The notes under the pieces: model-generated
What the model was told of the DNA's origin: nothing
Databases searched by the model: none
What the model saw: the letters and a program-made list of their open reading frames with translations, nothing else
Made by a program: the position numbers and the translations under genes
Shown: one piece after another, positions 1-64,000 of the stretch
How the letters are laid out: each line of letters starts with the position of its first letter
Position numbering within the stretch: position 1 is the stretch's first letter
From: Succinimonas amylolytica DSM 2873
Lineage (GTDB): Bacteria > Pseudomonadota > Gammaproteobacteria > Enterobacterales > Succinivibrionaceae
Direction of reading: 5' to 3'
Length of the DNA: 64,000 bases
Assembly: GCF_000378405.1 (NCBI RefSeq)
Contig: NZ_KB899639.1
Coordinates: forward strand, 52,946-116,945

Positions 1-301
1 GAACAGGGTTTACAGGCAAGTCCACCTCCGTCTTTGATCGTATCACTTTTCAAATTTCGTTACCGTGGATGGCCTCCAAGTTTTTCCTTTTACCACCAGG
101 CCACATCTCAAATGCATGGGCAGGCTCTAAGGCCTTATAGGTTTCAAGAGCGAAAATTTATGTACCGAACCATGAACTTACAACGGTCTAGTACTTTCTT
201 TCATGGGGTATGTCAGGGATAAAACGGCCATACCCTGGGTGATTTGTCACGGTACCACAAAACAAGCGGAACCAGGTCGTACATTCGGGAAAATTTCGAT
301 T
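1..301. other. left-edge stretch, no recognised gene
   Basis: This lies downstream of galE, which runs leftward and stops at 302. Short open frames exist on the plus strand (for example 34-222), but they show no recognisable domain, no convincing ribosome binding site and no plausible composition. No clear terminator for galE is visible before the window edge. Confidence 0.4.
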
Positions 302-1327
302 CTACAGGTTACATCTATACCCGTCTGGGTTTTTACGCTGCCAGTTATTGGCGTCGCTTACCATGTCATGCAGATCCAGTCTGGTCTCCCAGTTTAATTC
401 CGCCCTGGCCTTGGCAGGATCAGCATAGTATTCGGCAATATCACCAGGTCTTCTAGGGCCATAAACGAAGTTAAGAGGCTTATCCAGAATGGCACTGTAA
501 GCATCTACCACTTCTTTGACACTAATGCCATGTCCGGTACCGAGATTGTAGGCATAGCCCCCTGGAACGTTGAGACAGTGTGAAAGTGCGGCAAGATGAC
601 CATTAGCTAAATCCACGACATGAATATAGTCTCTGATACAAGTACCGTCTCTGGTTGGATAATCATTGCCCCAGATATTAAGGTACGGTCTCTTTCCAAT
701 AGCCACCTGGGAGATGTACGGCATAAGATTGTTTGGTATTCCCAGAGGATCCTCTCCGATAAGCCCTGACTTATGAGCCCCCACCGGATTAAAATATCTC
801 AATACGCAGACTGAAAGACTGTTGTCGGAGTTATACCAGTCCTGAAGAATAAGTTCGATATCAACCTTGGTCTGAGCATAAGGACTGTTTCCTCTCTTTA
901 ACGGCTCCTCCTCCGAAATACGCGGACTGGATGGTGTTCCATAAACTGTGGCACTGGAACTGAACACAATATTTTTCACATTGTTTTTGGCCATAGCCTT
1001 AATAAGCTGCACACTGCCGTTAACATTGTTGTCATAGTATTCCACCGGTTTGTCACATGATTCACCTACAGCCTTCAATCCCGCAAAATGAATTACCGAA
1101 TCAAACTTTTCCTGCGAAAACACCCGGTCAAGAGCGGCAAAATCACGAATATCGGCCTGACAGAACTCTGGCCTTTTACCAGTAATCTCGAAAATTCTGT
1201 CAATAACGCTGGCCTTGCTGTTACAGAGATTGTCAAGGATGGTGACATCGTAACCGCTATTAAGAAGCTCTACAGTGGTGTGACTTCCAATATAGCCGCA
1301 GCCGCCGGTTACTAAGATCCTTGTCAT
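302..1327 (-). CDS. galE: UDP-glucose 4-epimerase
   Basis: Interconverts UDP-glucose and UDP-galactose in the cytoplasm (Leloir pathway; also supplies galactose for surface polysaccharide). The 341-residue product starts with the Rossmann NAD-binding motif TGGCGYIGSH. It carries the SDR serine region SSSATVYG and the catalytic YAQTK (Tyr-x3-Lys) motif near residue 150. Length is close to the roughly 338 residues of the E. coli enzyme. It lies alone downstream of purM on the same strand, separated by a terminator, so it probably has its own promoter. No other gal gene is in view. Confidence 0.96.
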   Translation of the reverse strand: MTRILVTGGCGYIGSHTTVELLNSGYDVTILDNLCNSKASVIDRIFEITGKRPEFCQADIRDFAALDRVFSQEKFDSVIHFAGLKAVGESCDKPVEYYDNNVNGSVQLIKAMAKNNVKNIVFSSSATVYGTPSSPRISEEEPLKRGNSPYAQTKVDIELILQDWYNSDNSLSVCVLRYFNPVGAHKSGLIGEDPLGIPNNLMPYISQVAIGKRPYLNIWGNDYPTRDGTCIRDYIHVVDLANGHLAALSHCLNVPGGYAYNLGTGHGISVKEVVDAYSAILDKPLNFVYGPRRPGDIAEYYADPAKARAELNWETRLDLHDMVSDANNWQRKNPDGYRCNL

Positions 1328-1392
1328 TGAAACTTAACTCCTGAATTGTGAACATCCTCAAGAGAAATTTTAGCTTCTCTTCCTGGGCCTTG

Positions 1393-1420
1393 AATTAAAA
1401 AAGGGAGCCAGAGCTCCCCT
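1393..1420 (-). terminator. intrinsic terminator after purM
   Basis: GGGAGC-CAGA-GCTCCC is a perfect 6-bp stem (arms 1403-1408 and 1413-1418). On the minus strand it is followed by a run of six T. It ends the purM transcript before galE. Confidence 0.85.
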
Positions 1421-1455
1421 TGTCCTAATTAGTACAATCTGTTGTTACGGTTCTG

Positions 1456-2487
1456 CTACTTGATAATTACCTGCTCTTCGCCAGCTGCAGCATTCTCGAT
1501 AGAACCGATGATCCAGCTCTTTTCGCCGCAGGAATTCAGGATTTCCACAGTCTTCTCGGCATCTTCCTTGCTAACAACGCAGATCATGCCAACGCCGCAG
1601 TTAAAGGTGCGGTACATTTCGTGGGTATCAATGTTGCCGTTCTTCTGAATCCAGCTGAAAACCTCCGGCCAGGTCCAGGTGGCAGAATCGCATACCACCT
1701 TGGTTCCTTCAGGAAGTACCCGGGGAATGTTTTCCCAGAATCCGCCGCCGGTAATGTGAGCGAGGGCGTGGATGGTTACGGATTCCATAAGCTTCAGAAC
1801 CGACTTGACATAGATTCTGGTAGGGGTAAGAAGCGAATCAATAAGAGTGCGGCCGTCAGAAAGCTTCGCATAGGGATCAGCCTTTGATACTTCAAGAACC
1901 TTGCGGATCAGGGAATAGCCGTTGGAGTGGGGGCCTGTGGAGGCCAGGGCGATTACGGAATCTCCTGTTTTAACCTTGCTGCCGTCAATAATCTCGTCCT
2001 TTTCAACAACGCCTACAGCAAATCCGGCCAGATCGTAATCGTTGCCGTGATACATGCCAGGCATTTCTGCTGTTTCGCCGCCGATAAGGGAGCAGTTTGA
2101 CTGTCTGCAGCCTTCGGCAATGCCGGCGATAACCCTGGTTGCGTCATCTACGTTAAGCTTGCCAGTGGCATAGTAGTCCAGGAAGAACAGCGGCTCGGCA
2201 CCCTGAACAATAAGATCATTTACGCTCATGGCTACGAGATCGATTCCCACAGTGTCATGCTTTTTAAAGTCAATGGCTAAACGAAGCTTGGTGCCGACGC
2301 CGTCCGTTCCGGATACCAGAACAGGATTTTTATAGCGAGCCGGAATCCCGCAGAGAGCTCCGAAACCTCCGATGCTGCCCATTACCTCGGGTCTGGTGGT
2401 TGACTTTACGCTGCCTTTGATGTTCTGCACAAGTGCGTTGCCGGCGTCAATATCCACACCAGCCTCTTTGTAGCTTAATTTATCCAT
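1456..2487 (-). CDS. purM: phosphoribosylformylglycinamidine cyclo-ligase (AIR synthetase)
   Basis: Closes the imidazole ring of AIR from FGAM using ATP, the fifth step of de novo purine synthesis. The 343-residue protein begins [17 protein letters not shown]. It has the PurM-type segments [10 protein letters not shown] (residues about 60-70), [21 protein letters not shown] and [12 protein letters not shown], then THITGGG-like [10 protein letters not shown] in the C-terminal half. Full length for the family. It is not followed by purN here; galE lies downstream beyond a terminator. purL, the preceding enzyme of the pathway, is at 54.5-58.4 kb. I saw no clear PurR-like operator upstream. Confidence 0.97.
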
Positions 2488-2936
2488 ATGTTACTGAATC
2501 TGCCTCGTAAGAGATGCTGAAAAAATTTTGTTCATTTTAACAACAGCCCCGTATTTTATCAAGGCAGATCACATTTTTAGAAAATTGCCTTTTTCAGAAA
2601 TTGTGCCGTGGCATCGCTCCGAATAAGGATCCAGCGTGAAAGTGTTATCAAACCTGCTTTATTGCTGCTTCAGAACACTGATTTCTTATCTTTTCCCATA
2701 AATTTTCTTTGGACTGCTTCTGATTCCGGCCGGTTTTTCGAGCTGGATAAAATTTTATTCCGGGCGGCACGGGATATTTTTCTGATACTTAAACCGTAAA
2801 TGATATAATGAGGCGGGTTTTGTTCTGTAAAGATTGTCCGGTATTGCCGGATTAGAAGGCCGGGTGACAGGGCTGTTCAGGTGTCATTCCGGGGATCCAC
2901 GGAAAAGAGTCAGATAAACTAACTGTCGGCAGAGCT
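2488..2936. promoter_or_regulatory. divergent intergenic region purM / DUF2066 gene, with candidate promoter
   Basis: This region must carry promoters for purM (leftward) and the DUF2066 gene (rightward). A TATAAT at 2804-2809 is the best -10 candidate for the rightward gene; no good -35 sits 17 bases upstream. A 63-codon open frame at 2608-2799 has no family resemblance and a poor start context, so I do not call it a gene. Confidence 0.4.
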
Positions 2937-4244
2937 ATGAAAATTTCATTCAAAAGTGCATTGTTTTGTTCCCTTCTGGGATTATCCGGAGTTTCTCTGG
3001 CAGCCGGATACACCTATAAGGTTCCTTTTGACGGTGACTATGATGCGGCGTATTCCAAAGCCTTTAAAAAGATGGTTACCGAGGTGAGCCACGGAGCCAC
3101 GGATCCGGATTCTCTCAGAGTTAACATTCCGTCCCTGATTGCTTCCGAGGATATTTCTCTGGACGGTTCGGAATACATCGTGGTTTTTGATGAGGCCAAG
3201 GTAAAACGGCTTATTTCAAGAGGAGATATCTCAGTATGGAAGGGGTTCAGCCAGCCTCTGGTAGCCTGGGTGCTTCTGGGATTGCCGGAAACCGATGATT
3301 TGGGTGAGCAGCAGTACAAAACCTCATTTATTACCGATACCGAGGATCAGTTTTTAAAGGAACTTAAGAATGCGGGCAGCAAAAACGGCGTCAGTCTTCT
3401 GGTGCCGGTTTTTGATCTTGATGACATGACCGCACTCGGAACCTCAGATGTAATGCTTTCAGATGCCGGAAAGGCCAGCACTGCCTCTGCGAGATATAGT
3501 TCCGGATATGCTCTTTTGGGGGTTTTGAGTCCGGAGGCCGGCGGTCCGTACCAGTTTTCCTATCACATTGTGAATATTGCCCAGAAATCCGAAGTGCTTT
3601 CAAATTCAGTTTCCGGGAGCCTTTCTCAGGTGGCGGTGAGGTTTTATCAGGATCTGAAAAATAATGCGGCGCTGTTTTCAAGAAAGAATGTCGTAGATAA
3701 TGACCGGGACAGCCAGAACGGCCGGGACAACAGCAGTGATGCCGATACTGTTCCCGGATACTCTCATGTGGAGGCTCTCGGACTTGGCAGGCAGGATGAC
3801 GGCTCCTACCGGATTCTGGTGCAGGGAGCGGTAAACTTTTCCATAATGAAGCAGATTAAGGATGACCTTTACAACCGGGGATTCCAGTCGGTAAGCATTG
3901 CCGAGGTCAAGGGCGGAGATGTGGTTTATGCCCTGAAACCGGAGAAGAACATGTCTCTCGAAGAGGTTCTGGCTCAGGAAAAGGTACTGGTCAACAGAAC
4001 GCAGTATGTTTATCTGTATAATCCCAAGGCCTTCGGACGCAGTTCCGGCACCCAGTCTTCGGGAGGAAGTTCCGGAAGCGGGCGTGTCACTGAAGCCCCT
4101 CAGAGCGGCGATGCTCAGGACAGCAGCAGCGTGTCCTATGATGAAGCTGCCAAGGAGATCAGAGAACGCTACCGGCGCGATTCCGGCGGCTCTCCCAACC
4201 CGAACAACAGACTTCATACCGGCGGAGGCGTGGTAGAACGTTAA
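2937..4244 (+). CDS. DUF2066-family exported protein
   Basis: A 435-residue protein of unknown function with an N-terminal signal peptide (KISFKSALFCSLLGLSGVSLA, probable cleavage near residue 23). The body resembles the gammaproteobacterial DUF2066 family. A YIVVFDEAKVKRL segment is followed by the QPLVAWVLLGLP strand, then a VSLLVPVFDLDDM-x-LGTSDV block. The last 80 residues are Ser/Gly/Arg-rich and look disordered. DUF2066 genes commonly sit beside purM, hda and perM, as here. It ends 25 bases before hda and the two are probably co-transcribed. Its biochemical role is unknown; export to the periplasm is inferred. Confidence 0.85.
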   Translation: MKISFKSALFCSLLGLSGVSLAAGYTYKVPFDGDYDAAYSKAFKKMVTEVSHGATDPDSLRVNIPSLIASEDISLDGSEYIVVFDEAKVKRLISRGDISVWKGFSQPLVAWVLLGLPETDDLGEQQYKTSFITDTEDQFLKELKNAGSKNGVSLLVPVFDLDDMTALGTSDVMLSDAGKASTASARYSSGYALLGVLSPEAGGPYQFSYHIVNIAQKSEVLSNSVSGSLSQVAVRFYQDLKNNAALFSRKNVVDNDRDSQNGRDNSSDADTVPGYSHVEALGLGRQDDGSYRILVQGAVNFSIMKQIKDDLYNRGFQSVSIAEVKGGDVVYALKPEKNMSLEEVLAQEKVLVNRTQYVYLYNPKAFGRSSGTQSSGGSSGSGRVTEAPQSGDAQDSSSVSYDEAAKEIRERYRRDSGGSPNPNNRLHTGGGVVER

Positions 4245-4269
4245 GCTGTCACAGGACAGGCAGGCTACT

Positions 4270-5037
4270 ATGGTGAAAAGAAATTCTGACGTTACAGAAA
4301 GCGGCATCCAGATGCCCCTGACTCTTTCGTTCGGGGCAGGCATTTCCATGGACTCGTTCTGCGTCTGCCAGTCAAATGCAGCTGCCTATAACTATATTAA
4401 CGAATCGGTGGATACCGCCCGTGATGAACGTCGTTTTCTGTACCTTTACGGTCCTTCAGGCAGCGGGAAGACACATCTTATAAAAGGGGCTACCCTCCGG
4501 GCCGAAGCCATGGGAATGCGGGCCACAGTACTGGATATGGCCATCGTCAGCGAGTTTGACTGGGATTCCATGTACACCATGATGGTAGGTGTGGAAAGCA
4601 ATGACGTTATCCTTCTGGACAATATTGACGCCATTGCCGGAAACAGCGATCTGGAGGCGGAGATATTCAGTCTCTACAACCGCTGGCTAGGAGAGCCTTC
4701 CGGTTTTTTGGCGGTTGCTTCTCACGGATCCCCCACCAAGTCCGGCTTTGCCAAAAAGGATCTTATTTCCCGGTTCTCTTCCGGGGTCACCCTCTCAGTG
4801 GACTGCATTCCCCCGGAAATGTATCCTGAAATGCTGATGCGGCGCGAGAAGGCAAAGGGCGGCATTCTTCCGGAATCCCGGGCCGAGCAGATCTGCCGCC
4901 GCGTTAACAATATCAAGGATGCGATCAGGGCAGTAGATCTGATTGACGAAACCAGTATTGCCAACAAGAAGGGCGTTACCCGGAATCTGGTAAATCTGGT
5001 GCTGGATCGGCTGTTCGGCCGGAATGCCGAGAAATAG
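4270..5037 (+). CDS. hda: DnaA regulatory inactivator Hda
   Basis: AAA+ protein that, bound to the DNA-loaded sliding clamp, stimulates ATP hydrolysis by DnaA and so prevents re-initiation. The N-terminal QMPLTLSF (residues 14-21) matches the clamp-binding motif (Q-x-x-L-x-L) of Hda, which argues for keeping the start at 4270. Walker A is GPSGSGKTH (about residue 59) and Walker B-like VILLDNIDAIAG follows; the sensor-1 region SHGSP and the arginine-finger region SRFSSG are present. At 255 residues it is slightly longer than E. coli Hda because of the N-terminal extension. Walker A is more canonical here than in E. coli Hda. Confidence 0.93.
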   Translation: MVKRNSDVTESGIQMPLTLSFGAGISMDSFCVCQSNAAAYNYINESVDTARDERRFLYLYGPSGSGKTHLIKGATLRAEAMGMRATVLDMAIVSEFDWDSMYTMMVGVESNDVILLDNIDAIAGNSDLEAEIFSLYNRWLGEPSGFLAVASHGSPTKSGFAKKDLISRFSSGVTLSVDCIPPEMYPEMLMRREKAKGGILPESRAEQICRRVNNIKDAIRAVDLIDETSIANKKGVTRNLVNLVLDRLFGRNAEK

Positions 5038-5358
5038 CAGGAAAACGTAAACCATACCTTTCTTAAGAGAGGTGGGGGAGTAGGAGAGAGTAGAAGTAGA
5101 GTAGAGGCTTACCTCATTGTTATTTACGAACGATGAGAGTAGCTCAAAAACTTCCTTTTTACCAAAATAAAAGGAAAGCCGTTTTCAGGACTTTTTTCGT
5201 AAGGTTCAGACTCAGACTGGGGTTTATTTTCAGAAAACTCAGTATCTCACCCAGGATTTTCTGGGACTGTTCAGATTTTCTTCATTTTATTCCCGGTTTC
5301 CGGTTTTATGCCGGGATTTCCGTATGTCCATACGGAAATCCCGAACTCTCTTCGGCCG
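5038..5358. other. convergent intergenic region hda / perM
   Basis: Holds a G/A-rich plus-strand tract at 5065-5108 (C/T-rich on the minus strand) and a perfect 15-bp inverted repeat at 5312-5343. Short frames here are not supported as genes. Confidence 0.5.
5312..5343 (-). terminator. perfect 15-bp palindrome downstream of perM
   Basis: Arms CGGGATTTCCGTATG (5312-5326) and its exact complement (5329-5343) are separated by 2 bases. There is no T-run, so it is not a standard intrinsic terminator. It may stop or stabilise the 3' end of the perM transcript. Minus-strand RNA then enters the C/T-rich, G-poor stretch 5108-5065, which looks like a Rho-loading (rut-like) site. Confidence 0.5.
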
Positions 5359-6960
5359 TCAGCTTTGCGCGGCATCCGGCGGCAGCTCTTTTTCAGGCGG
5401 GGTGTCGTGGGGTGGCAGTTCCCGTGTGGGCCACATGGTTACCACCGTCTTTACAAAAATTGCCAGCGGGATAGCCAGCACAATTCCCCAGAAGCCCCAG
5501 ATGGCCCCGAACACGAATACCGATATCAGAATTGAGAAGGCATCCATGTTCAGTCTTTCTGAAAACAGCATCGGAGTAATGACATAGGCGTCTATCAGCT
5601 GAAGAACGGCATAGATGGTCAGGAGCATTACCAGATCTCCGCTTAGACCGAACTGCATGATTCCCACAGCGACCAGGGGGATGGTGATGATTACCATTCC
5701 CACATAGGGTACCAGCACACTGAGACCAACGCCGATTGCCAGGAGCAGGGCGTAGTTCAGATCCATTGCCCACAGGAAAATGCCGTTTATTAGGGCAACA
5801 ATGGCTATGTGGATAATGTTTCCGATAAAGTACTGGGTGATAAGCCTGTTGATCTCCTTCCAGAAGTTCGCCACTTCATCGTAGGCGGAACAGTAATGCC
5901 CGATGATACTGAGCAGGCGATCCTTGTCCTTGAGCATAAAGAAGGAAAATATCGGAACAATGATAACGTAGACCGTTATAAAGCTCATGGTGTTCATGAA
6001 CAGGGGGGCAATCTGCTTGATAGCAGGAGTAATGAGATTCTTGAACCCCTCTTCAAGATAGTCTACCAGAGACTTCAGCTGATCGGTAGTGATGATGTTC
6101 TGATAGCTTTCGGGAAGCTTGCTCCGGATTTTGTTGAACTGCTCGGTGAGCCAGTTTAATGCCTTGTCGTTTTCGGCCTTGTCAATTTCATTCCGGGCCT
6201 GCTTTCCGCTGTCAGCAGGCACTTCTTCATTGTTATCGCCGGCATCCTTTGCTGCGGGATCTTCAGATTTGGCGATGCTTTCGTCTGGAACACTTTTTCC
6301 GGTCTCAGAGACATTGGTTACAGTGTTTTCCGGGGCCGGACTACCTTCAGGAGTTTTCACGGCTTCATTAAGCGCACTTTCCCGGGGGGCTTCGGAAATC
6401 ACCGGGGTTCCCTCAAGGACGGGAGTGTCCGCATTTTCTAAATGCTGTTCCGGGGTATCCGGGACTGCGTCCGGGTCTTTTACCGCTTCCTCTGACTCCG
6501 GTTTGGGAGTTTCGCTGATTACCGTATCTTCCTTTTGAGAAGTATTGCTATTCGGGGAGATTTTTTCAGACCGGGAGAACATTTTTCCCTTCCCGGAACC
6601 AAAGACGGCTTCGTTTGGTGCGGGAGTATTGCTGTTATTAATGGCAATGCCGATTTTCTGGGTCATGGTGGTAAGCTGCTTTACCGCAGGAGGTGCTACG
6701 GCAAACACAATGCTTCCCACGAGAATAAGGGCGGACAGCATGATGATGGTGGCGGCTTTGGTACGGCTGATGCCGTGCTTCACCATGAAGGATACCGGCC
6801 GTTCAAAGATAAAGGCCAGCACCAGAGCGGCGATGAGGGGCCCGAATACGCTGCTCCCGTAGTAAACCATAAGGTAGATGGTTATGAACTGAAGCAGAAG
6901 GACGGCACATGGGGGATTTGAAAGATTTCGAAAATACCACTTTCTGATAAACTCAAACAT
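5359..6960 (-). CDS. perM: AI-2E family transporter / putative permease PerM with long acidic insert
   Basis: Inner-membrane protein of the AI-2E transport (UPF0118) family; the physiological substrate of PerM is not firmly known. Three membrane segments lie within residues 15-95 (including the AALVLAFIFERPVSFM region). Further segments lie between about 330 and 505, with the family's VLVPYVGMVIITIPL and LIDAYVITPMLFSERLNM blocks. Residues about 107-268 form a Pro/Glu/Ser/Thr-rich low-complexity acidic insert not seen in the roughly 353-residue E. coli protein, which explains the length of 533. By topology this insert would sit in the soluble loop between the two membrane halves. It neighbours hda and bepA, as in enteric bacteria. 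Confidence 0.9.
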   Translation of the reverse strand: MFEFIRKWYFRNLSNPPCAVLLLQFITIYLMVYYGSSVFGPLIAALVLAFIFERPVSFMVKHGISRTKAATIIMLSALILVGSIVFAVAPPAVKQLTTMTQKIGIAINNSNTPAPNEAVFGSGKGKMFSRSEKISPNSNTSQKEDTVISETPKPESEEAVKDPDAVPDTPEQHLENADTPVLEGTPVISEAPRESALNEAVKTPEGSPAPENTVTNVSETGKSVPDESIAKSEDPAAKDAGDNNEEVPADSGKQARNEIDKAENDKALNWLTEQFNKIRSKLPESYQNIITTDQLKSLVDYLEEGFKNLITPAIKQIAPLFMNTMSFITVYVIIVPIFSFFMLKDKDRLLSIIGHYCSAYDEVANFWKEINRLITQYFIGNIIHIAIVALINGIFLWAMDLNYALLLAIGVGLSVLVPYVGMVIITIPLVAVGIMQFGLSGDLVMLLTIYAVLQLIDAYVITPMLFSERLNMDAFSILISVFVFGAIWGFWGIVLAIPLAIFVKTVVTMWPTRELPPHDTPPEKELPPDAAQS

Positions 6961-7390
6961 ATTTCACTTCTTCAATAACAGACCAGAAATATACTGCTAT
7001 GCTACCATAAAGTGGCCTTGCCGTGCTAATGTGGCAGGACGGCCTCTTGGGGTGTAAGCCGGTAATCACAATCAGGGGAGAATTTTTCGGGAAGTATCTG
7101 TGGATAAGTGCCTGATAAACGTCAGCTAAGCCCTTGGAACGGATTTTGCCGGGGCATATGTGCGGTCCTGCGAGCTGTGCCAGGGATTCAGATTCCGTTT
7201 TTTACTGTTTCAGCCGGCAGAGCGTCGAACATTTTGACCGTTTTCTCTATCTAATGCTGGTAATGGATTTATGATGTCGGGAAGTTTCTGGGTGTTTTTC
7301 CGGTTTTTTCTATTGATTTCCTGCAGTATCCGGGATTTTTAGGCCTGAAGGACCGTGCGGGACGGCTCTCTCACATCAAATGGTGGTTTT
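6961..7390. other. divergent intergenic region perM / bepA
   Basis: This 430-bp region should hold the promoters of both genes. I could not pick a convincing -10/-35 pair. A GTG at 7355 would extend bepA by 12 residues, but the ATG at 7391 gives a proper signal peptide. Confidence 0.4.
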
Positions 7391-8827
7391 ATGATTCTGA
7401 AAGTGCGGAAAACTCTTAAATTGCTTCTGATAGCCGGACTTCTGACCTGCGGAGGTACCGGGGCTTCTGATTTTAACATCGGAACAGCCGGTGTCAGGGG
7501 GATGACTGTTGAAAAGGAAAAGGAGCTGGGACAGTATTTCATGCTTGTGGCCAGATCCCAGCTTCCGATTGTCTATGATCCCGTGCTCAGCGAATATCTC
7601 ACCGGTACTGTAGGCAGAATGGCCGCTCAGGCCCAGGGTGTCAGGTATCCCTTTGAATCTTTTTTTGTGGAGGATTCTTCGGTTAATGCCGCCGCGTTTT
7701 TCGGGGGAAAGGTCATGGTTAATACTGGCCTTATTGCGGTAACCGACACGGAGAGCGAATTTGCCGGAGTGCTGGCCCATGAAATGACTCACATTACCCA
7801 GAGACACCTGGCACGCAGTATTGAGATCCAGAGTGATGCTCAGACCGCCGGAATTCTGGGAATGCTTGGCGGGCTTATTCTGGGAGTGGTAAACCCCGCC
7901 CTGGCGATGGCCACTGTTTCTGCATCTATTAACGGAGTACAGCAGACGTCCATAAACTATACCCGCAGTAACGAGGAGGAGGCGGACAGACTCGGGGTGG
8001 ATCTTATGTACCGGTCCGGTTTCAACCCCGAAGGGATGCCGGGAATGTTTAGAAAACTGCGCACTCTTGATAATAAGGTTAATCCGGCTTTTGAAATGCT
8101 TTTGACACACCCTCTCAGCGAAAAGCGCGTGGCCGATGCCGAAAACAGAGCCCGGCAGCTCAAAAAGAACCGGTATTACGAAAGTGATGACTATCAGTTT
8201 GCCAAAAGCCGTGTTCTGGCCAGATTCAGCAAGCTCCCCCGGGATTACCTCAGGGGGGAAGCCGAAAGGCGTATCAGGGGAAATCCTGATGATTACGGAG
8301 CCTGGTATCTTCTGGCTCTGGTAGCGACTGACGGCGGAGACCGTGCTACAGCGGGGAAGGCTCTTGAAGTTCTTAACCGGAAATTCAGTTCCAATCTTTT
8401 TATTATTGATACGATGACTGACTATCTGATTGGTTCCGGAAAGGCGGCCAGTGCTGCTGAAATGCTGGAAAAGCAGCTAAAGAAGCATCCGGACAACGAA
8501 GTGGTGGCCGTAAATCTGGCCCAGTCCTATCTGGAAAGCGGCAAGCCGGACAGTGCCATTCAGGTGCTGAGACGCCTTAACCGGACCCGGGATTCTGTTG
8601 TGGGAAAGGAGCTTCTGATGAAGGCCTATCGCAGTAAAAAGGATATCTGCAGCATGTATCAGCTTAACGCCGAGCTTATGACCTATCGTGGCCGCTGGGA
8701 AGAGGCGATGATGAATGCAAATACTGCATTGCGAGTCTGCAAAAATAAAAACGATGTGATGCGAACCAGAGCTCTGGTTTCAAAAATTGCGAAGGATCAG
8801 TCCCTGTACAAGGAGCTCCTGAAATAA
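7391..8827 (+). CDS. bepA: beta-barrel assembly-enhancing protease BepA (M48 metalloprotease with TPR)
   Basis: Periplasmic zinc metalloprotease and chaperone that promotes outer-membrane assembly of LptD and degrades stalled forms. The ATG at 7391 starts a signal peptide (ILKVRKTLKLLLIAGLLTCGG). The zinc-binding HEMTH lies in GVLAHEMTHITQRHLARS. The third ligand is in SNEEEADRLGVDLMYRSGF, and HPLSEKRVADAENRA closes the protease domain. The C-terminal half is TPR-like (about residues 265-478). Near-identical length to E. coli BepA (about 487). Its position beside perM matches the enteric order. Confidence 0.94.
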   Translation: MILKVRKTLKLLLIAGLLTCGGTGASDFNIGTAGVRGMTVEKEKELGQYFMLVARSQLPIVYDPVLSEYLTGTVGRMAAQAQGVRYPFESFFVEDSSVNAAAFFGGKVMVNTGLIAVTDTESEFAGVLAHEMTHITQRHLARSIEIQSDAQTAGILGMLGGLILGVVNPALAMATVSASINGVQQTSINYTRSNEEEADRLGVDLMYRSGFNPEGMPGMFRKLRTLDNKVNPAFEMLLTHPLSEKRVADAENRARQLKKNRYYESDDYQFAKSRVLARFSKLPRDYLRGEAERRIRGNPDDYGAWYLLALVATDGGDRATAGKALEVLNRKFSSNLFIIDTMTDYLIGSGKAASAAEMLEKQLKKHPDNEVVAVNLAQSYLESGKPDSAIQVLRRLNRTRDSVVGKELLMKAYRSKKDICSMYQLNAELMTYRGRWEEAMMNANTALRVCKNKNDVMRTRALVSKIAKDQSLYKELLK

Positions 8828-8883
8828 CCCCCCCGGAGCGATTATGCTGTCTCTCTGAGAGAGTCTTCATTGAAAAAAGAAAG

Positions 8884-8912
8884 CGCGGAACTTTTTGAAG
8901 TCCCGCGGATTT
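8884..8912. terminator. bidirectional terminator between bepA and cnoX
   Basis: CGCGG-A-ACTT / AAGT-C-CCGCG is an imperfect hairpin (8884-8907), followed by TTTT on the plus strand and by CTTTCTTTTTT on the minus strand. It lies between convergent genes. A second GGAGGC/GCCTCC stem at 8922-8944 may help. Confidence 0.65.
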
Positions 8913-8968
8913 TCTGATTCTGGAGGCGGCATTCTGTCAGCCTCCTGTGCTGCCGGATTACAGGTTAG

Positions 8969-9817
8969 TTAATACATGAGGGAGTAAATGGCCCGGCGGT
9001 ACTTCGCCTGCAGCGGATCTCCGTTCAGAGTAGAAAGAATGTCGAGATAAACTTTCTTGATATTTCCGGCATTGAGATCCTTTTTAAGGTAGTCCAGGAG
9101 CATCTGGAGAGCCTGTTCGGTTTTTCCGTCCTGGCTCCAGGCAGTGGCCAGCTGTTCGGCGATGGAGAGATCGTCAGGATTCTCATGATGCCGGTTTTCC
9201 AGAATTTTTGTCTCCGGGTTTTCCAGATTCTTTTCGGCCAGAGTCAGGGCGGCCATGAGATCCTTGAAGATCTGGGACTGCTGATCGGCAGGATCCGCAG
9301 CAGCGAGGAGTTCCCGGGCCTTTTCCAGCTTTTTGGTCTTAATGGCGATGTTGGCAAAACCGAATCTGATATTGGTATCCTTCGGCGCTATTTCAAAGGC
9401 TTCCTGCAGCTTGGCATAGGCTTCATGATTATTTCCGGCCTCCTCCAGCTTCACGGCTTCGCTGAGAAGGATTTTTTCTTTGGCAGGAAGGAAGGAGGCT
9501 ATTAGTCCGGGAACAGCCTCCGGATTGGCAAGTCTGTCGGAGAGCACGAGATCCACCGGACGCCCTTCCTTCAGCACGCATATTGCCGGCAGCGAGGAGA
9601 TCCCCACCTGGGCGCAGATGCTGTAAATGGCAGGATCCTGAACATCTGCCTCTGCCAGCATTATGTAGTCGTTATTCTGTCCAACGGCGTTTTCCAGTGT
9701 CTGGGTCAGTGCTTGGGACTTGGGGTCCTGCGGGTCGAAAACGTACAAAAGCACCGTCTTTTCTGCTGATTTCTGAATAATGTCCCTGATGTTGCTCTGA
9801 TTTGCTGTTTCAATCAT
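8969..9817 (-). CDS. cnoX: thioredoxin-fold co-chaperone CnoX
   Basis: CnoX (YbbN) is a holdase that protects proteins from oxidative unfolding and passes clients to GroEL and DnaK. The 282-residue protein has an N-terminal thioredoxin fold (about residues 1-110) in which the active-site CxxC is absent: the region reads DPQDPKSQ. The cis-proline loop ISSLPAICVLKEGRPVD is kept. Residues 115-282 are TPR-like. Length matches E. coli CnoX (about 284). It starts 3 bases after the pbgA stop; its ribosome binding site (AAGGATAAATAGAAA-ATG) overlaps the end of pbgA, so the two are co-transcribed and may be translationally coupled. Confidence 0.88.
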   Translation of the reverse strand: MIETANQSNIRDIIQKSAEKTVLLYVFDPQDPKSQALTQTLENAVGQNNDYIMLAEADVQDPAIYSICAQVGISSLPAICVLKEGRPVDLVLSDRLANPEAVPGLIASFLPAKEKILLSEAVKLEEAGNNHEAYAKLQEAFEIAPKDTNIRFGFANIAIKTKKLEKARELLAAADPADQQSQIFKDLMAALTLAEKNLENPETKILENRHHENPDDLSIAEQLATAWSQDGKTEQALQMLLDYLKKDLNAGNIKKVYLDILSTLNGDPLQAKYRRAIYSLMY

Positions 9818-9820
9818 TTT

Positions 9821-11668
9821 CTATTTATCCTTAAATTTATTGAGAATCTTAATTGCCTTGATAAGAGTTGACATGTTTGGCTGACTCTTGTGTTCGGGGT
9901 CGTCGCTGTAGATACTGGCATTTCCGTGCTTGTCAAAGGCGGTGGTCTGTGTGCTGGCAATGATCCGGATTTCGGAGGAATCGCCGCTCAGTATCCAGGG
10001 ACGGTTATCCAGATCCCTGACGTTCATTCCGGTGCTGTAGGTATCGTAATCGTTGCGTATTCCCAGAATTTCCCGGGAAATGGTGGGTGCCAGATCCTGG
10101 GAGCTGGTAAGCGCGGTAATTTTTGCCGGGATTATGGCATCGGGCCAGCTTATGATAAGGGGAACATGGAATGTCCGGCGATCGTACTTGGTTTCCTGAT
10201 AGGACGGGAAGGGAAGGGTCATGCCCCGGATCGAGGTGATGATAAACACCGTGTTTTTGAGTTTTCCGTCCTCCAGAAGGGCTTCCTGAATCTCGTCAAT
10301 GAGGATGTCCGTGCTGAGCAGGGTGTTGTAGTACCGGTTGAATACCTGCGGATCTCCGTTTTCGACATTTTCCGAAATTAACTGACTGTACGGAATTTCA
10401 GGCTGGAACTTCCGGGGGGCGATACGGGAGTCTTTCAGAGTCAGCGGGCCGTTAAGGCTGACAATTACCATCTGGGGGCGCGATGAGTCCCATTTTCTGA
10501 TGTACTGCACTGCCGACTTTACGGTTTCCTCATCAGAGGAAAAACTTTTAAGCTGGTTTCTTCTGATGCCGCTGATGGCCCGGAAATCGGTAACCTTCTT
10601 GCTGGGCTTACCGGTCATGAAGGACTGAAACTTATAATCCTGCTGCAGCATTTCCGTCATGCTTACCGGAGGTGTTTCACTGGATCTTATCAGGGGAAGA
10701 TACTGTCCGGGGAGACCGTAGAAGATCTCGAAGGTTGTAAGAGTGGCGTCATTGCTGCCGAGATAGTGGTTTTCATAGGAATCGTGCCTGGCAGCAAAGT
10801 CCACCAGTCTTGGCATGTACTCAATGTTGAGATACTCCTTGGAGAGTCCTTCGATTAATACCATCACGATATTCAGGGGGGCTTCGTTTGGTGTTACTCT
10901 CAGGTTTTCCAGGGGATAGCGTATTTTTTGCTGATAGCGGTCAATATTCTTTCGTTCAATTTCGTTATGACTGCCCTCATGGATGTCCACTATCCAGCCG
11001 TGTTCCTTAAGGAAGGTATTGGCGGTCATGGGGTAGTAGGCCGGGAATATGGATTTCTGCTGTGTGATGGGGACGTATTTGTAGGCGTCGGCCCAGATAT
11101 GCATGATGTGAGCAGAAAAAAATGAAATCAGAAAGACCGAGGAAACAAAAAAGCTGAGCTTCTGGTGGCTTCTGGTGTAGATATGCCGCCAGGCCAGCGA
11201 CGAAAACAGACATTCGATGGCCAGAAGCACCGGGGCGGCAATATAAAGGAAATTAAAATTCAGGCCGGTGGAGAAGCCTTCCTGTTCGAAAAAGAGATCC
11301 AGCACGGACAGATTGATATGGATTTTGATGGCCTGGTAGAGCTTTACGTCCACCAGCATGATCATAAACAGCAGCACGGTGAGTATTACTGCCAGAACCC
11401 GGTAGATTTTCAGATTTCCGATAAAGGAAAGGGGAAAAAAAATCAGAATATAGATAATGGTTACGAGGCAGCTGAAGTGTCCCAGCCAGCTGATGACCAG
11501 ATAGACAATTCCGAGGCCGGTGGACGGTGTGGGGGTGTTGTAGAGATAGCTGAGTCCGATGGCCACGGCAAGGAAGATGTTCAGGAACAGAAACCAGTGT
11601 CCCCAGCTTATGGTGCGGGAAACTTCGTCCTTGTAGGTAAAAAAACTGGGAATTTTCAAATTATCCAT
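9821..11668 (-). CDS. pbgA: inner-membrane sulfatase-fold regulator of LPS synthesis, PbgA/YejM (LapC) family
   Basis: PbgA/LapC senses periplasmic lipopolysaccharide and controls LpxC stability through LapB and FtsH. Residues about 14-165 form five membrane helices of the DUF3413 domain (SRTISWGHWFLFLNIFLAV and following). A periplasmic sulfatase/alkaline-phosphatase fold follows (NIVMVLIEGLSKEYLN; HYLGSNDATLTTFEIFYGLPG; VFIITSIRG). As in PbgA, classical sulfatase metal-binding residues appear incomplete. I chose the ATG at 11668 (AGGATCAGG upstream) over an ATG at 11710 that would add 14 residues. First gene of an operon with cnoX. Confidence 0.88.
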   Translation of the reverse strand: MDNLKIPSFFTYKDEVSRTISWGHWFLFLNIFLAVAIGLSYLYNTPTPSTGLGIVYLVISWLGHFSCLVTIIYILIFFPLSFIGNLKIYRVLAVILTVLLFMIMLVDVKLYQAIKIHINLSVLDLFFEQEGFSTGLNFNFLYIAAPVLLAIECLFSSLAWRHIYTRSHQKLSFFVSSVFLISFFSAHIMHIWADAYKYVPITQQKSIFPAYYPMTANTFLKEHGWIVDIHEGSHNEIERKNIDRYQQKIRYPLENLRVTPNEAPLNIVMVLIEGLSKEYLNIEYMPRLVDFAARHDSYENHYLGSNDATLTTFEIFYGLPGQYLPLIRSSETPPVSMTEMLQQDYKFQSFMTGKPSKKVTDFRAISGIRRNQLKSFSSDEETVKSAVQYIRKWDSSRPQMVIVSLNGPLTLKDSRIAPRKFQPEIPYSQLISENVENGDPQVFNRYYNTLLSTDILIDEIQEALLEDGKLKNTVFIITSIRGMTLPFPSYQETKYDRRTFHVPLIISWPDAIIPAKITALTSSQDLAPTISREILGIRNDYDTYSTGMNVRDLDNRPWILSGDSSEIRIIASTQTTAFDKHGNASIYSDDPEHKSQPNMSTLIKAIKILNKFKDK

Positions 11669-12187
11669 GTTGCCTGATCCTAAGAGAATGCCGATTTCTG
11701 TGACGTGCATGCCGGTATGTAATTATAAGTAAAACGGCTGATTTATTCCACATGGCGGTTCCGGGCGTTCGGGAGATTGCTGGTGAGAAGGCGGTGCTCT
11801 CCCTGCGGAGATGGCAGTGGTGTACAAAGTAACTGTATTTCCGGGCAAAAAAATGTGCAGTGTGCGGGCAGGGAGGAGGGGAGGGCGGGTAACTCATTTT
11901 CCGGAACTATGAAGGGTATTGTCGGCAACCAGGAAATAAAGCAGGAATATGGAAACGGAAGCAGCCCGGAAAACGGAATTTTACCGGACAGGCGGCTCTT
12001 TTGAATAAATATTGCGCAAAAAGCTGATTTCAATTCCTGAAAATATGAGCGAGGTAGAAAAATTCGCTTTTTTTGTTGTGTAGTGGATCTTGATATCGTC
12101 TATCATTTCTATCTGTTAGGCTAACTGTTTTGTTTTTTTTTGACAGTGATGCCGTCTCATCTGGTAAATATATAAAAGGATAGACTA
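11669..12187. promoter_or_regulatory. divergent regulatory region pbgA / mal operon, possible MalT boxes
   Basis: The purine run at 11870-11887 contains AGGGAGGAGG (9 of 10 to the enteric MalT box GGGGAKGAGG) and an overlapping GGGGAGGGCG (8 of 10). They lie about 300 bp upstream of malE, comparable to the long activator region of enteric mal promoters. A TTGACA at 12142-12147 is a -35 candidate, but the nearest -10-like TAAATA is spaced at 19. The malE ribosome binding site is AAAGGATAG just before 12188. Site assignments are tentative. Confidence 0.35.
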
Positions 12188-13381
12188 ATGAAAAAGAGTG
12201 TTTTAGCAACTGTGGTTGGTTTGGCTGCATTTGGCTTATCTCAGTTTGCTGTTGCCGGTATCGAAGAAGGTCAGCTCACCATCTGGGTTAACGGTGATAA
12301 GGCTTATGACGGCATTGCCAAGGTAGGCAAGAAGTTCGAGCAGGCTACTGGTGTTAAGGTTACTGTTCAGCATCCTGACGGGGTTGAAAACAAGTTCCAG
12401 CAGACCGCTGCTACCGGTAACGGCCCTGACATCTTCATGTGGGCTCACGACCGTTTCGGCGAATGGGCTAAGCAGGCTCTTCTTACCCCGATTGAGCCTA
12501 CTGCCGAAGAGAAGGCTCGTTTTGCTGACTTCGCATGGGAAGCAATGAAGGTAGATGGCAAGTATTACGGCTATCCTGTATCAATCGAAGCAATCGGCCT
12601 CATCTGCAACAAGGCAATTGTAAAGGACGCTCCTAAGGCATTCGAAGACTTCATCGCTCTCGATGACAAGTTAAAGGCTGACGGCAAGCGTGCTATTATG
12701 TGGGATTACAACAACGGCTACTTCACCTATCCTCTGATTTCCGCAAACGGCGGCTATGCATTCAAGAAGACTGCAACCGGCTATGACGTTAAGGATTCAG
12801 GTGTTAATAACGACGGTGCCAAGAAGGGTGTTAACTTCCTCGTTGACCTCATCAAGGGCGGCCATATGGAGAAGGGTGTTGATTACGGTGTAATGGATTC
12901 CTCCTTCGTTAACGGCAAGGTTGCATGTATCATCAACGGACCTTGGTCTTGGGGTAACTACGACACCAAGAAGATCGACATCTCCGTTAATGCCATTCCT
13001 TCCCTTGGCGGCCAGACTGCTCATCCTTTCGTAGGTGTTCAGGGCATGACCATCAATGCAGCTTCTCCTAACAAGGACCTTGCAAAGGAATTCCTCGAGA
13101 AGTACCTGCTTACCGATGAAGGTCTCCAGGCTATGAACGATGACAAGCAGCTCGGTGTGGCAGCTCTCAACTCCTTCGAAAAGAAGCTTGAGGCTGATCC
13201 TAAGATCGGTTCCCGTATCGCTGCAACCAGAGCTAACGCCGAGGTTGGTCATCCGATGCCTAACGTAGCTGAAATGAACCGTTTCTGGTCTTCATTCCAG
13301 ACTGCTCTTACCAACTCCACCAAGGGCCGTCAGACTGTTGACGAGGCACTGAGCACTGCTGAGCGCCGTATTGAGCAGTAA
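12188..13381 (+). CDS. malE: maltose/maltodextrin-binding periplasmic protein
   Basis: Binds maltose and maltodextrins in the periplasm and delivers them to the MalFGK2 transporter. Signal peptide [22 protein letters not shown] is cleaved near residue 23. The mature start [40 protein letters not shown] and [10 protein letters not shown] are all classical MalE segments. 397 residues, essentially the enteric length. First gene of malEFGK. It is followed by two hairpins before malF, expected to make binding protein more abundant than membrane components. Codon use looks strongly biased (highly expressed). Confidence 0.97.
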
Positions 13382-13403
13382 TAGTTGCTAAGCTGTTTTA
13401 GAG

Positions 13404-13432
13404 GCTTCGGAAGGAATCTTCCGGAGCTTTTT
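13404..13432 (+). terminator. hairpin with T5 between malE and malF
   Basis: GCTTCGGAAG-GAAT-CTTCCGGAGC forms a 10-bp stem with one G-T pair, followed by TTTTT. It looks like a leaky terminator/3' stabiliser that would raise MalE over MalF. Enteric malE-malF also has a stem-loop gap, of different sequence. Confidence 0.8.
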
Positions 13433-13449
13433 AAAGAGTTTTTAGAAGT

Positions 13450-13481
13450 AAAAACTTTAATAAGAAATTATTAAAGTTTTT
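13450..13481 (+). other. second, AT-rich hairpin in malE-malF gap
   Basis: AAAAACTTTAATAA-GAAA-TTATTAAAGTTTTT is a perfect 14-bp stem with a 4-base loop. Being AT-only apart from one pair it is weak in RNA, but its perfection suggests function: 3' end processing, or a protein-binding dyad for an internal malF promoter. Confidence 0.6.
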
Positions 13482-13552
13482 ATTTGTAATAAAGCTCATG
13501 GTTTATTACAGAACAGAAAAGCTAGGTTTGTTTGTTTTTAAGGTTTGTTAGC

Positions 13553-15262
13553 ATGGAATCTATTAAGAATGGAGGAAAAGCTTCAGGAGGAGGAGCCTCA
13601 AAGGGCGATTCCGGAGCTTTACGAAAAATCCTAATCATGGCGCCAATTCTGGTGTTTGGACTGTGGTGGGTTTGCTCAATGCTTGTGGATGGACAGTATG
13701 CATTTGCAGCGTTGTTCTCCGTGGTAATTGGCGGTGGTTTGATAGCGTTTTGGTGCAAGCGCTTCTACCCGCACCGCTACATATACCCGGGCATTGCCAG
13801 TATGATAATCTTTATTATCTTCCCGCTGGTATACACAGTGTATATTGCCTTTACCAACTATTCGGATAATAACCTCTTTACTCTTGAAAGAGCTGAAGAA
13901 TTTCATCTTCAGAAGAAGTACCGCGTTGAGGGCGGGGAATACAAGTTCAGCATTGTTGAAAGCAGCAACAAAGGCCTGTACTCTCTGGTTCTCACCACTG
14001 GCGGACAAACGGCTGCTGACGGTTCTGTAACTCCTGTTGAAGTTTACAAGTCATCAGAAATCCGTTTCTATGACAAGGATGACATGGCCAAGGAGACCAC
14101 CAGACTGAGCGTTGAGAAGAACGTTATTCCGGTGGAGAAGGTGGACAGCAATTATCAGCCCACTCCCTGCGGCATCAAGTGCACCATGAAGTTCCGTGAC
14201 TTCCTTAAGACCGTTAAGGTAAGCCTTGATTCCAACGAGCTTTCCATGATCGACCTGCATACCTTCGGCGCCATGAGAAAGAAATTTACCAAGCTGGAAG
14301 ACGGCAAGGTTCTCGGCAACGGACGTATGTTCAAGAATCCGCATCTCCTTCTCGATAACCAGACCCAGAAGCTTTTCATGCCTGACATGGAAAGAGGGTA
14401 TTTCCGTTATATCGATGACAAGACCGGTGATTTCGAGGGTGAAAACTATACCCCTGGTTTCCGCGTAGGTGTTGGTTTCTCACACTTCAAGAGAATCTTC
14501 TCGGACAACAACATCAGAGAACCGTTCATTAAGATCTTTATCTGGACTGTTGTGTTCGCACTGGGTACCGTAGGCATAACCCTCGCTATCGGCATGGTGC
14601 TTGCCTGCTTCGTACAGTGGGAGTTCCTGAAGGGCCGTGCCATTTACCGGGTAATTCTCATTCTCCCCTATGCGGTTCCGTCATTTATTTCCATTCTGGT
14701 GTTCAAGGGACTCTTTAATGAGAACTTCGGTGAAATCAACCGGATCATTGACTTCGTATTCGGTGTAAAGCCTGAGTGGACCACTTCTCCCAACTTGGCA
14801 CGTATGATGCTCTTAATCGTTAATGCATGGCTGGGCTATCCGTACATGATGATTCTCTGCATGGGCCTTCTCAAGTCTATTCCTGATGATCTCTATGAAG
14901 CATCTGCAATGGACGGCGCCGGTCCTTTCCAGAATTTCTTCAATATTACCGTACCGCTTCTTTGGAAGCCGCTGTTCCCGCTCCTGATTGCATCCTTTGC
15001 ATTCAACTTCAACAACTTCGTTCTTATCATGTTGTTGACCAACGGCGGTCCTGACTATCTGCCTGAGCCTGGCAGCACCACTGCAACCATGGCCGGTGCC
15101 ACCGACTTGCTGGTGTCCTATACCTACCGTCTGGCATTTGAAGGCGGAGCTGGCGGTCATGACTACGGTCTGGCATCTGCAATTGCTACCATGATCTTCG
15201 TTCTCGTAGGCACTCTTGCAGTAGTACAGCTCAAGTTAACCAAGAAAGACGCAGGGAGATAA
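13553..15262 (+). CDS. malF: maltose ABC transporter permease MalF
   Basis: Inner-membrane half of the MalFGK2 importer. Start chosen at the ATG at 13553 (AAGG 8 bases upstream); a TTG at 13532 would add 7 residues. Three N-terminal membrane segments (residues about 25-100) precede a large periplasmic P2 domain (about 100-310), typical of MalF, and five further helices. The EAA loop that contacts MalK reads EASAMDGAGPFQNFFNITVPLL (about residue 455). 569 residues, longer than E. coli MalF (514). It lies 3 bases before malG. Confidence 0.96.
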   Translation: MESIKNGGKASGGGASKGDSGALRKILIMAPILVFGLWWVCSMLVDGQYAFAALFSVVIGGGLIAFWCKRFYPHRYIYPGIASMIIFIIFPLVYTVYIAFTNYSDNNLFTLERAEEFHLQKKYRVEGGEYKFSIVESSNKGLYSLVLTTGGQTAADGSVTPVEVYKSSEIRFYDKDDMAKETTRLSVEKNVIPVEKVDSNYQPTPCGIKCTMKFRDFLKTVKVSLDSNELSMIDLHTFGAMRKKFTKLEDGKVLGNGRMFKNPHLLLDNQTQKLFMPDMERGYFRYIDDKTGDFEGENYTPGFRVGVGFSHFKRIFSDNNIREPFIKIFIWTVVFALGTVGITLAIGMVLACFVQWEFLKGRAIYRVILILPYAVPSFISILVFKGLFNENFGEINRIIDFVFGVKPEWTTSPNLARMMLLIVNAWLGYPYMMILCMGLLKSIPDDLYEASAMDGAGPFQNFFNITVPLLWKPLFPLLIASFAFNFNNFVLIMLLTNGGPDYLPEPGSTTATMAGATDLLVSYTYRLAFEGGAGGHDYGLASAIATMIFVLVGTLAVVQLKLTKKDAGR

Positions 15263-15265
15263 TAA

Positions 15266-16186
15266 ATGGCAATAGTACAACCTAAGTCGATTAAATATCG
15301 CATCTGGGCAACTCATGCGCTGGTTTGCCTGTTCCTCCTGGCGATTTTGTTCCCCCTGTTCATGGTGGTAATGATTTCGTTCCGTGAAGGTAACTTTGCA
15401 ACCAACGTGTCCGACAGTATTTTTGGACTTTTCTTCCCGGGCTTTGATTCCCTGACACTGGATCACTGGAAGCTGGCTCTGGGTATGTCCTATATTGATC
15501 CGAACGGAAAGGAAGTTCTCCCGCCGTTCCCGGTTCTGCGCTGGCTCTGGAATTCAATCTATATTTCAGTTGTAACAGCTGCCTTTATCGTAGTGCTCTC
15601 AACTACCAGCGCCTATGCGTTTGCGAGACTTAACTTCTCCGGAAAGGGTCTGATCCTCGACTGCATGCTGGTGTTCCAGATGTTCCCTGCAATGCTGGCT
15701 CTCGTTGCCATCTATGCTCTGTTCGATAACATCGGTGCCTACATCCCGGCTCTGGGTCTTAACTCTCATGGCGGTCTGATATTGTCCTACATGGGCGGTA
15801 TTGCGCTGCATATCTGGACCATTAAGGGCTATTTTGAAACCATCGACGCCTCTCTGGAAGAAGCTGCCGCAATTGACGGCGCTACCCCGTGGCAGGCATT
15901 CAGACTGGTTCTGCTGCCCCTGTCGGTACCTATCCTTGCCGTAGTATTTATTCTGGCATTCATCGGTACTATTACCGAGGTTCCTGTGGCCAGCATTCTG
16001 CTTACTGACAATGTTAACGACTACACTCTTGCTGTAGGTTCTCAGCAGTACATGGCTTCTCAGGACAAGAAGTGGGGCGACTTTGCTGCAGCTGCAGTTA
16101 TGTCGGGTCTTCCTATCACCGTGGTATTCCTCCTGGCTCAGCACTGGCTGGTCGGCGGTCTTACTGCAGGCGGTGTAAAGGGCTAA
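15266..16186 (+). CDS. malG: maltose ABC transporter permease MalG
   Basis: Second membrane subunit of the maltodextrin importer, 306 residues. Six membrane helices are visible, starting with [20 protein letters not shown]. The EAA motif is [22 protein letters not shown] (about residue 195). It starts 3 bases after the malF stop, with GGGAG as ribosome binding site inside the end of malF. The C-terminal [16 protein letters not shown] is the conserved MalG tail that reaches into the channel. Confidence 0.97.
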
Positions 16187-16197
16187 AAGATGTATTT

Positions 16198-16224
16198 GGC
16201 GGCATGGCAGTTTGATGCCGCCTT
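16198..16224 (+). other. hairpin between malG and malK
   Basis: GGCGGCAT (16198-16205) pairs exactly with ATGCCGCC (16215-16222); only three T follow. A weak attenuator or mRNA-processing hairpin within the mal operon. Confidence 0.5.
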
Positions 16225-16254
16225 TCAGAGATTTTTTAATTCGGAGCTATATAA

Positions 16255-17391
16255 ATGGCTGAAGTTACTTTAACAAATGTTTTGAAAAACTATAAGCTTG
16301 GTGTTCTCAAGGATACCCTTCGCAACATCAATCTTGACATTAAGGATGGCGAGTTCATCGTTTTCGTCGGACCTTCCGGCTGCGGCAAATCCACTCTTCT
16401 CCGTATGGTTGCCGGCCTTGAGGACATTACCGGCGGCGAGCTCAAGATCGACGGCGTTTACATGAACGACATTCCTCCGGTAGAGCGTGGTGTAGGCATG
16501 GTGTTCCAGTCCTACGCTCTGTATCCCCACATGGACGTTCGTGAAAACATGGCCTTTGGTCTTAAGCTTAAGAAGTTCGACAAGGACACCATTGAAAAGC
16601 GTGTTGCTCATGCCTCAAAGATCCTTGGTCTGGAAGCTCTTATGGACAGAAAGCCCAAGGCTCTGTCAGGCGGTCAGCGTCAGCGTGTGGCTATCGGTCG
16701 TTCTATCGTGCAGCAGCCGAACGTGTTCCTGTTTGACGAGCCCCTGTCAAACCTCGATGCCGCTCTCCGTGTAAAGATGCGTATTGAAATTGCCAAGCTC
16801 CACAAGGAACTTAATGCTACCATTATTTACGTAACCCACGACCAGGTGGAAGCTATGACTCTGGCTGACCGCATTGCGGTTCTGAGCCCGCTCAAGGATT
16901 CTGCTGAAACCAATCTGGAGCAGTTCGGTTCTCCTCTGGAGCTCTACCACAATCCTTGCAACAAGTTCGTTGCCGGCTTTATCGGTTCTCCGAAGATGAA
17001 CTTCCTCAAGGGCCAGCTCATCGAAATCGGTGAAGAGCGCTGCCGCGTCAAGCTCAATACCGGCGACGTTGTTACTGCCTGTGTTGATGCCCGCCGTGCC
17101 AATGTGGGAGACAAGGTTGAGCTCGGCATTCGTCCGGAGCACCTGGTTCCGGTTGATCATCCGGATGCCGAAAACCGTCTCTCCGGTGTGGTTCAGGTGG
17201 CAGAGCACCTGGGTGCCGAATCCTTCGTTTACATGGACGTTGACGGTGAGGACTTTACTGTTAAGGCTGCTTCCGAAATTCCGGTTGATACCGGCGATTC
17301 CCTGGAAGTAGGCATTCCTGCCAAGGCATGCTATCTCTTCGACCATGAGGAAAAAGCCTTCAGAAGAACCTCCAAGTACAATCGTTCTTAA
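16255..17391 (+). CDS. malK: maltose/maltodextrin ABC transporter ATPase MalK
   Basis: ATPase subunit that powers MalFG. 378 residues. Walker A is GPSGCGKST (about 39-47), Q-loop FQSYALYP, signature [14 protein letters not shown], Walker [13 protein letters not shown], switch histidine in [12 protein letters not shown]-terminal regulatory OB-fold domain (about 235-378) is present; in enteric bacteria this part binds MalT and EIIA-Glc. It ends the mal operon, 68 bp after malG. No malT, malP or malQ is in the window. Confidence 0.97.
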
Positions 17392-17414
17392 TTGAATCAA
17401 TCCTAGCTAAAGAC

Positions 17415-17446
17415 AAGGCGGTGTGCGAACATCGCCTTTTTATTTT
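17415..17446 (+). terminator. mal operon terminator
   Basis: GGCGGTG-(6)-CATCGCC (7 bp, one G-T pair) followed by TTTTTATTTTG. Confidence 0.85.
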
Positions 17447-17704
17447 GCCCGCTTGTAATGAAAGCGGTATTCCGGAACAGAGTGTCAGTATAGGACAGCT
17501 AGCGAACAGGATTAGCGGAAAGGAGGTAATCAATTTATTTTTATTAACTTAAACGCGGATTATAGTATTACTATTAATTTCAGATTTTTCGAAATAAAAA
17601 TATTTAATTTTGTTTAATGTTGTGTTATTTGATATTATTAACAATTTATGATATGATTAATATTGTGATATTTACGGCTCCAAATTATTATTTTGGCTTT
17701 ATGC
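17447..17704 (+). promoter_or_regulatory. AT-rich upstream region with sigma-70-like promoter
   Basis: TTGATA (17629-17634), a 17-base spacer and TATGAT (17652-17657) make a good promoter for the RelA/SpoT-domain gene, leaving about a 40-base leader. No Shine-Dalgarno sequence precedes that gene. The composition shifts sharply to AT-rich here compared with the mal genes, suggesting acquired DNA. Confidence 0.6.
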
Positions 17705-18718
17705 ATGATAATTAGTAATAAACAGATTAATAGAGCGGGTGAAATTATTCGCAGCGGAAGCACTGAAGAAAAAGAGCAGGCTATTACGCTGTTAAATCAC
17801 TGGCGCCGCAGCTATATGCTTCCTTTAGAGAATATGAGAGCCATTGTCGATGCCTGTCTGAAACAGTTGCCTTTTTCCTGTACTGTTGGTCAGAGACTAA
17901 AAAGAATGCCCTCCATGATCGGAAAGATTGTCAGATTTCCGGATATGACAGTTTCCAGGATGCAGGATGTTGGCGGCATAAGAATTATTGTGCCTGATAT
18001 TCCGGATATCAGGATAGTTCATGAGGCACTACTGAAGCTTGTAAAGCCTGAAGCCGTTGTTCCGGTAAAAGACTATATTGCAAAACCGAAACCTGATGGC
18101 TACAGAAGTCTTCATCAGGTATTTAAATATCTGAATGAACAGGATGAAGACAGTAACCATAAGAGAATTGAAATCCAGATAAGAACCAGACTGCAGCACG
18201 CCTGGGCAACGACTGTAGAAACATTGGGGGTGATTGATAAGGTTTTGTATAAATCTGGCTATGGACAGGCAGCAAATATAAAATTTTTAAAAATTGCCAG
18301 CGCCTTATTTTCTTTAAAGGAGAACTGTAATGTTCCTGAGGGATATGAACAGTATTCCAAAGATTATTTAATTGAAGAGTTAAGAAAAATTGAACAGGAA
18401 CAACATATATTATCTAAATTTAGGGGATTGGCAGCATTAAAACCGTCTCTCAGTTCCGGAGGTCCCGGTGCTGTTTTCTTTGTGCTACTATTGGATGTTT
18501 CCAGTCAAAATGATTATAAGGTAAAAGTTATACCTTTCGGTGATGAAGAAGAGGCTGTACGGTATTATGATACCCTGGAAAAGGAAACAGGAAATACCCC
18601 TGAAGTAGCGGTGGTTTTAGTAAGATCCGAAAAATTGGAAGAATTAAATATTGCCTACCCGAATTACTTCCTGGATACCCGGAATTTTGTAAAAAATATT
18701 GAAGATGTTATTAAATAA
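17705..18718 (+). CDS. RelA/SpoT-type (p)ppGpp synthetase-domain protein (possible toxSAS)
   Basis: 337-residue protein with a stand-alone nucleotide pyrophosphokinase domain. Visible motifs: RLKRMPS (about 64-70), DVGGIR (88-93, catalytic Asp), KPKPDGYRSLH (127-137) and EIQIRTRLQHAWA (156-168, catalytic Glu). There is no HD hydrolase motif and no TGS/ACT tail, so it is a synthetase-only enzyme. Relatives include small alarmone synthetases and the toxSAS toxins, which pyrophosphorylate tRNA or adenosine nucleotides and are neutralised by a neighbouring gene. The C-terminal 150 residues are unassigned. I start at the ATG at 17705; a TTG at 17693 would add 4 residues. The next gene starts 18 bases after the stop. 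AT-rich compared with flanking genes. Confidence 0.8.
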   Translation: MIISNKQINRAGEIIRSGSTEEKEQAITLLNHWRRSYMLPLENMRAIVDACLKQLPFSCTVGQRLKRMPSMIGKIVRFPDMTVSRMQDVGGIRIIVPDIPDIRIVHEALLKLVKPEAVVPVKDYIAKPKPDGYRSLHQVFKYLNEQDEDSNHKRIEIQIRTRLQHAWATTVETLGVIDKVLYKSGYGQAANIKFLKIASALFSLKENCNVPEGYEQYSKDYLIEELRKIEQEQHILSKFRGLAALKPSLSSGGPGAVFFVLLLDVSSQNDYKVKVIPFGDEEEAVRYYDTLEKETGNTPEVAVVLVRSEKLEELNIAYPNYFLDTRNFVKNIEDVIK

Positions 18719-18736
18719 GGATTTCAAACTGATTAT

Positions 18737-19531
18737 ATGACAGACGTTAAATTATCTTCTGCCCCGAAGGATTCCGCTTTAAAAAATACGAACGCTAACG
18801 ATAAGCCGGTACCCAGAACTAAAGAGCTGGATCTCTATTCCTACACTGGCAGGGTGAAGTTTTTCGACCAGGATAAGGGCTTTGGCTATATTCAGGAAAT
18901 TCCCGATACCGGAAATCTTAAAAATGTTGTTAAAGAATGGCGGGTTACGGCCGCACAGCTGGGAAACACAGTCATTCATCGCGGTGATTTTGTATATTTT
19001 CTGAAGCATGGAAAGACCATCGGTGAAATCTCCCCTATAAATCTGCGTGACTTGCTAAAAACACCTTGTCCTAAATGCGGAAGACGTGACTATGCCCCGG
19101 GGAAAGATTCTTTATGCAGACGCTGCGGTAATCAGCTTCCAGTTACTGCTGCCGTGGCAGGAGGTACCGACACCAGAGACAGTGATCCGGCATTTAACTG
19201 TCTGGCTGGCACAGATGAGGACAAGGCATGTCCTACCTGTGGCAGACATGCATGGAAAAGATACGGGTATCACCAGAATATAAGATGCCGCTGCTGCGGT
19301 TCAGATTATCCGCAGGAGTCATCGCAGCTTAATGCTTTTGGAAAAATTCTTTTTTTCATTATCTCGCTGCCTCTTTTATTAATATACTCATTATTATTCA
19401 AAAGGAAAGACGATCCGGAACATAAAATATTAAATATCGTTGTTCATATTATCCAGTCAGTAATATTTTGGGCGATTGTATTACTAATAGCTGCCGGGCT
19501 CGTCGTATTTGTGGAATATTATTTTTTCTGA
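18737..19531 (+). CDS. cold-shock-domain, double zinc-ribbon, two-TM membrane protein
   Basis: 264 residues with an unusual architecture. Residues about 37-100 are a cold-shock/OB domain (GRVKFFDQDKGFGYIQE with RNP1-like KGFGYI, then VIHRGDFVYFLKHG). Two zinc ribbons follow: C111-x2-C114...C127-x2-C130 and C165-x2-C168...C184-x2-C187. Two membrane helices (about 202-221 and 233-259) form the C-terminus. It is placed 18 bases behind the RelA/SpoT-domain gene and likely shares its promoter. Inference: a membrane-tethered nucleic-acid-binding partner or antitoxin of the synthetase. I know of no characterised protein with this combination. Confidence 0.75.
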   Translation: MTDVKLSSAPKDSALKNTNANDKPVPRTKELDLYSYTGRVKFFDQDKGFGYIQEIPDTGNLKNVVKEWRVTAAQLGNTVIHRGDFVYFLKHGKTIGEISPINLRDLLKTPCPKCGRRDYAPGKDSLCRRCGNQLPVTAAVAGGTDTRDSDPAFNCLAGTDEDKACPTCGRHAWKRYGYHQNIRCRCCGSDYPQESSQLNAFGKILFFIISLPLLLIYSLLFKRKDDPEHKILNIVVHIIQSVIFWAIVLLIAAGLVVFVEYYFF

Positions 19532-20067
19532 CAGGTTCTTTTGACTGCAGAATCTCAGATATTCAGTCTGAAATTCTCTCATGAGCTGCTCTCTTATTAA
19601 TTATTAGCGCCCGCTAACACTGGTAAAGCGGTTATTCGGAAGCAATGATGAGGGAGAGGAGTCCCACCCCTGCCATCCCGTATACTATCCCGCTCCCGGA
19701 TGTGCATGTTCATCCCCGTTCAGGATACCTTTTACTGTTGCCTATCCCAGGGGAGGGGCGGGGCCGGAAATCACTCCGCTGACTTCTGGGAATTGTAGCA
19801 GTCAAGGTACGCCGGTTCTTTTCAGGTATTGCCGGTGGTTAATTTCTGTGTTTTTCTGATTCCGGGAATGGGGTGAAGGGGAGAATCCCCTTCAGTTATT
19901 AACAGAAGCGCCGGAGGCGACTTCTTTCACAGTTTTCAATCATAATTTCCGGAGTGGTGGCCGGGAGTCAGATGATCTCCGGAGCTGTTTTAAGGGTGGG
20001 CTTTTTTGGGCTGGTGGTGGCTGTCCTGTCAGGTGTTTTCGGCCGGGGATTTCAGAAATTTTTCCCG
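19532..20067. other. non-coding stretch after the RelA/CSD pair
   Basis: About 540 bp without a supportable gene. It holds copy A of a dispersed repeat (19591-19653) and a perfect dyad TGAAGGGGA-GAA-TCCCCTTCA at 19874-19894. A 77-codon plus-strand frame (19954-20187) runs antisense through the candidate small RNA and its terminator and is not credible as a gene. Confidence 0.5.
19591..19653 (+). repeat. dispersed intergenic repeat, copy A
   Basis: One of three copies of an approximately 63-68 bp element (A here; B 31022-31089; C 53756-53823). Shared core: TTAATTATTA, then TAACAC-x-GGTAAAGCGG (TAGCACAGGTAAAGCGG in B), then GGAAGCA-ATGAT. Copy A lacks three bases after the AT tract. All three lie in intergenic DNA in the same orientation relative to the window. 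Confidence 0.75.
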
Positions 20068-20098
20068 AAAAAAAAACCAACCCCCGATGAGGGGTTGG
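20068..20098 (-). terminator. terminator of the candidate small RNA
   Basis: Perfect 8-bp stem CCAACCCC/GGGGTTGG (20077-20084 and 20091-20098), with nine A on the plus strand giving a T9 tail on the minus strand. Confidence 0.85.
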
Positions 20099-20167
20099 CG
20101 TTATTAAACAATAACTATGAATACAAAGTGACTAATGAACGATTGACCAATGAAGTCATATCGTGGT
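20068..20167 (-). ncRNA. candidate small RNA (about 93 nt) with own promoter and terminator
   Basis: On the minus strand, TTGACA (20192-20197), a 17-base spacer and GATAAT (20169-20174) form a near-consensus promoter. About 90 bases further a strong terminator occurs: CCAACCCC/GGGGTTGG stem, then nine T (20098-20068). Between them no protein of note fits; a 14-codon frame starting 20159 would be nearly leaderless. The RNA carries a repeated 11-mer, TTCATTGGTCA and TTCATTAGTCA, 15 bases apart, like a duplicated seed. No minus-strand gene lies downstream, so an attenuator is unlikely. Confidence 0.65.
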
Positions 20168-20168
20168 C

Positions 20169-20197
20169 ATTATCACAAAACTTGTGATACGTGTCAA
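20169..20197 (-). promoter_or_regulatory. strong sigma-70 promoter of the candidate small RNA
   Basis: TTGACA and GATAAT, 17 bases apart, reading leftward. The spacer contains ATCACAAGTTTTGTGAT, a near-perfect dyad that could bind a regulator. Confidence 0.75.
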
Positions 20198-20509
20198 GTT
20201 TTATAAAAATTTTTCTTCATAGAACATTCCCGTTTCCGGTATTGCCGGCGCTTCCTCTGCGGTTATTTGCAAGGTCCGGTATTCCTTTCCTCTGCTATAC
20301 CGGAGGTAATGTGTGAGGTTCATTTTCAGATCCGGTACCTGTCTTCTGGAGGCTGTTTCCGTCCGGAAAGTGCCACAGGATGATACCGGCGGATTTTGGG
20401 GATTGGAAAGAGGGGGCCGAGATAATGGTTGCAAAAAATCCTGCCACTTCTTAATATTGAGCACAATTTTTTGAGACCCGTTTTTTGAACATGCTTCTTT
20501 CTTAGGATT

Positions 20510-22715
<2,206 letters not shown>

Positions 22716-22923
22716 TCCCTTTTCAGAGGTGCCGGGGGAACATCCCGGTATCCCTGAGTAACGGACGGAACAGGGGAAAACGGATTAATGGTGCCGGAAC
22801 CGGAAGCTGCTAAAAATTGGTGAATTCGGCATGGTTTTGGGGCTGTGCCTTTTTGCTGCCCTTTTGGAATTCGGTACAATTGCAGATAAGGGCATGCAGG
22901 CCTGCAGCAGGGAGCTTTTAATT

Positions 22924-23670
22924 ATGTTCAGAATAACCGACAACGGTATTGCGGAAATCAGCGGCTACATTCCTGACGGCTTCCTTACCGGCTATGGCCT
23001 TTATGAAACCATGAGAATCCTTTACGAAAAGGAACGCAACATTATCCGTGCCGAAAATCTGGCCGAGCATTATCGGAGACTCAGTGCCGGAATGGAGGAG
23101 CTGGGACTTACGGGGGACTTTTCGCTCCACCGCCTGGAAAATGCCCTGAGTGCCCTTATCGGCACCAGAAATATCCGTTCCGGATCCGTATCGGTGTATA
23201 TTGTGGCCGACCACTATCCCCATGCGGAGTTTCTGATTTCCCATGATTCCCGGATCGTCCCTGACGAAGACTACCGCCGGGGTTATCGTGTCAAGATTTC
23301 CAGAACCCGGATTCCCGCCACGGGGCTGACTTCCCGGTATCTGACCCTTTCCCGGCTGGACAGCAGGCTTATGCTGAACACGGCCCGGAGGGAAGGGGTG
23401 GACGACCTTATTTTTCTGAACACCGACAATTATGTGGCCCAGTGCTGCGAGGCCAATATTTTCTGGCAGATGAAGCGTATTATCTACACGCCCAGCATCA
23501 GTGCCGGAATTGTGGCCGGTGTTGCCAGACAGAAGACCATTGACCGTTATCAGGCCCGGGGCTACATCATCAAGGAAGGTCTTTTCGAGCTTAATGATCT
23601 CTATCTGGCGGATCGTATTTTTCTGGTAAGCGCCATGCTGAACGAGATGCCGGCGCAGATCGTCCGGTGA
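22924..23670 (+). CDS. PabC-like (class IV aminotransferase fold) protein lacking the PLP lysine
   Basis: 248-residue member of the fold-type IV PLP family, most like aminodeoxychorismate lyase (PabC). Matching features are DGFLTGYGLYETMRI near the N-terminus, a QCCEANIFW block and YTPSISAGIVAGVAR. The motif that should read L-K-x-L-N-R-L reads YLTLSRL, putting Leu140 at the catalytic lysine. The pyridine-binding Glu of the T-E-C-C block is Gln173. Both changes argue against normal PLP chemistry. The start is the ATG at 22924, with GGGAG upstream. It sits between tgt and yajC, whereas pabC normally neighbours yceG/tmk. Function open: a diverged lyase or a pseudo-enzyme. Confidence 0.7.
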   Translation: MFRITDNGIAEISGYIPDGFLTGYGLYETMRILYEKERNIIRAENLAEHYRRLSAGMEELGLTGDFSLHRLENALSALIGTRNIRSGSVSVYIVADHYPHAEFLISHDSRIVPDEDYRRGYRVKISRTRIPATGLTSRYLTLSRLDSRLMLNTARREGVDDLIFLNTDNYVAQCCEANIFWQMKRIIYTPSISAGIVAGVARQKTIDRYQARGYIIKEGLFELNDLYLADRIFLVSAMLNEMPAQIVR

Positions 23671-23870
23671 CTGTCTTTTAGGGCGCGGAATGCGTGTTCC
23701 GGCCTGTCCTCGCACCGATGAGGTCTCCTCGTTCCTTCTTTTTCTGTTTTCCTTTCAGAAATCCTTTTTTGTCCTGTTTGGGTCTTCTGCTTTTTTGAGC
23801 GAAAGTGCCCTGGCAGATCCGCATGCCGTCCCGGCAATTTAAAAAACGTGCGGAGGATCTCCTAATTGGT

Positions 23871-23876
23871 TATAAT
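23871..23876 (+). promoter_or_regulatory. -10 candidate for yajC-secDF
   Basis: TATAAT 40 bases before the yajC start; no good -35 is visible 17 bases upstream. Confidence 0.4.
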
Positions 23877-23915
23877 GCTCGCTTTGTAAATGCATTGTAC
23901 TTTTGAGGTAGATTC

Positions 23916-24284
23916 ATGAATTTCTTTCCGACAGCGCTGGCTGATGAAGCAGCCGCCGGAGCCGCTCAGGCCCCGCAGCCGCAGTTTGATTTCACCTTTC
24001 TCATCATCATGGTGGGGTTCTTTGTTGTTTTCTATTTCCTGATGATGCGTCCGCAGAGCCAGAAGAGAAAGGAAATGGAGAAGATCCTGAATGAGCTTAA
24101 GCCCGGGGAGGAGATTTATACCACCGGCGGTATTGTGGGCAAAATTCTGAAGATCAGTGAAAATCGTGACTACTACACCATTCAGGTCAGTGCCAGCAGT
24201 ACTCTGATGATAAGACGCGTCAATATTGCCGGGGTGCTGCCGAAGGGAACCTTCGAAGTAGTAAAGACCTCGGATCTCAAATAG
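23916..24284 (+). CDS. yajC: Sec translocon accessory protein YajC
   Basis: Small inner-membrane subunit of the SecDF-YajC complex. 122 residues: a Pro/Ala-rich N-terminus, one membrane helix (FTFLIIMVGFFVVFYFLMM, about 27-45), then the conserved RPQSQKRKEMEKIL and GEEIYTTGGIVGKI. First gene of yajC-secD-secF. Confidence 0.96.
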   Translation: MNFFPTALADEAAAGAAQAPQPQFDFTFLIIMVGFFVVFYFLMMRPQSQKRKEMEKILNELKPGEEIYTTGGIVGKILKISENRDYYTIQVSASSTLMIRRVNIAGVLPKGTFEVVKTSDLK

Positions 24285-24373
24285 GATTTTATAGTTTTAC
24301 CGGATTATTCAGAAAATTGGTGTTTCTGTTTTAAGTACAGGAAATCAGGAATGCCGAGAACAAGGAGGCGGTT

Positions 24374-26248
24374 TTGTTAAACAAATTCCCGTTATGGAAA
24401 AACCTGCTGATTATCCTGATTCTGCTCATGGGAGCGATTTACGCTCTGCCGAATCTTTATGGCGAAGATCTGGCGATTCAGATTTCAGGAACCAGAGGCG
24501 TTACTCTGGCAGAAAGTGATTTGTCCAGAATTCAGGAGGTGGTTGCTCCACTTTGCGGCGATAAATGCCGGATTGAGCATGAAAACGGTCAGGCTCTTAT
24601 CAGATTTCAGGACAATAATTTGCGTCTCAGCGTCAAGGACAAGCTGTCCCGCGAGCTGGGCGACAAGTATATTGTGGCTTTGAACCTTGCTGCGGCAACT
24701 CCGGACTGGCTGCGCGGCATCGGCGCCCATCCTCTTAAGCTGGGTCTTGACCTCCGGGGCGGTCTCCACTTCCTGATGGAGGTGGACATGGACGAGGCCA
24801 TGAAGAAGATCATCGGACAGACCGTTCAGGATTTCCGTACCGAACTTCGCAATGAGAAAATCCGTCTTACCGGAGCTCAGGCTGCAGGTTCCGATATCCT
24901 GATCTTCTTCAAGGATTCCGCTACCATGGATCAGGCTCTCCAGCTTCTTAAGAGCAAGCACGGGGACATGGTTTTCCAGGGAGACGAAAAGGCTGACGGC
25001 AGATTTGTCATCACCGCCCAGGTGAAGCCGGAAAAGCTTAAGGAGATCCGCACCTATGCTGTGGAGCAGAACATCAATATCATCAGAAACCGTGTAAATG
25101 AGCTCGGGGTTGCCGAACCTCTGGTTCAGAGACAGGGCGCGGAGAGAATTGTGGTGGAGCTTCCCGGTGTTGAGGATTCGGCACGGGCCAAGGAAATTCT
25201 CGGTGCCACCGCTACTCTGGAATTCCGTCTGGTGGATCAGTCTGCCGGCATTGAAGGTGCTGCCAAGGGAGAGGTTTCCGCCAACTCCGAGGTGATCATG
25301 AGCAAGGATGATCAGCCGGTAGTGGTAGCCAAGAGAGTAATTCTGACGGGTGATCATATTATCGATGCCCGGAGCGGTATGGATGAGAATTCCCGTCCGG
25401 AGGTCAATATCAGTCTTGACTCCAAGGGCGGCCAGATTATGTCCGACTTTACCCGGGATCATATCGGGGATCCCATGGCCACCAACTTTATCGAGTACAA
25501 GGCCATTGATCAGGATGATTCCCAGCCTGCCGGGGAGGGGGAGAACAGACCGCGTTTCCGCAAGACCCAGCAGATAATCAACGTGGCCACAATTCAGGCC
25601 CGTCTGGGAACCAAGTTCCGCATTACCGGTCTGGATTCTCCGCAGGAGGCCCATAACCTGGCTCTCCTGCTGCGTGCCGGTGCCCTTATTGCCCCGATCC
25701 AGATTGTGGAGGAGCGAAATATCGGCCCGAGCCTGGGACAGCAGAATATCATTAACGGTATGAACGCCATGCTCTGGGGTATGGGGATCCTTTTTGTCTT
25801 CATGATTTTCTACTACCGGGCCTTTGGTCTTGTGGCCAATATGGCGCTTCTGATGAACTTTGTCCTGATTGTCGGTCTCATGTCTCTGATCCCCGGGGCC
25901 ACCATGACCCTGCCGGGCATTGCCGGTATTGTGCTGACCATCGGCATGGCGGTGGATGCGAACGTGCTTATTTATGAGCGTATCCGCGAGGAAATCAGAA
26001 ACGGCCGGGGAGTACAGCAGTCTGTTAACTTGGGGTACGAAAGAGCGTTTGTTACCATTGCGGATTCCAACATCACCTCCTTCTTTGTGGCACTGATTCT
26101 TTTCCTGGTGGGCACCGGCTCCGTCAAGGGCTTTGCGCTGGTGCTGATGGTGGGTCTGGCCTCCTCCATGTTTACGGCGGTTACCGCCTGCCGTGCAGTG
26201 GTCAATGCCTTTGTGGGCGGCCGCAACATCAAGAAGCTGTGGATATAA
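24374..26248 (+). CDS. secD: protein translocase subunit SecD
   Basis: Proton-driven partner of SecF that helps release proteins on the periplasmic side. It starts with TTG at 24374 behind a perfect AAGGAGG; the start is fixed by the conserved N-terminus LNKFPLWKNLLIILILL and YALPNLYGED. The P1 periplasmic domain spans about residues 115-445 and the six-helix RND part 450-615. LDLRGGLHFLMEVD and GMAVDANVLIYERIREE are diagnostic. 624 residues, enteric-like. There are 12 bases to secF. Confidence 0.97.
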   Translation: MLNKFPLWKNLLIILILLMGAIYALPNLYGEDLAIQISGTRGVTLAESDLSRIQEVVAPLCGDKCRIEHENGQALIRFQDNNLRLSVKDKLSRELGDKYIVALNLAAATPDWLRGIGAHPLKLGLDLRGGLHFLMEVDMDEAMKKIIGQTVQDFRTELRNEKIRLTGAQAAGSDILIFFKDSATMDQALQLLKSKHGDMVFQGDEKADGRFVITAQVKPEKLKEIRTYAVEQNINIIRNRVNELGVAEPLVQRQGAERIVVELPGVEDSARAKEILGATATLEFRLVDQSAGIEGAAKGEVSANSEVIMSKDDQPVVVAKRVILTGDHIIDARSGMDENSRPEVNISLDSKGGQIMSDFTRDHIGDPMATNFIEYKAIDQDDSQPAGEGENRPRFRKTQQIINVATIQARLGTKFRITGLDSPQEAHNLALLLRAGALIAPIQIVEERNIGPSLGQQNIINGMNAMLWGMGILFVFMIFYYRAFGLVANMALLMNFVLIVGLMSLIPGATMTLPGIAGIVLTIGMAVDANVLIYERIREEIRNGRGVQQSVNLGYERAFVTIADSNITSFFVALILFLVGTGSVKGFALVLMVGLASSMFTAVTACRAVVNAFVGGRNIKKLWI

Positions 26249-26260
26249 CAGGGAGAAGCT

Positions 26261-27232
26261 ATGTTTCAGGTAATTAAGCAGGGAACCGTTATCCCTTTTA
26301 TGAAAATTGCCAAGCCGGTGGAGGCGCTGTGCCTGCTTCTGGTTATCGGCTGTATTGTCCTTCTGAGTGTGAAGGGGCTTAACTGGGGGCTGGATTTCAC
26401 CGGCGGTGCCGTTATTGAGGTGCAGTACCCTGAAAACGCCGGCGGTGAACCGGTGGATCTGGAGAAGGTGCGTGCCAGCCTTGCCGGAAACGGCATTGAA
26501 GGTGCGGTAGTGCAGTTTTTCGGGACCTCCAGAGACGTGTCCATAAGATTGCGTCCCCGGGAGGGTGAAAACCAGCAGGGTATCACCGAAAAGGTTAAGA
26601 CTGCGGTAACCTCCATGAATCCCGACGCCCGGGTCACCCGCAGCGAGTTTGTGGGTCCGGCAGTAGGCGAGGAGCTGGTGACCAGCGGTATCGTGGCCAT
26701 AGTGGTGTCACTTATTGTCATGCTGGCCTATATTGCCGCCCGCTTTGAATGGCGTATGGCTACCGGAGCTGTGGTTTCTCTGGTTTATGACGTTTTTGTG
26801 GTTTTGGGCGTGTTTTCCTTCATGTGGGTGGAATATGACCTGACGGTGCTGGCGTCTGTGCTTACCGTGGTGGGCTATTCCCTGAACGACAAGATCGTGG
26901 TGTTTGACAGAATCCGCGAGAATGCCAGAAGGCTGCACCGGATGCCGATGGATCGTCTTTTTGATGTTTCTCTTACCGAAACTCTTTCCCGAACCATTAT
27001 TACCTCCGGAACCACTCTTATTACAGTGGTGGCACTGCTGCTTCTGGGCGGAGAAATGATTTACGGCTTCTCCCTGGCGCTTCTGGTAGGTATTGTCTTC
27101 GGAACCTTTTCATCCATCTATGTGGCCTCTACCTGGCCGCTCCTTCTGAAGATTCAGCGCGAGAATCTGCTGCCGATGGAAATCAAGAAGGATGTCGGAG
27201 AGCCGGAGGCCGAGGTTCCGTATCCGGATTAG
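26261..27232 (+). CDS. secF: protein translocase subunit SecF
   Basis: 323 residues, the same length as E. coli SecF. The first helix is followed by GLDFTGGAVIEVQ (the D-F-T-G-G motif). VGPAVGEELVTSGIVAIVVSL and TVVGYSLNDKIVVFDRIREN are SecF signatures. Six membrane segments. Ends the yajC-secDF operon. Confidence 0.97.
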   Translation: MFQVIKQGTVIPFMKIAKPVEALCLLLVIGCIVLLSVKGLNWGLDFTGGAVIEVQYPENAGGEPVDLEKVRASLAGNGIEGAVVQFFGTSRDVSIRLRPREGENQQGITEKVKTAVTSMNPDARVTRSEFVGPAVGEELVTSGIVAIVVSLIVMLAYIAARFEWRMATGAVVSLVYDVFVVLGVFSFMWVEYDLTVLASVLTVVGYSLNDKIVVFDRIRENARRLHRMPMDRLFDVSLTETLSRTIITSGTTLITVVALLLLGGEMIYGFSLALLVGIVFGTFSSIYVASTWPLLLKIQRENLLPMEIKKDVGEPEAEVPYPD

Positions 27233-27257
27233 TTTTTTTCAGGTGCGATATCTCAGG

Positions 27258-27293
27258 AGCCGGGATTGCCATGGCGGTTTTCCCGGCTTTTTT
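27258..27293 (+). terminator. terminator after secF
   Basis: AGCCGGG (27258-27264) pairs with CCCGGCT (27282-27288), followed by TTTTTT; the 17-base loop is long. Confidence 0.7.
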
Positions 27294-27452
27294 GTTATTC
27301 TCCCGGCATTACTTCACATTTTCCCCCATGATCCGCGGGCTCCAGGGGCCATATTTCCCGGCAATGCACTAAAATGCACTGAATGTACCGGATTAAGTCC
27401 TGAAAGGCAAAGCGTTTGATCCCGGGCGTTTCAAGATCAGCAGGAAGCAGCA

Positions 27453-28427
27453 ATGTTTAACAGAGTTTTTTTGTCCCTGGCTTTTGGCAGTCTGGTTCTT
27501 ACCGGATGCGCGGGCCTTAATGGAACCGCCGGGACGGTAGCGGACGGACATATTGACCCGTCATTTGTAAAAATCGTAACCCCCAGAGTAGTTGATACCG
27601 CTGATCAGATGCTGATTATCAAGCTCTCCCGGCAGATTGCCAATCCCAATATCACCAAGGCTGAAAGAGCCAGGCTGCTTTATGAGAGAAGCTTTGTCTA
27701 TGACAAGACCGGCCTGTCGTTTCTGGCGCAGCTGGGGATAATGTCTGCCATTCAGGAAAACCTCCAGTTTGCCGAGGGCTACGGGTATTTTGGAGTGATG
27801 CTGGCCATGGACGGCAAGTATCTTGAGGCTTACGACGCCTTCGATGCCGCTCTGGAGCTGGAGCCGACTCTTACCAGTATCTATTCCGCCCGGGGCATTG
27901 CTCTCTACTACGGCCTCCGGGATCAGATGGCCCATGAGGATTTCAGCAGGTTTTATCTTGAGGATCGCACAGATTTTTTCCGGATAATGTGGCTCTACAT
28001 CATTGAATCAAAGCTGTATCCGGATCAGGCCAGGTCCCGGCTTCAGGAAAGATTCCGCCTGGTGGCTGACCGGGAGGACGAATGGAATGTGAGACTCCTT
28101 CAGGTTATTCTCGGCGTCAGATCCGAGGCTGATTTCTGGGAGCATGTGCTGGACGGTGCTACCGATGAGCAGAAGACCGAAAGGCTGTGCGAGGCCTATT
28201 TCTATCTCGGGAAGTACCACCAGATTCAGGGTGAGACCGAAAGAGCCAATGACTATTTCCGGCTGGCCATGATGACCAATGTGACCTATTATCTGGAATA
28301 TCACTATGCCGGAAAGGAACTCCAGAGGGTTGGCGGCTATCACCGGGCTGCTCCGGATGATGCCCCCCAGAATTCCGACGGCGATGATCAGGTTACCGCG
28401 GATAACGGGGCCAGGTCAGCAAAATAG
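27453..28427 (+). CDS. nlpI: outer-membrane TPR lipoprotein NlpI
   Basis: NlpI is an outer-membrane lipoprotein adaptor that brings the protease Prc to MepS and organises peptidoglycan hydrolases. 324 residues. Lipobox LTGC gives Cys19 as acylated residue. The TPR core resembles E. coli NlpI: RARLLYERSFVYDKTGLSFLA, YGYFGVMLAMDGKYLEAYDAFDAALELEPT, RGIALYYGLRDQMAHEDF and YFYLGKYHQIQGE. It has a Ser/Asp-rich tail of about 30 residues beyond the E. coli length. Followed after 17 bases by trmJ. In E. coli nlpI lies next to pnp, so the context differs here. Confidence 0.88.
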   Translation: MFNRVFLSLAFGSLVLTGCAGLNGTAGTVADGHIDPSFVKIVTPRVVDTADQMLIIKLSRQIANPNITKAERARLLYERSFVYDKTGLSFLAQLGIMSAIQENLQFAEGYGYFGVMLAMDGKYLEAYDAFDAALELEPTLTSIYSARGIALYYGLRDQMAHEDFSRFYLEDRTDFFRIMWLYIIESKLYPDQARSRLQERFRLVADREDEWNVRLLQVILGVRSEADFWEHVLDGATDEQKTERLCEAYFYLGKYHQIQGETERANDYFRLAMMTNVTYYLEYHYAGKELQRVGGYHRAAPDDAPQNSDGDDQVTADNGARSAK

Positions 28428-28444
28428 TCCGGAGTTTTTATTTA

Positions 28445-29233
28445 ATGTCCGAAATTATTAAGGAGCAGAATGCCCGGGACTCGCTGAGTCCGGATTCCCG
28501 GAAGCTATTAAATCTGGTACGGGTCGTTCTGGTGGAGCCTACGCATCCCGGGAACATCGGTTCCGCAGCCCGGGCTATGAAAACCATGGGGCTAAGCCGT
28601 CTTACAGTGGTAACGGATCGCCCGGTAGTGACTCCGGAATCGGAAGCCCTGTCCGGCGGTGCTTTTGATGTGGTTCAGGAAATTACCGTGGTTTCCTCTC
28701 TGGACGAGGCGCTCCGGGATGTTTCCTTTGCTGCCGGAACCTCCGCCCGGCTCCGGACCCTGGATCGTCCCCTGTACCAGCCCCGGGAGGGCCTTTCGAG
28801 AGTGCTGTCCCATACCGGAAACGGAGAGGAGACTGCTCTGGTGTTCGGGAGGGAGAGCTCGGGGCTCAGCAATGCCGAGCTTTCACGATGCGATATTCAT
28901 ATAAATATTGATGCCTCTCCGGAGTATTCCTCTTTGAACCTGGCCATGAGCGTGCAGGTGCTGGCTTACGAGCTAAGACAGCTTCTTTTGCGGAGCGAGC
29001 ACGGTGAAACGGGAAATTCCGGGTTCCGGGAGGAGCCTCTCAAGCCTGCGCACCGGCAGTGGGAAAGCTTTTATGCTTTTCTTGAGGATTCTCTCAGAGA
29101 GAGCGGCTTCATTAAGCCTGACGTCAACGGAACCATTATGGAGCAGCTCCGCCATATTATGGGAAAGGCCGACCTGACAAACCATGAGCTTCAGATCCTG
29201 TACGGTGTGATGGCCTCTCTGAAACGGCACTGA
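28445..29233 (+). CDS. trmJ: tRNA (cytidine/uridine-32-2'-O)-methyltransferase TrmJ
   Basis: SPOUT-class methyltransferase that 2'-O-methylates position 32 in the anticodon loop of several tRNAs. 262 residues. RVVLVEPTHPGNIGSAARAMKTMG is the N-terminal signature. The trefoil-knot SAM site is ALVFGRESSGLSNAELSRCD and EYSSLNLAMSVQVLAYELR. The C-terminal dimer/tRNA-binding extension is present. In E. coli trmJ lies just upstream of iscR; here it sits about 8 kb before iscS, with foreign-looking DNA between. Confidence 0.95.
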   Translation: MSEIIKEQNARDSLSPDSRKLLNLVRVVLVEPTHPGNIGSAARAMKTMGLSRLTVVTDRPVVTPESEALSGGAFDVVQEITVVSSLDEALRDVSFAAGTSARLRTLDRPLYQPREGLSRVLSHTGNGEETALVFGRESSGLSNAELSRCDIHINIDASPEYSSLNLAMSVQVLAYELRQLLLRSEHGETGNSGFREEPLKPAHRQWESFYAFLEDSLRESGFIKPDVNGTIMEQLRHIMGKADLTNHELQILYGVMASLKRH

Positions 29234-29268
29234 GGGCACGGCTAATAACTGAGCTCCCTTTGGCACGG

Positions 29269-29299
29269 GCGGGGCCTTTTTTTGCAGCCCCGCTCTTTT
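29269..29299 (+). terminator. terminator after trmJ
   Basis: GCGGGGC (29269-29275) pairs with GCCCCGC (29287-29293), followed by TCTTTTTATTT. Confidence 0.75.
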
Positions 29300-29384
29300 T
29301 ATTTCCCGTACTCTATTTTTCCCCTGCTGTCAGTTTCCGGGGTGTCTGATAGCATCCTGCAGTTTCATTAAAGTCAATAGTGCG

Positions 29385-29460
29385 CATAATCAAAGATCTT
29401 GATTAAATTAGATTGCTCATAATCAAAGATTTTGATTAAATTGGACTGCGCATAATCAAT
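29385..29460 (+). repeat. 2.3 copies of a 33-bp direct repeat with AATCAA/TTGATT dyads
   Basis: CATAATCAAAGATCTTGATT starts at 29385, a near-copy at 29418, and a half copy (CATAATCAA) at 29451. Each full copy holds AATCAA-x5-TTGATT (29388-29404; 29421-29437). The period of 33 bp is three helical turns, which fits a repressor binding one face of the helix. Immediately upstream of the AAA-DUF4143 gene, so probably its operator. Confidence 0.75.
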
Positions 29461-29521
29461 GAAAATGCAAACACGAAGTTTGCGTACAGTCAAAAAATCT
29501 CAATTAATTTGGAAATCTGGA

Positions 29522-30880
29522 ATGATTTTAAAAAGAAAAATCTATGGCAAATTGCTGGACTGGAAACATCAGTGTCAGGGAACCAAAGCGATAATGGTGG
29601 AAGGTGCCAGGCGTATAGGCAAGTCCACGATTGTAGAGGAATTTGCCAGACAGGAATACGAATCCTATATTCTCATAGATTTTGCAAAGAAGGATAAAGC
29701 TGTAGAAGAATACTTTAAGCAGCACCTTAACACGCTCGATGATTTATTCATGCTGCTTAGCACTTATTACGGGGTTAGGCTGGTTCCAGGAAAATCTGTA
29801 CTGATCTTTGACGAGGTGCAGATGTTTCCGCAGGCCAGAGCTGCAATAAAGTATCTTGTTGCAGATGGCAGATACGATTATATAGAAACCGGATCGCTGA
29901 TATCAATCAGAGAAAATGTAAAGGATATTGTAATTCCTTCAGAGGAGCGAAGTATTACAATGTATCCTCTGGATTTTGAGGAATTTGCCTGGGCGCTTGG
30001 AGAAGAACAGCTTGTAAATTATATAAGGAGCTGTTTTGAAAAGCGTGAACCATTGGAAAGAGGAATGCATAATAAGGCGCTGCTGCTTTTTAAGCAGTAT
30101 ATGTTGGTAGGCGGAATGCCCAAACCGGTTATTGTCTACATTGAGAATGGGAAAAACTTCGGTTTGGCGGATGCGGAAAAGCGGGATATTCTGAAGCTGT
30201 ATCGCAATGATATCATGAAGATCCGGTCTCAGTACCGTAGTAAAGTGCTGGCTATTTTTGATCAGATCCCGGGATTGCTGTCACAGCATGAAAAACGTGT
30301 GGTGTTTAAAGATATACAGGAAGGCAGCTATGCGGATCAGTACAGCGATACTTTTTTCTGGCTGGCTGATTCCATGATTTCAAACGAATGTTTTCTGTGC
30401 AACGATCCAAATGTCGGACTTTCGATAAACGAAGAACGGACTTACGTAAAATGTTATATGGGTGATACCGGACTCCTGCTCAGTCACGCTTTTGATGAGA
30501 ATGAACTGCTTGATAGTGAGGTATATGCGCAGATACTTAATGACCGCCTTTCTGTTAATGAGGGGATGCTATACGAGAATGCTATAGCACAGATGCTCGT
30601 GGCTAATGGATACAAATTGTATTTCTATACGCATTACTCAATCGAAAAGCGCCGTAATGATATAGAAATTGATTTTATCATTTCCAATAACAGCAAGCTG
30701 AAATACCGGATGTATCCCATAGAAGTTAAGTCAGGGAACAGATACACTGCAGCTTCATTACTCAGATTTACAGAGAAGTACAAATCAAGAATCGGAGAGA
30801 GCTATATTATCCACCCAAGAAATCTGATAATAAAGGGTAATATAGTGTGTATCCCGGCATATATGACATTCTGTTTATGA
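29522..30880 (+). CDS. AAA ATPase with DUF4143 / PD-(D/E)XK-like C-terminus
   Basis: 452 residues. An N-terminal AAA_14 domain has Walker A GARRIGKST (about residues 27-35) and Walker B VLIFDEVQMF. A DUF4143 domain at the C-terminus ends with a nuclease-like core: EIDFIISNN, then PIEVKSGNRY (the D...E-V-K pattern of PD-(D/E)XK folds). Function unknown; such genes are scattered, mobile and often present in several copies per genome. The ATG at 29522 matches the usual family start (ILKRKIYGKLLDWK); an ATG at 29459 lies inside the third operator half and would add 21 residues. AT-rich relative to neighbours, suggesting transfer. Confidence 0.82.
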   Translation: MILKRKIYGKLLDWKHQCQGTKAIMVEGARRIGKSTIVEEFARQEYESYILIDFAKKDKAVEEYFKQHLNTLDDLFMLLSTYYGVRLVPGKSVLIFDEVQMFPQARAAIKYLVADGRYDYIETGSLISIRENVKDIVIPSEERSITMYPLDFEEFAWALGEEQLVNYIRSCFEKREPLERGMHNKALLLFKQYMLVGGMPKPVIVYIENGKNFGLADAEKRDILKLYRNDIMKIRSQYRSKVLAIFDQIPGLLSQHEKRVVFKDIQEGSYADQYSDTFFWLADSMISNECFLCNDPNVGLSINEERTYVKCYMGDTGLLLSHAFDENELLDSEVYAQILNDRLSVNEGMLYENAIAQMLVANGYKLYFYTHYSIEKRRNDIEIDFIISNNSKLKYRMYPIEVKSGNRYTAASLLRFTEKYKSRIGESYIIHPRNLIIKGNIVCIPAYMTFCL

Positions 30881-31505
30881 TGCTGACTGAAAAGCTGACA
30901 GGATTCTTTTAACTGCTCTTATAAATCTGGCTGTAAGTCCGACAGGCTGAGACGTGCCAGCATTCCCCCGGAACAGATTCAGGGGGCAGATAGCTGTCCA
31001 AAAATTTGCCCAATGTCCGTTACTCTTCTTAATTATTATTTAGCGTTCTTTAGCACAGGTAAAGCGGCTGTTTGGAAGCAATGATAAGGAGATGTGGGAT
31101 ATCTGATATTTCAAATATTGCGAACAGTTCCACCGAGCAAAACATGGACAAACCTGCTGAGGGGGCATAGGGCACTGTTCATGACGCTTAAATGATTACT
31201 ATTGTTCCCCTTATTGCCAGGCATATGCACGCCACGGCTGATTCTGAAATTACCGGAAACAGGGAACGCTGCCGGAGCCTTCTTCTTTTTTGAAACTCTT
31301 CCCAGTGCTTTTTCCCTGAAAATTTTTCCAGTGCCGGTGCTAAATTTTGAACAATATCATAAAACGTGAAAATAATAACAAAGTTTTAACAAGATATTAA
31401 CATATCTTCTATGAAAATATTTTCCCGGAATGTAGAATGATAAGTTAACCGGGATCCTTCCCCATGTTGAATATTCCTTGCCAATTAGCCTAAGAGTTGA
31501 CACCT
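30881..31505. promoter_or_regulatory. intergenic region with repeat copy B and promoter-proximal dyads of the starch gene
   Basis: Contains a CCCCC/GGGGG stem at 30965-30986 and repeat copy B. In the AT-rich 31380-31430 part it has a 7-bp dyad AAGATAT-TAAC-ATATCTT (31391-31408), followed 3 bases later by TGAAAATATTTTCc (31412-31425). The second motif recurs as two tandem dyads upstream of the small-ORF array at 60.1 kb. These look like operators for the giant starch-active gene. I could not fix its -10/-35. Confidence 0.5.
31022..31089 (+). repeat. dispersed intergenic repeat, copy B
   Basis: Second copy of the element described at 19591. It shares CTTCTTAATTATTATTTA, GGTAAAGCGG and GGAAGCAATGAT. 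It lies about 140 bases after the AAA-DUF4143 gene. Confidence 0.75.
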
Positions 31506-34500
31506 ATGAAGAACAAGCCTTCTACTTTTCATCCCCGGGCACTGACCGTTGCCATCGGTCTTGCCATGGCTCTGCCGGGTCTTACCCTGTCGCAGGATGC
31601 CGAGGCCGTGATTGCCGCCACCCATATTTACCACAATCACATGCCTAATTTCTGGCCGTACTATGACACCTCCACCTACAAGTCGGCCGCCGTGGGAAGC
31701 CCGATCCGCTACACCTATGACGGCGGAGCTCTGCTGCTCAAGACCAAAACCCCGGCTGGCTACAAGTATCTCCTGCCTTCGGGGCAGGCGATGCCGCATG
31801 ACAACCTGGAGCAGTACTACATGCGTCCCGCCAAGCAGTATGCCTATAATGACTGGCCGGCTCAGACCGCCCGGGCCAATAACCGCAACCATCCCCAGAG
31901 TCAGACTCACGTAACCATGTCGGCTGCGGTTATCAACAACCTGCAGGATTTCGCCGAGAGGGGCACCTTTCCAAGCTATTTTCAGCCTGGCTGGGCCAAG
32001 TCCTGGAAGGAAACCGTAGGCAGTGTCAAGACCACCAACGGCTTTAACGCCCTGGATCCCATTCACTTCACCGGGCATCATTCCATGGGACCTCTGGTAG
32101 GACCGGATTATTTCCTCAAGGATCTCATCTATCAGAATGTCACTCTGCAGCAGGACTACTTCCTGGGATCCCAGTTTAAGTCCTCCAAGGGCTTCTTCCC
32201 CACGGAGCTCGGATTTTCTGAAAGACTGATTCCGACTCTTAAGAAGCTGGGTATCGAATGGTCTGTAATGGGCAACAACCATTTCTCCCGGGCTCTCAGA
32301 GACTATCCGTACAATCATGCCAATCCGGCGTATGACACCCTGGTTTCCCCGCCCAACCGTGCCGACCTCCAGAATGTTTACGAAAAGGGAGCCTGGGAGC
32401 ATGTGGGAATGGCTCACGAGCAGCAGAATATTCTCAATAAGTTCCCGTTCTGTGCTATTCCGCACTGGGTGCAGTACGTAAATCCGGAGACCGGCGAGAT
32501 TTCCCAGATTGCCGGCATTCCGGTGGATCAGAACGGTTCATGGCTGGAAGGCTGGGAGGGCCAGGCCACTGCCTCCAACGAGATTAACCGTCCCAGCTAC
32601 GAGAAGGATGCCGGCGGGAGAACTATGTATTTCGTTATCGCCCATGACGGCGACAACGGCGAGGGGCGTGCCGGTTCCCTGGATACCTGGATGGCCTCCG
32701 GCAGTGAATATTCCGTTCCCGGGGTAGTAGGTATGGGCGTTCAGGAGTATCTCCAGGCCTATCCTATTCCCGAGGATGATGTTCAGCACGTGCAGGACGG
32801 CTCCTGGGTAGATACCCGTGATTCCTCCTCAGACCCGGACTGGTACCACTGGCACATTCCGATGGGGGTCTGGACCAAGGGGCAGCTGGCAGCCTTCAAT
32901 AAGGCCAACGGTACCGAATTCGAGGCGCCGACCAATTTTGCCGGCACTCCGTTCGGTCATGCAGTTTCCCTGGAATACGGCTATCATTATCTGGAAAGAA
33001 ACTTCGCCATTCTGCAGGCTTCTCTCAACTATGCCAAAACCGCCGAGCAGATCTGGCTGGACACCCACCCGAACTACTGGTCTCCGTCCACCGATGCCGA
33101 AAAGCAGGTTACCTATGAGGGAAATCAGCTTAACCCCTACATGATGTCCTACCCGGTAAAGGGTGATGAAGCCAATGATTACAAGGGCGGCGCCAACCCT
33201 GCCGAGCTGGCCTGGTACTTCCTGATTTCCTCCATCGATTCCGGATTCGGCTACTATGACGAAAATACCGATGACAATGTCAAGCCGTCTCTGGGCTTCA
33301 ATCAGTCGCTGTTCTTCTCCGAGCCTTACGTTTCCAGGAATCTGGCCAAGGACAGGACCGGTCCTTCCATGTGGTGGGTGCAGCGCTATCCGACCAACCC
33401 GGGTTCCGCCAATGCCGGCAAGGCTGAAGGCTGGACTCCGGCCTATGCCGACAACACCTGGGCCGTCTATACCTATGCCTATGATGTCAGCGGCATTAAA
33501 GATGTGAAGGTCTATGTCCGCGCCCATAAGGACAAGAGAATGTCTCCTACCGACATTGCTCCCCGGGTATACAATCCGAAGGCCTTTACCGGTCAGCCCA
33601 ATGTGGACGTTAATCAGGTGGGCGAGTGGAAAGTATACTCCACCAAGAAGCGTGAGCTGACTCCGGTCATGAACGGTGTGGCCTGGCAGGACAACGATGT
33701 TTCCAAGAACTATCAGGTGCTTCCGGCCCAGAAGATCGGCGATACCTACTACGCCTATATCTCTGATTTCCGGGATCAGCTGGTGGATTACTACATGGAG
33801 GCCACTGACAACCTCGGCAACGTAACCCGCAGTGAAATCGGCCATACCTATGTCGGTGCCGGCCGCTACAAGCAGGAGGGCGGTGCCTATATCGAGGATG
33901 TGAACGGCGACATCGAAGGTACCCACATGTTCTTCACTGACGGCAATGTGGTGCTTACTGACAAGGTAACAGTCTATGCCAAGCCGGCTGCCTCCGATAC
34001 CGGTGCCGTATTTATTGACTACAAGGATTCCGGCACCGGGGACTGGAGTTCCGTGTCCATGAGCGACTACAAGGGATCCGGCTACTTCAAGACCACGGTT
34101 TCCTACACCCGTGATGCCGGCTGTGCCAGTATCAGGATTCACAACAGCGGCGAAAACACCTTCTATCCTTCTGCTGACGGCAAGTGTCTTTCCAAGGGCA
34201 CCTATACCATCGCCCAGAACGGTTCGGTAACCGAGGGGGCTCCTACCGACATTCCCAACAATGCCACTATTTACTTCAGGCCTTCAGTTTCTGATCTGAC
34301 CAAGGTGTGCATTCACTATCGCGGCACTCCGGGCACCGAGTCTGACTGGACCAAGGTTCCGGGCGAGGAAATGTCCGATGCCGGAAAGGGCTGGTACAAG
34401 AAGGATCTGAACTTCGGTGCCGACAAGACCGGTATTGAGTTCCTGTTCAACGACTGCGGTAATAGCTGGTACAAGAATTCCAGCGGCGGCAATTTCACCA

Positions 34501-36743
34501 TTACCTCCGTTCAGGATACCTCTGTTGACGGTACCAAGCTTTCTGACGGCATGCCGGAAGAGCTGGATACCAGAAACAAGGCTCCCAAGGCGGTAATTGC
34601 CGGCGGTTCTGCCATTACCATTGCCAAGGGCGCCTCTGCAGTGCTGGACGCCTCCGGTTCCACCGATCCTGATGGCACTATTACTGCCTACAAGTGGAGC
34701 ACCGGTGCAACCACGGCGAAGATCACTGTATCTCCGGAAAAGACCCAGACCTACACTGTTACCGTTACTGACAATAACGGGGCGGTTTCTGCAGCCTCGG
34801 TTACCGTGACCGTGGAATCCTCCGACTGCGTTCCGGTGCCCAATGCCACCGCTCCTATCGTGGCCAAGGTTAACGGGCTGGGGGTTAAGCTCTGGACTGC
34901 GCCCGGCGAAAATGACGGCTGCGGCCATGCGTTTGACTATCAGAACATCAAATGGGATTTTGGTGACGGTGCCAGCGGTACCGGAAATGAGGTAAGTCAT
35001 ACCTACGCCAAGTCCGGCGAGTATGTGGTTACCATGACCAAGAATTCGCCGTCCGGCAATACCATGACCGGTACGCAGAAGATTCAGGTAGCCTCCGCTG
35101 ATGATATTGTTGATGTCAGGGCCGTGATTACCGCTTCGGCCACGGAGATTTCCCAGGGTGAAACCGTAACGCTCAGTGCTGCGGGATCCTCCGGTGCCGG
35201 GCTGACCTACTCCTGGAATACCGGTGAGACCTCTGCCTCCATCAAGGTATCTCCCAAGGCTACCACCACCTACGTACTGACTGTTACCGACCGGGAAGGC
35301 CGGACCGCTCAGGAGGTGGTAACCGTAACGGTACGCGGGGTGGAGAATCATGCTCCGGCTGCAGTAATCGAAAGCTCTGCCAGTGTGATTAAGGCCGGTA
35401 CCGCCGTGGTGCTGGATGCCTCTGCCTCCAGCGATCCTGACGGTGACAGAATCACCTACAAGTGGAGCACCGGCGAAACCACTGCCTCCATCAGGGTAAC
35501 TCCGGAGGAGACTGCCCGCTACTCCGTGGTGGTGACTGATGACAAGGGGGCCTCTGCCAGCGCTTCCGCAGAGGTTACTGTGGTTCCGCCGTCCGAGAAT
35601 CTGCCGCCGGTGGTTTCCGTAACTCCGAAGACTGTTGTTACCAGTGTTAACACTGTTAACGAGTTTGTGGCTGCCGCTTCCGATGATGGCGAGATTGTCA
35701 GGTACTCCTGGATGGTAGACGGGGTGGAAATGGCCTCCGGCAAGGTAACCACCTTCAGGCATGAGTTTACTGCGGCCGGCTCGCACCGGGTAATGGTAGT
35801 GGTCACAGACGATGCAGGGGTGGTTGACTCCGCTGAGGCCACTGTTGAGGTTGGTGCCGCAGGAGAGATCATCGGTGCCGTGGATATCGAAGGGCCTGCC
35901 GAGGCTAATGCTCTGAGCAGAGTAATGTTCTCGGCTGCCAATGCCACGGTTTCCGGAGAGAGCAGCATAAGCAAGTTCGTCTGGGAGGTTGACGGCGAAA
36001 AGCTGGCTGTTAACAATCCGGTGCTGAACTGGACATTTGCCAGGGCCGGCAGCCACCGGGTTTCTGTAACCGTGTATGACGATAGCGGCAGGGCTGTGGC
36101 CAGTGATACCCATTCCGTATACGTAAAGGGCTACTGGAAGGAAGGCGAGGTGCCTGACTTTACCTTCGGCAGCGGCAACGGCGGCAGTCATACCGGGAAG
36201 ATCGGCGTGGTTACTGCTGACAGCGGCAATGTCGAGCCTCTGGAGGTCTTTGTCGGCAAGCTGTTTACCCTGGTTGTCGAAAAGCTTGACATGACCTATC
36301 AGGTGTACCGCAAGACAGACGGTGCAGTTTCCCAGGCCGCCTCGGTGCAGGGAATGGAGGGCTATCAGCTCTGCCGCATCACCGGTAACGGCGTGGTGGA
36401 CTGCAATGCCGCTTCCGGTGATGACTATATCACCGTGAAGAAGGGGGACGAGCTGGCTCTGGACTTTGCTGAATCCGGCGAATACCGGCTTCTGACTGAA
36501 GGAGTTGATGCCACAGCTCAGGAGGCAGGCGTCTTCTCAGGCTACATTCCGCTGACGGTCGCAGCTGCGGATGCCGCCAATCCGGATGATTCCGGCACTG
36601 CCCCGGATTCCGACTGGGAGAGCGGTTCCGACAGTGATTCCGCAGGTTCCGGCGGCAAGAAGGGCGGCGGTGCCATGGATGCGCTTTCTCTCTTCATGCT
36701 GTCTCTGGGAGCTCTGTTCCTGAGAAGAAACAGAAGGAAGTAA
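31506..36743 (+). CDS. giant secreted GH57-like starch-active protein with CBM25, PKD repeats and GlyGly-CTERM
   Basis: 1745 residues. Signal peptide 1-34 (LTVAIGLAMALPGLTLSQDAEA). Residues about 38-620 resemble glycoside hydrolase family 57 (alpha-glucan hydrolases): IYHNHMPNFWPYY is the N-terminal His motif, GFFPTELGF (Glu234) the likely nucleophile region, and VIAHDGDN (Asp381/383) the likely acid region. About 816-1000 hold two starch-binding CBM25-type modules (DKVTVYAKP...; ATIYFRPS...HYRG...WTKVPGEEM). About 1020-1540 hold PKD-type repeats (DASGSTDPDG, DASASSDPDGD). The end is an Asp/Ser tract, KKGGGAMDALSLFMLSLGALFLRRNRRK-like GlyGly-CTERM, cut by rhombosortase. It probably supplies maltodextrins for MalEFGK. 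An upstream TTG at 31497 is the alternative start. Confidence 0.82.
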   Translation: MKNKPSTFHPRALTVAIGLAMALPGLTLSQDAEAVIAATHIYHNHMPNFWPYYDTSTYKSAAVGSPIRYTYDGGALLLKTKTPAGYKYLLPSGQAMPHDNLEQYYMRPAKQYAYNDWPAQTARANNRNHPQSQTHVTMSAAVINNLQDFAERGTFPSYFQPGWAKSWKETVGSVKTTNGFNALDPIHFTGHHSMGPLVGPDYFLKDLIYQNVTLQQDYFLGSQFKSSKGFFPTELGFSERLIPTLKKLGIEWSVMGNNHFSRALRDYPYNHANPAYDTLVSPPNRADLQNVYEKGAWEHVGMAHEQQNILNKFPFCAIPHWVQYVNPETGEISQIAGIPVDQNGSWLEGWEGQATASNEINRPSYEKDAGGRTMYFVIAHDGDNGEGRAGSLDTWMASGSEYSVPGVVGMGVQEYLQAYPIPEDDVQHVQDGSWVDTRDSSSDPDWYHWHIPMGVWTKGQLAAFNKANGTEFEAPTNFAGTPFGHAVSLEYGYHYLERNFAILQASLNYAKTAEQIWLDTHPNYWSPSTDAEKQVTYEGNQLNPYMMSYPVKGDEANDYKGGANPAELAWYFLISSIDSGFGYYDENTDDNVKPSLGFNQSLFFSEPYVSRNLAKDRTGPSMWWVQRYPTNPGSANAGKAEGWTPAYADNTWAVYTYAYDVSGIKDVKVYVRAHKDKRMSPTDIAPRVYNPKAFTGQPNVDVNQVGEWKVYSTKKRELTPVMNGVAWQDNDVSKNYQVLPAQKIGDTYYAYISDFRDQLVDYYMEATDNLGNVTRSEIGHTYVGAGRYKQEGGAYIEDVNGDIEGTHMFFTDGNVVLTDKVTVYAKPAASDTGAVFIDYKDSGTGDWSSVSMSDYKGSGYFKTTVSYTRDAGCASIRIHNSGENTFYPSADGKCLSKGTYTIAQNGSVTEGAPTDIPNNATIYFRPSVSDLTKVCIHYRGTPGTESDWTKVPGEEMSDAGKGWYKKDLNFGADKTGIEFLFNDCGNSWYKNSSGGNFTITSVQDTSVDGTKLSDGMPEELDTRNKAPKAVIAGGSAITIAKGASAVLDASGSTDPDGTITAYKWSTGATTAKITVSPEKTQTYTVTVTDNNGAVSAASVTVTVESSDCVPVPNATAPIVAKVNGLGVKLWTAPGENDGCGHAFDYQNIKWDFGDGASGTGNEVSHTYAKSGEYVVTMTKNSPSGNTMTGTQKIQVASADDIVDVRAVITASATEISQGETVTLSAAGSSGAGLTYSWNTGETSASIKVSPKATTTYVLTVTDREGRTAQEVVTVTVRGVENHAPAAVIESSASVIKAGTAVVLDASASSDPDGDRITYKWSTGETTASIRVTPEETARYSVVVTDDKGASASASAEVTVVPPSENLPPVVSVTPKTVVTSVNTVNEFVAAASDDGEIVRYSWMVDGVEMASGKVTTFRHEFTAAGSHRVMVVVTDDAGVVDSAEATVEVGAAGEIIGAVDIEGPAEANALSRVMFSAANATVSGESSISKFVWEVDGEKLAVNNPVLNWTFARAGSHRVSVTVYDDSGRAVASDTHSVYVKGYWKEGEVPDFTFGSGNGGSHTGKIGVVTADSGNVEPLEVFVGKLFTLVVEKLDMTYQVYRKTDGAVSQAASVQGMEGYQLCRITGNGVVDCNAASGDDYITVKKGDELALDFAESGEYRLLTEGVDATAQEAGVFSGYIPLTVAAADAANPDDSGTAPDSDWESGSDSDSAGSGGKKGGGAMDALSLFMLSLGALFLRRNRRK

Positions 36744-36772
36744 GAGCCGGATAGCGCTTTATAAATAGCAAT

Positions 36773-36802
36773 GGCCGCGGGATGGTGTTCCGCGGCCTTT
36801 TT
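36773..36802 (+). terminator. terminator of the starch gene
   Basis: GGCCGCGG-(9)-CCGCGGCC, a perfect 8-bp stem, then TTTTT. Confidence 0.88.
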
Positions 36803-36871
36803 ATTGGCGGCGCGGGAACGGGAAAATTCATTAAAGTCTCCGGATCTCCCGGTATGGAAAACAGTTCGGTG

Positions 36872-36900
36872 TTGCGCCGCCACCGGTAATTTGCTATATT
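36872..36900 (+). promoter_or_regulatory. extended -10 promoter before the HMA gene
   Basis: TGCTATATT is an extended -10 (TATATT at 36895-36900); TTGCGC at 36872-36877 is a weak -35 with a 17-base spacer. It lies 47 bases before the HMA gene. Confidence 0.5.
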
Positions 36901-36946
36901 CCGAAGGACGTGAGTTTTTTCAGCGGTTAGGAGGCGGTCAGGAATT

Positions 36947-37189
36947 ATGCGTTGCCGTTTCCGGATTGTCGGCATTGACTGTCCTCTCTGTTCGCTGGCT
37001 CTGGCCCGGAGCCTTTCCGGGCTTAAGGAGCTTTCGGCGGTAAAAATGCCGTTTCTGGGAAATACGGTGGACATTGAAACCGGACTTTCTCCGGAGGAAC
37101 TCGGGAAGCTTCTTTCCGGGGTTTCGAAAAGACTGCACGGACAGGTGGAGTTTATCCCGCTGGAACCCGGGGAAGTCCGGCCTGTTTGA
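36947..37189 (+). CDS. small heavy-metal-associated (HMA-like) protein
   Basis: 80 residues. IVGIDCPLCSLALARSLSGL fits the HMA metal-binding loop (G-x-D-C-x-x-C) and the ferredoxin-like fold pattern: strand, loop, helix, VKMPFLGNTVDIET strand, then helix. Such domains carry Cu(I), Zn or Cd in metallochaperones and P-type ATPases. It is preceded by TAGGAGG. It ends 40 bases before the Fur-like gene, so the two are probably one operon. The metal is unknown. Confidence 0.72.
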   Translation: MRCRFRIVGIDCPLCSLALARSLSGLKELSAVKMPFLGNTVDIETGLSPEELGKLLSGVSKRLHGQVEFIPLEPGEVRPV

Positions 37190-37229
37190 TGAAAAAGAGT
37201 TTCGGATTCCGCGGCAAGGGGAGGCGGCT

Positions 37230-37694
37230 ATGACAGATTCAGCAGAATTGCACAATGAACAGTTTCAGGTAAAGGAAGCCAAGTCCCGGTGTCTGGAAAA
37301 ACTGAAGGAAGCCGGGGTCCGCATGTCCCGGCAGCGCCAGGAGCTGGTGAATCTCCTGTTTTCCGGCAGCTTCTCCTGTGTCAAGGAGCTTTACTACGAG
37401 GCCCGGGAGAAGAATCCCGATCTGGGCATCTCCACAGTCTACCGTTTTCTGAATGTGCTGGAGGGGCTCGGGATAATTTCAGGAGGCCATGGCTTTGACA
37501 TCAATGCCTGCCGCAAGTGCAGCTTCCGTCTGGGCTCCGTCAGGGATTCCCGGGGGGTGGATGTCACCGGGTGCGACATTGACCTTCCGGAGCTTCTCCG
37601 CCTCGGTCTGGTGGTCAAGGGCCTTATCCGTTCTGATGAAAAGATCGATGTCACCACCATTGACGATTCGGTGCATATTTCGGTAAAAAAATGA
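37230..37694 (+). CDS. Fur-family-like regulator with degenerate metal site
   Basis: 154 residues. The N-terminal winged helix is Fur-like: AGVRMSRQRQELVNLL, SCVKELYYEAREKNPDLGISTVYRFLNVLEGLGII. After this, Fur proteins carry the HHDHxxC metal/dimer segment; here it reads GFDINACRKC, with one CxxC and no histidines. The second CxxC is absent too. A true Fe/Zn sensor is therefore doubtful. The start is the ATG at 37230 (GGGGAGG upstream). It lies between an HMA protein and iscS, in the position where IscR is found in enteric bacteria. Confidence 0.78.
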   Translation: MTDSAELHNEQFQVKEAKSRCLEKLKEAGVRMSRQRQELVNLLFSGSFSCVKELYYEAREKNPDLGISTVYRFLNVLEGLGIISGGHGFDINACRKCSFRLGSVRDSRGVDVTGCDIDLPELLRLGLVVKGLIRSDEKIDVTTIDDSVHISVKK

Positions 37695-37726
37695 GGCTGC
37701 GGGTATAATGCCCGCAGGGAAAGTGA

Positions 37727-37749
37727 CCGGAATCAGTTTCCGGTTTTTT
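37727..37749 (+). terminator. terminator between the Fur-like gene and iscS
   Basis: CCGGAA-TCAGT-TTCCGG then TTTTTT. Just upstream lies CTGCGGG-TATAATG-CCCGCAG (37697-37717), a perfect 7-bp dyad enclosing a TATAAT. Confidence 0.7.
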
Positions 37750-37780
37750 GTTTTGAGAATCTATAGCAGTCATTAGCCAG

Positions 37781-38947
37781 ATGAAGTTTCCAGTATATTT
37801 AGACAATGCCGCCACGACTCCGGTGGATCCCCGGGTGGCGGAAAAAATGAGTTCCTGCCTGACCATGGACGGGGTGTTCGGAAATGCGGCTTCCAAAACT
37901 CATCTTTACGGATGGCAGGCGGCGGAAGCGGTGGATATTGCCAGAAATCAGGTGGCGGATCTTGTCGGGGCTGATTCCCGGGAAATTGTGTTCACCTCGG
38001 GGGCCACGGAAAGCGACAATCTGGCGGTGACTGGACTGGCCTTCAGATTTCAGGGCGGAACCAGAAATGTTATCGTAACCTCTGAAATCGAGCATAAGGC
38101 GATTCTGGATTCCTGTAGCTTTGCCGAGCGTCTCGGGTATCAGGTTGTCCGCATTAAACCGGATCGCGAGGGGCGGATAACTCCGGAAATGCTCCGGGAG
38201 CATCTTAGTGACCGGGTGCTTCTGGTAACTCTCATGCAGGCCAACAATGAAGTTGGAACGGTTAATGATATTAAGGCCCTGGCGGAGACTGCCCATGAGT
38301 ATGGCGCCCTTTTTCATTCAGACTGTGCCCAGAGTGCCGGAAAGGTCAGTATTGACGTCCGGGAAATGCCGGTGGATTACCTTTCGTTTTCAGGACACAA
38401 GCTCTACGGTCCCAAGGGCATTGGCGCCTTCTATATCCGGAATGATGCGCCCCGTCCCGAGGCCGTGATTCACGGCGGCGGTCATGAACGGGGACTCCGG
38501 TCCGGGACTCTGGCGGTGCACCAGATCGCCGGAATGGGGCTGGCCTATGAGCTGGCCCGGCAGAGCTTTGCGGCAGAAAATGCGAGAGTTGCGGCACTTC
38601 GGGAGCGTCTCAGACACGGACTCTGCTCTCTTGCGGGAGTGTCCCTGAACGGCGCGGCCCGGGATCGGCTGCCCGGAAATCTTAATTTAACCTTCCGGGG
38701 CGTGGACGGGGAGCAGTTTCTGCTGACCCTGACCAAAATTGCGGTTTCCACCGGCTCGGCCTGCACCTCGGCCGCGGTAGAGCCCTCGTATGTGCTGCGG
38801 GCACTGGGGCTTTCTCCTGCCGATGCGCATGCATCCATCAGGTTTTCATTGGGAAGGTTCACCACGGAGGAGGAGATTGACTTTACCGTGGATTATGTGA
38901 AGACGGAGTATCTGAAACTCAAGGCAAAGGGAGATTTCTGGAAATGA
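37781..38947 (+). CDS. iscS: cysteine desulfurase IscS
   Basis: PLP enzyme that mobilises sulfur from cysteine for Fe-S clusters, thiouridine and other thio-cofactors. 388 residues. N-terminal YLDNAATTPVD; SGATESDNLA; IEHKAIL; PLP lysine in SFSGHKLYGPKG; the mobile-loop cysteine in STGSACTS. The C-terminus is shorter than in E. coli IscS (about 404), ending FWK. The stop overlaps the pepB start (ATGA). iscU, iscA, hscB, hscA, fdx and iscX, which stand between iscS and pepB in enteric bacteria, are all absent here. Confidence 0.93.
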   Translation: MKFPVYLDNAATTPVDPRVAEKMSSCLTMDGVFGNAASKTHLYGWQAAEAVDIARNQVADLVGADSREIVFTSGATESDNLAVTGLAFRFQGGTRNVIVTSEIEHKAILDSCSFAERLGYQVVRIKPDREGRITPEMLREHLSDRVLLVTLMQANNEVGTVNDIKALAETAHEYGALFHSDCAQSAGKVSIDVREMPVDYLSFSGHKLYGPKGIGAFYIRNDAPRPEAVIHGGGHERGLRSGTLAVHQIAGMGLAYELARQSFAAENARVAALRERLRHGLCSLAGVSLNGAARDRLPGNLNLTFRGVDGEQFLLTLTKIAVSTGSACTSAAVEPSYVLRALGLSPADAHASIRFSLGRFTTEEEIDFTVDYVKTEYLKLKAKGDFWK

Positions 38948-40287
38948 CAGAACAGTCAGAAGAAACAGCTGAGAACAGGATCATTGATGTATATCTGATT
39001 GCCCGGGAGCATCTGCCCGCCTGGTATCCCCGGGGACAGAGCATCTCTGTTCTGGAGGACGGGATTGCGCTTTCTTCCGAAAAGCCGCTGCCGCCTCCCG
39101 GGGAGCTTTCCCGGGACTTTTTAAGATTTGTCCGGAAGTCTGCCAGAACGCTGGCAGATCGGAATTTTAACAGCGTGAGACTCCGGGATTCCCCGGATTT
39201 TGTCTGGGATCCGGAGAGCTCCTTTGCCTTCAGTCAGGGGTTTCGCACGCTGAACCGGAAGCAGAGCCTGGCTTTTACTCCGGAGGTGGCGGGGAATTCC
39301 GGTTTTCAGGATCTTCTCGGGGTTACTGCCTGGGTGCGGGACACTATCGATCTTCCGGGGAACCTCCTGACTCCGGATTCGTACCAGAAGGAGCTGGAGA
39401 AGCTTCAGGAACTTGCCGGCGGCAGATTTTCCATAAAAAAGATTTCCGGTTCCGAGCTGGACAGTGCCGGGTTTTCAGGAATTGCCACCGTAGGGCAGGG
39501 CAGTGTAAATCCCCCCTGTCTTTACATTCTGGATTACGCGCCCTCCGGTGATACGGCACCGGTTTTCATGTCGCTGGCGGGGAAGGGCATTACTTTTGAT
39601 ACCGGCGGCTACAGTCTCAAGCCTTCCGGGCTTATGAAGTCCATGCACAGTGATATGGGCGGTTCCGCCACCGTGGCGGGAGCGCTGGCTCTTCTGGCCC
39701 TGTCCGGTTTTCCGGGACGGGTCAGAGCCTATCTTGCCTGTGCCGAAAACATGATTTCCGGAAGTGCCATGCGTGTCGGGGACATTATCCGCTACCGGAA
39801 CGGCAAAACCGTTGTTATTGACAACACCGATGCCGAGGGCCGGCTGGTTCTGGCGGATGCCCTCCTGGCGGCGGCCGGGGACGGGGGCTATATTCTGGAT
39901 GCCGCCACTCTCACCGGAGCGGCCAAGGTGGCACTGGGCCGGGAGTATCATGCCGTGCTCAGTCTCAGCGACAGTCTGGCGGAGTCCTTTATTAGAGCAG
40001 CCGGCAGTGTCAGTGAATATGCCTGGAGACTGCCTCTGGAGGAGTTCCATCTGGACCTTGTAAAGTCCGGACTGGCCGATATTACCAATTCGGTGCCGGA
40101 CGGGCCCGGAGCCACCACTGCGGCGGCATTTCTGGCGCAGTTTGTAGCAAACCGGGAGAAGTGGCTGCATCTTGATCTTTCCGCCTCCTATCAGAAAACC
40201 CCCGGATTCGGCTATGGTCTCGGGGCCCGGGGACACGGAATAAGATCTATCGCCCGCTTTGTGAAAGATCTTTGGGGTTTCCGGTAA
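38944..40287 (+). CDS. pepB: peptidase B (leucyl aminopeptidase family M17)
   Basis: Cytosolic di-metal aminopeptidase. 447 residues. Metal ligands and catalytic residues: [26 protein letters not shown], and the family signature [14 protein letters not shown]. The N-terminal domain is divergent, as in PepB. It overlaps iscS by 4 bases, so the two are translationally coupled. The neighbour order iscS-pepB-ndk keeps the enteric pattern apart from the lost isc genes. Confidence 0.93.
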
Positions 40288-40307
40288 GGAAGATCACAAA
40301 TGAGGAA

Positions 40308-40333
40308 AGCTCCGCGGTTTCGGGGCTTTTTTT
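40308..40333 (+). terminator. terminator after pepB
   Basis: AGCTCCG-CGGTTT-CGGGGCT (one G-T pair) followed by TTTTTT; it lies just upstream of ndk, which must have its own promoter. Confidence 0.8.
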
Positions 40334-40376
40334 GATCTATGCTAGGAAAAAATTTTTCAGAAGAGCGAGGTTTTAC

Positions 40377-40808
40377 ATGGCTATTGAACGTACCTTTTCT
40401 ATTATCAAGCCTGATGTTGTGGCCCGGAATCTTATTGGAGACATCTACCACCGTTTCGAAAATGCCGGACTCCGGGTGATCGCTGCCAAAATGGTGCATC
40501 TGAATCATCAGGAGGCAGCCGGATTTTATGCTCATCTGCGGGAAAAGCCGTTTTTTGAGGCTCTGATGGATTTTATGATGTCCGGACCGATTATGGTTCA
40601 GGTACTGGAGGGGGAGGATGCTGTAAGAAGGCATCGCGAGGTTATCGGAGATACCGACCCGCGGCATGCCAGAGCCGGCACGGTCAGGGCGGACTACGCC
40701 ACCTCGATAGATCAGAATGCTGTGCACGGATCGGACTGTCTTGAGGCCGCCGAGCGCGAGATTTCGTATTTTTTCACCGAGGATGAAATCTGTCCCCGAA
40801 CCAGATAG
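40377..40808 (+). CDS. ndk: nucleoside diphosphate kinase
   Basis: Balances NTP/NDP and dNTP pools by a phosphohistidine intermediate. 143 residues, the exact enteric length, from the ATG at 40377 (GAGCGAGG upstream). [15 protein letters not shown] at the N-terminus, and the active-site block NAVHGSD with the catalytic His. [18 protein letters not shown] is typical. Confidence 0.97.
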
Positions 40809-40817
40809 GTGGCGATT

Positions 40818-41555
40818 ATGACTGACATCAGGAATATTGTAATTCTTACCGGAGCCGGAATATCCCAGGAATCCGGTATCCCGACCTTCAGATCCGAGGA
40901 CGGACTCTGGGAACAGCACCGGGTGGAGGACGTGGCGACTCCCGAAGGCTATATCAGGAATCCGGTTCTGGTACATAATTTCTACAACCGGCTCCGGAAG
41001 AATCTGGCCGGCGCTGAGCCGAATTCCGCCCACCGGGCACTGGCCCGTCTGGAGCGGGAGTGGCCGCGGGGATCGGTCACGGTGATTACCCAGAATATTG
41101 ACGATCTGCATGAGAGAGGAGGCTCCCAGAAGGTTATCCACATGCACGGCGAGCTTAAGAGTATTCTGTGCAAGGCCTGCGGTGCTCACTCCGTATGGGA
41201 CCGGGATTCCTCGGAGGATGATGTCTGTCCGGTGTGCGGCAGAAAGGAGCTCCGTCCTGATATCGTATGGTTTGGAGAAATGCCGTATTTTTCCGAAGAG
41301 ATTTTTGAATACCTGGCCTCCGGCAGTCTGTTTCTGTCCATAGGCACCTCGGGGGCGGTTTATCCGGCGGCGGGTTTTATCAGCACCGTAAACCGTCTTC
41401 ATTACCCCTCTGTGGAGTTTAATCTCCGGCCGTCCCTGCAGCATTCCAGCTTTACCTTCAGCGTTTACGGCAAGGCCGGTATCACGGTGCCCGATTTTGT
41501 GGACAAACTGCTGGAAAAGGGCAGCATTGATTTTCTGAAAAAAACAAAGGTGTAA
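40818..41555 (+). CDS. cobB: NAD-dependent protein deacylase (sirtuin)
   Basis: Sir2-family enzyme that removes acetyl and other acyl groups from lysines at the cost of NAD. 245 residues. NAD site GAGISQESGIPTFRS, TQNIDDLHERGG with catalytic His in HMHGEL, zinc ligands CKACG and CPVCG, then FGEMPYF and GTSGAVYPAAGF. The start is the ATG at 40818 (GGTGG upstream), 9 bases after ndk. In E. coli cobB is elsewhere, so its insertion between ndk and rlmN is specific to this lineage. Confidence 0.93.
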   Translation: MTDIRNIVILTGAGISQESGIPTFRSEDGLWEQHRVEDVATPEGYIRNPVLVHNFYNRLRKNLAGAEPNSAHRALARLEREWPRGSVTVITQNIDDLHERGGSQKVIHMHGELKSILCKACGAHSVWDRDSSEDDVCPVCGRKELRPDIVWFGEMPYFSEEIFEYLASGSLFLSIGTSGAVYPAAGFISTVNRLHYPSVEFNLRPSLQHSSFTFSVYGKAGITVPDFVDKLLEKGSIDFLKKTKV

Positions 41556-41577
41556 TCTTTAAAGCTTTCCGGAGATG

Positions 41578-41621
41578 CCCTTCCCCAGAGGACCGCCATC
41601 TGGCGGTCTTTTGGGGAAGGG
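41578..41621. other. long two-part hairpin after cobB
   Basis: CCCTTCCCC (41578-41586) pairs with GGGGAAGGG (41613-41621). Inside it GACCGCCA pairs with TGGCGGTC. The internal loop AGAG/TTTT could itself pair in part. A 17-bp total stem, with no T-run on either side. It may protect the cobB mRNA 3' end or act as a terminator aided by Rho. Confidence 0.7.
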
Positions 41622-41800
41622 GGCTCCCGGACCTCCGGCAGTGATTCTCTTAAGTGCTTCAGAACCAGGTACGGCTGTCTTTCCGTACCATGCAGGGCTG
41701 GCCGTCATTTTTCTTTCCCCGTCTCCCTGTGTCGTGAAATGACACCGGTGGCTATCTGTGATAGAATCCCGCCTTGGTATTGTTTGATCCGAGCGGAAAA

Positions 41801-42901
41801 ATGGCTGACGCAAAAATTAATCTCATGGACCTGGATCATGAGGGGCTTAATAAATTCATGCTGAGTCTGGAAGAGAAGAAATTCCGGGCCGATCAGCTTA
41901 TGAAATGGATATACCAGTTCGGGGTTACTGACTTCAGTCAGATGACCAATATCAACAAGGTTCTCAGAGAAAAACTGGCCTCCCTGTGCGTTATCAGGGC
42001 TCCGGAGGTCAGAGCCGAAAACCGGGGCTCTGACGGAACCGTTAAATGGGCTTTGGATGTCGGAGACGGCCAGCTGGTGGAGACTGTCTATATCCCGGAG
42101 GATGACCGGGCGACACTCTGCGTGTCCACTCAGGTGGGCTGTCCGGTGGGCTGCACCTTCTGTTCTACCGGGCATCAGGGCTTTAACAGAAATCTCACCA
42201 CCAGTGAAATTATCGGCCAGGTCTGGCGGGCCACGGAAGCTATAGGGTTCACCCCTAATCCCAAATACCGGGCCATAGACAATGTGGTGCTGATGGGAAT
42301 GGGGGAGCCGCTCCTTAACCTCAAAAATGTCATCCCGGCTGTTAATATCATGCTGGATGATTTTGGATTCGGCCTTTCCAAAAGAAGAGTGACCATTTCC
42401 ACCTCAGGAGTGGTGCCGGGAATTCTGGAGCTTATCGGAAAGGTGGATGTGGCGCTGGCCATATCCCTGCATGCCCCGAATGATGCTCTGAGAGACCGGC
42501 TGGTTCCCCTTAATAAAAAATACAACATTGCCGAGTTTCTGGCAGCTGCCCGGAAATATGTTAATTCCTCTAATGCCAACAGCGGCCGTGTTACTGTAGA
42601 ATATGTGCTTCTGGCGGGGGTTAATGATTCCGAAAAGGATGCCGAGGAACTGGCAAGGCTTCTCAAAAGCACTCCCTGCAAAATCAATCTGATACCGTTT
42701 AATCCGCATGGCGACAGCACCTTTATGAAGCCGACCCGGGAAGCTCAGCAGAGGTTTTACCAGGTACTGTATGATCATGGCTATACGGTAGTTACCAGAA
42801 AGACCCGGGGAGACGATATCAAGGCAGCCTGCGGCCAGCTGGCAGGCGAGGTCAGAAATAAACTGAAGGCTGCTGCCGGAGAAGAGGCACAGCCGGAGTG
42901 A
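41801..42901 (+). CDS. rlmN: dual-specificity 23S rRNA/tRNA adenine-C2 methyltransferase RlmN
   Basis: Radical-SAM enzyme methylating A2503 of 23S rRNA and A37 of some tRNAs; it affects translation accuracy. 366 residues from the ATG at 41801. The radical-SAM cluster motif is CPVGCTFC (CxxxCxxC) and the GMGEPLLN motif follows. The mechanistic C-terminal Cys is in [12 protein letters not shown]. Followed by pilF and rodZ, as in many gammaproteobacteria. Confidence 0.97.
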
Positions 42902-42919
42902 TTTTTTAGGAAGTTGATT

Positions 42920-43714
42920 ATGATGAGATTATGGGGTTTTCTGCTGCTTTCGGCAGTGCTCGCCGGATGCGTTACCAGCAAGGAAGTGGTAATAGGCAAG
43001 GATGCTGACGGTAACGATATTGTCAAGGAAGTGGGCGTCATTGATTACAAAAAGGCGTCTCTGGCCAGACTGCGGCTGGCAAATGCCTATATCGCACAGA
43101 AAGACATGACCAAGGCGAAGGAGAATCTGGAGATTGCCCAGGGCTATGACCCCGACAGCGAAATTCTGTACCTGTCCTGGGGCAACTACTATGAAACCGT
43201 AAAGGACTACGTGAAGGCCCGGGAGACCTACGAGGATGCCTATAAGAAGTTCCCTTCCTCCGGAAATACCATGACCAGGTATGCAAACTTTCTTTGCAGA
43301 TCCAATGAAATGGACCGGGCCGAGGAGCTTTATAAGAAGGCCGTGGAGATTCCCAAATATACCAGTATCGGCTATACCTATGCCAGTGCTGCCCGCTGTG
43401 CTGCGGATCATGATCAGAATGACAAGGCCGGAGCCTATTTCGAAAAGGCCAAGCAGTACGGGGGCTCCGATCCGAATACCCTGTACAGCTATGCGGTCTG
43501 GAGCTACAGTCAGAACAACTGTCAGAAGGCGCAGGATCTGATTGGTACCTTCGGGCTCTTTGTTAAGGATCCCAGTCCGCAGGTTCTGGCTCTGAGAATA
43601 AAAATTGAAAAATGTCTGAAGCATCATGAAGAGGCTTCAGATCTGGGGGTAATTCTTACGAAAAGATTCCCCCGCAGTCAGGAGGCCCGGGATTATACCA
43701 AGGGCAAGTTTTAA
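42920..43714 (+). CDS. pilF: type IV pilus biogenesis/stability lipoprotein PilF (PilW) family
   Basis: TPR lipoprotein needed in pilus-bearing species for secretin (PilQ) multimer assembly at the outer membrane. 264 residues. Signal and lipobox LLSAVLAGC, then TPR units (ARLRLANAYIAQKDMTKAKENLEIA; SWGNYYETVKDYVKARETYEDAYKKFP). I start at the ATG at 42920 (AGGAAG upstream); a TTG at 42914 is possible. Its position rlmN-pilF-rodZ is the usual one. No other pilus gene is visible here. Confidence 0.88.
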   Translation: MMRLWGFLLLSAVLAGCVTSKEVVIGKDADGNDIVKEVGVIDYKKASLARLRLANAYIAQKDMTKAKENLEIAQGYDPDSEILYLSWGNYYETVKDYVKARETYEDAYKKFPSSGNTMTRYANFLCRSNEMDRAEELYKKAVEIPKYTSIGYTYASAARCAADHDQNDKAGAYFEKAKQYGGSDPNTLYSYAVWSYSQNNCQKAQDLIGTFGLFVKDPSPQVLALRIKIEKCLKHHEEASDLGVILTKRFPRSQEARDYTKGKF

Positions 43715-43734
43715 TATTCATACTATTGGAAAAA

Positions 43735-45057
43735 ATGACAGACACTAATATCGAACCGGAAAGCGGAGCCTCTCCGGCTGCTAATCTGGGAGCGCGGCTT
43801 CGGGCTCTCCGCATCAGGCATAATCTTAGTCTTATTGATGTTTCCGACAAGCTTAAGATCAGAAGTCATGTGCTTAACGACATGGAGAACGGGAATTTCA
43901 GGCACCTTAAAGAAGGTGAATGCCTTGCCTATGCCCGTTACATGGGGATTGATCTGGCCGAGGTGCGGGCGATTCTGGCCGCTGGCGGGAGTTCCGGGGC
44001 TTCTGATGACGGTTCCCGGCTGCGCAGTATCCGCACCGGAATCGGTATCGGCGCTTTGGCTGTTATTGCCGTGGGAGTGGTGCTTCTGATAGCTTCCGGC
44101 GGTTCTGACAGCAAGCCCGAGGCGGAAAAGGCCCTGGTGTCGGAGCCTCTGAGAAATGGCTCTGAGGTTCTTCCTGCAGGAGAGGAGCTCAATCTCTCCG
44201 AGATCAGCAAAGGCAGAGACACTGCCGTGCTTCCGGAAGCTCCTGCCGTAAATGATCCGGAGCCTCCGGTGATTGAACCGGTGCCTGTCGAAATTACTGA
44301 CGATCCGCTGCTGTCCGGCGTGCAGCCTGGCGATGAACCGCCTCTGGTGCTGCCTGCTCCCGAAACTCCGGAGACAGTGATTCCCTCTGCGGGGCCGGAA
44401 TCCGGCGTGATTACCTTTGATGAAGAGCTCAAGGCAGCGGGAAATCTCCCGGACTCTCCGGCTATGACCCCGCCGTCTAAAAAGGAGAGTTCCGGGAAGG
44501 ATCTTTCCGGAAAGGAAAACCGTAATCCCAACGCCGGCTACGCCTCCAGAAAGCCGGCAGCCCAGCAGAATTCCGGAAATCCGGCGCACACCCGCCCAGC
44601 CTCCGGCAAAACCGGTGCGCGGCAGGAGCCCCCGAAAAAGCCGGCCCCGGTGCAGACTACTTCCCGGAAACCACTCCGGGCCGGAGAGGTGCGTTCTCTG
44701 GCAGATGAGATGGGGGTTAAGAAAACAGCAGCTCCCGCAAAGCCTGCGGCTCCTAACGGGAAGACTCAGGCCCCGAAGCCCGCCAAGGCTCCTGAAAAGC
44801 CGGCAAAGACTGCTCCCGGCACAGGCCCCCGGAACCTGAACTCCCGGCCTGCCGGTTCCGCTCCTAGTTCCAGAAAAGGGCAGCCGGCGGCTCTCAGATC
44901 CGGTGAGGTGCGTTCTCTGGCAGCTGAACAGGGACGGACTACCGCACCGGCAGGAACGACCGCCAGTGCAGTAAAGGTGAGACAGGTTTCCGGAAACGGC
45001 CGGGTTTATGATCCTGACGAGGTCAGAAGAAAGGCTGATCTTGTTATGAAAAACTAA
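43735..45057 (+). CDS. rodZ: cell-shape protein RodZ, without the usual C-terminal domain
   Basis: RodZ links MreB filaments to the wall-building machinery. 440 residues. A cytoplasmic helix-turn-helix (GARLRALRIRHNLSLIDVSDKLKI...GECLAYARYMGID, about 20-85) is followed by a basic patch, one membrane helix (about 102-122) and a very long Pro/Ala/Lys-rich periplasmic tail. The DUF4115 beta domain that ends E. coli RodZ is not recognisable. Instead two copies of R-x-GEVRSLA-(D/A)-E occur, near residues 316 and 388, and a related DPDEVRRKADL ends the protein. The start is the ATG at 43735. Confidence 0.88.
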   Translation: MTDTNIEPESGASPAANLGARLRALRIRHNLSLIDVSDKLKIRSHVLNDMENGNFRHLKEGECLAYARYMGIDLAEVRAILAAGGSSGASDDGSRLRSIRTGIGIGALAVIAVGVVLLIASGGSDSKPEAEKALVSEPLRNGSEVLPAGEELNLSEISKGRDTAVLPEAPAVNDPEPPVIEPVPVEITDDPLLSGVQPGDEPPLVLPAPETPETVIPSAGPESGVITFDEELKAAGNLPDSPAMTPPSKKESSGKDLSGKENRNPNAGYASRKPAAQQNSGNPAHTRPASGKTGARQEPPKKPAPVQTTSRKPLRAGEVRSLADEMGVKKTAAPAKPAAPNGKTQAPKPAKAPEKPAKTAPGTGPRNLNSRPAGSAPSSRKGQPAALRSGEVRSLAAEQGRTTAPAGTTASAVKVRQVSGNGRVYDPDEVRRKADLVMKN

Positions 45058-45093
45058 GCCGGATCCGCCCCCGCGGAGGAGAGTTGAGACAGT

Positions 45094-46206
45094 ATGAACT
45101 TCAATGAGATAACACGCCGCAAGAGCAGGCAGATAATGGTAGGCAATGTTCCGGTGGGCGGCTCTGCCCCGGTATCGGTGCAGAGCATGACCAATACCGA
45201 CACTGAGGACACGGCTGCCACGCTGGCGCAGATCCGGGCTATTGCTGCAGCCGGTGCCGATATTGTCAGAGTCAGCGTGCCCAGCATGCGGGCGGCTGAG
45301 GCTTTCAGGGAAATCCGGGCCGGATCTCCGATACCGGTAGTGGCGGACATTCATTTTGACTACCGGATTGCCCTTAAGGTAGCTGAATACGGGGCTGACT
45401 GTCTCCGCATTAATCCCGGCAATATCGGCAGCGAGGAAAAGACCAGGGCAGTGGTGGAGGCGGCCCGGGAAAGGCACATTCCCATTCGCATCGGAGTAAA
45501 CGGCGGTTCTCTGGAGCGGGATCTTCTGGAGCGCTACGGCGAACCGACGCCAGAGGCTCTGGTGGAATCGGCCCTGCGGCATGTGGACATTCTGGACAGA
45601 ATGAACTTTCCGGATTTTAAGGTCAGTGTCAAGGCCTCGAATGTTTTTCTGTGCTACGAAGCCTATCGGCTTCTGGCCGCAAAAATTGATCAGCCGCTCC
45701 ACCTCGGAATTACGGAGGCCGGAGGCTTCAGGAAGGGCACTGTTTTAAGCGCCATGGGGCTTTCATGGCTTCTCAGGGATGGTATCGGCGATACTCTCAG
45801 GGTGTCCCTGGCGGCGGATCCGGTGGAGGAAGTCAAAGTGGGCTTTGACATTCTCAAGGGACTGGGGCTCCGTTCCCGCGGCATCAGCTTTGTGGCCTGT
45901 CCCACCTGCTCCCGCCGGGGGTGTGACGTGATTGGCCTGGTGAATGCTCTGGAGGAACGTCTTCAGGATATTACCGACAATATCACGGTGGCTGTAATGG
46001 GCTGTATCGTGAACGGCCCCGGGGAGGCCCAGCGGGCCAACCTGGGCATTTGCGGCGCCAAGGACCGCAGTGTCTACTATGAGGACGGCGAGAGAAAGGA
46101 GCTTATTCCTAATTCCGAGCTTCTCCCGGCTCTGGAGCAGAAAATCAGAAGCTATGTTAAAAATCATCCGGGGAAGGCATCCCGGGCGGTTTCAGAATCA
46201 GACTAA
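45094..46206 (+). CDS. ispG: (E)-4-hydroxy-3-methylbut-2-enyl-diphosphate synthase
   Basis: 4Fe-4S enzyme of the MEP isoprenoid pathway, making HMBPP. 370 residues. [20 protein letters not shown] at the N-terminus; Fe-S ligands in [11 protein letters not shown] and [18 protein letters not shown]. Ribosome binding site GGAGGAGAG. Followed 12 bases later by hisS. It depends on Fe-S assembly, so the loss of isc scaffold genes at this locus matters for it. Confidence 0.97.
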
Positions 46207-46218
46207 AAGGAAAATACC

Positions 46219-47487
46219 GTGTCAGCAAAAATTACCGCCATCAGAGGCATGAACGATCTTGTGCCGGGGCAGAGCAGTGTCTGGGAACAGGTTGAAAAAA
46301 CGCTGGTGGAAACCGCCGGCTCTTTCGGGTTCAGCGAGATCCGGACCCCTGTTATTGAAAAGACCTCGCTGTTTTCGAGAGCCATCGGCGAGGTTACCGA
46401 TGTGGTGGAAAAGGAAATGTACACCTTTGAGGATCGGGACGGCGACCTGCTTTCGCTCCGTCCCGAGGGCACCGCCGGCTGCGTGCGGGCCTGTCTGGAG
46501 GACGGCCTTATCCACAATCAGGAGCAGCGTCTCTGGTACCGCGGCCCCATGTTCCGGCACGAAAGACCCCAGAAGGGACGCTACCGGCAGTTTCATCAGT
46601 TCGGCATTGAGGTTTTCGGTCTCTCGGGCCCGGATATCGATGCCGAGATTATTGCCTTCTCGGCCATGCTGTGGAAAAAGCTGAAGCTTACGGATCATGT
46701 CCGGCTGGAGCTTAATTCTCTGGGATCTCCCGAAGAGCGTGCCAGATACCGGGATTCCCTGGTGGCATTTCTGGAGAAATACCGTTCTGAGCTGGATGAG
46801 GATTCGCAGAGAAGAATGTACACAAATCCGCTCCGGGTACTGGACAGCAAGGATGCCAGGACCGGAGAGATTCTTGCGGATGCTCCCGCACTGGCTGAAT
46901 TTTTCGGGACAGAGACCCGGGCTCATTTTGACGGTCTCAGGGAGCTTCTCGACGGTCTCGGGATCAGCTATGTCATAAACGACCGTCTGGTCCGGGGGCT
47001 TGATTACTACAATCTTACAGTATTCGAATGGGTAACTGCGGCTCTGGGCTCCCAGGGCACTGTCTGCGGCGGCGGCCGCTATGACGGGCTGGTGGAGCAG
47101 CTGGGGGGACAGCCCACTCCGGCCATCGGATGTGCCGTGGGGCTGGAGCGGCTCGTGCTGCTCCTGGAGGCTCTGAATCTGGTACAGGAAACTCCGGCGG
47201 TGGATGTCATGGTGTGTTCCATGGGAGAACAGCCGGCCCGGGAGGCTCAGTATCTGGTCAACCGGCTGCGTTTTGAGCTTCCGGAGGTGCGCTTCATGCT
47301 GCACTGCGGCGGCGGCAAGGTCAAGAAGCAGATGAGCCATGCCGACCGGGTCAATGCCCGGCTGGCCCTGATTCTCGGAGACACGGAGGTGGCCGGACAT
47401 TCCGCCACCGTGAAGATTCTTTCCAGCGGCGAACAGCAGACTGTCCCGGAATCAGATCTGGCCGCATTCATTAAACAGCATATTTAA
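46219..47487 (+). CDS. hisS: histidyl-tRNA synthetase
   Basis: Class II synthetase charging tRNA-His. 422 residues, starting with GTG at 46219 (AAGGA 8 bases upstream). Motif 2 [18 protein letters not shown]; histidine motifs [15 protein letters not shown] and CGGGRYDGL; motif 3 [11 protein letters not shown]. The C-terminal anticodon-binding domain is complete. Confidence 0.97.
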
Positions 47488-47506
47488 AATCCCCGGAGGA
47501 ATGAAA

Positions 47507-48214
47507 GTGGATATTTTAGAAGAAGACGAGAAGCAGCGGGAAGAAGAGCTGGAGAAATGGTGGAAGGAAAACTGGAAAAGCATCTTCGGCGGAGTGCTTT
47601 TGGCAATTTTCCTGATAGTTTCGGTCTATTTCTACAGAGATTATGTGACCAGGCAGCGTCAGCACGGTGCCAACGAATTTTATTCGGTGGTGCTGAATGG
47701 CGACATTAATGATCCTAAGGGGCTGGAGTCCGTTAAGGACTTTATTGCCGGTCATAATGATGTCTACGGTGAACTGGCTGCATCTGTGCTGGTGAAGTCT
47801 CTGGTTTCTGCCGGCAAATATGAAGAGGCTCTGGATAATCTCCGGAATGCCATCGGCAAGGGCAATGACACCATTCTGGACAATCTTCTCAGAATCCGGG
47901 CTGCCCGTCTGGCAGTCACCCTCAAAAAGTATGATGAGGCAGAGGGTTTTCTGAAAGCGGCAAAGGATGAAGCGGTAAAGGGCGTGGTTACCGAGATCCG
48001 CGGTGATATCGCAGCCGCTCAGGGCAAGCGTGAGGAGGCTGTGGCCCTGTATCGCGAAGCTCTTGGCATGGTGAAGGAAGGTTTTGAGAAGCCGGGCCTT
48101 AAAATGAAGTACGAAAGCCTTCTTGCCGAAAAGGGCGTGAAGCCGGCTCCGGAATTCGTTGCTGCCGCTGCTTCCGGGAAGGAGCCCGAGGCTCCGGCCG
48201 TTCCGGCAAAATAG
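47507..48214 (+). CDS. yfgM: YfgM family, ancillary SecYEG translocon subunit
   Basis: Single-pass inner-membrane protein with a periplasmic TPR domain; with PpiD it contacts SecYEG and periplasmic chaperones. 235 residues. I prefer the GTG at 47507: GGAGGA lies directly against the ATG at 47501, leaving no spacing, and the resulting DILEEDEKQ start resembles E. coli YfgM. Membrane helix IFGGVLLAIFLIVSVYFY (about 27-44); TPR-like repeats follow; Pro/Ala/Glu-rich end. Confidence 0.92.
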   Translation: MDILEEDEKQREEELEKWWKENWKSIFGGVLLAIFLIVSVYFYRDYVTRQRQHGANEFYSVVLNGDINDPKGLESVKDFIAGHNDVYGELAASVLVKSLVSAGKYEEALDNLRNAIGKGNDTILDNLLRIRAARLAVTLKKYDEAEGFLKAAKDEAVKGVVTEIRGDIAAAQGKREEAVALYREALGMVKEGFEKPGLKMKYESLLAEKGVKPAPEFVAAAASGKEPEAPAVPAK

Positions 48215-48282
48215 GAAGTTCCGGCACGGGATCCCCGGGATCTCGGCGGAAGGATGACAGTCTTGCAAAAAGGGCGTGACAG

Positions 48283-49509
48283 ATGAGGGATTTATTCAGA
48301 CACCAGGTATACAGACTGCTGGCAGCGGCCGTGTTCGGCGCCGGTCTTGCCGGGTGTTCATCCGAGGTGGACGTGTATGTGCCGGTACCGGTTCCCGAGT
48401 TTGAGAATCAGATCCGGCTGGAGGTGGCCTGGAGCTCCTCGGTGGGTTCCGGGGTCGGCAGATTCTACTCTGCGCTGCATCCGGCCTTTGACGGAGAACG
48501 GGTGTATGCCGCTTCCCGCAACGGTGATGTTTATGCCTTTGACAAGAAGGACGGCGGCCGGCTGTGGCACCTGGATCTGGATGACGAGGATGAAAACGAC
48601 GACCGCCGTTCTGCCAGGATTTCAGGCGGTATCACGGTGCGTGAGGACTTTGATACCTCGCTGGTTCTTCTGGCCAGTGAAAACGGCTGGGTTTATGCCG
48701 TGGACGGAGCGAAGGGCGAGCTTATCTGGAAGCACTTTACCGGTGAGGAGATCCTGACAGCTCCGGCGGTGGACGGGGATCGGGTTTTTGTACTGTCTTC
48801 TCACGGCCAGCTTTTTGCGCTTAACGCCAGTGACGGTTCCCGGATCTGGGCTACGGGGGATGATTCCGCCCAGTTTGCGGTGCGGGGAGACTGTGCTCCG
48901 GTGCCGGTACAGGGGGCAGTAGTCTTTTACGGAACCTCCGACGGCAAGCTCAATATTGTCAATCAGGAGCGCGGCGTCTTGCTGAATCAGATCAAGGTAG
49001 GGGTTCCTCACGGCTCCACCAGGCTCTCGCGGCTCAACGATGTGAATGCGTCTCCGGTGGTTATCAGTGACGAGCTTTATGTAATTGCTCTTAACGGCCA
49101 GTTCCAGGGGCTCAGCCTGCATAATCCCTCCCGTCCCATGTGGGTAAGGCAGTATTCGTCAGTGGCCACCCCGGCCTATGACCTCAGTGACATTGCCATT
49201 ACCGATCAGTCCGGGCATGTTTATGCGGTGATCCGCACTGACGGCTCTGAGCGGTGGAGCAATACCCGTCTGACCTACCGGAATGTTACCGGTCCCGCCT
49301 ATGCAGGAAGCTATGTGGTGGTGGGGGACTACGAGGGCTATCTTTACTGGCTGGACAGTGCCACAGGTGATTTCCGGGCCAAGCTCCAGCTTAACAGCTC
49401 CGGTATTTATACCGCCCCGGTAGCGGATGACGATACTGTATACGTAGTTACCAGAAACGGCAATCTTTACGCGGTCCGGGAAAAACAGGATTCCGAATCT
49501 CAGGATTAG
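48283..49509 (+). CDS. bamB: outer-membrane assembly lipoprotein BamB
   Basis: Eight-bladed beta-propeller lipoprotein of the BAM complex. 408 residues. Lipobox GLAGC with acylated Cys25. Repeated PQQ-like blades: [65 protein letters not shown]. Between yfgM and der, the standard order. Confidence 0.95.
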
Positions 49510-49530
49510 TGTTGCCGGGGTTTTGCGGGT

Positions 49531-49560
49531 TCCGGTCTTCGGACCGGAGCTTCTTATTTT
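49531..49560 (+). other. UUCG-capped hairpin between bamB and der
   Basis: TCCGGTC-TTCG-GACCGGA is a perfect 7-bp stem closed by the very stable TTCG tetraloop, then GCTTCTTATTTT. It is a possible partial terminator or 3' stabiliser within the operon. Confidence 0.55.
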
Positions 49561-49576
49561 AAAAAGGAAAAAGTTC

Positions 49577-51211
49577 ATGACAAAAGTAGTGGCTCTTGTA
49601 GGGCGGCCGAATGTAGGCAAATCTACTCTGTTTAACCGTCTTACCAAAACCAGGGATGCTCTCGTGGCGGATTTCCCGGGGCTTACCAGAGACCGTAAAT
49701 ACGGCCGTGCCATGTATCAGGATCATGAATATATTCTTATTGATACCGGCGGCATTGACGGCAGCGAGGAGGGCATTGAGACCCATATGGCGGATCAGTC
49801 CCTGCAGGCCATCGATGAAGCGGATCTGGTGCTGTTTCTGGTGGATGCGAAATTCGGGATCTCCGCCGGGGATTACATGATTGCCGACTATGTCAGAAAG
49901 CAGCAGAAAAAGGTTACCGTGGTGGCCAACAAGGTGGACGGCATGGATCCGGACGTGGCTATCGGTGAATTCTATGCCCTGGGACTTTCCGGTGAAATCT
50001 ATCCCATTGCTGCCGAGCACGGCCGCGGTGTCGGGATTCTTCTGGATGAGGTTCTGGCCCCGGTTCTTAATGACGAAGCTGAAAAGCCCCGCTTCGAGGT
50101 GGGCCCCTTTGATGACCCGGAGGCTCTGGAGTGGGAAAAGGGCTTTGATTTCCTGGATAATGTTCCGGTGGACAAGGAGGCCGGCGGCTTTAACTGGTAT
50201 GAGTGGAAGCAGCGGCACAAACCCGGTCAGGAAAGCGGCACCGAGGAATCCCAGGAGCATGCGGAAGCTCCGGCGGAGGGAAACGCCTCCTTAGAGGAGG
50301 AGGTTCCCTTTGCGGATCTGCCGGTGAAATTTGCCATTGTGGGACGTCCTAATGTGGGGAAGTCCACTCTTACCAACAGAATGCTGGGCGAGGATCGGGT
50401 AGTGGTGTATGACGAGCCCGGCACCACCCGCGATTCAATTTATATTCCTCTGGATCGCGATCGGGATCATTACATAGTAATCGACACTGCGGGAGTCAGA
50501 AAGCGCAAGAAGGTTACTGTGGCGGTGGAAAAGTTTTCCGTAGTAAAAACTCTTCAGGCTATTGAAGACTGCAATGTGGCTCTTTTGGTAATTGATGCCA
50601 ATGCCGGAGTCACGGATCAGGATCTCAGCCTCCTGAGCTTTATTATTCAGTCGGGACGGGCTTTGGTTATTGCCGTTAACAAATGGGACGGTCTTACTCA
50701 GGATGTAAAGGAAAAGATAAAGAACGAGCTCAATCTCCGGCTGGGATTTGTGGATTTTGCGGAGGTGCACTTCATTTCCGCTCTGCATGGTACCGGGGTG
50801 GGAAATCTGTTTGATTCCATAAAGAGAGCCTATGCTTCGGCCACTACCCGGGTTGGCACCTCCAAGCTGAACCGGATTCTGGAAATGGCTGTCCGGCAGG
50901 TGGAGCCTCCCATGTCCGGCGGCCGGCGCATTAAGCTGAAATATGCTCATGCCGGCGGCTATAATCCTCCCCGCATTATTATTCACGGCAATAAGACCCG
51001 GGATCTTACCGATTCCTACAAGAGGTACCTGACAAACTATTTCCGGGAGAGTCTTAAGATCGTGGGCACTCCGGTAAGTCTGGAATTTCATGAGGGGGAT
51101 AATCCCTATGAAAACAAGAAGAACAAGCTTACCCAGAGTCAGATCCGGGCCAAGAGACGGCTTATGAAGTTTGTGATGTCCAAAAAGAGAAAGGCAGCCA
51201 GAAAGGGATAA
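49577..51211 (+). CDS. der: ribosome-assembly GTPase Der (EngA) with enlarged inter-domain linker
   Basis: Double GTPase required for 50S subunit maturation. 544 residues from the ATG at 49577 (AAAAGGA upstream). G domain 1: [25 protein letters not shown] domain 2: [29 protein letters not shown]-like C-terminal domain and a basic tail follow. The stretch between the G domains (about residues 170-255), rich in Glu, Pro, Gly and Trp, is longer than in E. coli Der (490 total). Confidence 0.97.
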
Positions 51212-51217
51212 GCGGAC

Positions 51218-51619
51218 ATGCAGAAATATGATTTGACGAAGTGTCCCTGCGGCAGCGGTAAACCGTATCAGGAATGCTGTGAGGAACTGCATTCCGGCAA
51301 AAGGCAGGCTGAGACCCCGACGGAGCTTCTGCGGGGCCGCTATACCGCCTATGCTCTTCAGAACGGGGATTATGTGAAGGCCTCCTGGCATCCGGATTTC
51401 TGTCCCGCTGTTCCGCCGCGTTTTATGGTTTCGGATTACAGGAAGATCAAGCTGACCCGTCTGGAGATTCTCCGGGAGGAGATAACAGGGGATACCGGGG
51501 TGGTGGAATATATTGCCAGACTCCGGGTGGGAACCAGATTTGACTACATCCATGAAATTGCCAATTATGTGAAAACCGGAGGAAGATGGTATTATACTGA
51601 CGGAAATCAGCTCCACTGA
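51218..51619 (+). CDS. YchJ-family protein with SEC-C zinc motif
   Basis: 133 residues. The N-terminal CPCGSGKPYQECC is a SEC-C zinc-binding motif as at the SecA C-terminus. The rest matches the YchJ/UPF0225 NTF2-like domain (PTELLRGRYTAYALQNGDYVKASWHP). E. coli YchJ also has a C-terminal SEC-C motif, missing here. 6 bases after der. Function unknown. Confidence 0.82.
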   Translation: MQKYDLTKCPCGSGKPYQECCEELHSGKRQAETPTELLRGRYTAYALQNGDYVKASWHPDFCPAVPPRFMVSDYRKIKLTRLEILREEITGDTGVVEYIARLRVGTRFDYIHEIANYVKTGGRWYYTDGNQLH

Positions 51620-51644
51620 TTTTCCCCTCTGGTTCTGAATGCTT

Positions 51645-51671
51645 TCCGGGATGGTGTCCCGGATTTTTTTT
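51645..51671 (+). terminator. terminator of the der operon
   Basis: TCCGGGA-TGGTG-TCCCGGA followed by eight T. Confidence 0.9.
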
Positions 51672-51965
51672 GCGAGAACCGCAGAAAAGGTCATCTCCCG
51701 ATTTATAAAATCCCGGAAACTCCGGTTATGTTTTCAGAAAGACTGTTTATGGCTCTGTCCGGTTCAGTATTTGTCACACGTTGTTGCTGCACACTTTTTG
51801 CCACTCTTCTTTTTCCTGACAGTTTGTTCCTCCTGTCAGTTATTTCCCTTCTCTTTATTCAGTCAGAATCATGCCTGTCCCGCGTATTTATGTTGCGGTA
51901 ATGGGGGCCCCGTTTATACAGGAACCGGCAAACCCGCGGGCTATCTCATACATAAATTTAAAGGA
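51672..51965. other. intergenic between converging operons
   Basis: I see no gene or conserved structure in this stretch. Confidence 0.4.
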
Positions 51966-51997
51966 CAAAAAAAGAGGGATTTCCGGAAAAACCCCTC
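51966..51997 (-). terminator. terminator after gdhA
   Basis: On the minus strand AGAGGG and CCCTCT (51992-51997 and 51972-51977) form the stem, followed by seven T. Confidence 0.75.
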
Positions 51998-52027
51998 TAA
52001 CATGTCAGAAACGTTCTGGTTTAGCTA

Positions 52028-54498
<2,471 letters not shown>

Positions 54499-57400
54499 AT
54501 GGAAATTTTACGTGGAGCGCCCGCTCTTTCTGAATTCCGTGTAAAGAAACTCCTTCAGGGGTTTGCGGAAAAAGGTCTGAAAATCACCTCCGTTTATGCC
54601 GAATATGTGCATTTTGCCAGTCTTTCCTCCCCGCTGTCCGACAGTGAGAAGGATATTCTCGGCAAGATTCTGACCTACGGCCCTCGCATTTCCGAAAAGG
54701 AACTCCGGGGCACGCTGTATCTGGTTACCCCGAGACCGGGTACCATATCTCCGTGGTCCTCAAAAGCAACAGACATTGCTCATAACTGCGGTCTTCCGTC
54801 CGTTGATCGTCTGGAACGCGGCATTGCCTATTATATAGAGGGAGACGATGCCGGTAATCGCGCCGGGATTCTGCCTCTTATTCATGACCGGATGATGGAA
54901 TATGTTATGGACAGTCTGGAAGCCGCCGGGCAGCTGTTCCAGAAGCAGGATCCGAAGCCCATGACCTCCGTGGATGTGCTGGGACAGGGTAAGGCTGCTC
55001 TGGAAAAGGCCAATGTGGAGCTGGGACTGGCTCTTTCCGATGACGAAATGAACTATCTGGTTAAAAGCTTCACGGATCTGGGCAGAAACCCCAACGACGT
55101 GGAGCTTTACATGTTCGCCCAGGCCAATTCCGAGCACTGCCGGCACAAAGTATTCAATGCCGACTGGGTTATTGACGGGGTGAAGCAGGACAAGTCCCTG
55201 TTCAAGATGATAAAGAACACCTATGACTGCAACCATGACTACATTTACAGTGCCTACAAGGACAATGCCGCCGTCATGGAGGGCTCAGTGGCCGGAAGAT
55301 TTTTCCCGGATCCGGTGACCCATGTGTTCAGCTATCATGAAGAGCCGGTGCAGATTCTGATGAAGGTGGAGACCCACAATCATCCTACGGCCATTTCTCC
55401 CTATCCCGGCGCTGCTACCGGTTCCGGCGGTGAAATCCGTGACGAGGGAGCTACCGGCGTCGGCTCCAAGCCCAAGGCCGGTATTTGCGGGTTTTCAGTA
55501 TCAAACCTCAGAATTCCGGGGTTCGTGCAGCCCTGGGAGACCGATTTCGGGAAGCCGGGACGCATTGATACCGCCTTTGATATCATGATTGACGGACCTC
55601 TGGGGGCTGCCGGCTTCAATAACGAGTTCGGCCGTCCTAACATTAACGGCTATTTCAGAACCTATGAGGAGGCTGTGGACAGTCATAACGGCTACGAGAT
55701 CCGGGGTTATCACAAGCCCATCATGCTGGCCGGCGGTTTTGGCAATATCCGCAGTGAGCACATTAATAAGGGCGAAATCCCGCCCGGAGCCAAAATAGTG
55801 GTTCTGGGCGGTCCGGCCATGAATATCGGTCTCGGCGGCGGTGCTGCCTCCTCCATGACCAGCGGTCAGTCTGCCGAGGATCTGGATTTTGCTTCGGTGC
55901 AGCGCGACAACCCGGAGATGGAAAGACGCTGTCAGGAGGTCATTGATGTCTGTACCTCCATGGGCTCCGAGAATCCGATTCTCTTTATTCACGACGTAGG
56001 TGCCGGCGGCCTTTCCAATGCGCTTCCGGAGCTGGTGAACGACGGTAACCGGGGGGGCGACTTTGAGCTCCGCAAGGTTCCCAACGATGAACCGGGCATG
56101 TCTCCCTACGAGCTCTGGTGCAACGAATCCCAGGAACGCTATGTGCTGGCAGTAAGTCAGGAGAAATTCCCGGAATTCGAGCGGATCTGCCAGCGTGAGC
56201 GGGCCCGCTTTGCAGTAGTGGGTACTGCCACTGAAGAGAGACATCTCAGACTTCACGACAGTCATTTCGGTAACAATCCGATTGATCTGCCCACTGATGT
56301 GCTTCTTGGCAAGCCTCCCAGAATGCACAAGAATGTTAAGAGCCTGAAGGCCCAGGGCAAGGATCTGAATTTGTCCGGAGTTACTCCGAGAGCAGCTGCC
56401 GAAAGAATTCTCCGTCTCCCGACCGTTGCCGAGAAGACCTTCCTTATCACCATCGGTGACCGTACTGTAACCGGTCTGGTTACCCGGGATCAGATGGTGG
56501 GACCGTGGCAGGTTCCGGTGGCAGACTGCGGGGTAACCGCCGCCTCCTATGATTCCTATAAAGGCGAGGCCGTGGCCATGGGCGAACGTCCTCCGGTGGC
56601 GCTTCTGAATTACGGCGCCTCCGCCAGAATGGCGGTGGCTGAAGCTCTTACCAATATTGCGGCCGCTCAGATTGGAGATATTACCAGGGTTAAGCTGTCG
56701 GCCAACTGGATGGCCGCCGCCGGACATCCGGGTGAGGATGCCGGACTTTACGAGGCTGTCAAGGCTGTGGGCGAGGAGCTTTGTCCGGCTCTGGGAATTA
56801 CCGTTCCGGTGGGCAAGGACTCCATGTCCATGAAGACCACCTGGACTGAAAACGGTACTGCCCGTGCGGTAACCGCTCCGCTGTCCCTGAACATTACGGC
56901 CTTTGCCCGGGTGGAGGATGTGAGAAACACTAGAACCCCGCAGTTAAGAACCGATATGGGCGATACAGTTCTTATCTATGTCGATCTGGGACTGGGCAAA
57001 AACCGTCTGGGAGCTTCTGCTCTGGCACAGGTTTACAAGCAGCTCGGCAGGGATACCCCCGATGTGGAGAATCCTTCACAGCTTAAGGGCTTCTTTGATG
57101 CCGTACAGTTCCTGAACCGGAAGAATTTCCTCCTGGCCTATCATGACAAGTCTGACGGCGGTCTTTTTGTTACTGTTGCCGAAATGGCTTTTGCCGGCCA
57201 CACCGGTGTTACCGTGGAAATCGGAGATCTGGGTGTCGATGATTTGGCGGTGCTGTTCAATGAAGAAGCCGGTGCAGTGCTCCAGATTCGGTCTGCCCAC
57301 AAGGAAGACGTGCTTAACATTCTTTCCGGACACGGTCTGGCTCACTGCATTCACACTGTGGGTGTTCTCAATAATGAGAACCGGCTGATCTTCAGAAGGG

Positions 57401-58383
57401 CCGGAAACGACATTATCAACGAGCCGGTATCCTTCTTCCGTTCCATCTGGGCGGAAACCACCTACAGAATGCAGGCATACCGTGATAATCCGGATTGCGC
57501 CAGAAGCGAATTTGAGGCTAAGTCCGATGCCGGGGATCCGGGACTTAATGTCAGCCTGACCTTTGATGTCAGAGAGGATGTGGCTGCTCCCTACATTGCC
57601 AGGGGAGCTGCTCCGAAGATTGCCATTCTGCGTGAAGAGGGTGTGAATTCCCAGAATGAAATGGCAGCCGCTTTTGACCGGGCCGGATTTGAGAGCGTTG
57701 ACGTGCACATGTCGGATATCCTGTCCGGCAGAGTGTCTCTCAGGGATTTCAAGGCTCTTGCTGCCTGCGGCGGCTTTTCCTACGGCGATGTTTTGGGTGC
57801 CGGTGAAGGCTGGGCCAAGAGCATTCTCTTCAATCCTCTGGCCAGATCGGAGTTCCAGAGCTTCTTTGAAAGAACTGATACTCTGGCCCTGGGTGTCTGC
57901 AACGGCTGTCAGATGATGTCGAACCTCAGGGATATTATTCCGGGAGCCGACCTCTGGCCGCGCTTTGTCAGAAATGAATCCGATCGCTTTGAGGCCCGGT
58001 TCAGCCTGGTGGAAATCCAGAAGTCGCCGTCTCTGTTCTTTGCGGATATGGCCGGATCCAGAATGCCTATTGCCGTGGCTCATGCCGAGGGGCGTACCGA
58101 ATATCTGAATGCGGAGCATCTTAGCCAGGTTGAGAACAGCGGTCTTGTGGCGGTGCGCTTTGTGGATAACCGCGGTGCCGTTACCGAGAAATATCCTTTC
58201 AATCCTAATGGCTCTCCGTTCGGCATTACCGGCCTGTCCTCCCGTGACGGCCGGGTAACCATCATGATGCCGCATCCGGAACGTACTATTAGAACCGTGT
58301 CCAACAGCTGGCATCCGGATGACTGGGGTGAAGACAGTCCGTGGATGAGGGCTTTCCGGAACGCCAGAAAGGCTCTGGGCTGA
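54499..58383 (+). CDS. purL: phosphoribosylformylglycinamidine synthase
   Basis: Large single-chain FGAM synthetase, fourth step of purine synthesis. 1294 residues, matching the E. coli enzyme almost throughout. The start at 54499 gives [19 protein letters not shown]. Synthetase core: [62 protein letters not shown]-terminal glutaminase domain (from about 1035): nucleophile in [10 protein letters not shown], His/Glu in PHPER. Its product is the substrate of PurM at the other end of the window. Confidence 0.98.
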
Positions 58384-58437
58384 TAACCAATTTCCGGAGA
58401 CGGAACACCGGATCTGGAAACAGCTGTGAATAGGAAT

Positions 58438-58466
58438 AAGGGGGATTGAAAGATCCCCCTTTTTTA
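58438..58466 (+). terminator. terminator of purL
   Basis: AAGGGGGAT-TGAAAG-ATCCCCCTT, perfect 9-bp stem, followed by TTTTT. Confidence 0.9.
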
Positions 58467-58635
58467 TACCCGGGGTTTCGAGACGGATTTTTGACAGCTG
58501 CGGTATCCGGGGTGATGACGCATTGGTTTCAGGCCCTGCTATGGCTTGTGCCACCGTTTATTACCTGCGGAAAATCAGGCTGGCATGTTTTATGTATCTA
58601 AAGGACAGAAATCATTTTTTGTCAGGACTAAGACT

Positions 58636-59667
58636 ATGCAGGCTTCAGCAATACCCGGATTTTCAGAAAACGCCCCGAGTGCCGTTATGCAGGAGGTGTT
58701 CAATGCCTCTTCGGCGGCGTTTGTGATTGTGGACAGAAAAGGGCTGGTGTCGCATGCCAACACCGCAGCCCGGAATATGCTGGGAAAGAATATTTCCGGA
58801 AAACAGTGGCGTTCCGTTATCAGGGACAGCTTTCAGCCGTCCGGAGATGACGGAAACGAGGTTACTCTGCGGGATGGCCGTAAAGTTGCAGTTAATACCA
58901 GACCGCTTTCTGTGGGGCAGCTGGTGGAGCTTACTGACGTAACTCCCACCAGAAAGCTTCAGGAGCGTATCAGTCACATGGAACGTCTTTCCAGTCTCGG
59001 CAAAATGGCGGCTTCGCTGGCTCATCAGATTAGAACTCCGTTGTCTGCCGCCATGCTTTATGCCGCCAACCTGGCAAACAGAGGCCTGAACGAGGCTGTA
59101 AGAACGCAGTTTCTTAAAAAGCTTTCCGACAGGCTGCAGGATCTGGAAAATCAGGTAAAGGATGTGCTCCTTTTTGCCAGAGCCGGGGACAGAATTGCGG
59201 ATCGGTTGGAACTTACCGAGCTGGTTTCCGCCGTGAAAAACGCTTCCGAGGGGGTGCTTTCCCGGGGAAATGCCCGAATTGATATCCGGATGGATGATCC
59301 TCCAATGGAAATCATTGCGAATAAGACCGCCCTGGCCAGTGCCCTTAACAATCTGGTGGCCAATGCGGTGGAGGCCGGAGCTACCCGGATTTTTATAGAC
59401 GTTACCAGGGAGCGCGGGGAGGCAATTATTAAAATTGCCGATAACGGCAGCGGCATGAGTCCTGAGCTTCAGCACAGTGTGTTTGATCCTTTCTTCACTA
59501 CCAAGGCCAATGGCACCGGACTTGGTCTGGCGGTGGTGAAATCGGTGGTGGCGGCGCATCAGGGCCGGATCGGTCTGGTTTCGGAAAGCGGCCGGGGCAC
59601 CTGCTTTTCGGTAGTGCTGCCGCTGGCAGACTCCGGAAGGGCCGCGGGGATGCCTCTTGCGGCGTAA
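58636..59667 (+). CDS. flrB: flagellar two-component sensor histidine kinase FlrB
   Basis: Cytoplasmic NtrB-like kinase that phosphorylates FlrC to turn on class III flagellar genes. 343 residues from the ATG at 58636 (AGGA upstream); an ATG at 58585 would add 17. A PAS-like domain (EVFNASSAAFVIVDRKGLVSHAN, about 18-100) precedes the H-box LAHQIRTPLSAAMLYA. The ATPase boxes are NNLVANAVEAGA (N), IADNGSGMSPE (G1), FFTTKANGTGLGLAVVKSVV (F/G2). No membrane segment. flrC lies 3.8 kb downstream rather than next door. Confidence 0.88.
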   Translation: MQASAIPGFSENAPSAVMQEVFNASSAAFVIVDRKGLVSHANTAARNMLGKNISGKQWRSVIRDSFQPSGDDGNEVTLRDGRKVAVNTRPLSVGQLVELTDVTPTRKLQERISHMERLSSLGKMAASLAHQIRTPLSAAMLYAANLANRGLNEAVRTQFLKKLSDRLQDLENQVKDVLLFARAGDRIADRLELTELVSAVKNASEGVLSRGNARIDIRMDDPPMEIIANKTALASALNNLVANAVEAGATRIFIDVTRERGEAIIKIADNGSGMSPELQHSVFDPFFTTKANGTGLGLAVVKSVVAAHQGRIGLVSESGRGTCFSVVLPLADSGRAAGMPLAA

Positions 59668-60207
59668 TCCTTCCGGCGTTACCGGCACACAGTTTTCCAA
59701 AAACTACATCCGTTAATCCCGTTTTCTGGAATTAACGGATGGCTGTGTTTTATGGCCGGGATAATTCCGGTGTCTTCTCTCTTCTCCAGGTTATTTTTTC
59801 CCTTTTCTTATCTTCTTTATCTCAGGCGTTTTTTTAGTGCGGCTCCGGTACCGGAGTAGGAGTAGTGAGGCGGCTATGGTACAGGAAATGCGGCCTATGT
59901 TTCTGGCGTGATACAGATCTCTTATATTTAGGGTTTTGTGTAGTTAAATTTCGTCAAAGTTTTAGATATTGTTTCGAATTTTGGTTTTGTGAGATATTGG
60001 GGTTTGTAACTATAAAACCTTTGTATATAAGGCGTGTTGTAACTTTTATTTGTGGTTGTTATGAAAATATTTTCAGATGTATGAAAGTATTTTCATTAAA
60101 AATTTTTGAAAAAATACTACACAAAGCTATTGCAAAGTGTGCTCAACATCACTATCATGAAAATGTGCTCAGGGAGATGAGCAAAACAGATTTCGGAGGA
60201 AAACGAA
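59668..60207. promoter_or_regulatory. region between flrB and the small-ORF array, with operator-like dyads and promoter
   Basis: A hairpin CATCCGTTAAT/ATTAACGGATG (59707-59741, 13-base loop) may end flrB. From about 59920 the DNA turns AT-rich. Two palindromes 20 bp apart, TGAAAATATTTTCA (60062-60075) and TGAAAGTATTTTCA (60082-60095), look like a tandem operator. TTGCAA (60130-60135), 17 bases, TATCAT (60153-60158) is a fair promoter that would give about a 45-base leader for the first small ORF. A 119-codon frame at 59865-60224 is Cys/Phe-rich, runs across these sites and is rejected. Confidence 0.55.
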
Positions 60208-60291
60208 ATGAAGAGACTTTTTAACAGATATGTTGAAGCAGAACGTCTGGCACCGGTAACCCGCAGCTACTTTTTCAGCTACGTGAAGTAA
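60208..60291 (+). CDS. 27-aa small protein, tandem copy 1
   Basis: 84 bases, 27 codons plus TAA, preceded by GGAGGA at 7 bases. The product starts MKRLFNRYVEAE, has a proline at position 16 and ends SYFFSYVK. Net charge is about +4 (six Lys/Arg, two Glu). Residues 3-14 would make a short amphipathic helix (Leu4, Phe5, Tyr8, Val9, Leu14 on one face). It is not hydrophobic enough to be a membrane helix. Copies 2 and 3 differ only by Lys2 to Arg and by synonymous changes. I recognise no family. First gene behind the candidate promoter. Confidence 0.8.
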   Translation: MKRLFNRYVEAERLAPVTRSYFFSYVK

Positions 60292-60382
60292 GCGGCGTCC
60301 GGAAGTCGTCCGAACCCCGGGGCGGAGAAAAAAGGCCCCTGTTGTGAACAGTTATGTGAACAGAAATCGTGAGGAAACCGAA

Positions 60383-60466
60383 ATGAGAAGACTTTTTAAC
60401 AGATACGTTGAAGCAGAACGTCTGGCACCGGTAACCCGCAGCTACTTTTTCAGCTACGTGAAGTAA
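60383..60466 (+). CDS. 27-aa small protein, tandem copy 2
   Basis: Same product as copy 1 with Arg at position 2 (MRRLFNRYVEAE ... SYFFSYVK). Ribosome binding site GAGGA 7 bases before the ATG. It follows copy 1 by 91 bases. DNA differences from copy 1 inside the gene are in codon 2 and a synonymous Tyr codon 8. Confidence 0.8.
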   Translation: MRRLFNRYVEAERLAPVTRSYFFSYVK

Positions 60467-60557
60467 GCGGCGTCCGGAAGTCGTCCGAACCCCGGGGCGG
60501 AGAAAAAAGGCCCCTGTTGTGAACACTGATGTGAACAGAAATCGTGAGGAAACCGAA

Positions 60558-60641
60558 ATGAGAAGACTTTTTAACAGATACGTTGAAGCAGAACGTCTGG
60601 CACCGGTAACCCGCAGCTACTTTTTCAGCTATGTGAAGTAA
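60558..60641 (+). CDS. 27-aa small protein, tandem copy 3
   Basis: Protein identical to copy 2; the DNA differs by one synonymous change (Tyr25 TAC to TAT). Same GAGGA ribosome binding site. An intrinsic terminator follows 90 bases downstream, so the three genes most likely form one transcript. Confidence 0.8.
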   Translation: MRRLFNRYVEAERLAPVTRSYFFSYVK

Positions 60642-60731
60642 GCGGCACCCGGAAGATATCCGAGATTCGGGCTGATAGCACGATATAGGAAAGACCTGTA
60701 AAACAACAAACCTAAGCTTTTATCATTTGAT

Positions 60732-60764
60732 CCCCGGTGCCGGAAATGCGCCGGGGCTTTTTTT
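60732..60764 (+). terminator. terminator of the small-ORF array
   Basis: CCCCGG (60732-60737) pairs with CCGGGG (60751-60756), with GC pairs inside, followed by seven T. Confidence 0.85.
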
Positions 60765-61058
60765 ATTCCTGCAGTATTCCTTCGGTGTTTTCAGTTCTCT
60801 AGCAAATTGTTCTGAAAAACACATAAATGACCTTTGGCCTCTCCCCGCTGTCTTCCCCGGGATTGCCTGTGCGAATTCACAATCTTGGTGAATTTCAGAG
60901 TGCCGGCGGCGGCATTCGGTATAAACTAAGAGTTTAATATTATCCGTAGCGAGAAGAAATTCCGGTGCTGTTCCTTTCCGGAAGAGCGAACCGGAGTTTT
61001 ATTTCCTGCATATTTCTCTTGAAAGCACAGCCGGGGATTTACTAAGGGGGCAGTTAAT
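60765..61058. other. intergenic before the ankyrin gene
   Basis: It should hold the promoter of the ankyrin gene; no strong -10/-35 pair found. The ribosome binding site AAGGGGG is just upstream of 61059. Confidence 0.4.
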
Positions 61059-63410
61059 ATGAAGTATCGGAGTATCGGTCTGGAAATACTGCTGGGACTC
61101 CTCATGATGATTCCGGAATCCGTTCTGGCGGGGACGGCGTATGAAATGGAGGCCGCGGGAAAGAATGAGGCGGCTGCTCTCGGGAACCTGAAAATCAAAG
61201 CTCTCCGGACGGAAATGGCCCGCCATCTTTCACAGGACGAGCTAAAAAGCAACGCCAAAATTATCCGCACGGAGATCTTTCTGAAAATTGATGATTATGT
61301 ATCTCCGGAGGGCGAGATCTCCTACCGGACGGAGGGAGACAGGGTTGTGGCCGCAGGACAGGTGACGGTAGATGATGCCAGAATTCTGGCTACCCTGGGC
61401 AAAAATTCCCTGGTTAAGGAGGGGAGTGTTTCCGGGAGCCCGGCTGAGGAGCCGGCTTCTGCCCCTCCGGAAAATACAGAAGCTCCGGTTCCCCCGGACT
61501 CCGGGAATCCGGAGGTTCCCGTAGCTGAGAGCCCCCGGGCTTCACCGGAGGGGGACACGGCATCCGGTTATGAAGCGCTTAAGGAGTATCGCGGCAGCAC
61601 CACCGCCGAGGAGGATAAAAAGTTCCGGGATCTGGTTCTTATTGGCTTTGCAAAGCCGGAGGAAATTCTCAGGGCTCTGGAAAATGGTGCCAATCCCAAT
61701 GTCATGAGCAGTACGGAACTGGGATACAGTTCAAAGCTTAAAAAGCAGCTTGCGGTGGAGGTGCCGCTTCTGTACCGCTATCTTAGCCGGAGCAATGCCA
61801 GCCTTGAGGTGGTAAAAATGCTTATTGAGCACGGGGCGTACTACAACTGGGAGAATCCTGAGGGCACAGTTTCTCTGGCTGCCCAGTTCATAAAGGGAAG
61901 GGAGGAGTTTCTGGAGTACTGGCTTTCCCTGAATCCGGATCTCAGGAGACTTAAGAATCTCAATGTCTGGAAGGCTCTTGACGGGGAGGCGGTCCGGGAT
62001 GTCCTGCTTCTGGACTGGATGGCGCGGAAGGATTCCGTCAAAAAAACCGATCACTACCAGGTCTTTACCAGACTTCTGGATCTGGGGCTTCCTGCAAATG
62101 AAAAAATCGATCTTCACAACTGCTATCTCACCTACAGGGTTTATGAAAAGGGCGGGGCAAAGTATCTTCAGGCTCTCCTGGATCACGGCGCTGATCCGAA
62201 CCTGTTTACGGCGTTCGAAACCAGCCCGCTTTATCTGGCAGCAAGGGATGACGATGTTGCTTTGTTCAGAAGTGCCGTTTCTCATGGTGCCACTCTGAAT
62301 CCGGAAGGGGTGTCCTCGTTCCTGCTTTATTATCTTGACCTGGTAAGTGCGGGGAATAACCGGCTTTACAGTCTGGATTTTATAAAGGCGATTGTGGCGG
62401 CCGGAGGAGATATAGGCTATGAATCCCCGGACGGCAAATCTTCCGTGGCTCGGAGACTTTTTAGCAGCAAGAGCTCTCTGGATATCATTGAGTACTGGCT
62501 CAGTCTCGGTCCCGATATCAGAAAAATGAAATCCCTGGCGAAATTGCAGGAGGAGGCACTGTATTCCTGGCTTAATTTCAAATCCGTCGGGGATAAACGT
62601 CATCTGGAGCTTACCGGAAAGCTGTTTGATATCGGGTTTGATCCCAATGTCCGGAACGGCAACTCGCTTATGATCGAAAAGGCCTACGAGAAGGGCGGTA
62701 TCGACTATGTCCGGGTGTTTCTGGAAAAGGGAGCCGACCCCAATGCCCGGAATGGCTATCAGAAGCCCCTGATATTTCTGGCGGCTGAGACTAAAAATCC
62801 TGATTTCTTCCGTATTCTTGCAGATTACCGGGCGGATCTGAATGCTACCAACAAGTACGGCGAAAGCCTTCTTTTTGCTGCGGTGGCCGACGATAATCCC
62901 GACCTTGATTTCATCAGAACGGTTATTGAAAAAGGCGCCGATGTGAATTTTGTGCGCAGCAAAAACGGATTTTCGGTACTGATGCAGGCAGTGCGGGATC
63001 GCAGTGTCAGCAAGGACGGTGTTGTGGATCTGCTTCTTAAGAGCGGAGCCAATCCCAACGCTGCGACACCGGCGGGGCACACCGCTCTCATGATGGCGGT
63101 AAGCGAGCCTAAAAATCCCAGCATAGCGACTATTAAAAGTCTGATAGATGCCGGTGCCTTGCTGGAAACGCAGGATAAGGAAGGTGCCACGGCTCTGACA
63201 TTCGCGATTGCCTCCAATCATCCTCCAGCAATACGTCTGCTGCTGGAAATGGGAGCGGATCCGGATCGGGCTCTCAGTGTCACTCATGAGGTGAAGGTTG
63301 GGAAGGGCAAGGATGCCAAAAAGGTGGTCAAGTCACTCAGGGAGCTTGTCAACGAAGCTGATAAGCCGGAGCTCACAGAAATGAAGGAGATCCTCGCGGA
63401 ATTTCTTTAG
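61059..63410 (+). CDS. exported ankyrin-repeat protein with FlgT-like N-terminal domain
   Basis: 783 residues. Signal peptide SIGLEILLGLLMMIPESVLAG (to about residue 25). Residues 26-115 (EMEAAGKNEAAALGNLKIKALRTEMARHLSQ ... GDRVVAAGQVTVDDARI) resemble the alpha/beta N-terminal domain of FlgT and related periplasmic proteins. A Pro/Ser/Glu linker (about 125-170) follows. From 190 to the end come about a dozen ankyrin-type repeats (ALLDHGADPNLFT, VFLEKGADPNARNG, LLLKSGANPNAATPAGHTALMMAV). Located between flrB/small ORFs and flrC, hence a possible flagellar or envelope scaffold, but this is inference from position. Confidence 0.78.
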   Translation: MKYRSIGLEILLGLLMMIPESVLAGTAYEMEAAGKNEAAALGNLKIKALRTEMARHLSQDELKSNAKIIRTEIFLKIDDYVSPEGEISYRTEGDRVVAAGQVTVDDARILATLGKNSLVKEGSVSGSPAEEPASAPPENTEAPVPPDSGNPEVPVAESPRASPEGDTASGYEALKEYRGSTTAEEDKKFRDLVLIGFAKPEEILRALENGANPNVMSSTELGYSSKLKKQLAVEVPLLYRYLSRSNASLEVVKMLIEHGAYYNWENPEGTVSLAAQFIKGREEFLEYWLSLNPDLRRLKNLNVWKALDGEAVRDVLLLDWMARKDSVKKTDHYQVFTRLLDLGLPANEKIDLHNCYLTYRVYEKGGAKYLQALLDHGADPNLFTAFETSPLYLAARDDDVALFRSAVSHGATLNPEGVSSFLLYYLDLVSAGNNRLYSLDFIKAIVAAGGDIGYESPDGKSSVARRLFSSKSSLDIIEYWLSLGPDIRKMKSLAKLQEEALYSWLNFKSVGDKRHLELTGKLFDIGFDPNVRNGNSLMIEKAYEKGGIDYVRVFLEKGADPNARNGYQKPLIFLAAETKNPDFFRILADYRADLNATNKYGESLLFAAVADDNPDLDFIRTVIEKGADVNFVRSKNGFSVLMQAVRDRSVSKDGVVDLLLKSGANPNAATPAGHTALMMAVSEPKNPSIATIKSLIDAGALLETQDKEGATALTFAIASNHPPAIRLLLEMGADPDRALSVTHEVKVGKGKDAKKVVKSLRELVNEADKPELTEMKEILAEFL

Positions 63411-63516
63411 CGGTTTTTCTGACTGAGTGCCAGGCGGACAAGGAGCCGGGAAGAGCGGATCGGTTGAAGGAGAGATGTCCAGGGACAGAAATCGGGGACG
63501 GAAACAGGGGAATGCT

Positions 63517-64000
63517 ATGGGAAAAAACCGGATTTTGATTGTGGACGATGATGCCAGACTCAGGGAGGCCATTACCGACACGCTGATGCTTTCGGGATAT
63601 GAATGCACGGAAGCGGCGGGGGGCGAGCAGGCGCTGGATATTCTTTCGAGAATGCGGATTGGCATGGTGATTTCCGATATTCAGATGGACGGCATGGACG
63701 GCCACAGTCTTCTTAATGCCATTCATGAGAAGTATCCGCAGATTCCGGTACTGCTTATGACTGCCTATGCCAATATTGACGGGGCAGTGAAGGCCATGCG
63801 GGACGGCGCCGTGGACTATCTGGCCAAGCCCTTTGCTCCCGAGGTGCTTCTGAACCAGGTTATCAGGTATGTGCCGCAGGAGCCAGTTGACAGGAGCGGA
63901 CCGGTATACGGGGACCCGAAGACTGCGGAGCTTCTGGAAATGGCCCGGAAGGTGGCCCGCTCGGAGGCTACGGTGATGATTACCGGCCCCAGCGGATCCG
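63517..64000 (+). CDS. flrC: sigma-54-dependent response regulator FlrC (truncated by window end)
   Basis: Only the first 161 codons are in view. The receiver domain has DDD at residues 9-11, phospho-acceptor Asp in VISDIQMDG, the MTAYA switch threonine and Lys in YLAKPF. A short linker leads to the start of the AAA+ domain (VMITGPSGS, beginning of Walker A). The start is the ATG at 63517 with AGGGGAA upstream. With FlrB upstream this is most likely FlrC, activator of class III flagellar genes; NtrC-like alternatives cannot be fully excluded from the fragment. Confidence 0.83.
   Translation, partial: MGKNRILIVDDDARLREAITDTLMLSGYECTEAAGGEQALDILSRMRIGMVISDIQMDGMDGHSLLNAIHEKYPQIPVLLMTAYANIDGAVKAMRDGAVDYLAKPFAPEVLLNQVIRYVPQEPVDRSGPVYGDPKTAELLEMARKVARSEATVMITGPSGS

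Follow-up and report, generated by a model that had tools for sequence, protein, structure and literature searches.

A PabC-like protein without the PLP lysine, held by purifying selection in Succinimonas amylolytica

Why would a rumen bacterium keep a PabC-like protein that has lost the lysine on which the usual PLP chemistry of its family depends, and what could such a protein still do? The question is raised by a gene in a window of 64,000 nucleotides (the whole stretch of DNA analysed here), in which positions 22924-23670 of the + strand hold an open frame of 248 amino acids that begins with ATG at 22924 and ends with TGA at 23670. The orthologous protein of the sole other genome of this genus that was found (G001, a draft that is 84% complete; G000 is the genome of the window) is conserved from this ATG onwards, and a GGGAG at 22910-22914 (+), 9 bases 5' of the ATG and read from the sequence, is a candidate ribosome-binding site. 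Putative promoter-like sites number 1 against a shuffle mean of 1.2, and terminator-like sites 3 against a shuffle mean of 1.5.

The fold of the protein appears to be that of PabC. The PF01063 (Aminotran_4) model matches it with 117.5 bits at a curated cut-off of 28.5, and a search of solved structures returns PabC, branched-chain transaminases and D-amino-acid transaminases. The predicted structure has a mean pLDDT of 90.0 and a pTM of 0.85, and its lowest block of ten residues (pLDDT 70) comprises residues 131-140, ending at the former lysine position. The model superposes on E. coli PabC 1i2k with a Z score of 27.2 and 1.9 Å over 235 residues at 22% identity, and Z scores of about 27 against 1i2k, 1i1l and 3lul place the predicted structure in fold-type IV. 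Thus, the first-pass annotation was right that the remainder of the fold is intact and the frame open. The protein reaches only 78.6 bits on NCBIfam TIGR03461 (equivalog cut-off 176.85), but this miss does not discriminate, because lysine-bearing relatives, with 82.0, 118.6 and 93.2 bits, fall below the cut-off too.

Sequence alignment with E. coli PabC (1et0), which runs without gaps over residues 120-244, sets Leu140 (CTG, 23341-23343, +) at the position of the Schiff-base lysine and Gln173 (CAG, 23440-23442, +) at that of the glutamate that holds the pyridine nitrogen, and the homologue alignments agree. These are the two losses that had been read from the sequence in the first-pass annotation, and both are borne out, the TECC motif being AQCC here; however, a third change was omitted from it, since Ser90 (23191-23193, +) occupies the position of the second catalytic lysine of PabC in the alignment with lysine-bearing rows, 17 of which have K and one R among 18. 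In the portion of the P. aeruginosa PabC study on which we draw (PMC3174152), Lys140 is the cofactor lysine, Glu173 is in contact with the ring nitrogen, and the phosphate is held by Arg46, which Glu28 and His43 keep in position; the residues called catalytic there are Thr29 and Lys80. Ser90 is the counterpart of that Lys80 by alignment, and Arg is found there in one relative and in T. thermophilus. The phosphate-binding side of the site is kept: Glu28 and Thr29 (codons at 23005-23010, +) match a phosphate-cup residue and the catalytic Thr of PabC, codons 49-52 (23068-23079, +) include the cup residues His49 and Arg52 (all 78 aligned proteins have His and Arg here), and codons 199-202 (23518-23529, +) include Gly199 and Arg202, also of the cup. 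There are 21 near-invariant PabC columns, defined as alike in at least 16 of the 18 rows with the lysine (3 from the family and 15 from the order), and 14 are unchanged in this protein, the phosphate cup included. The seven changed columns are Phe to Tyr27, Lys to Ser90, Leu to Val123, Lys to Leu140, Glu to Asp146, Glu to Gln173 and Asn to Ser236, and the radical substitutions are those of the three chemistry residues at 90, 140 and 173. At the position of Ser237, a PLP-phosphate contact of P. aeruginosa PabC, the protein has Ala, as do 7 of the 18 lysine-bearing rows.

Could another lysine take over? Lysines occur in the protein at 36, 124, 184, 204 and 217 only, and in the G001 orthologue at 36, 57, 63, 184, 204 and 217. 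None of those in the 248-residue protein appears to fall at a cofactor-contacting position named for PabC in the part of PMC3174152 drawn on here, and the substitute lysine for which a check had been proposed is accordingly rejected as a candidate. Set beside the PabC proteins of E. coli (1et0/1i2k), P. aeruginosa (2y4r) and L. pneumophila (3lul), the protein has the whole fold in common, together with the phosphate cup and the catalytic Thr by which membership in PabC can be judged (Glu28, Thr29, His49, Arg52, Gly199, Arg202), but unlike them it is without the Schiff-base lysine, the pyridine-nitrogen glutamate and the second catalytic lysine. Judging from these residues, it would be unable to perform the PLP chemistry of the family by the usual mechanism: without the lysine, no internal aldimine would form, and ordinary PLP lyase or transaminase chemistry would not follow. 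Automatic annotation would probably label it aminotransferase or aminodeoxychorismate lyase, and such a label is likely wrong.

How widespread and how old is the loss? We collected 78 homologous proteins from best-match loci, which are no random sample. Column 140 has K in 70 and L in 2 of the 72 that align at columns 140 and 173, and column 173 has E in 66, C in 3, Q in 2 and S in 1; both L rows and both Q rows belong to this protein and to the orthologue of the same genus. The remaining six are PabB-PabC fusion frames that do not align at these columns, one of them a piece from G001. The orthologue in G001 is 94% identical in protein sequence and has the same Leu140, Gln173 and Ser90, and a scan of genome contigs returned one locus, from the same-genus genome. 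Among 56 genomes of the family (Succinivibrionaceae) that were searched, 14 gave a match at E 1e-9 or better, and five are set apart at E 7e-32 or better (the next at 2.2e-14): the two genomes of the genus and G007, G030 and G006 from other genera, whose proteins are 40%, 33% and 34% identical to the 248-residue protein, respectively. All three have K and E at the two cofactor positions and K or R at position 90. A tree of 28 proteins unites the five in one clade (100/99), and inside this lysine-bearing clade the lysine-less pair is sister to G007 (90/87), with a stem of 1.05 and tips of 0.04-0.06. Another class IV protein of G030 (L108, G030:C60:1180-1824) stands out in this tree by the great length of its branch (3.15). 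As Leu, Gln and Ser are common to both genomes and the nearest relatives have K and E, the loss predates the split of the two species, and as far as sampled by these sequences the loss of lysine, glutamate and second lysine lies on the genus stem. This also answers whether the orthologue shares the changes or the mutation is recent: a recent mutation or sequencing error is rejected, because L, Q and S are common to two genomes whose copies of the gene are 88% identical in nucleotides and because the CTG at codon 140 is two substitutions away from the nearest Lys codon. No further lysine-less protein was found among the aligned best loci of overlapping searches of 59, 56, 394 and 398 genomes, although such proteins may exist elsewhere, because the alignment covered the best loci from each search only.

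The first-pass annotation had placed the gene beside tgt and yajC, and this position is the same in this genome and in G007. Upstream lies a gene at 21606-22715 (+) that we take to be tgt, its name resting on comparison with G007 and its start set by homology within a longer frame; downstream, the gene at 23916-24284 (+) is presumably yajC, a name taken from that annotation. In G007 a lysine-bearing gene (L069 6304-7053) sits between tgt and yajC; its protein resembles ours in gene order, in 40% identity over residues 1-245 and as sister in the tree, but differs in having the Lys and Glu and in having Ala at position 29. In G001, tgt lies upstream of the orthologue, and no yajC is recognisable within the 597 bases left on the contig. 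The 245 bases between the gene and yajC (23671-23915) can hardly be aligned with the same place in G001. The genes of G030 and G006 come after pabB-like frames, more than one in G006.

A second, normal pabC was worth seeking in the genome, and it is present as a PabB-PabC fusion. There are three class IV (PF01063) matches in the genome, all above the cut-off: a branched-chain-transaminase-like gene, the gene under study, and the end of a 576-residue frame outside the window (G000:C4:255329-257053). The end of this fusion belongs to the same class IV fold and Pfam model as our protein, but unlike it keeps Lys and Glu (in HKT and EGT when its PabC domain is aligned to Mlr3007, 3qqm), is fused to PabB, and is followed by a glutamine amidotransferase (GATase) gene, pabA-like, the expected PabA. 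Four genomes from one other genus in the family (L036-L039) contain relatives of the fusion with 61-71% identity, which suggests transfer or patchy loss. Each of the seven genomes tested has Pterin_bind matches, as of dihydropteroate synthase. The fusion gene of G001 (L072, G001:C5:20500-30000, about 1430-7955) is broken by an insert of ~4.8 kb that carries IS21-type genes and is bounded by 9-base direct repeats, and a frame change lies upstream of the insert; the pabA-like frame after it is open. The interruption may be a real loss or an assembly effect, and it may be absent from part of the population, because the genome is an 84% complete draft. In G007 no PabB was found; a reading of its frames gives two chorismate-binding enzymes, of which the first lies beside a TrpG-like gene and the second is isochorismate-synthase-like, and its lysine-bearing PabC-like protein, with Ala at position 29, is without the catalytic Thr. 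Perhaps the loss of the lysine came after the gene between tgt and yajC had already ceased to serve p-aminobenzoate synthesis.

Is the gene still maintained? Selection was measured on one genome pair, G000 and G001, to which the result is limited because only two genomes carry the change. The two genes differ at 89 of 744 bases, distributed as 12, 9 and 68 over codon positions one, two and three, and these differences change 16 amino acids. In 2000 neutral simulations that matched the observed numbers of changes and of transitions, 48 to 72 amino acids changed and a stop arose in 1779. The dN/dS (NG86) is about 0.09, compared with 0.04 for tgt and 0.07 for the neighbouring queA in the same pair, so that the gene is about as constrained as queA; two pieces of the fusion gene give 0.24 and 0.14 and a third yielded no value, and the malE-, malG- and malK-like transporter genes upstream on the same contig, with 0.00-0.015, are more constrained. 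Synonymous sites against G007 are saturated. DNA identity between the two genomes is 88% in the gene, 60% in the 5' intergenic flank and about 41% in the 3' intergenic flank, and neither genome has a stop or frame change in the gene. The dN/dS, the simulations and the far more diverged flanks disfavor a decaying gene; the gene has been held by purifying selection since the split of the two species, which argues for a kept function. Together with the shared changes in the orthologue and the want of another lysine at the cofactor-contacting positions named for PabC, this selection supports the earlier suggestion of a non-PLP descendant that is kept.

In the sense of catalytic residues lost and a protein kept by selection, the gene would be classed as a pseudoenzyme from this one pair. 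We favor, with about even confidence, a PabC-derived pseudoenzyme that lost the lysine, the glutamate and the second lysine on the genus branch and was kept as a ligand-binding or regulatory protein. On that branch the PLP lysine became Leu, the pyridine-nitrogen Glu Gln and the second catalytic lysine Ser, with fold and phosphate cup kept; the fusion would make p-aminobenzoate and so have freed the old PabC. In the weakest step, the protein, probably a dimer, would work in ligand binding or regulation and may hold PLP, PMP or some other metabolite with a phosphate non-covalently in the old cofactor pocket. Two considerations weigh against this reading as a whole, namely that only two genomes carry the change and that the upstream mal-like genes are more constrained, and displacement by the fusion is an imperfect account, because G007 keeps the lysine with neither a PabB found nor Thr29 and the fusion of G001 is interrupted. 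More tentatively, we suggest that the protein is a neofunctionalised fold-type IV protein specific to the genus: given a fusion that would make p-aminobenzoate, the old PabC may have turned, on one branch, into a sensor or an enzyme that needs no PLP and binds a ligand of its own where the cofactor used to sit.

A new enzyme, in which the old pocket catalyses a PLP-independent reaction through Thr29, Tyr27, Glu28 or Cys174/Cys175, would account for a long stem followed by constraint and for a pocket otherwise conserved, as expected for a changed function, but the neighbours tgt and yajC suggest neither substrate nor reaction, and we regard it as unlikely. We also doubt strongly that the protein is a regulatory partner that forms mixed dimers with a class IV protein that has the lysine, either the branched-chain transaminase or the fusion's PabC domain, and tunes it: in PabC each active site sits at the interface of the dimer and includes residues of the partner, according to the portion of PMC3174152 used here, and other families are known to have dead paralogues by which active partners are regulated (PMC5201418), but the PabC domain of the fusion is shorter and distant, being found by the 248-residue query only at E about 1e-4. 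That the protein is still a PLP or PMP enzyme, working lysine-free with a non-covalent cofactor and a base or amine from elsewhere, is consistent with the phosphate-cup side chains but improbable to a high degree, as the ring-nitrogen glutamate and the second lysine are also lost and no other lysine stands at a cofactor-contacting position named in that portion of PMC3174152. A slowly decaying relict, its function lost when the fusion took over, is scarcely credible: three lost catalytic residues, a normal PabC elsewhere in the genome and residues kept in G007, G030 and G006 would fit it, but the selection results and the intact frame in both genomes largely refute it.

The PabC-derived pseudoenzyme that we favor is of interest because lysine-less class IV proteins are rare among the loci aligned here (2 of 72 proteins from best-match loci, both from this genus). 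Its relatives have the lysine, one of them at the same locus, the genome also holds a normal PabC, and selection can be measured, so that the change from PLP enzyme to pseudoenzyme can be assigned to a single branch and is open to testing. A rumen bacterium keeps a well-preserved relative of a vitamin B6-dependent folate-pathway enzyme that is without its chemistry residues and has probably been reused. Our search of titles and abstracts returned no report of a lysine-less PabC and none on 7z79, an aminotransferase-like protein of Variovorax paradoxus. The latter is of fold-type IV like our protein (Z 25.9, 2.4 Å, 238 residues) but has about 300 residues, 19% identity and Asn instead of Leu. 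From entry titles and match ranges, 7z79 appears to be naturally without the Schiff-base lysine; thus a lysine-less fold-type IV protein has apparently been crystallised, and the kind is not wholly new but likely has a precedent. Entry 9j32 is an engineered N174K form of 7z79, and by its title and match range residue 174 lies within one of position 140.
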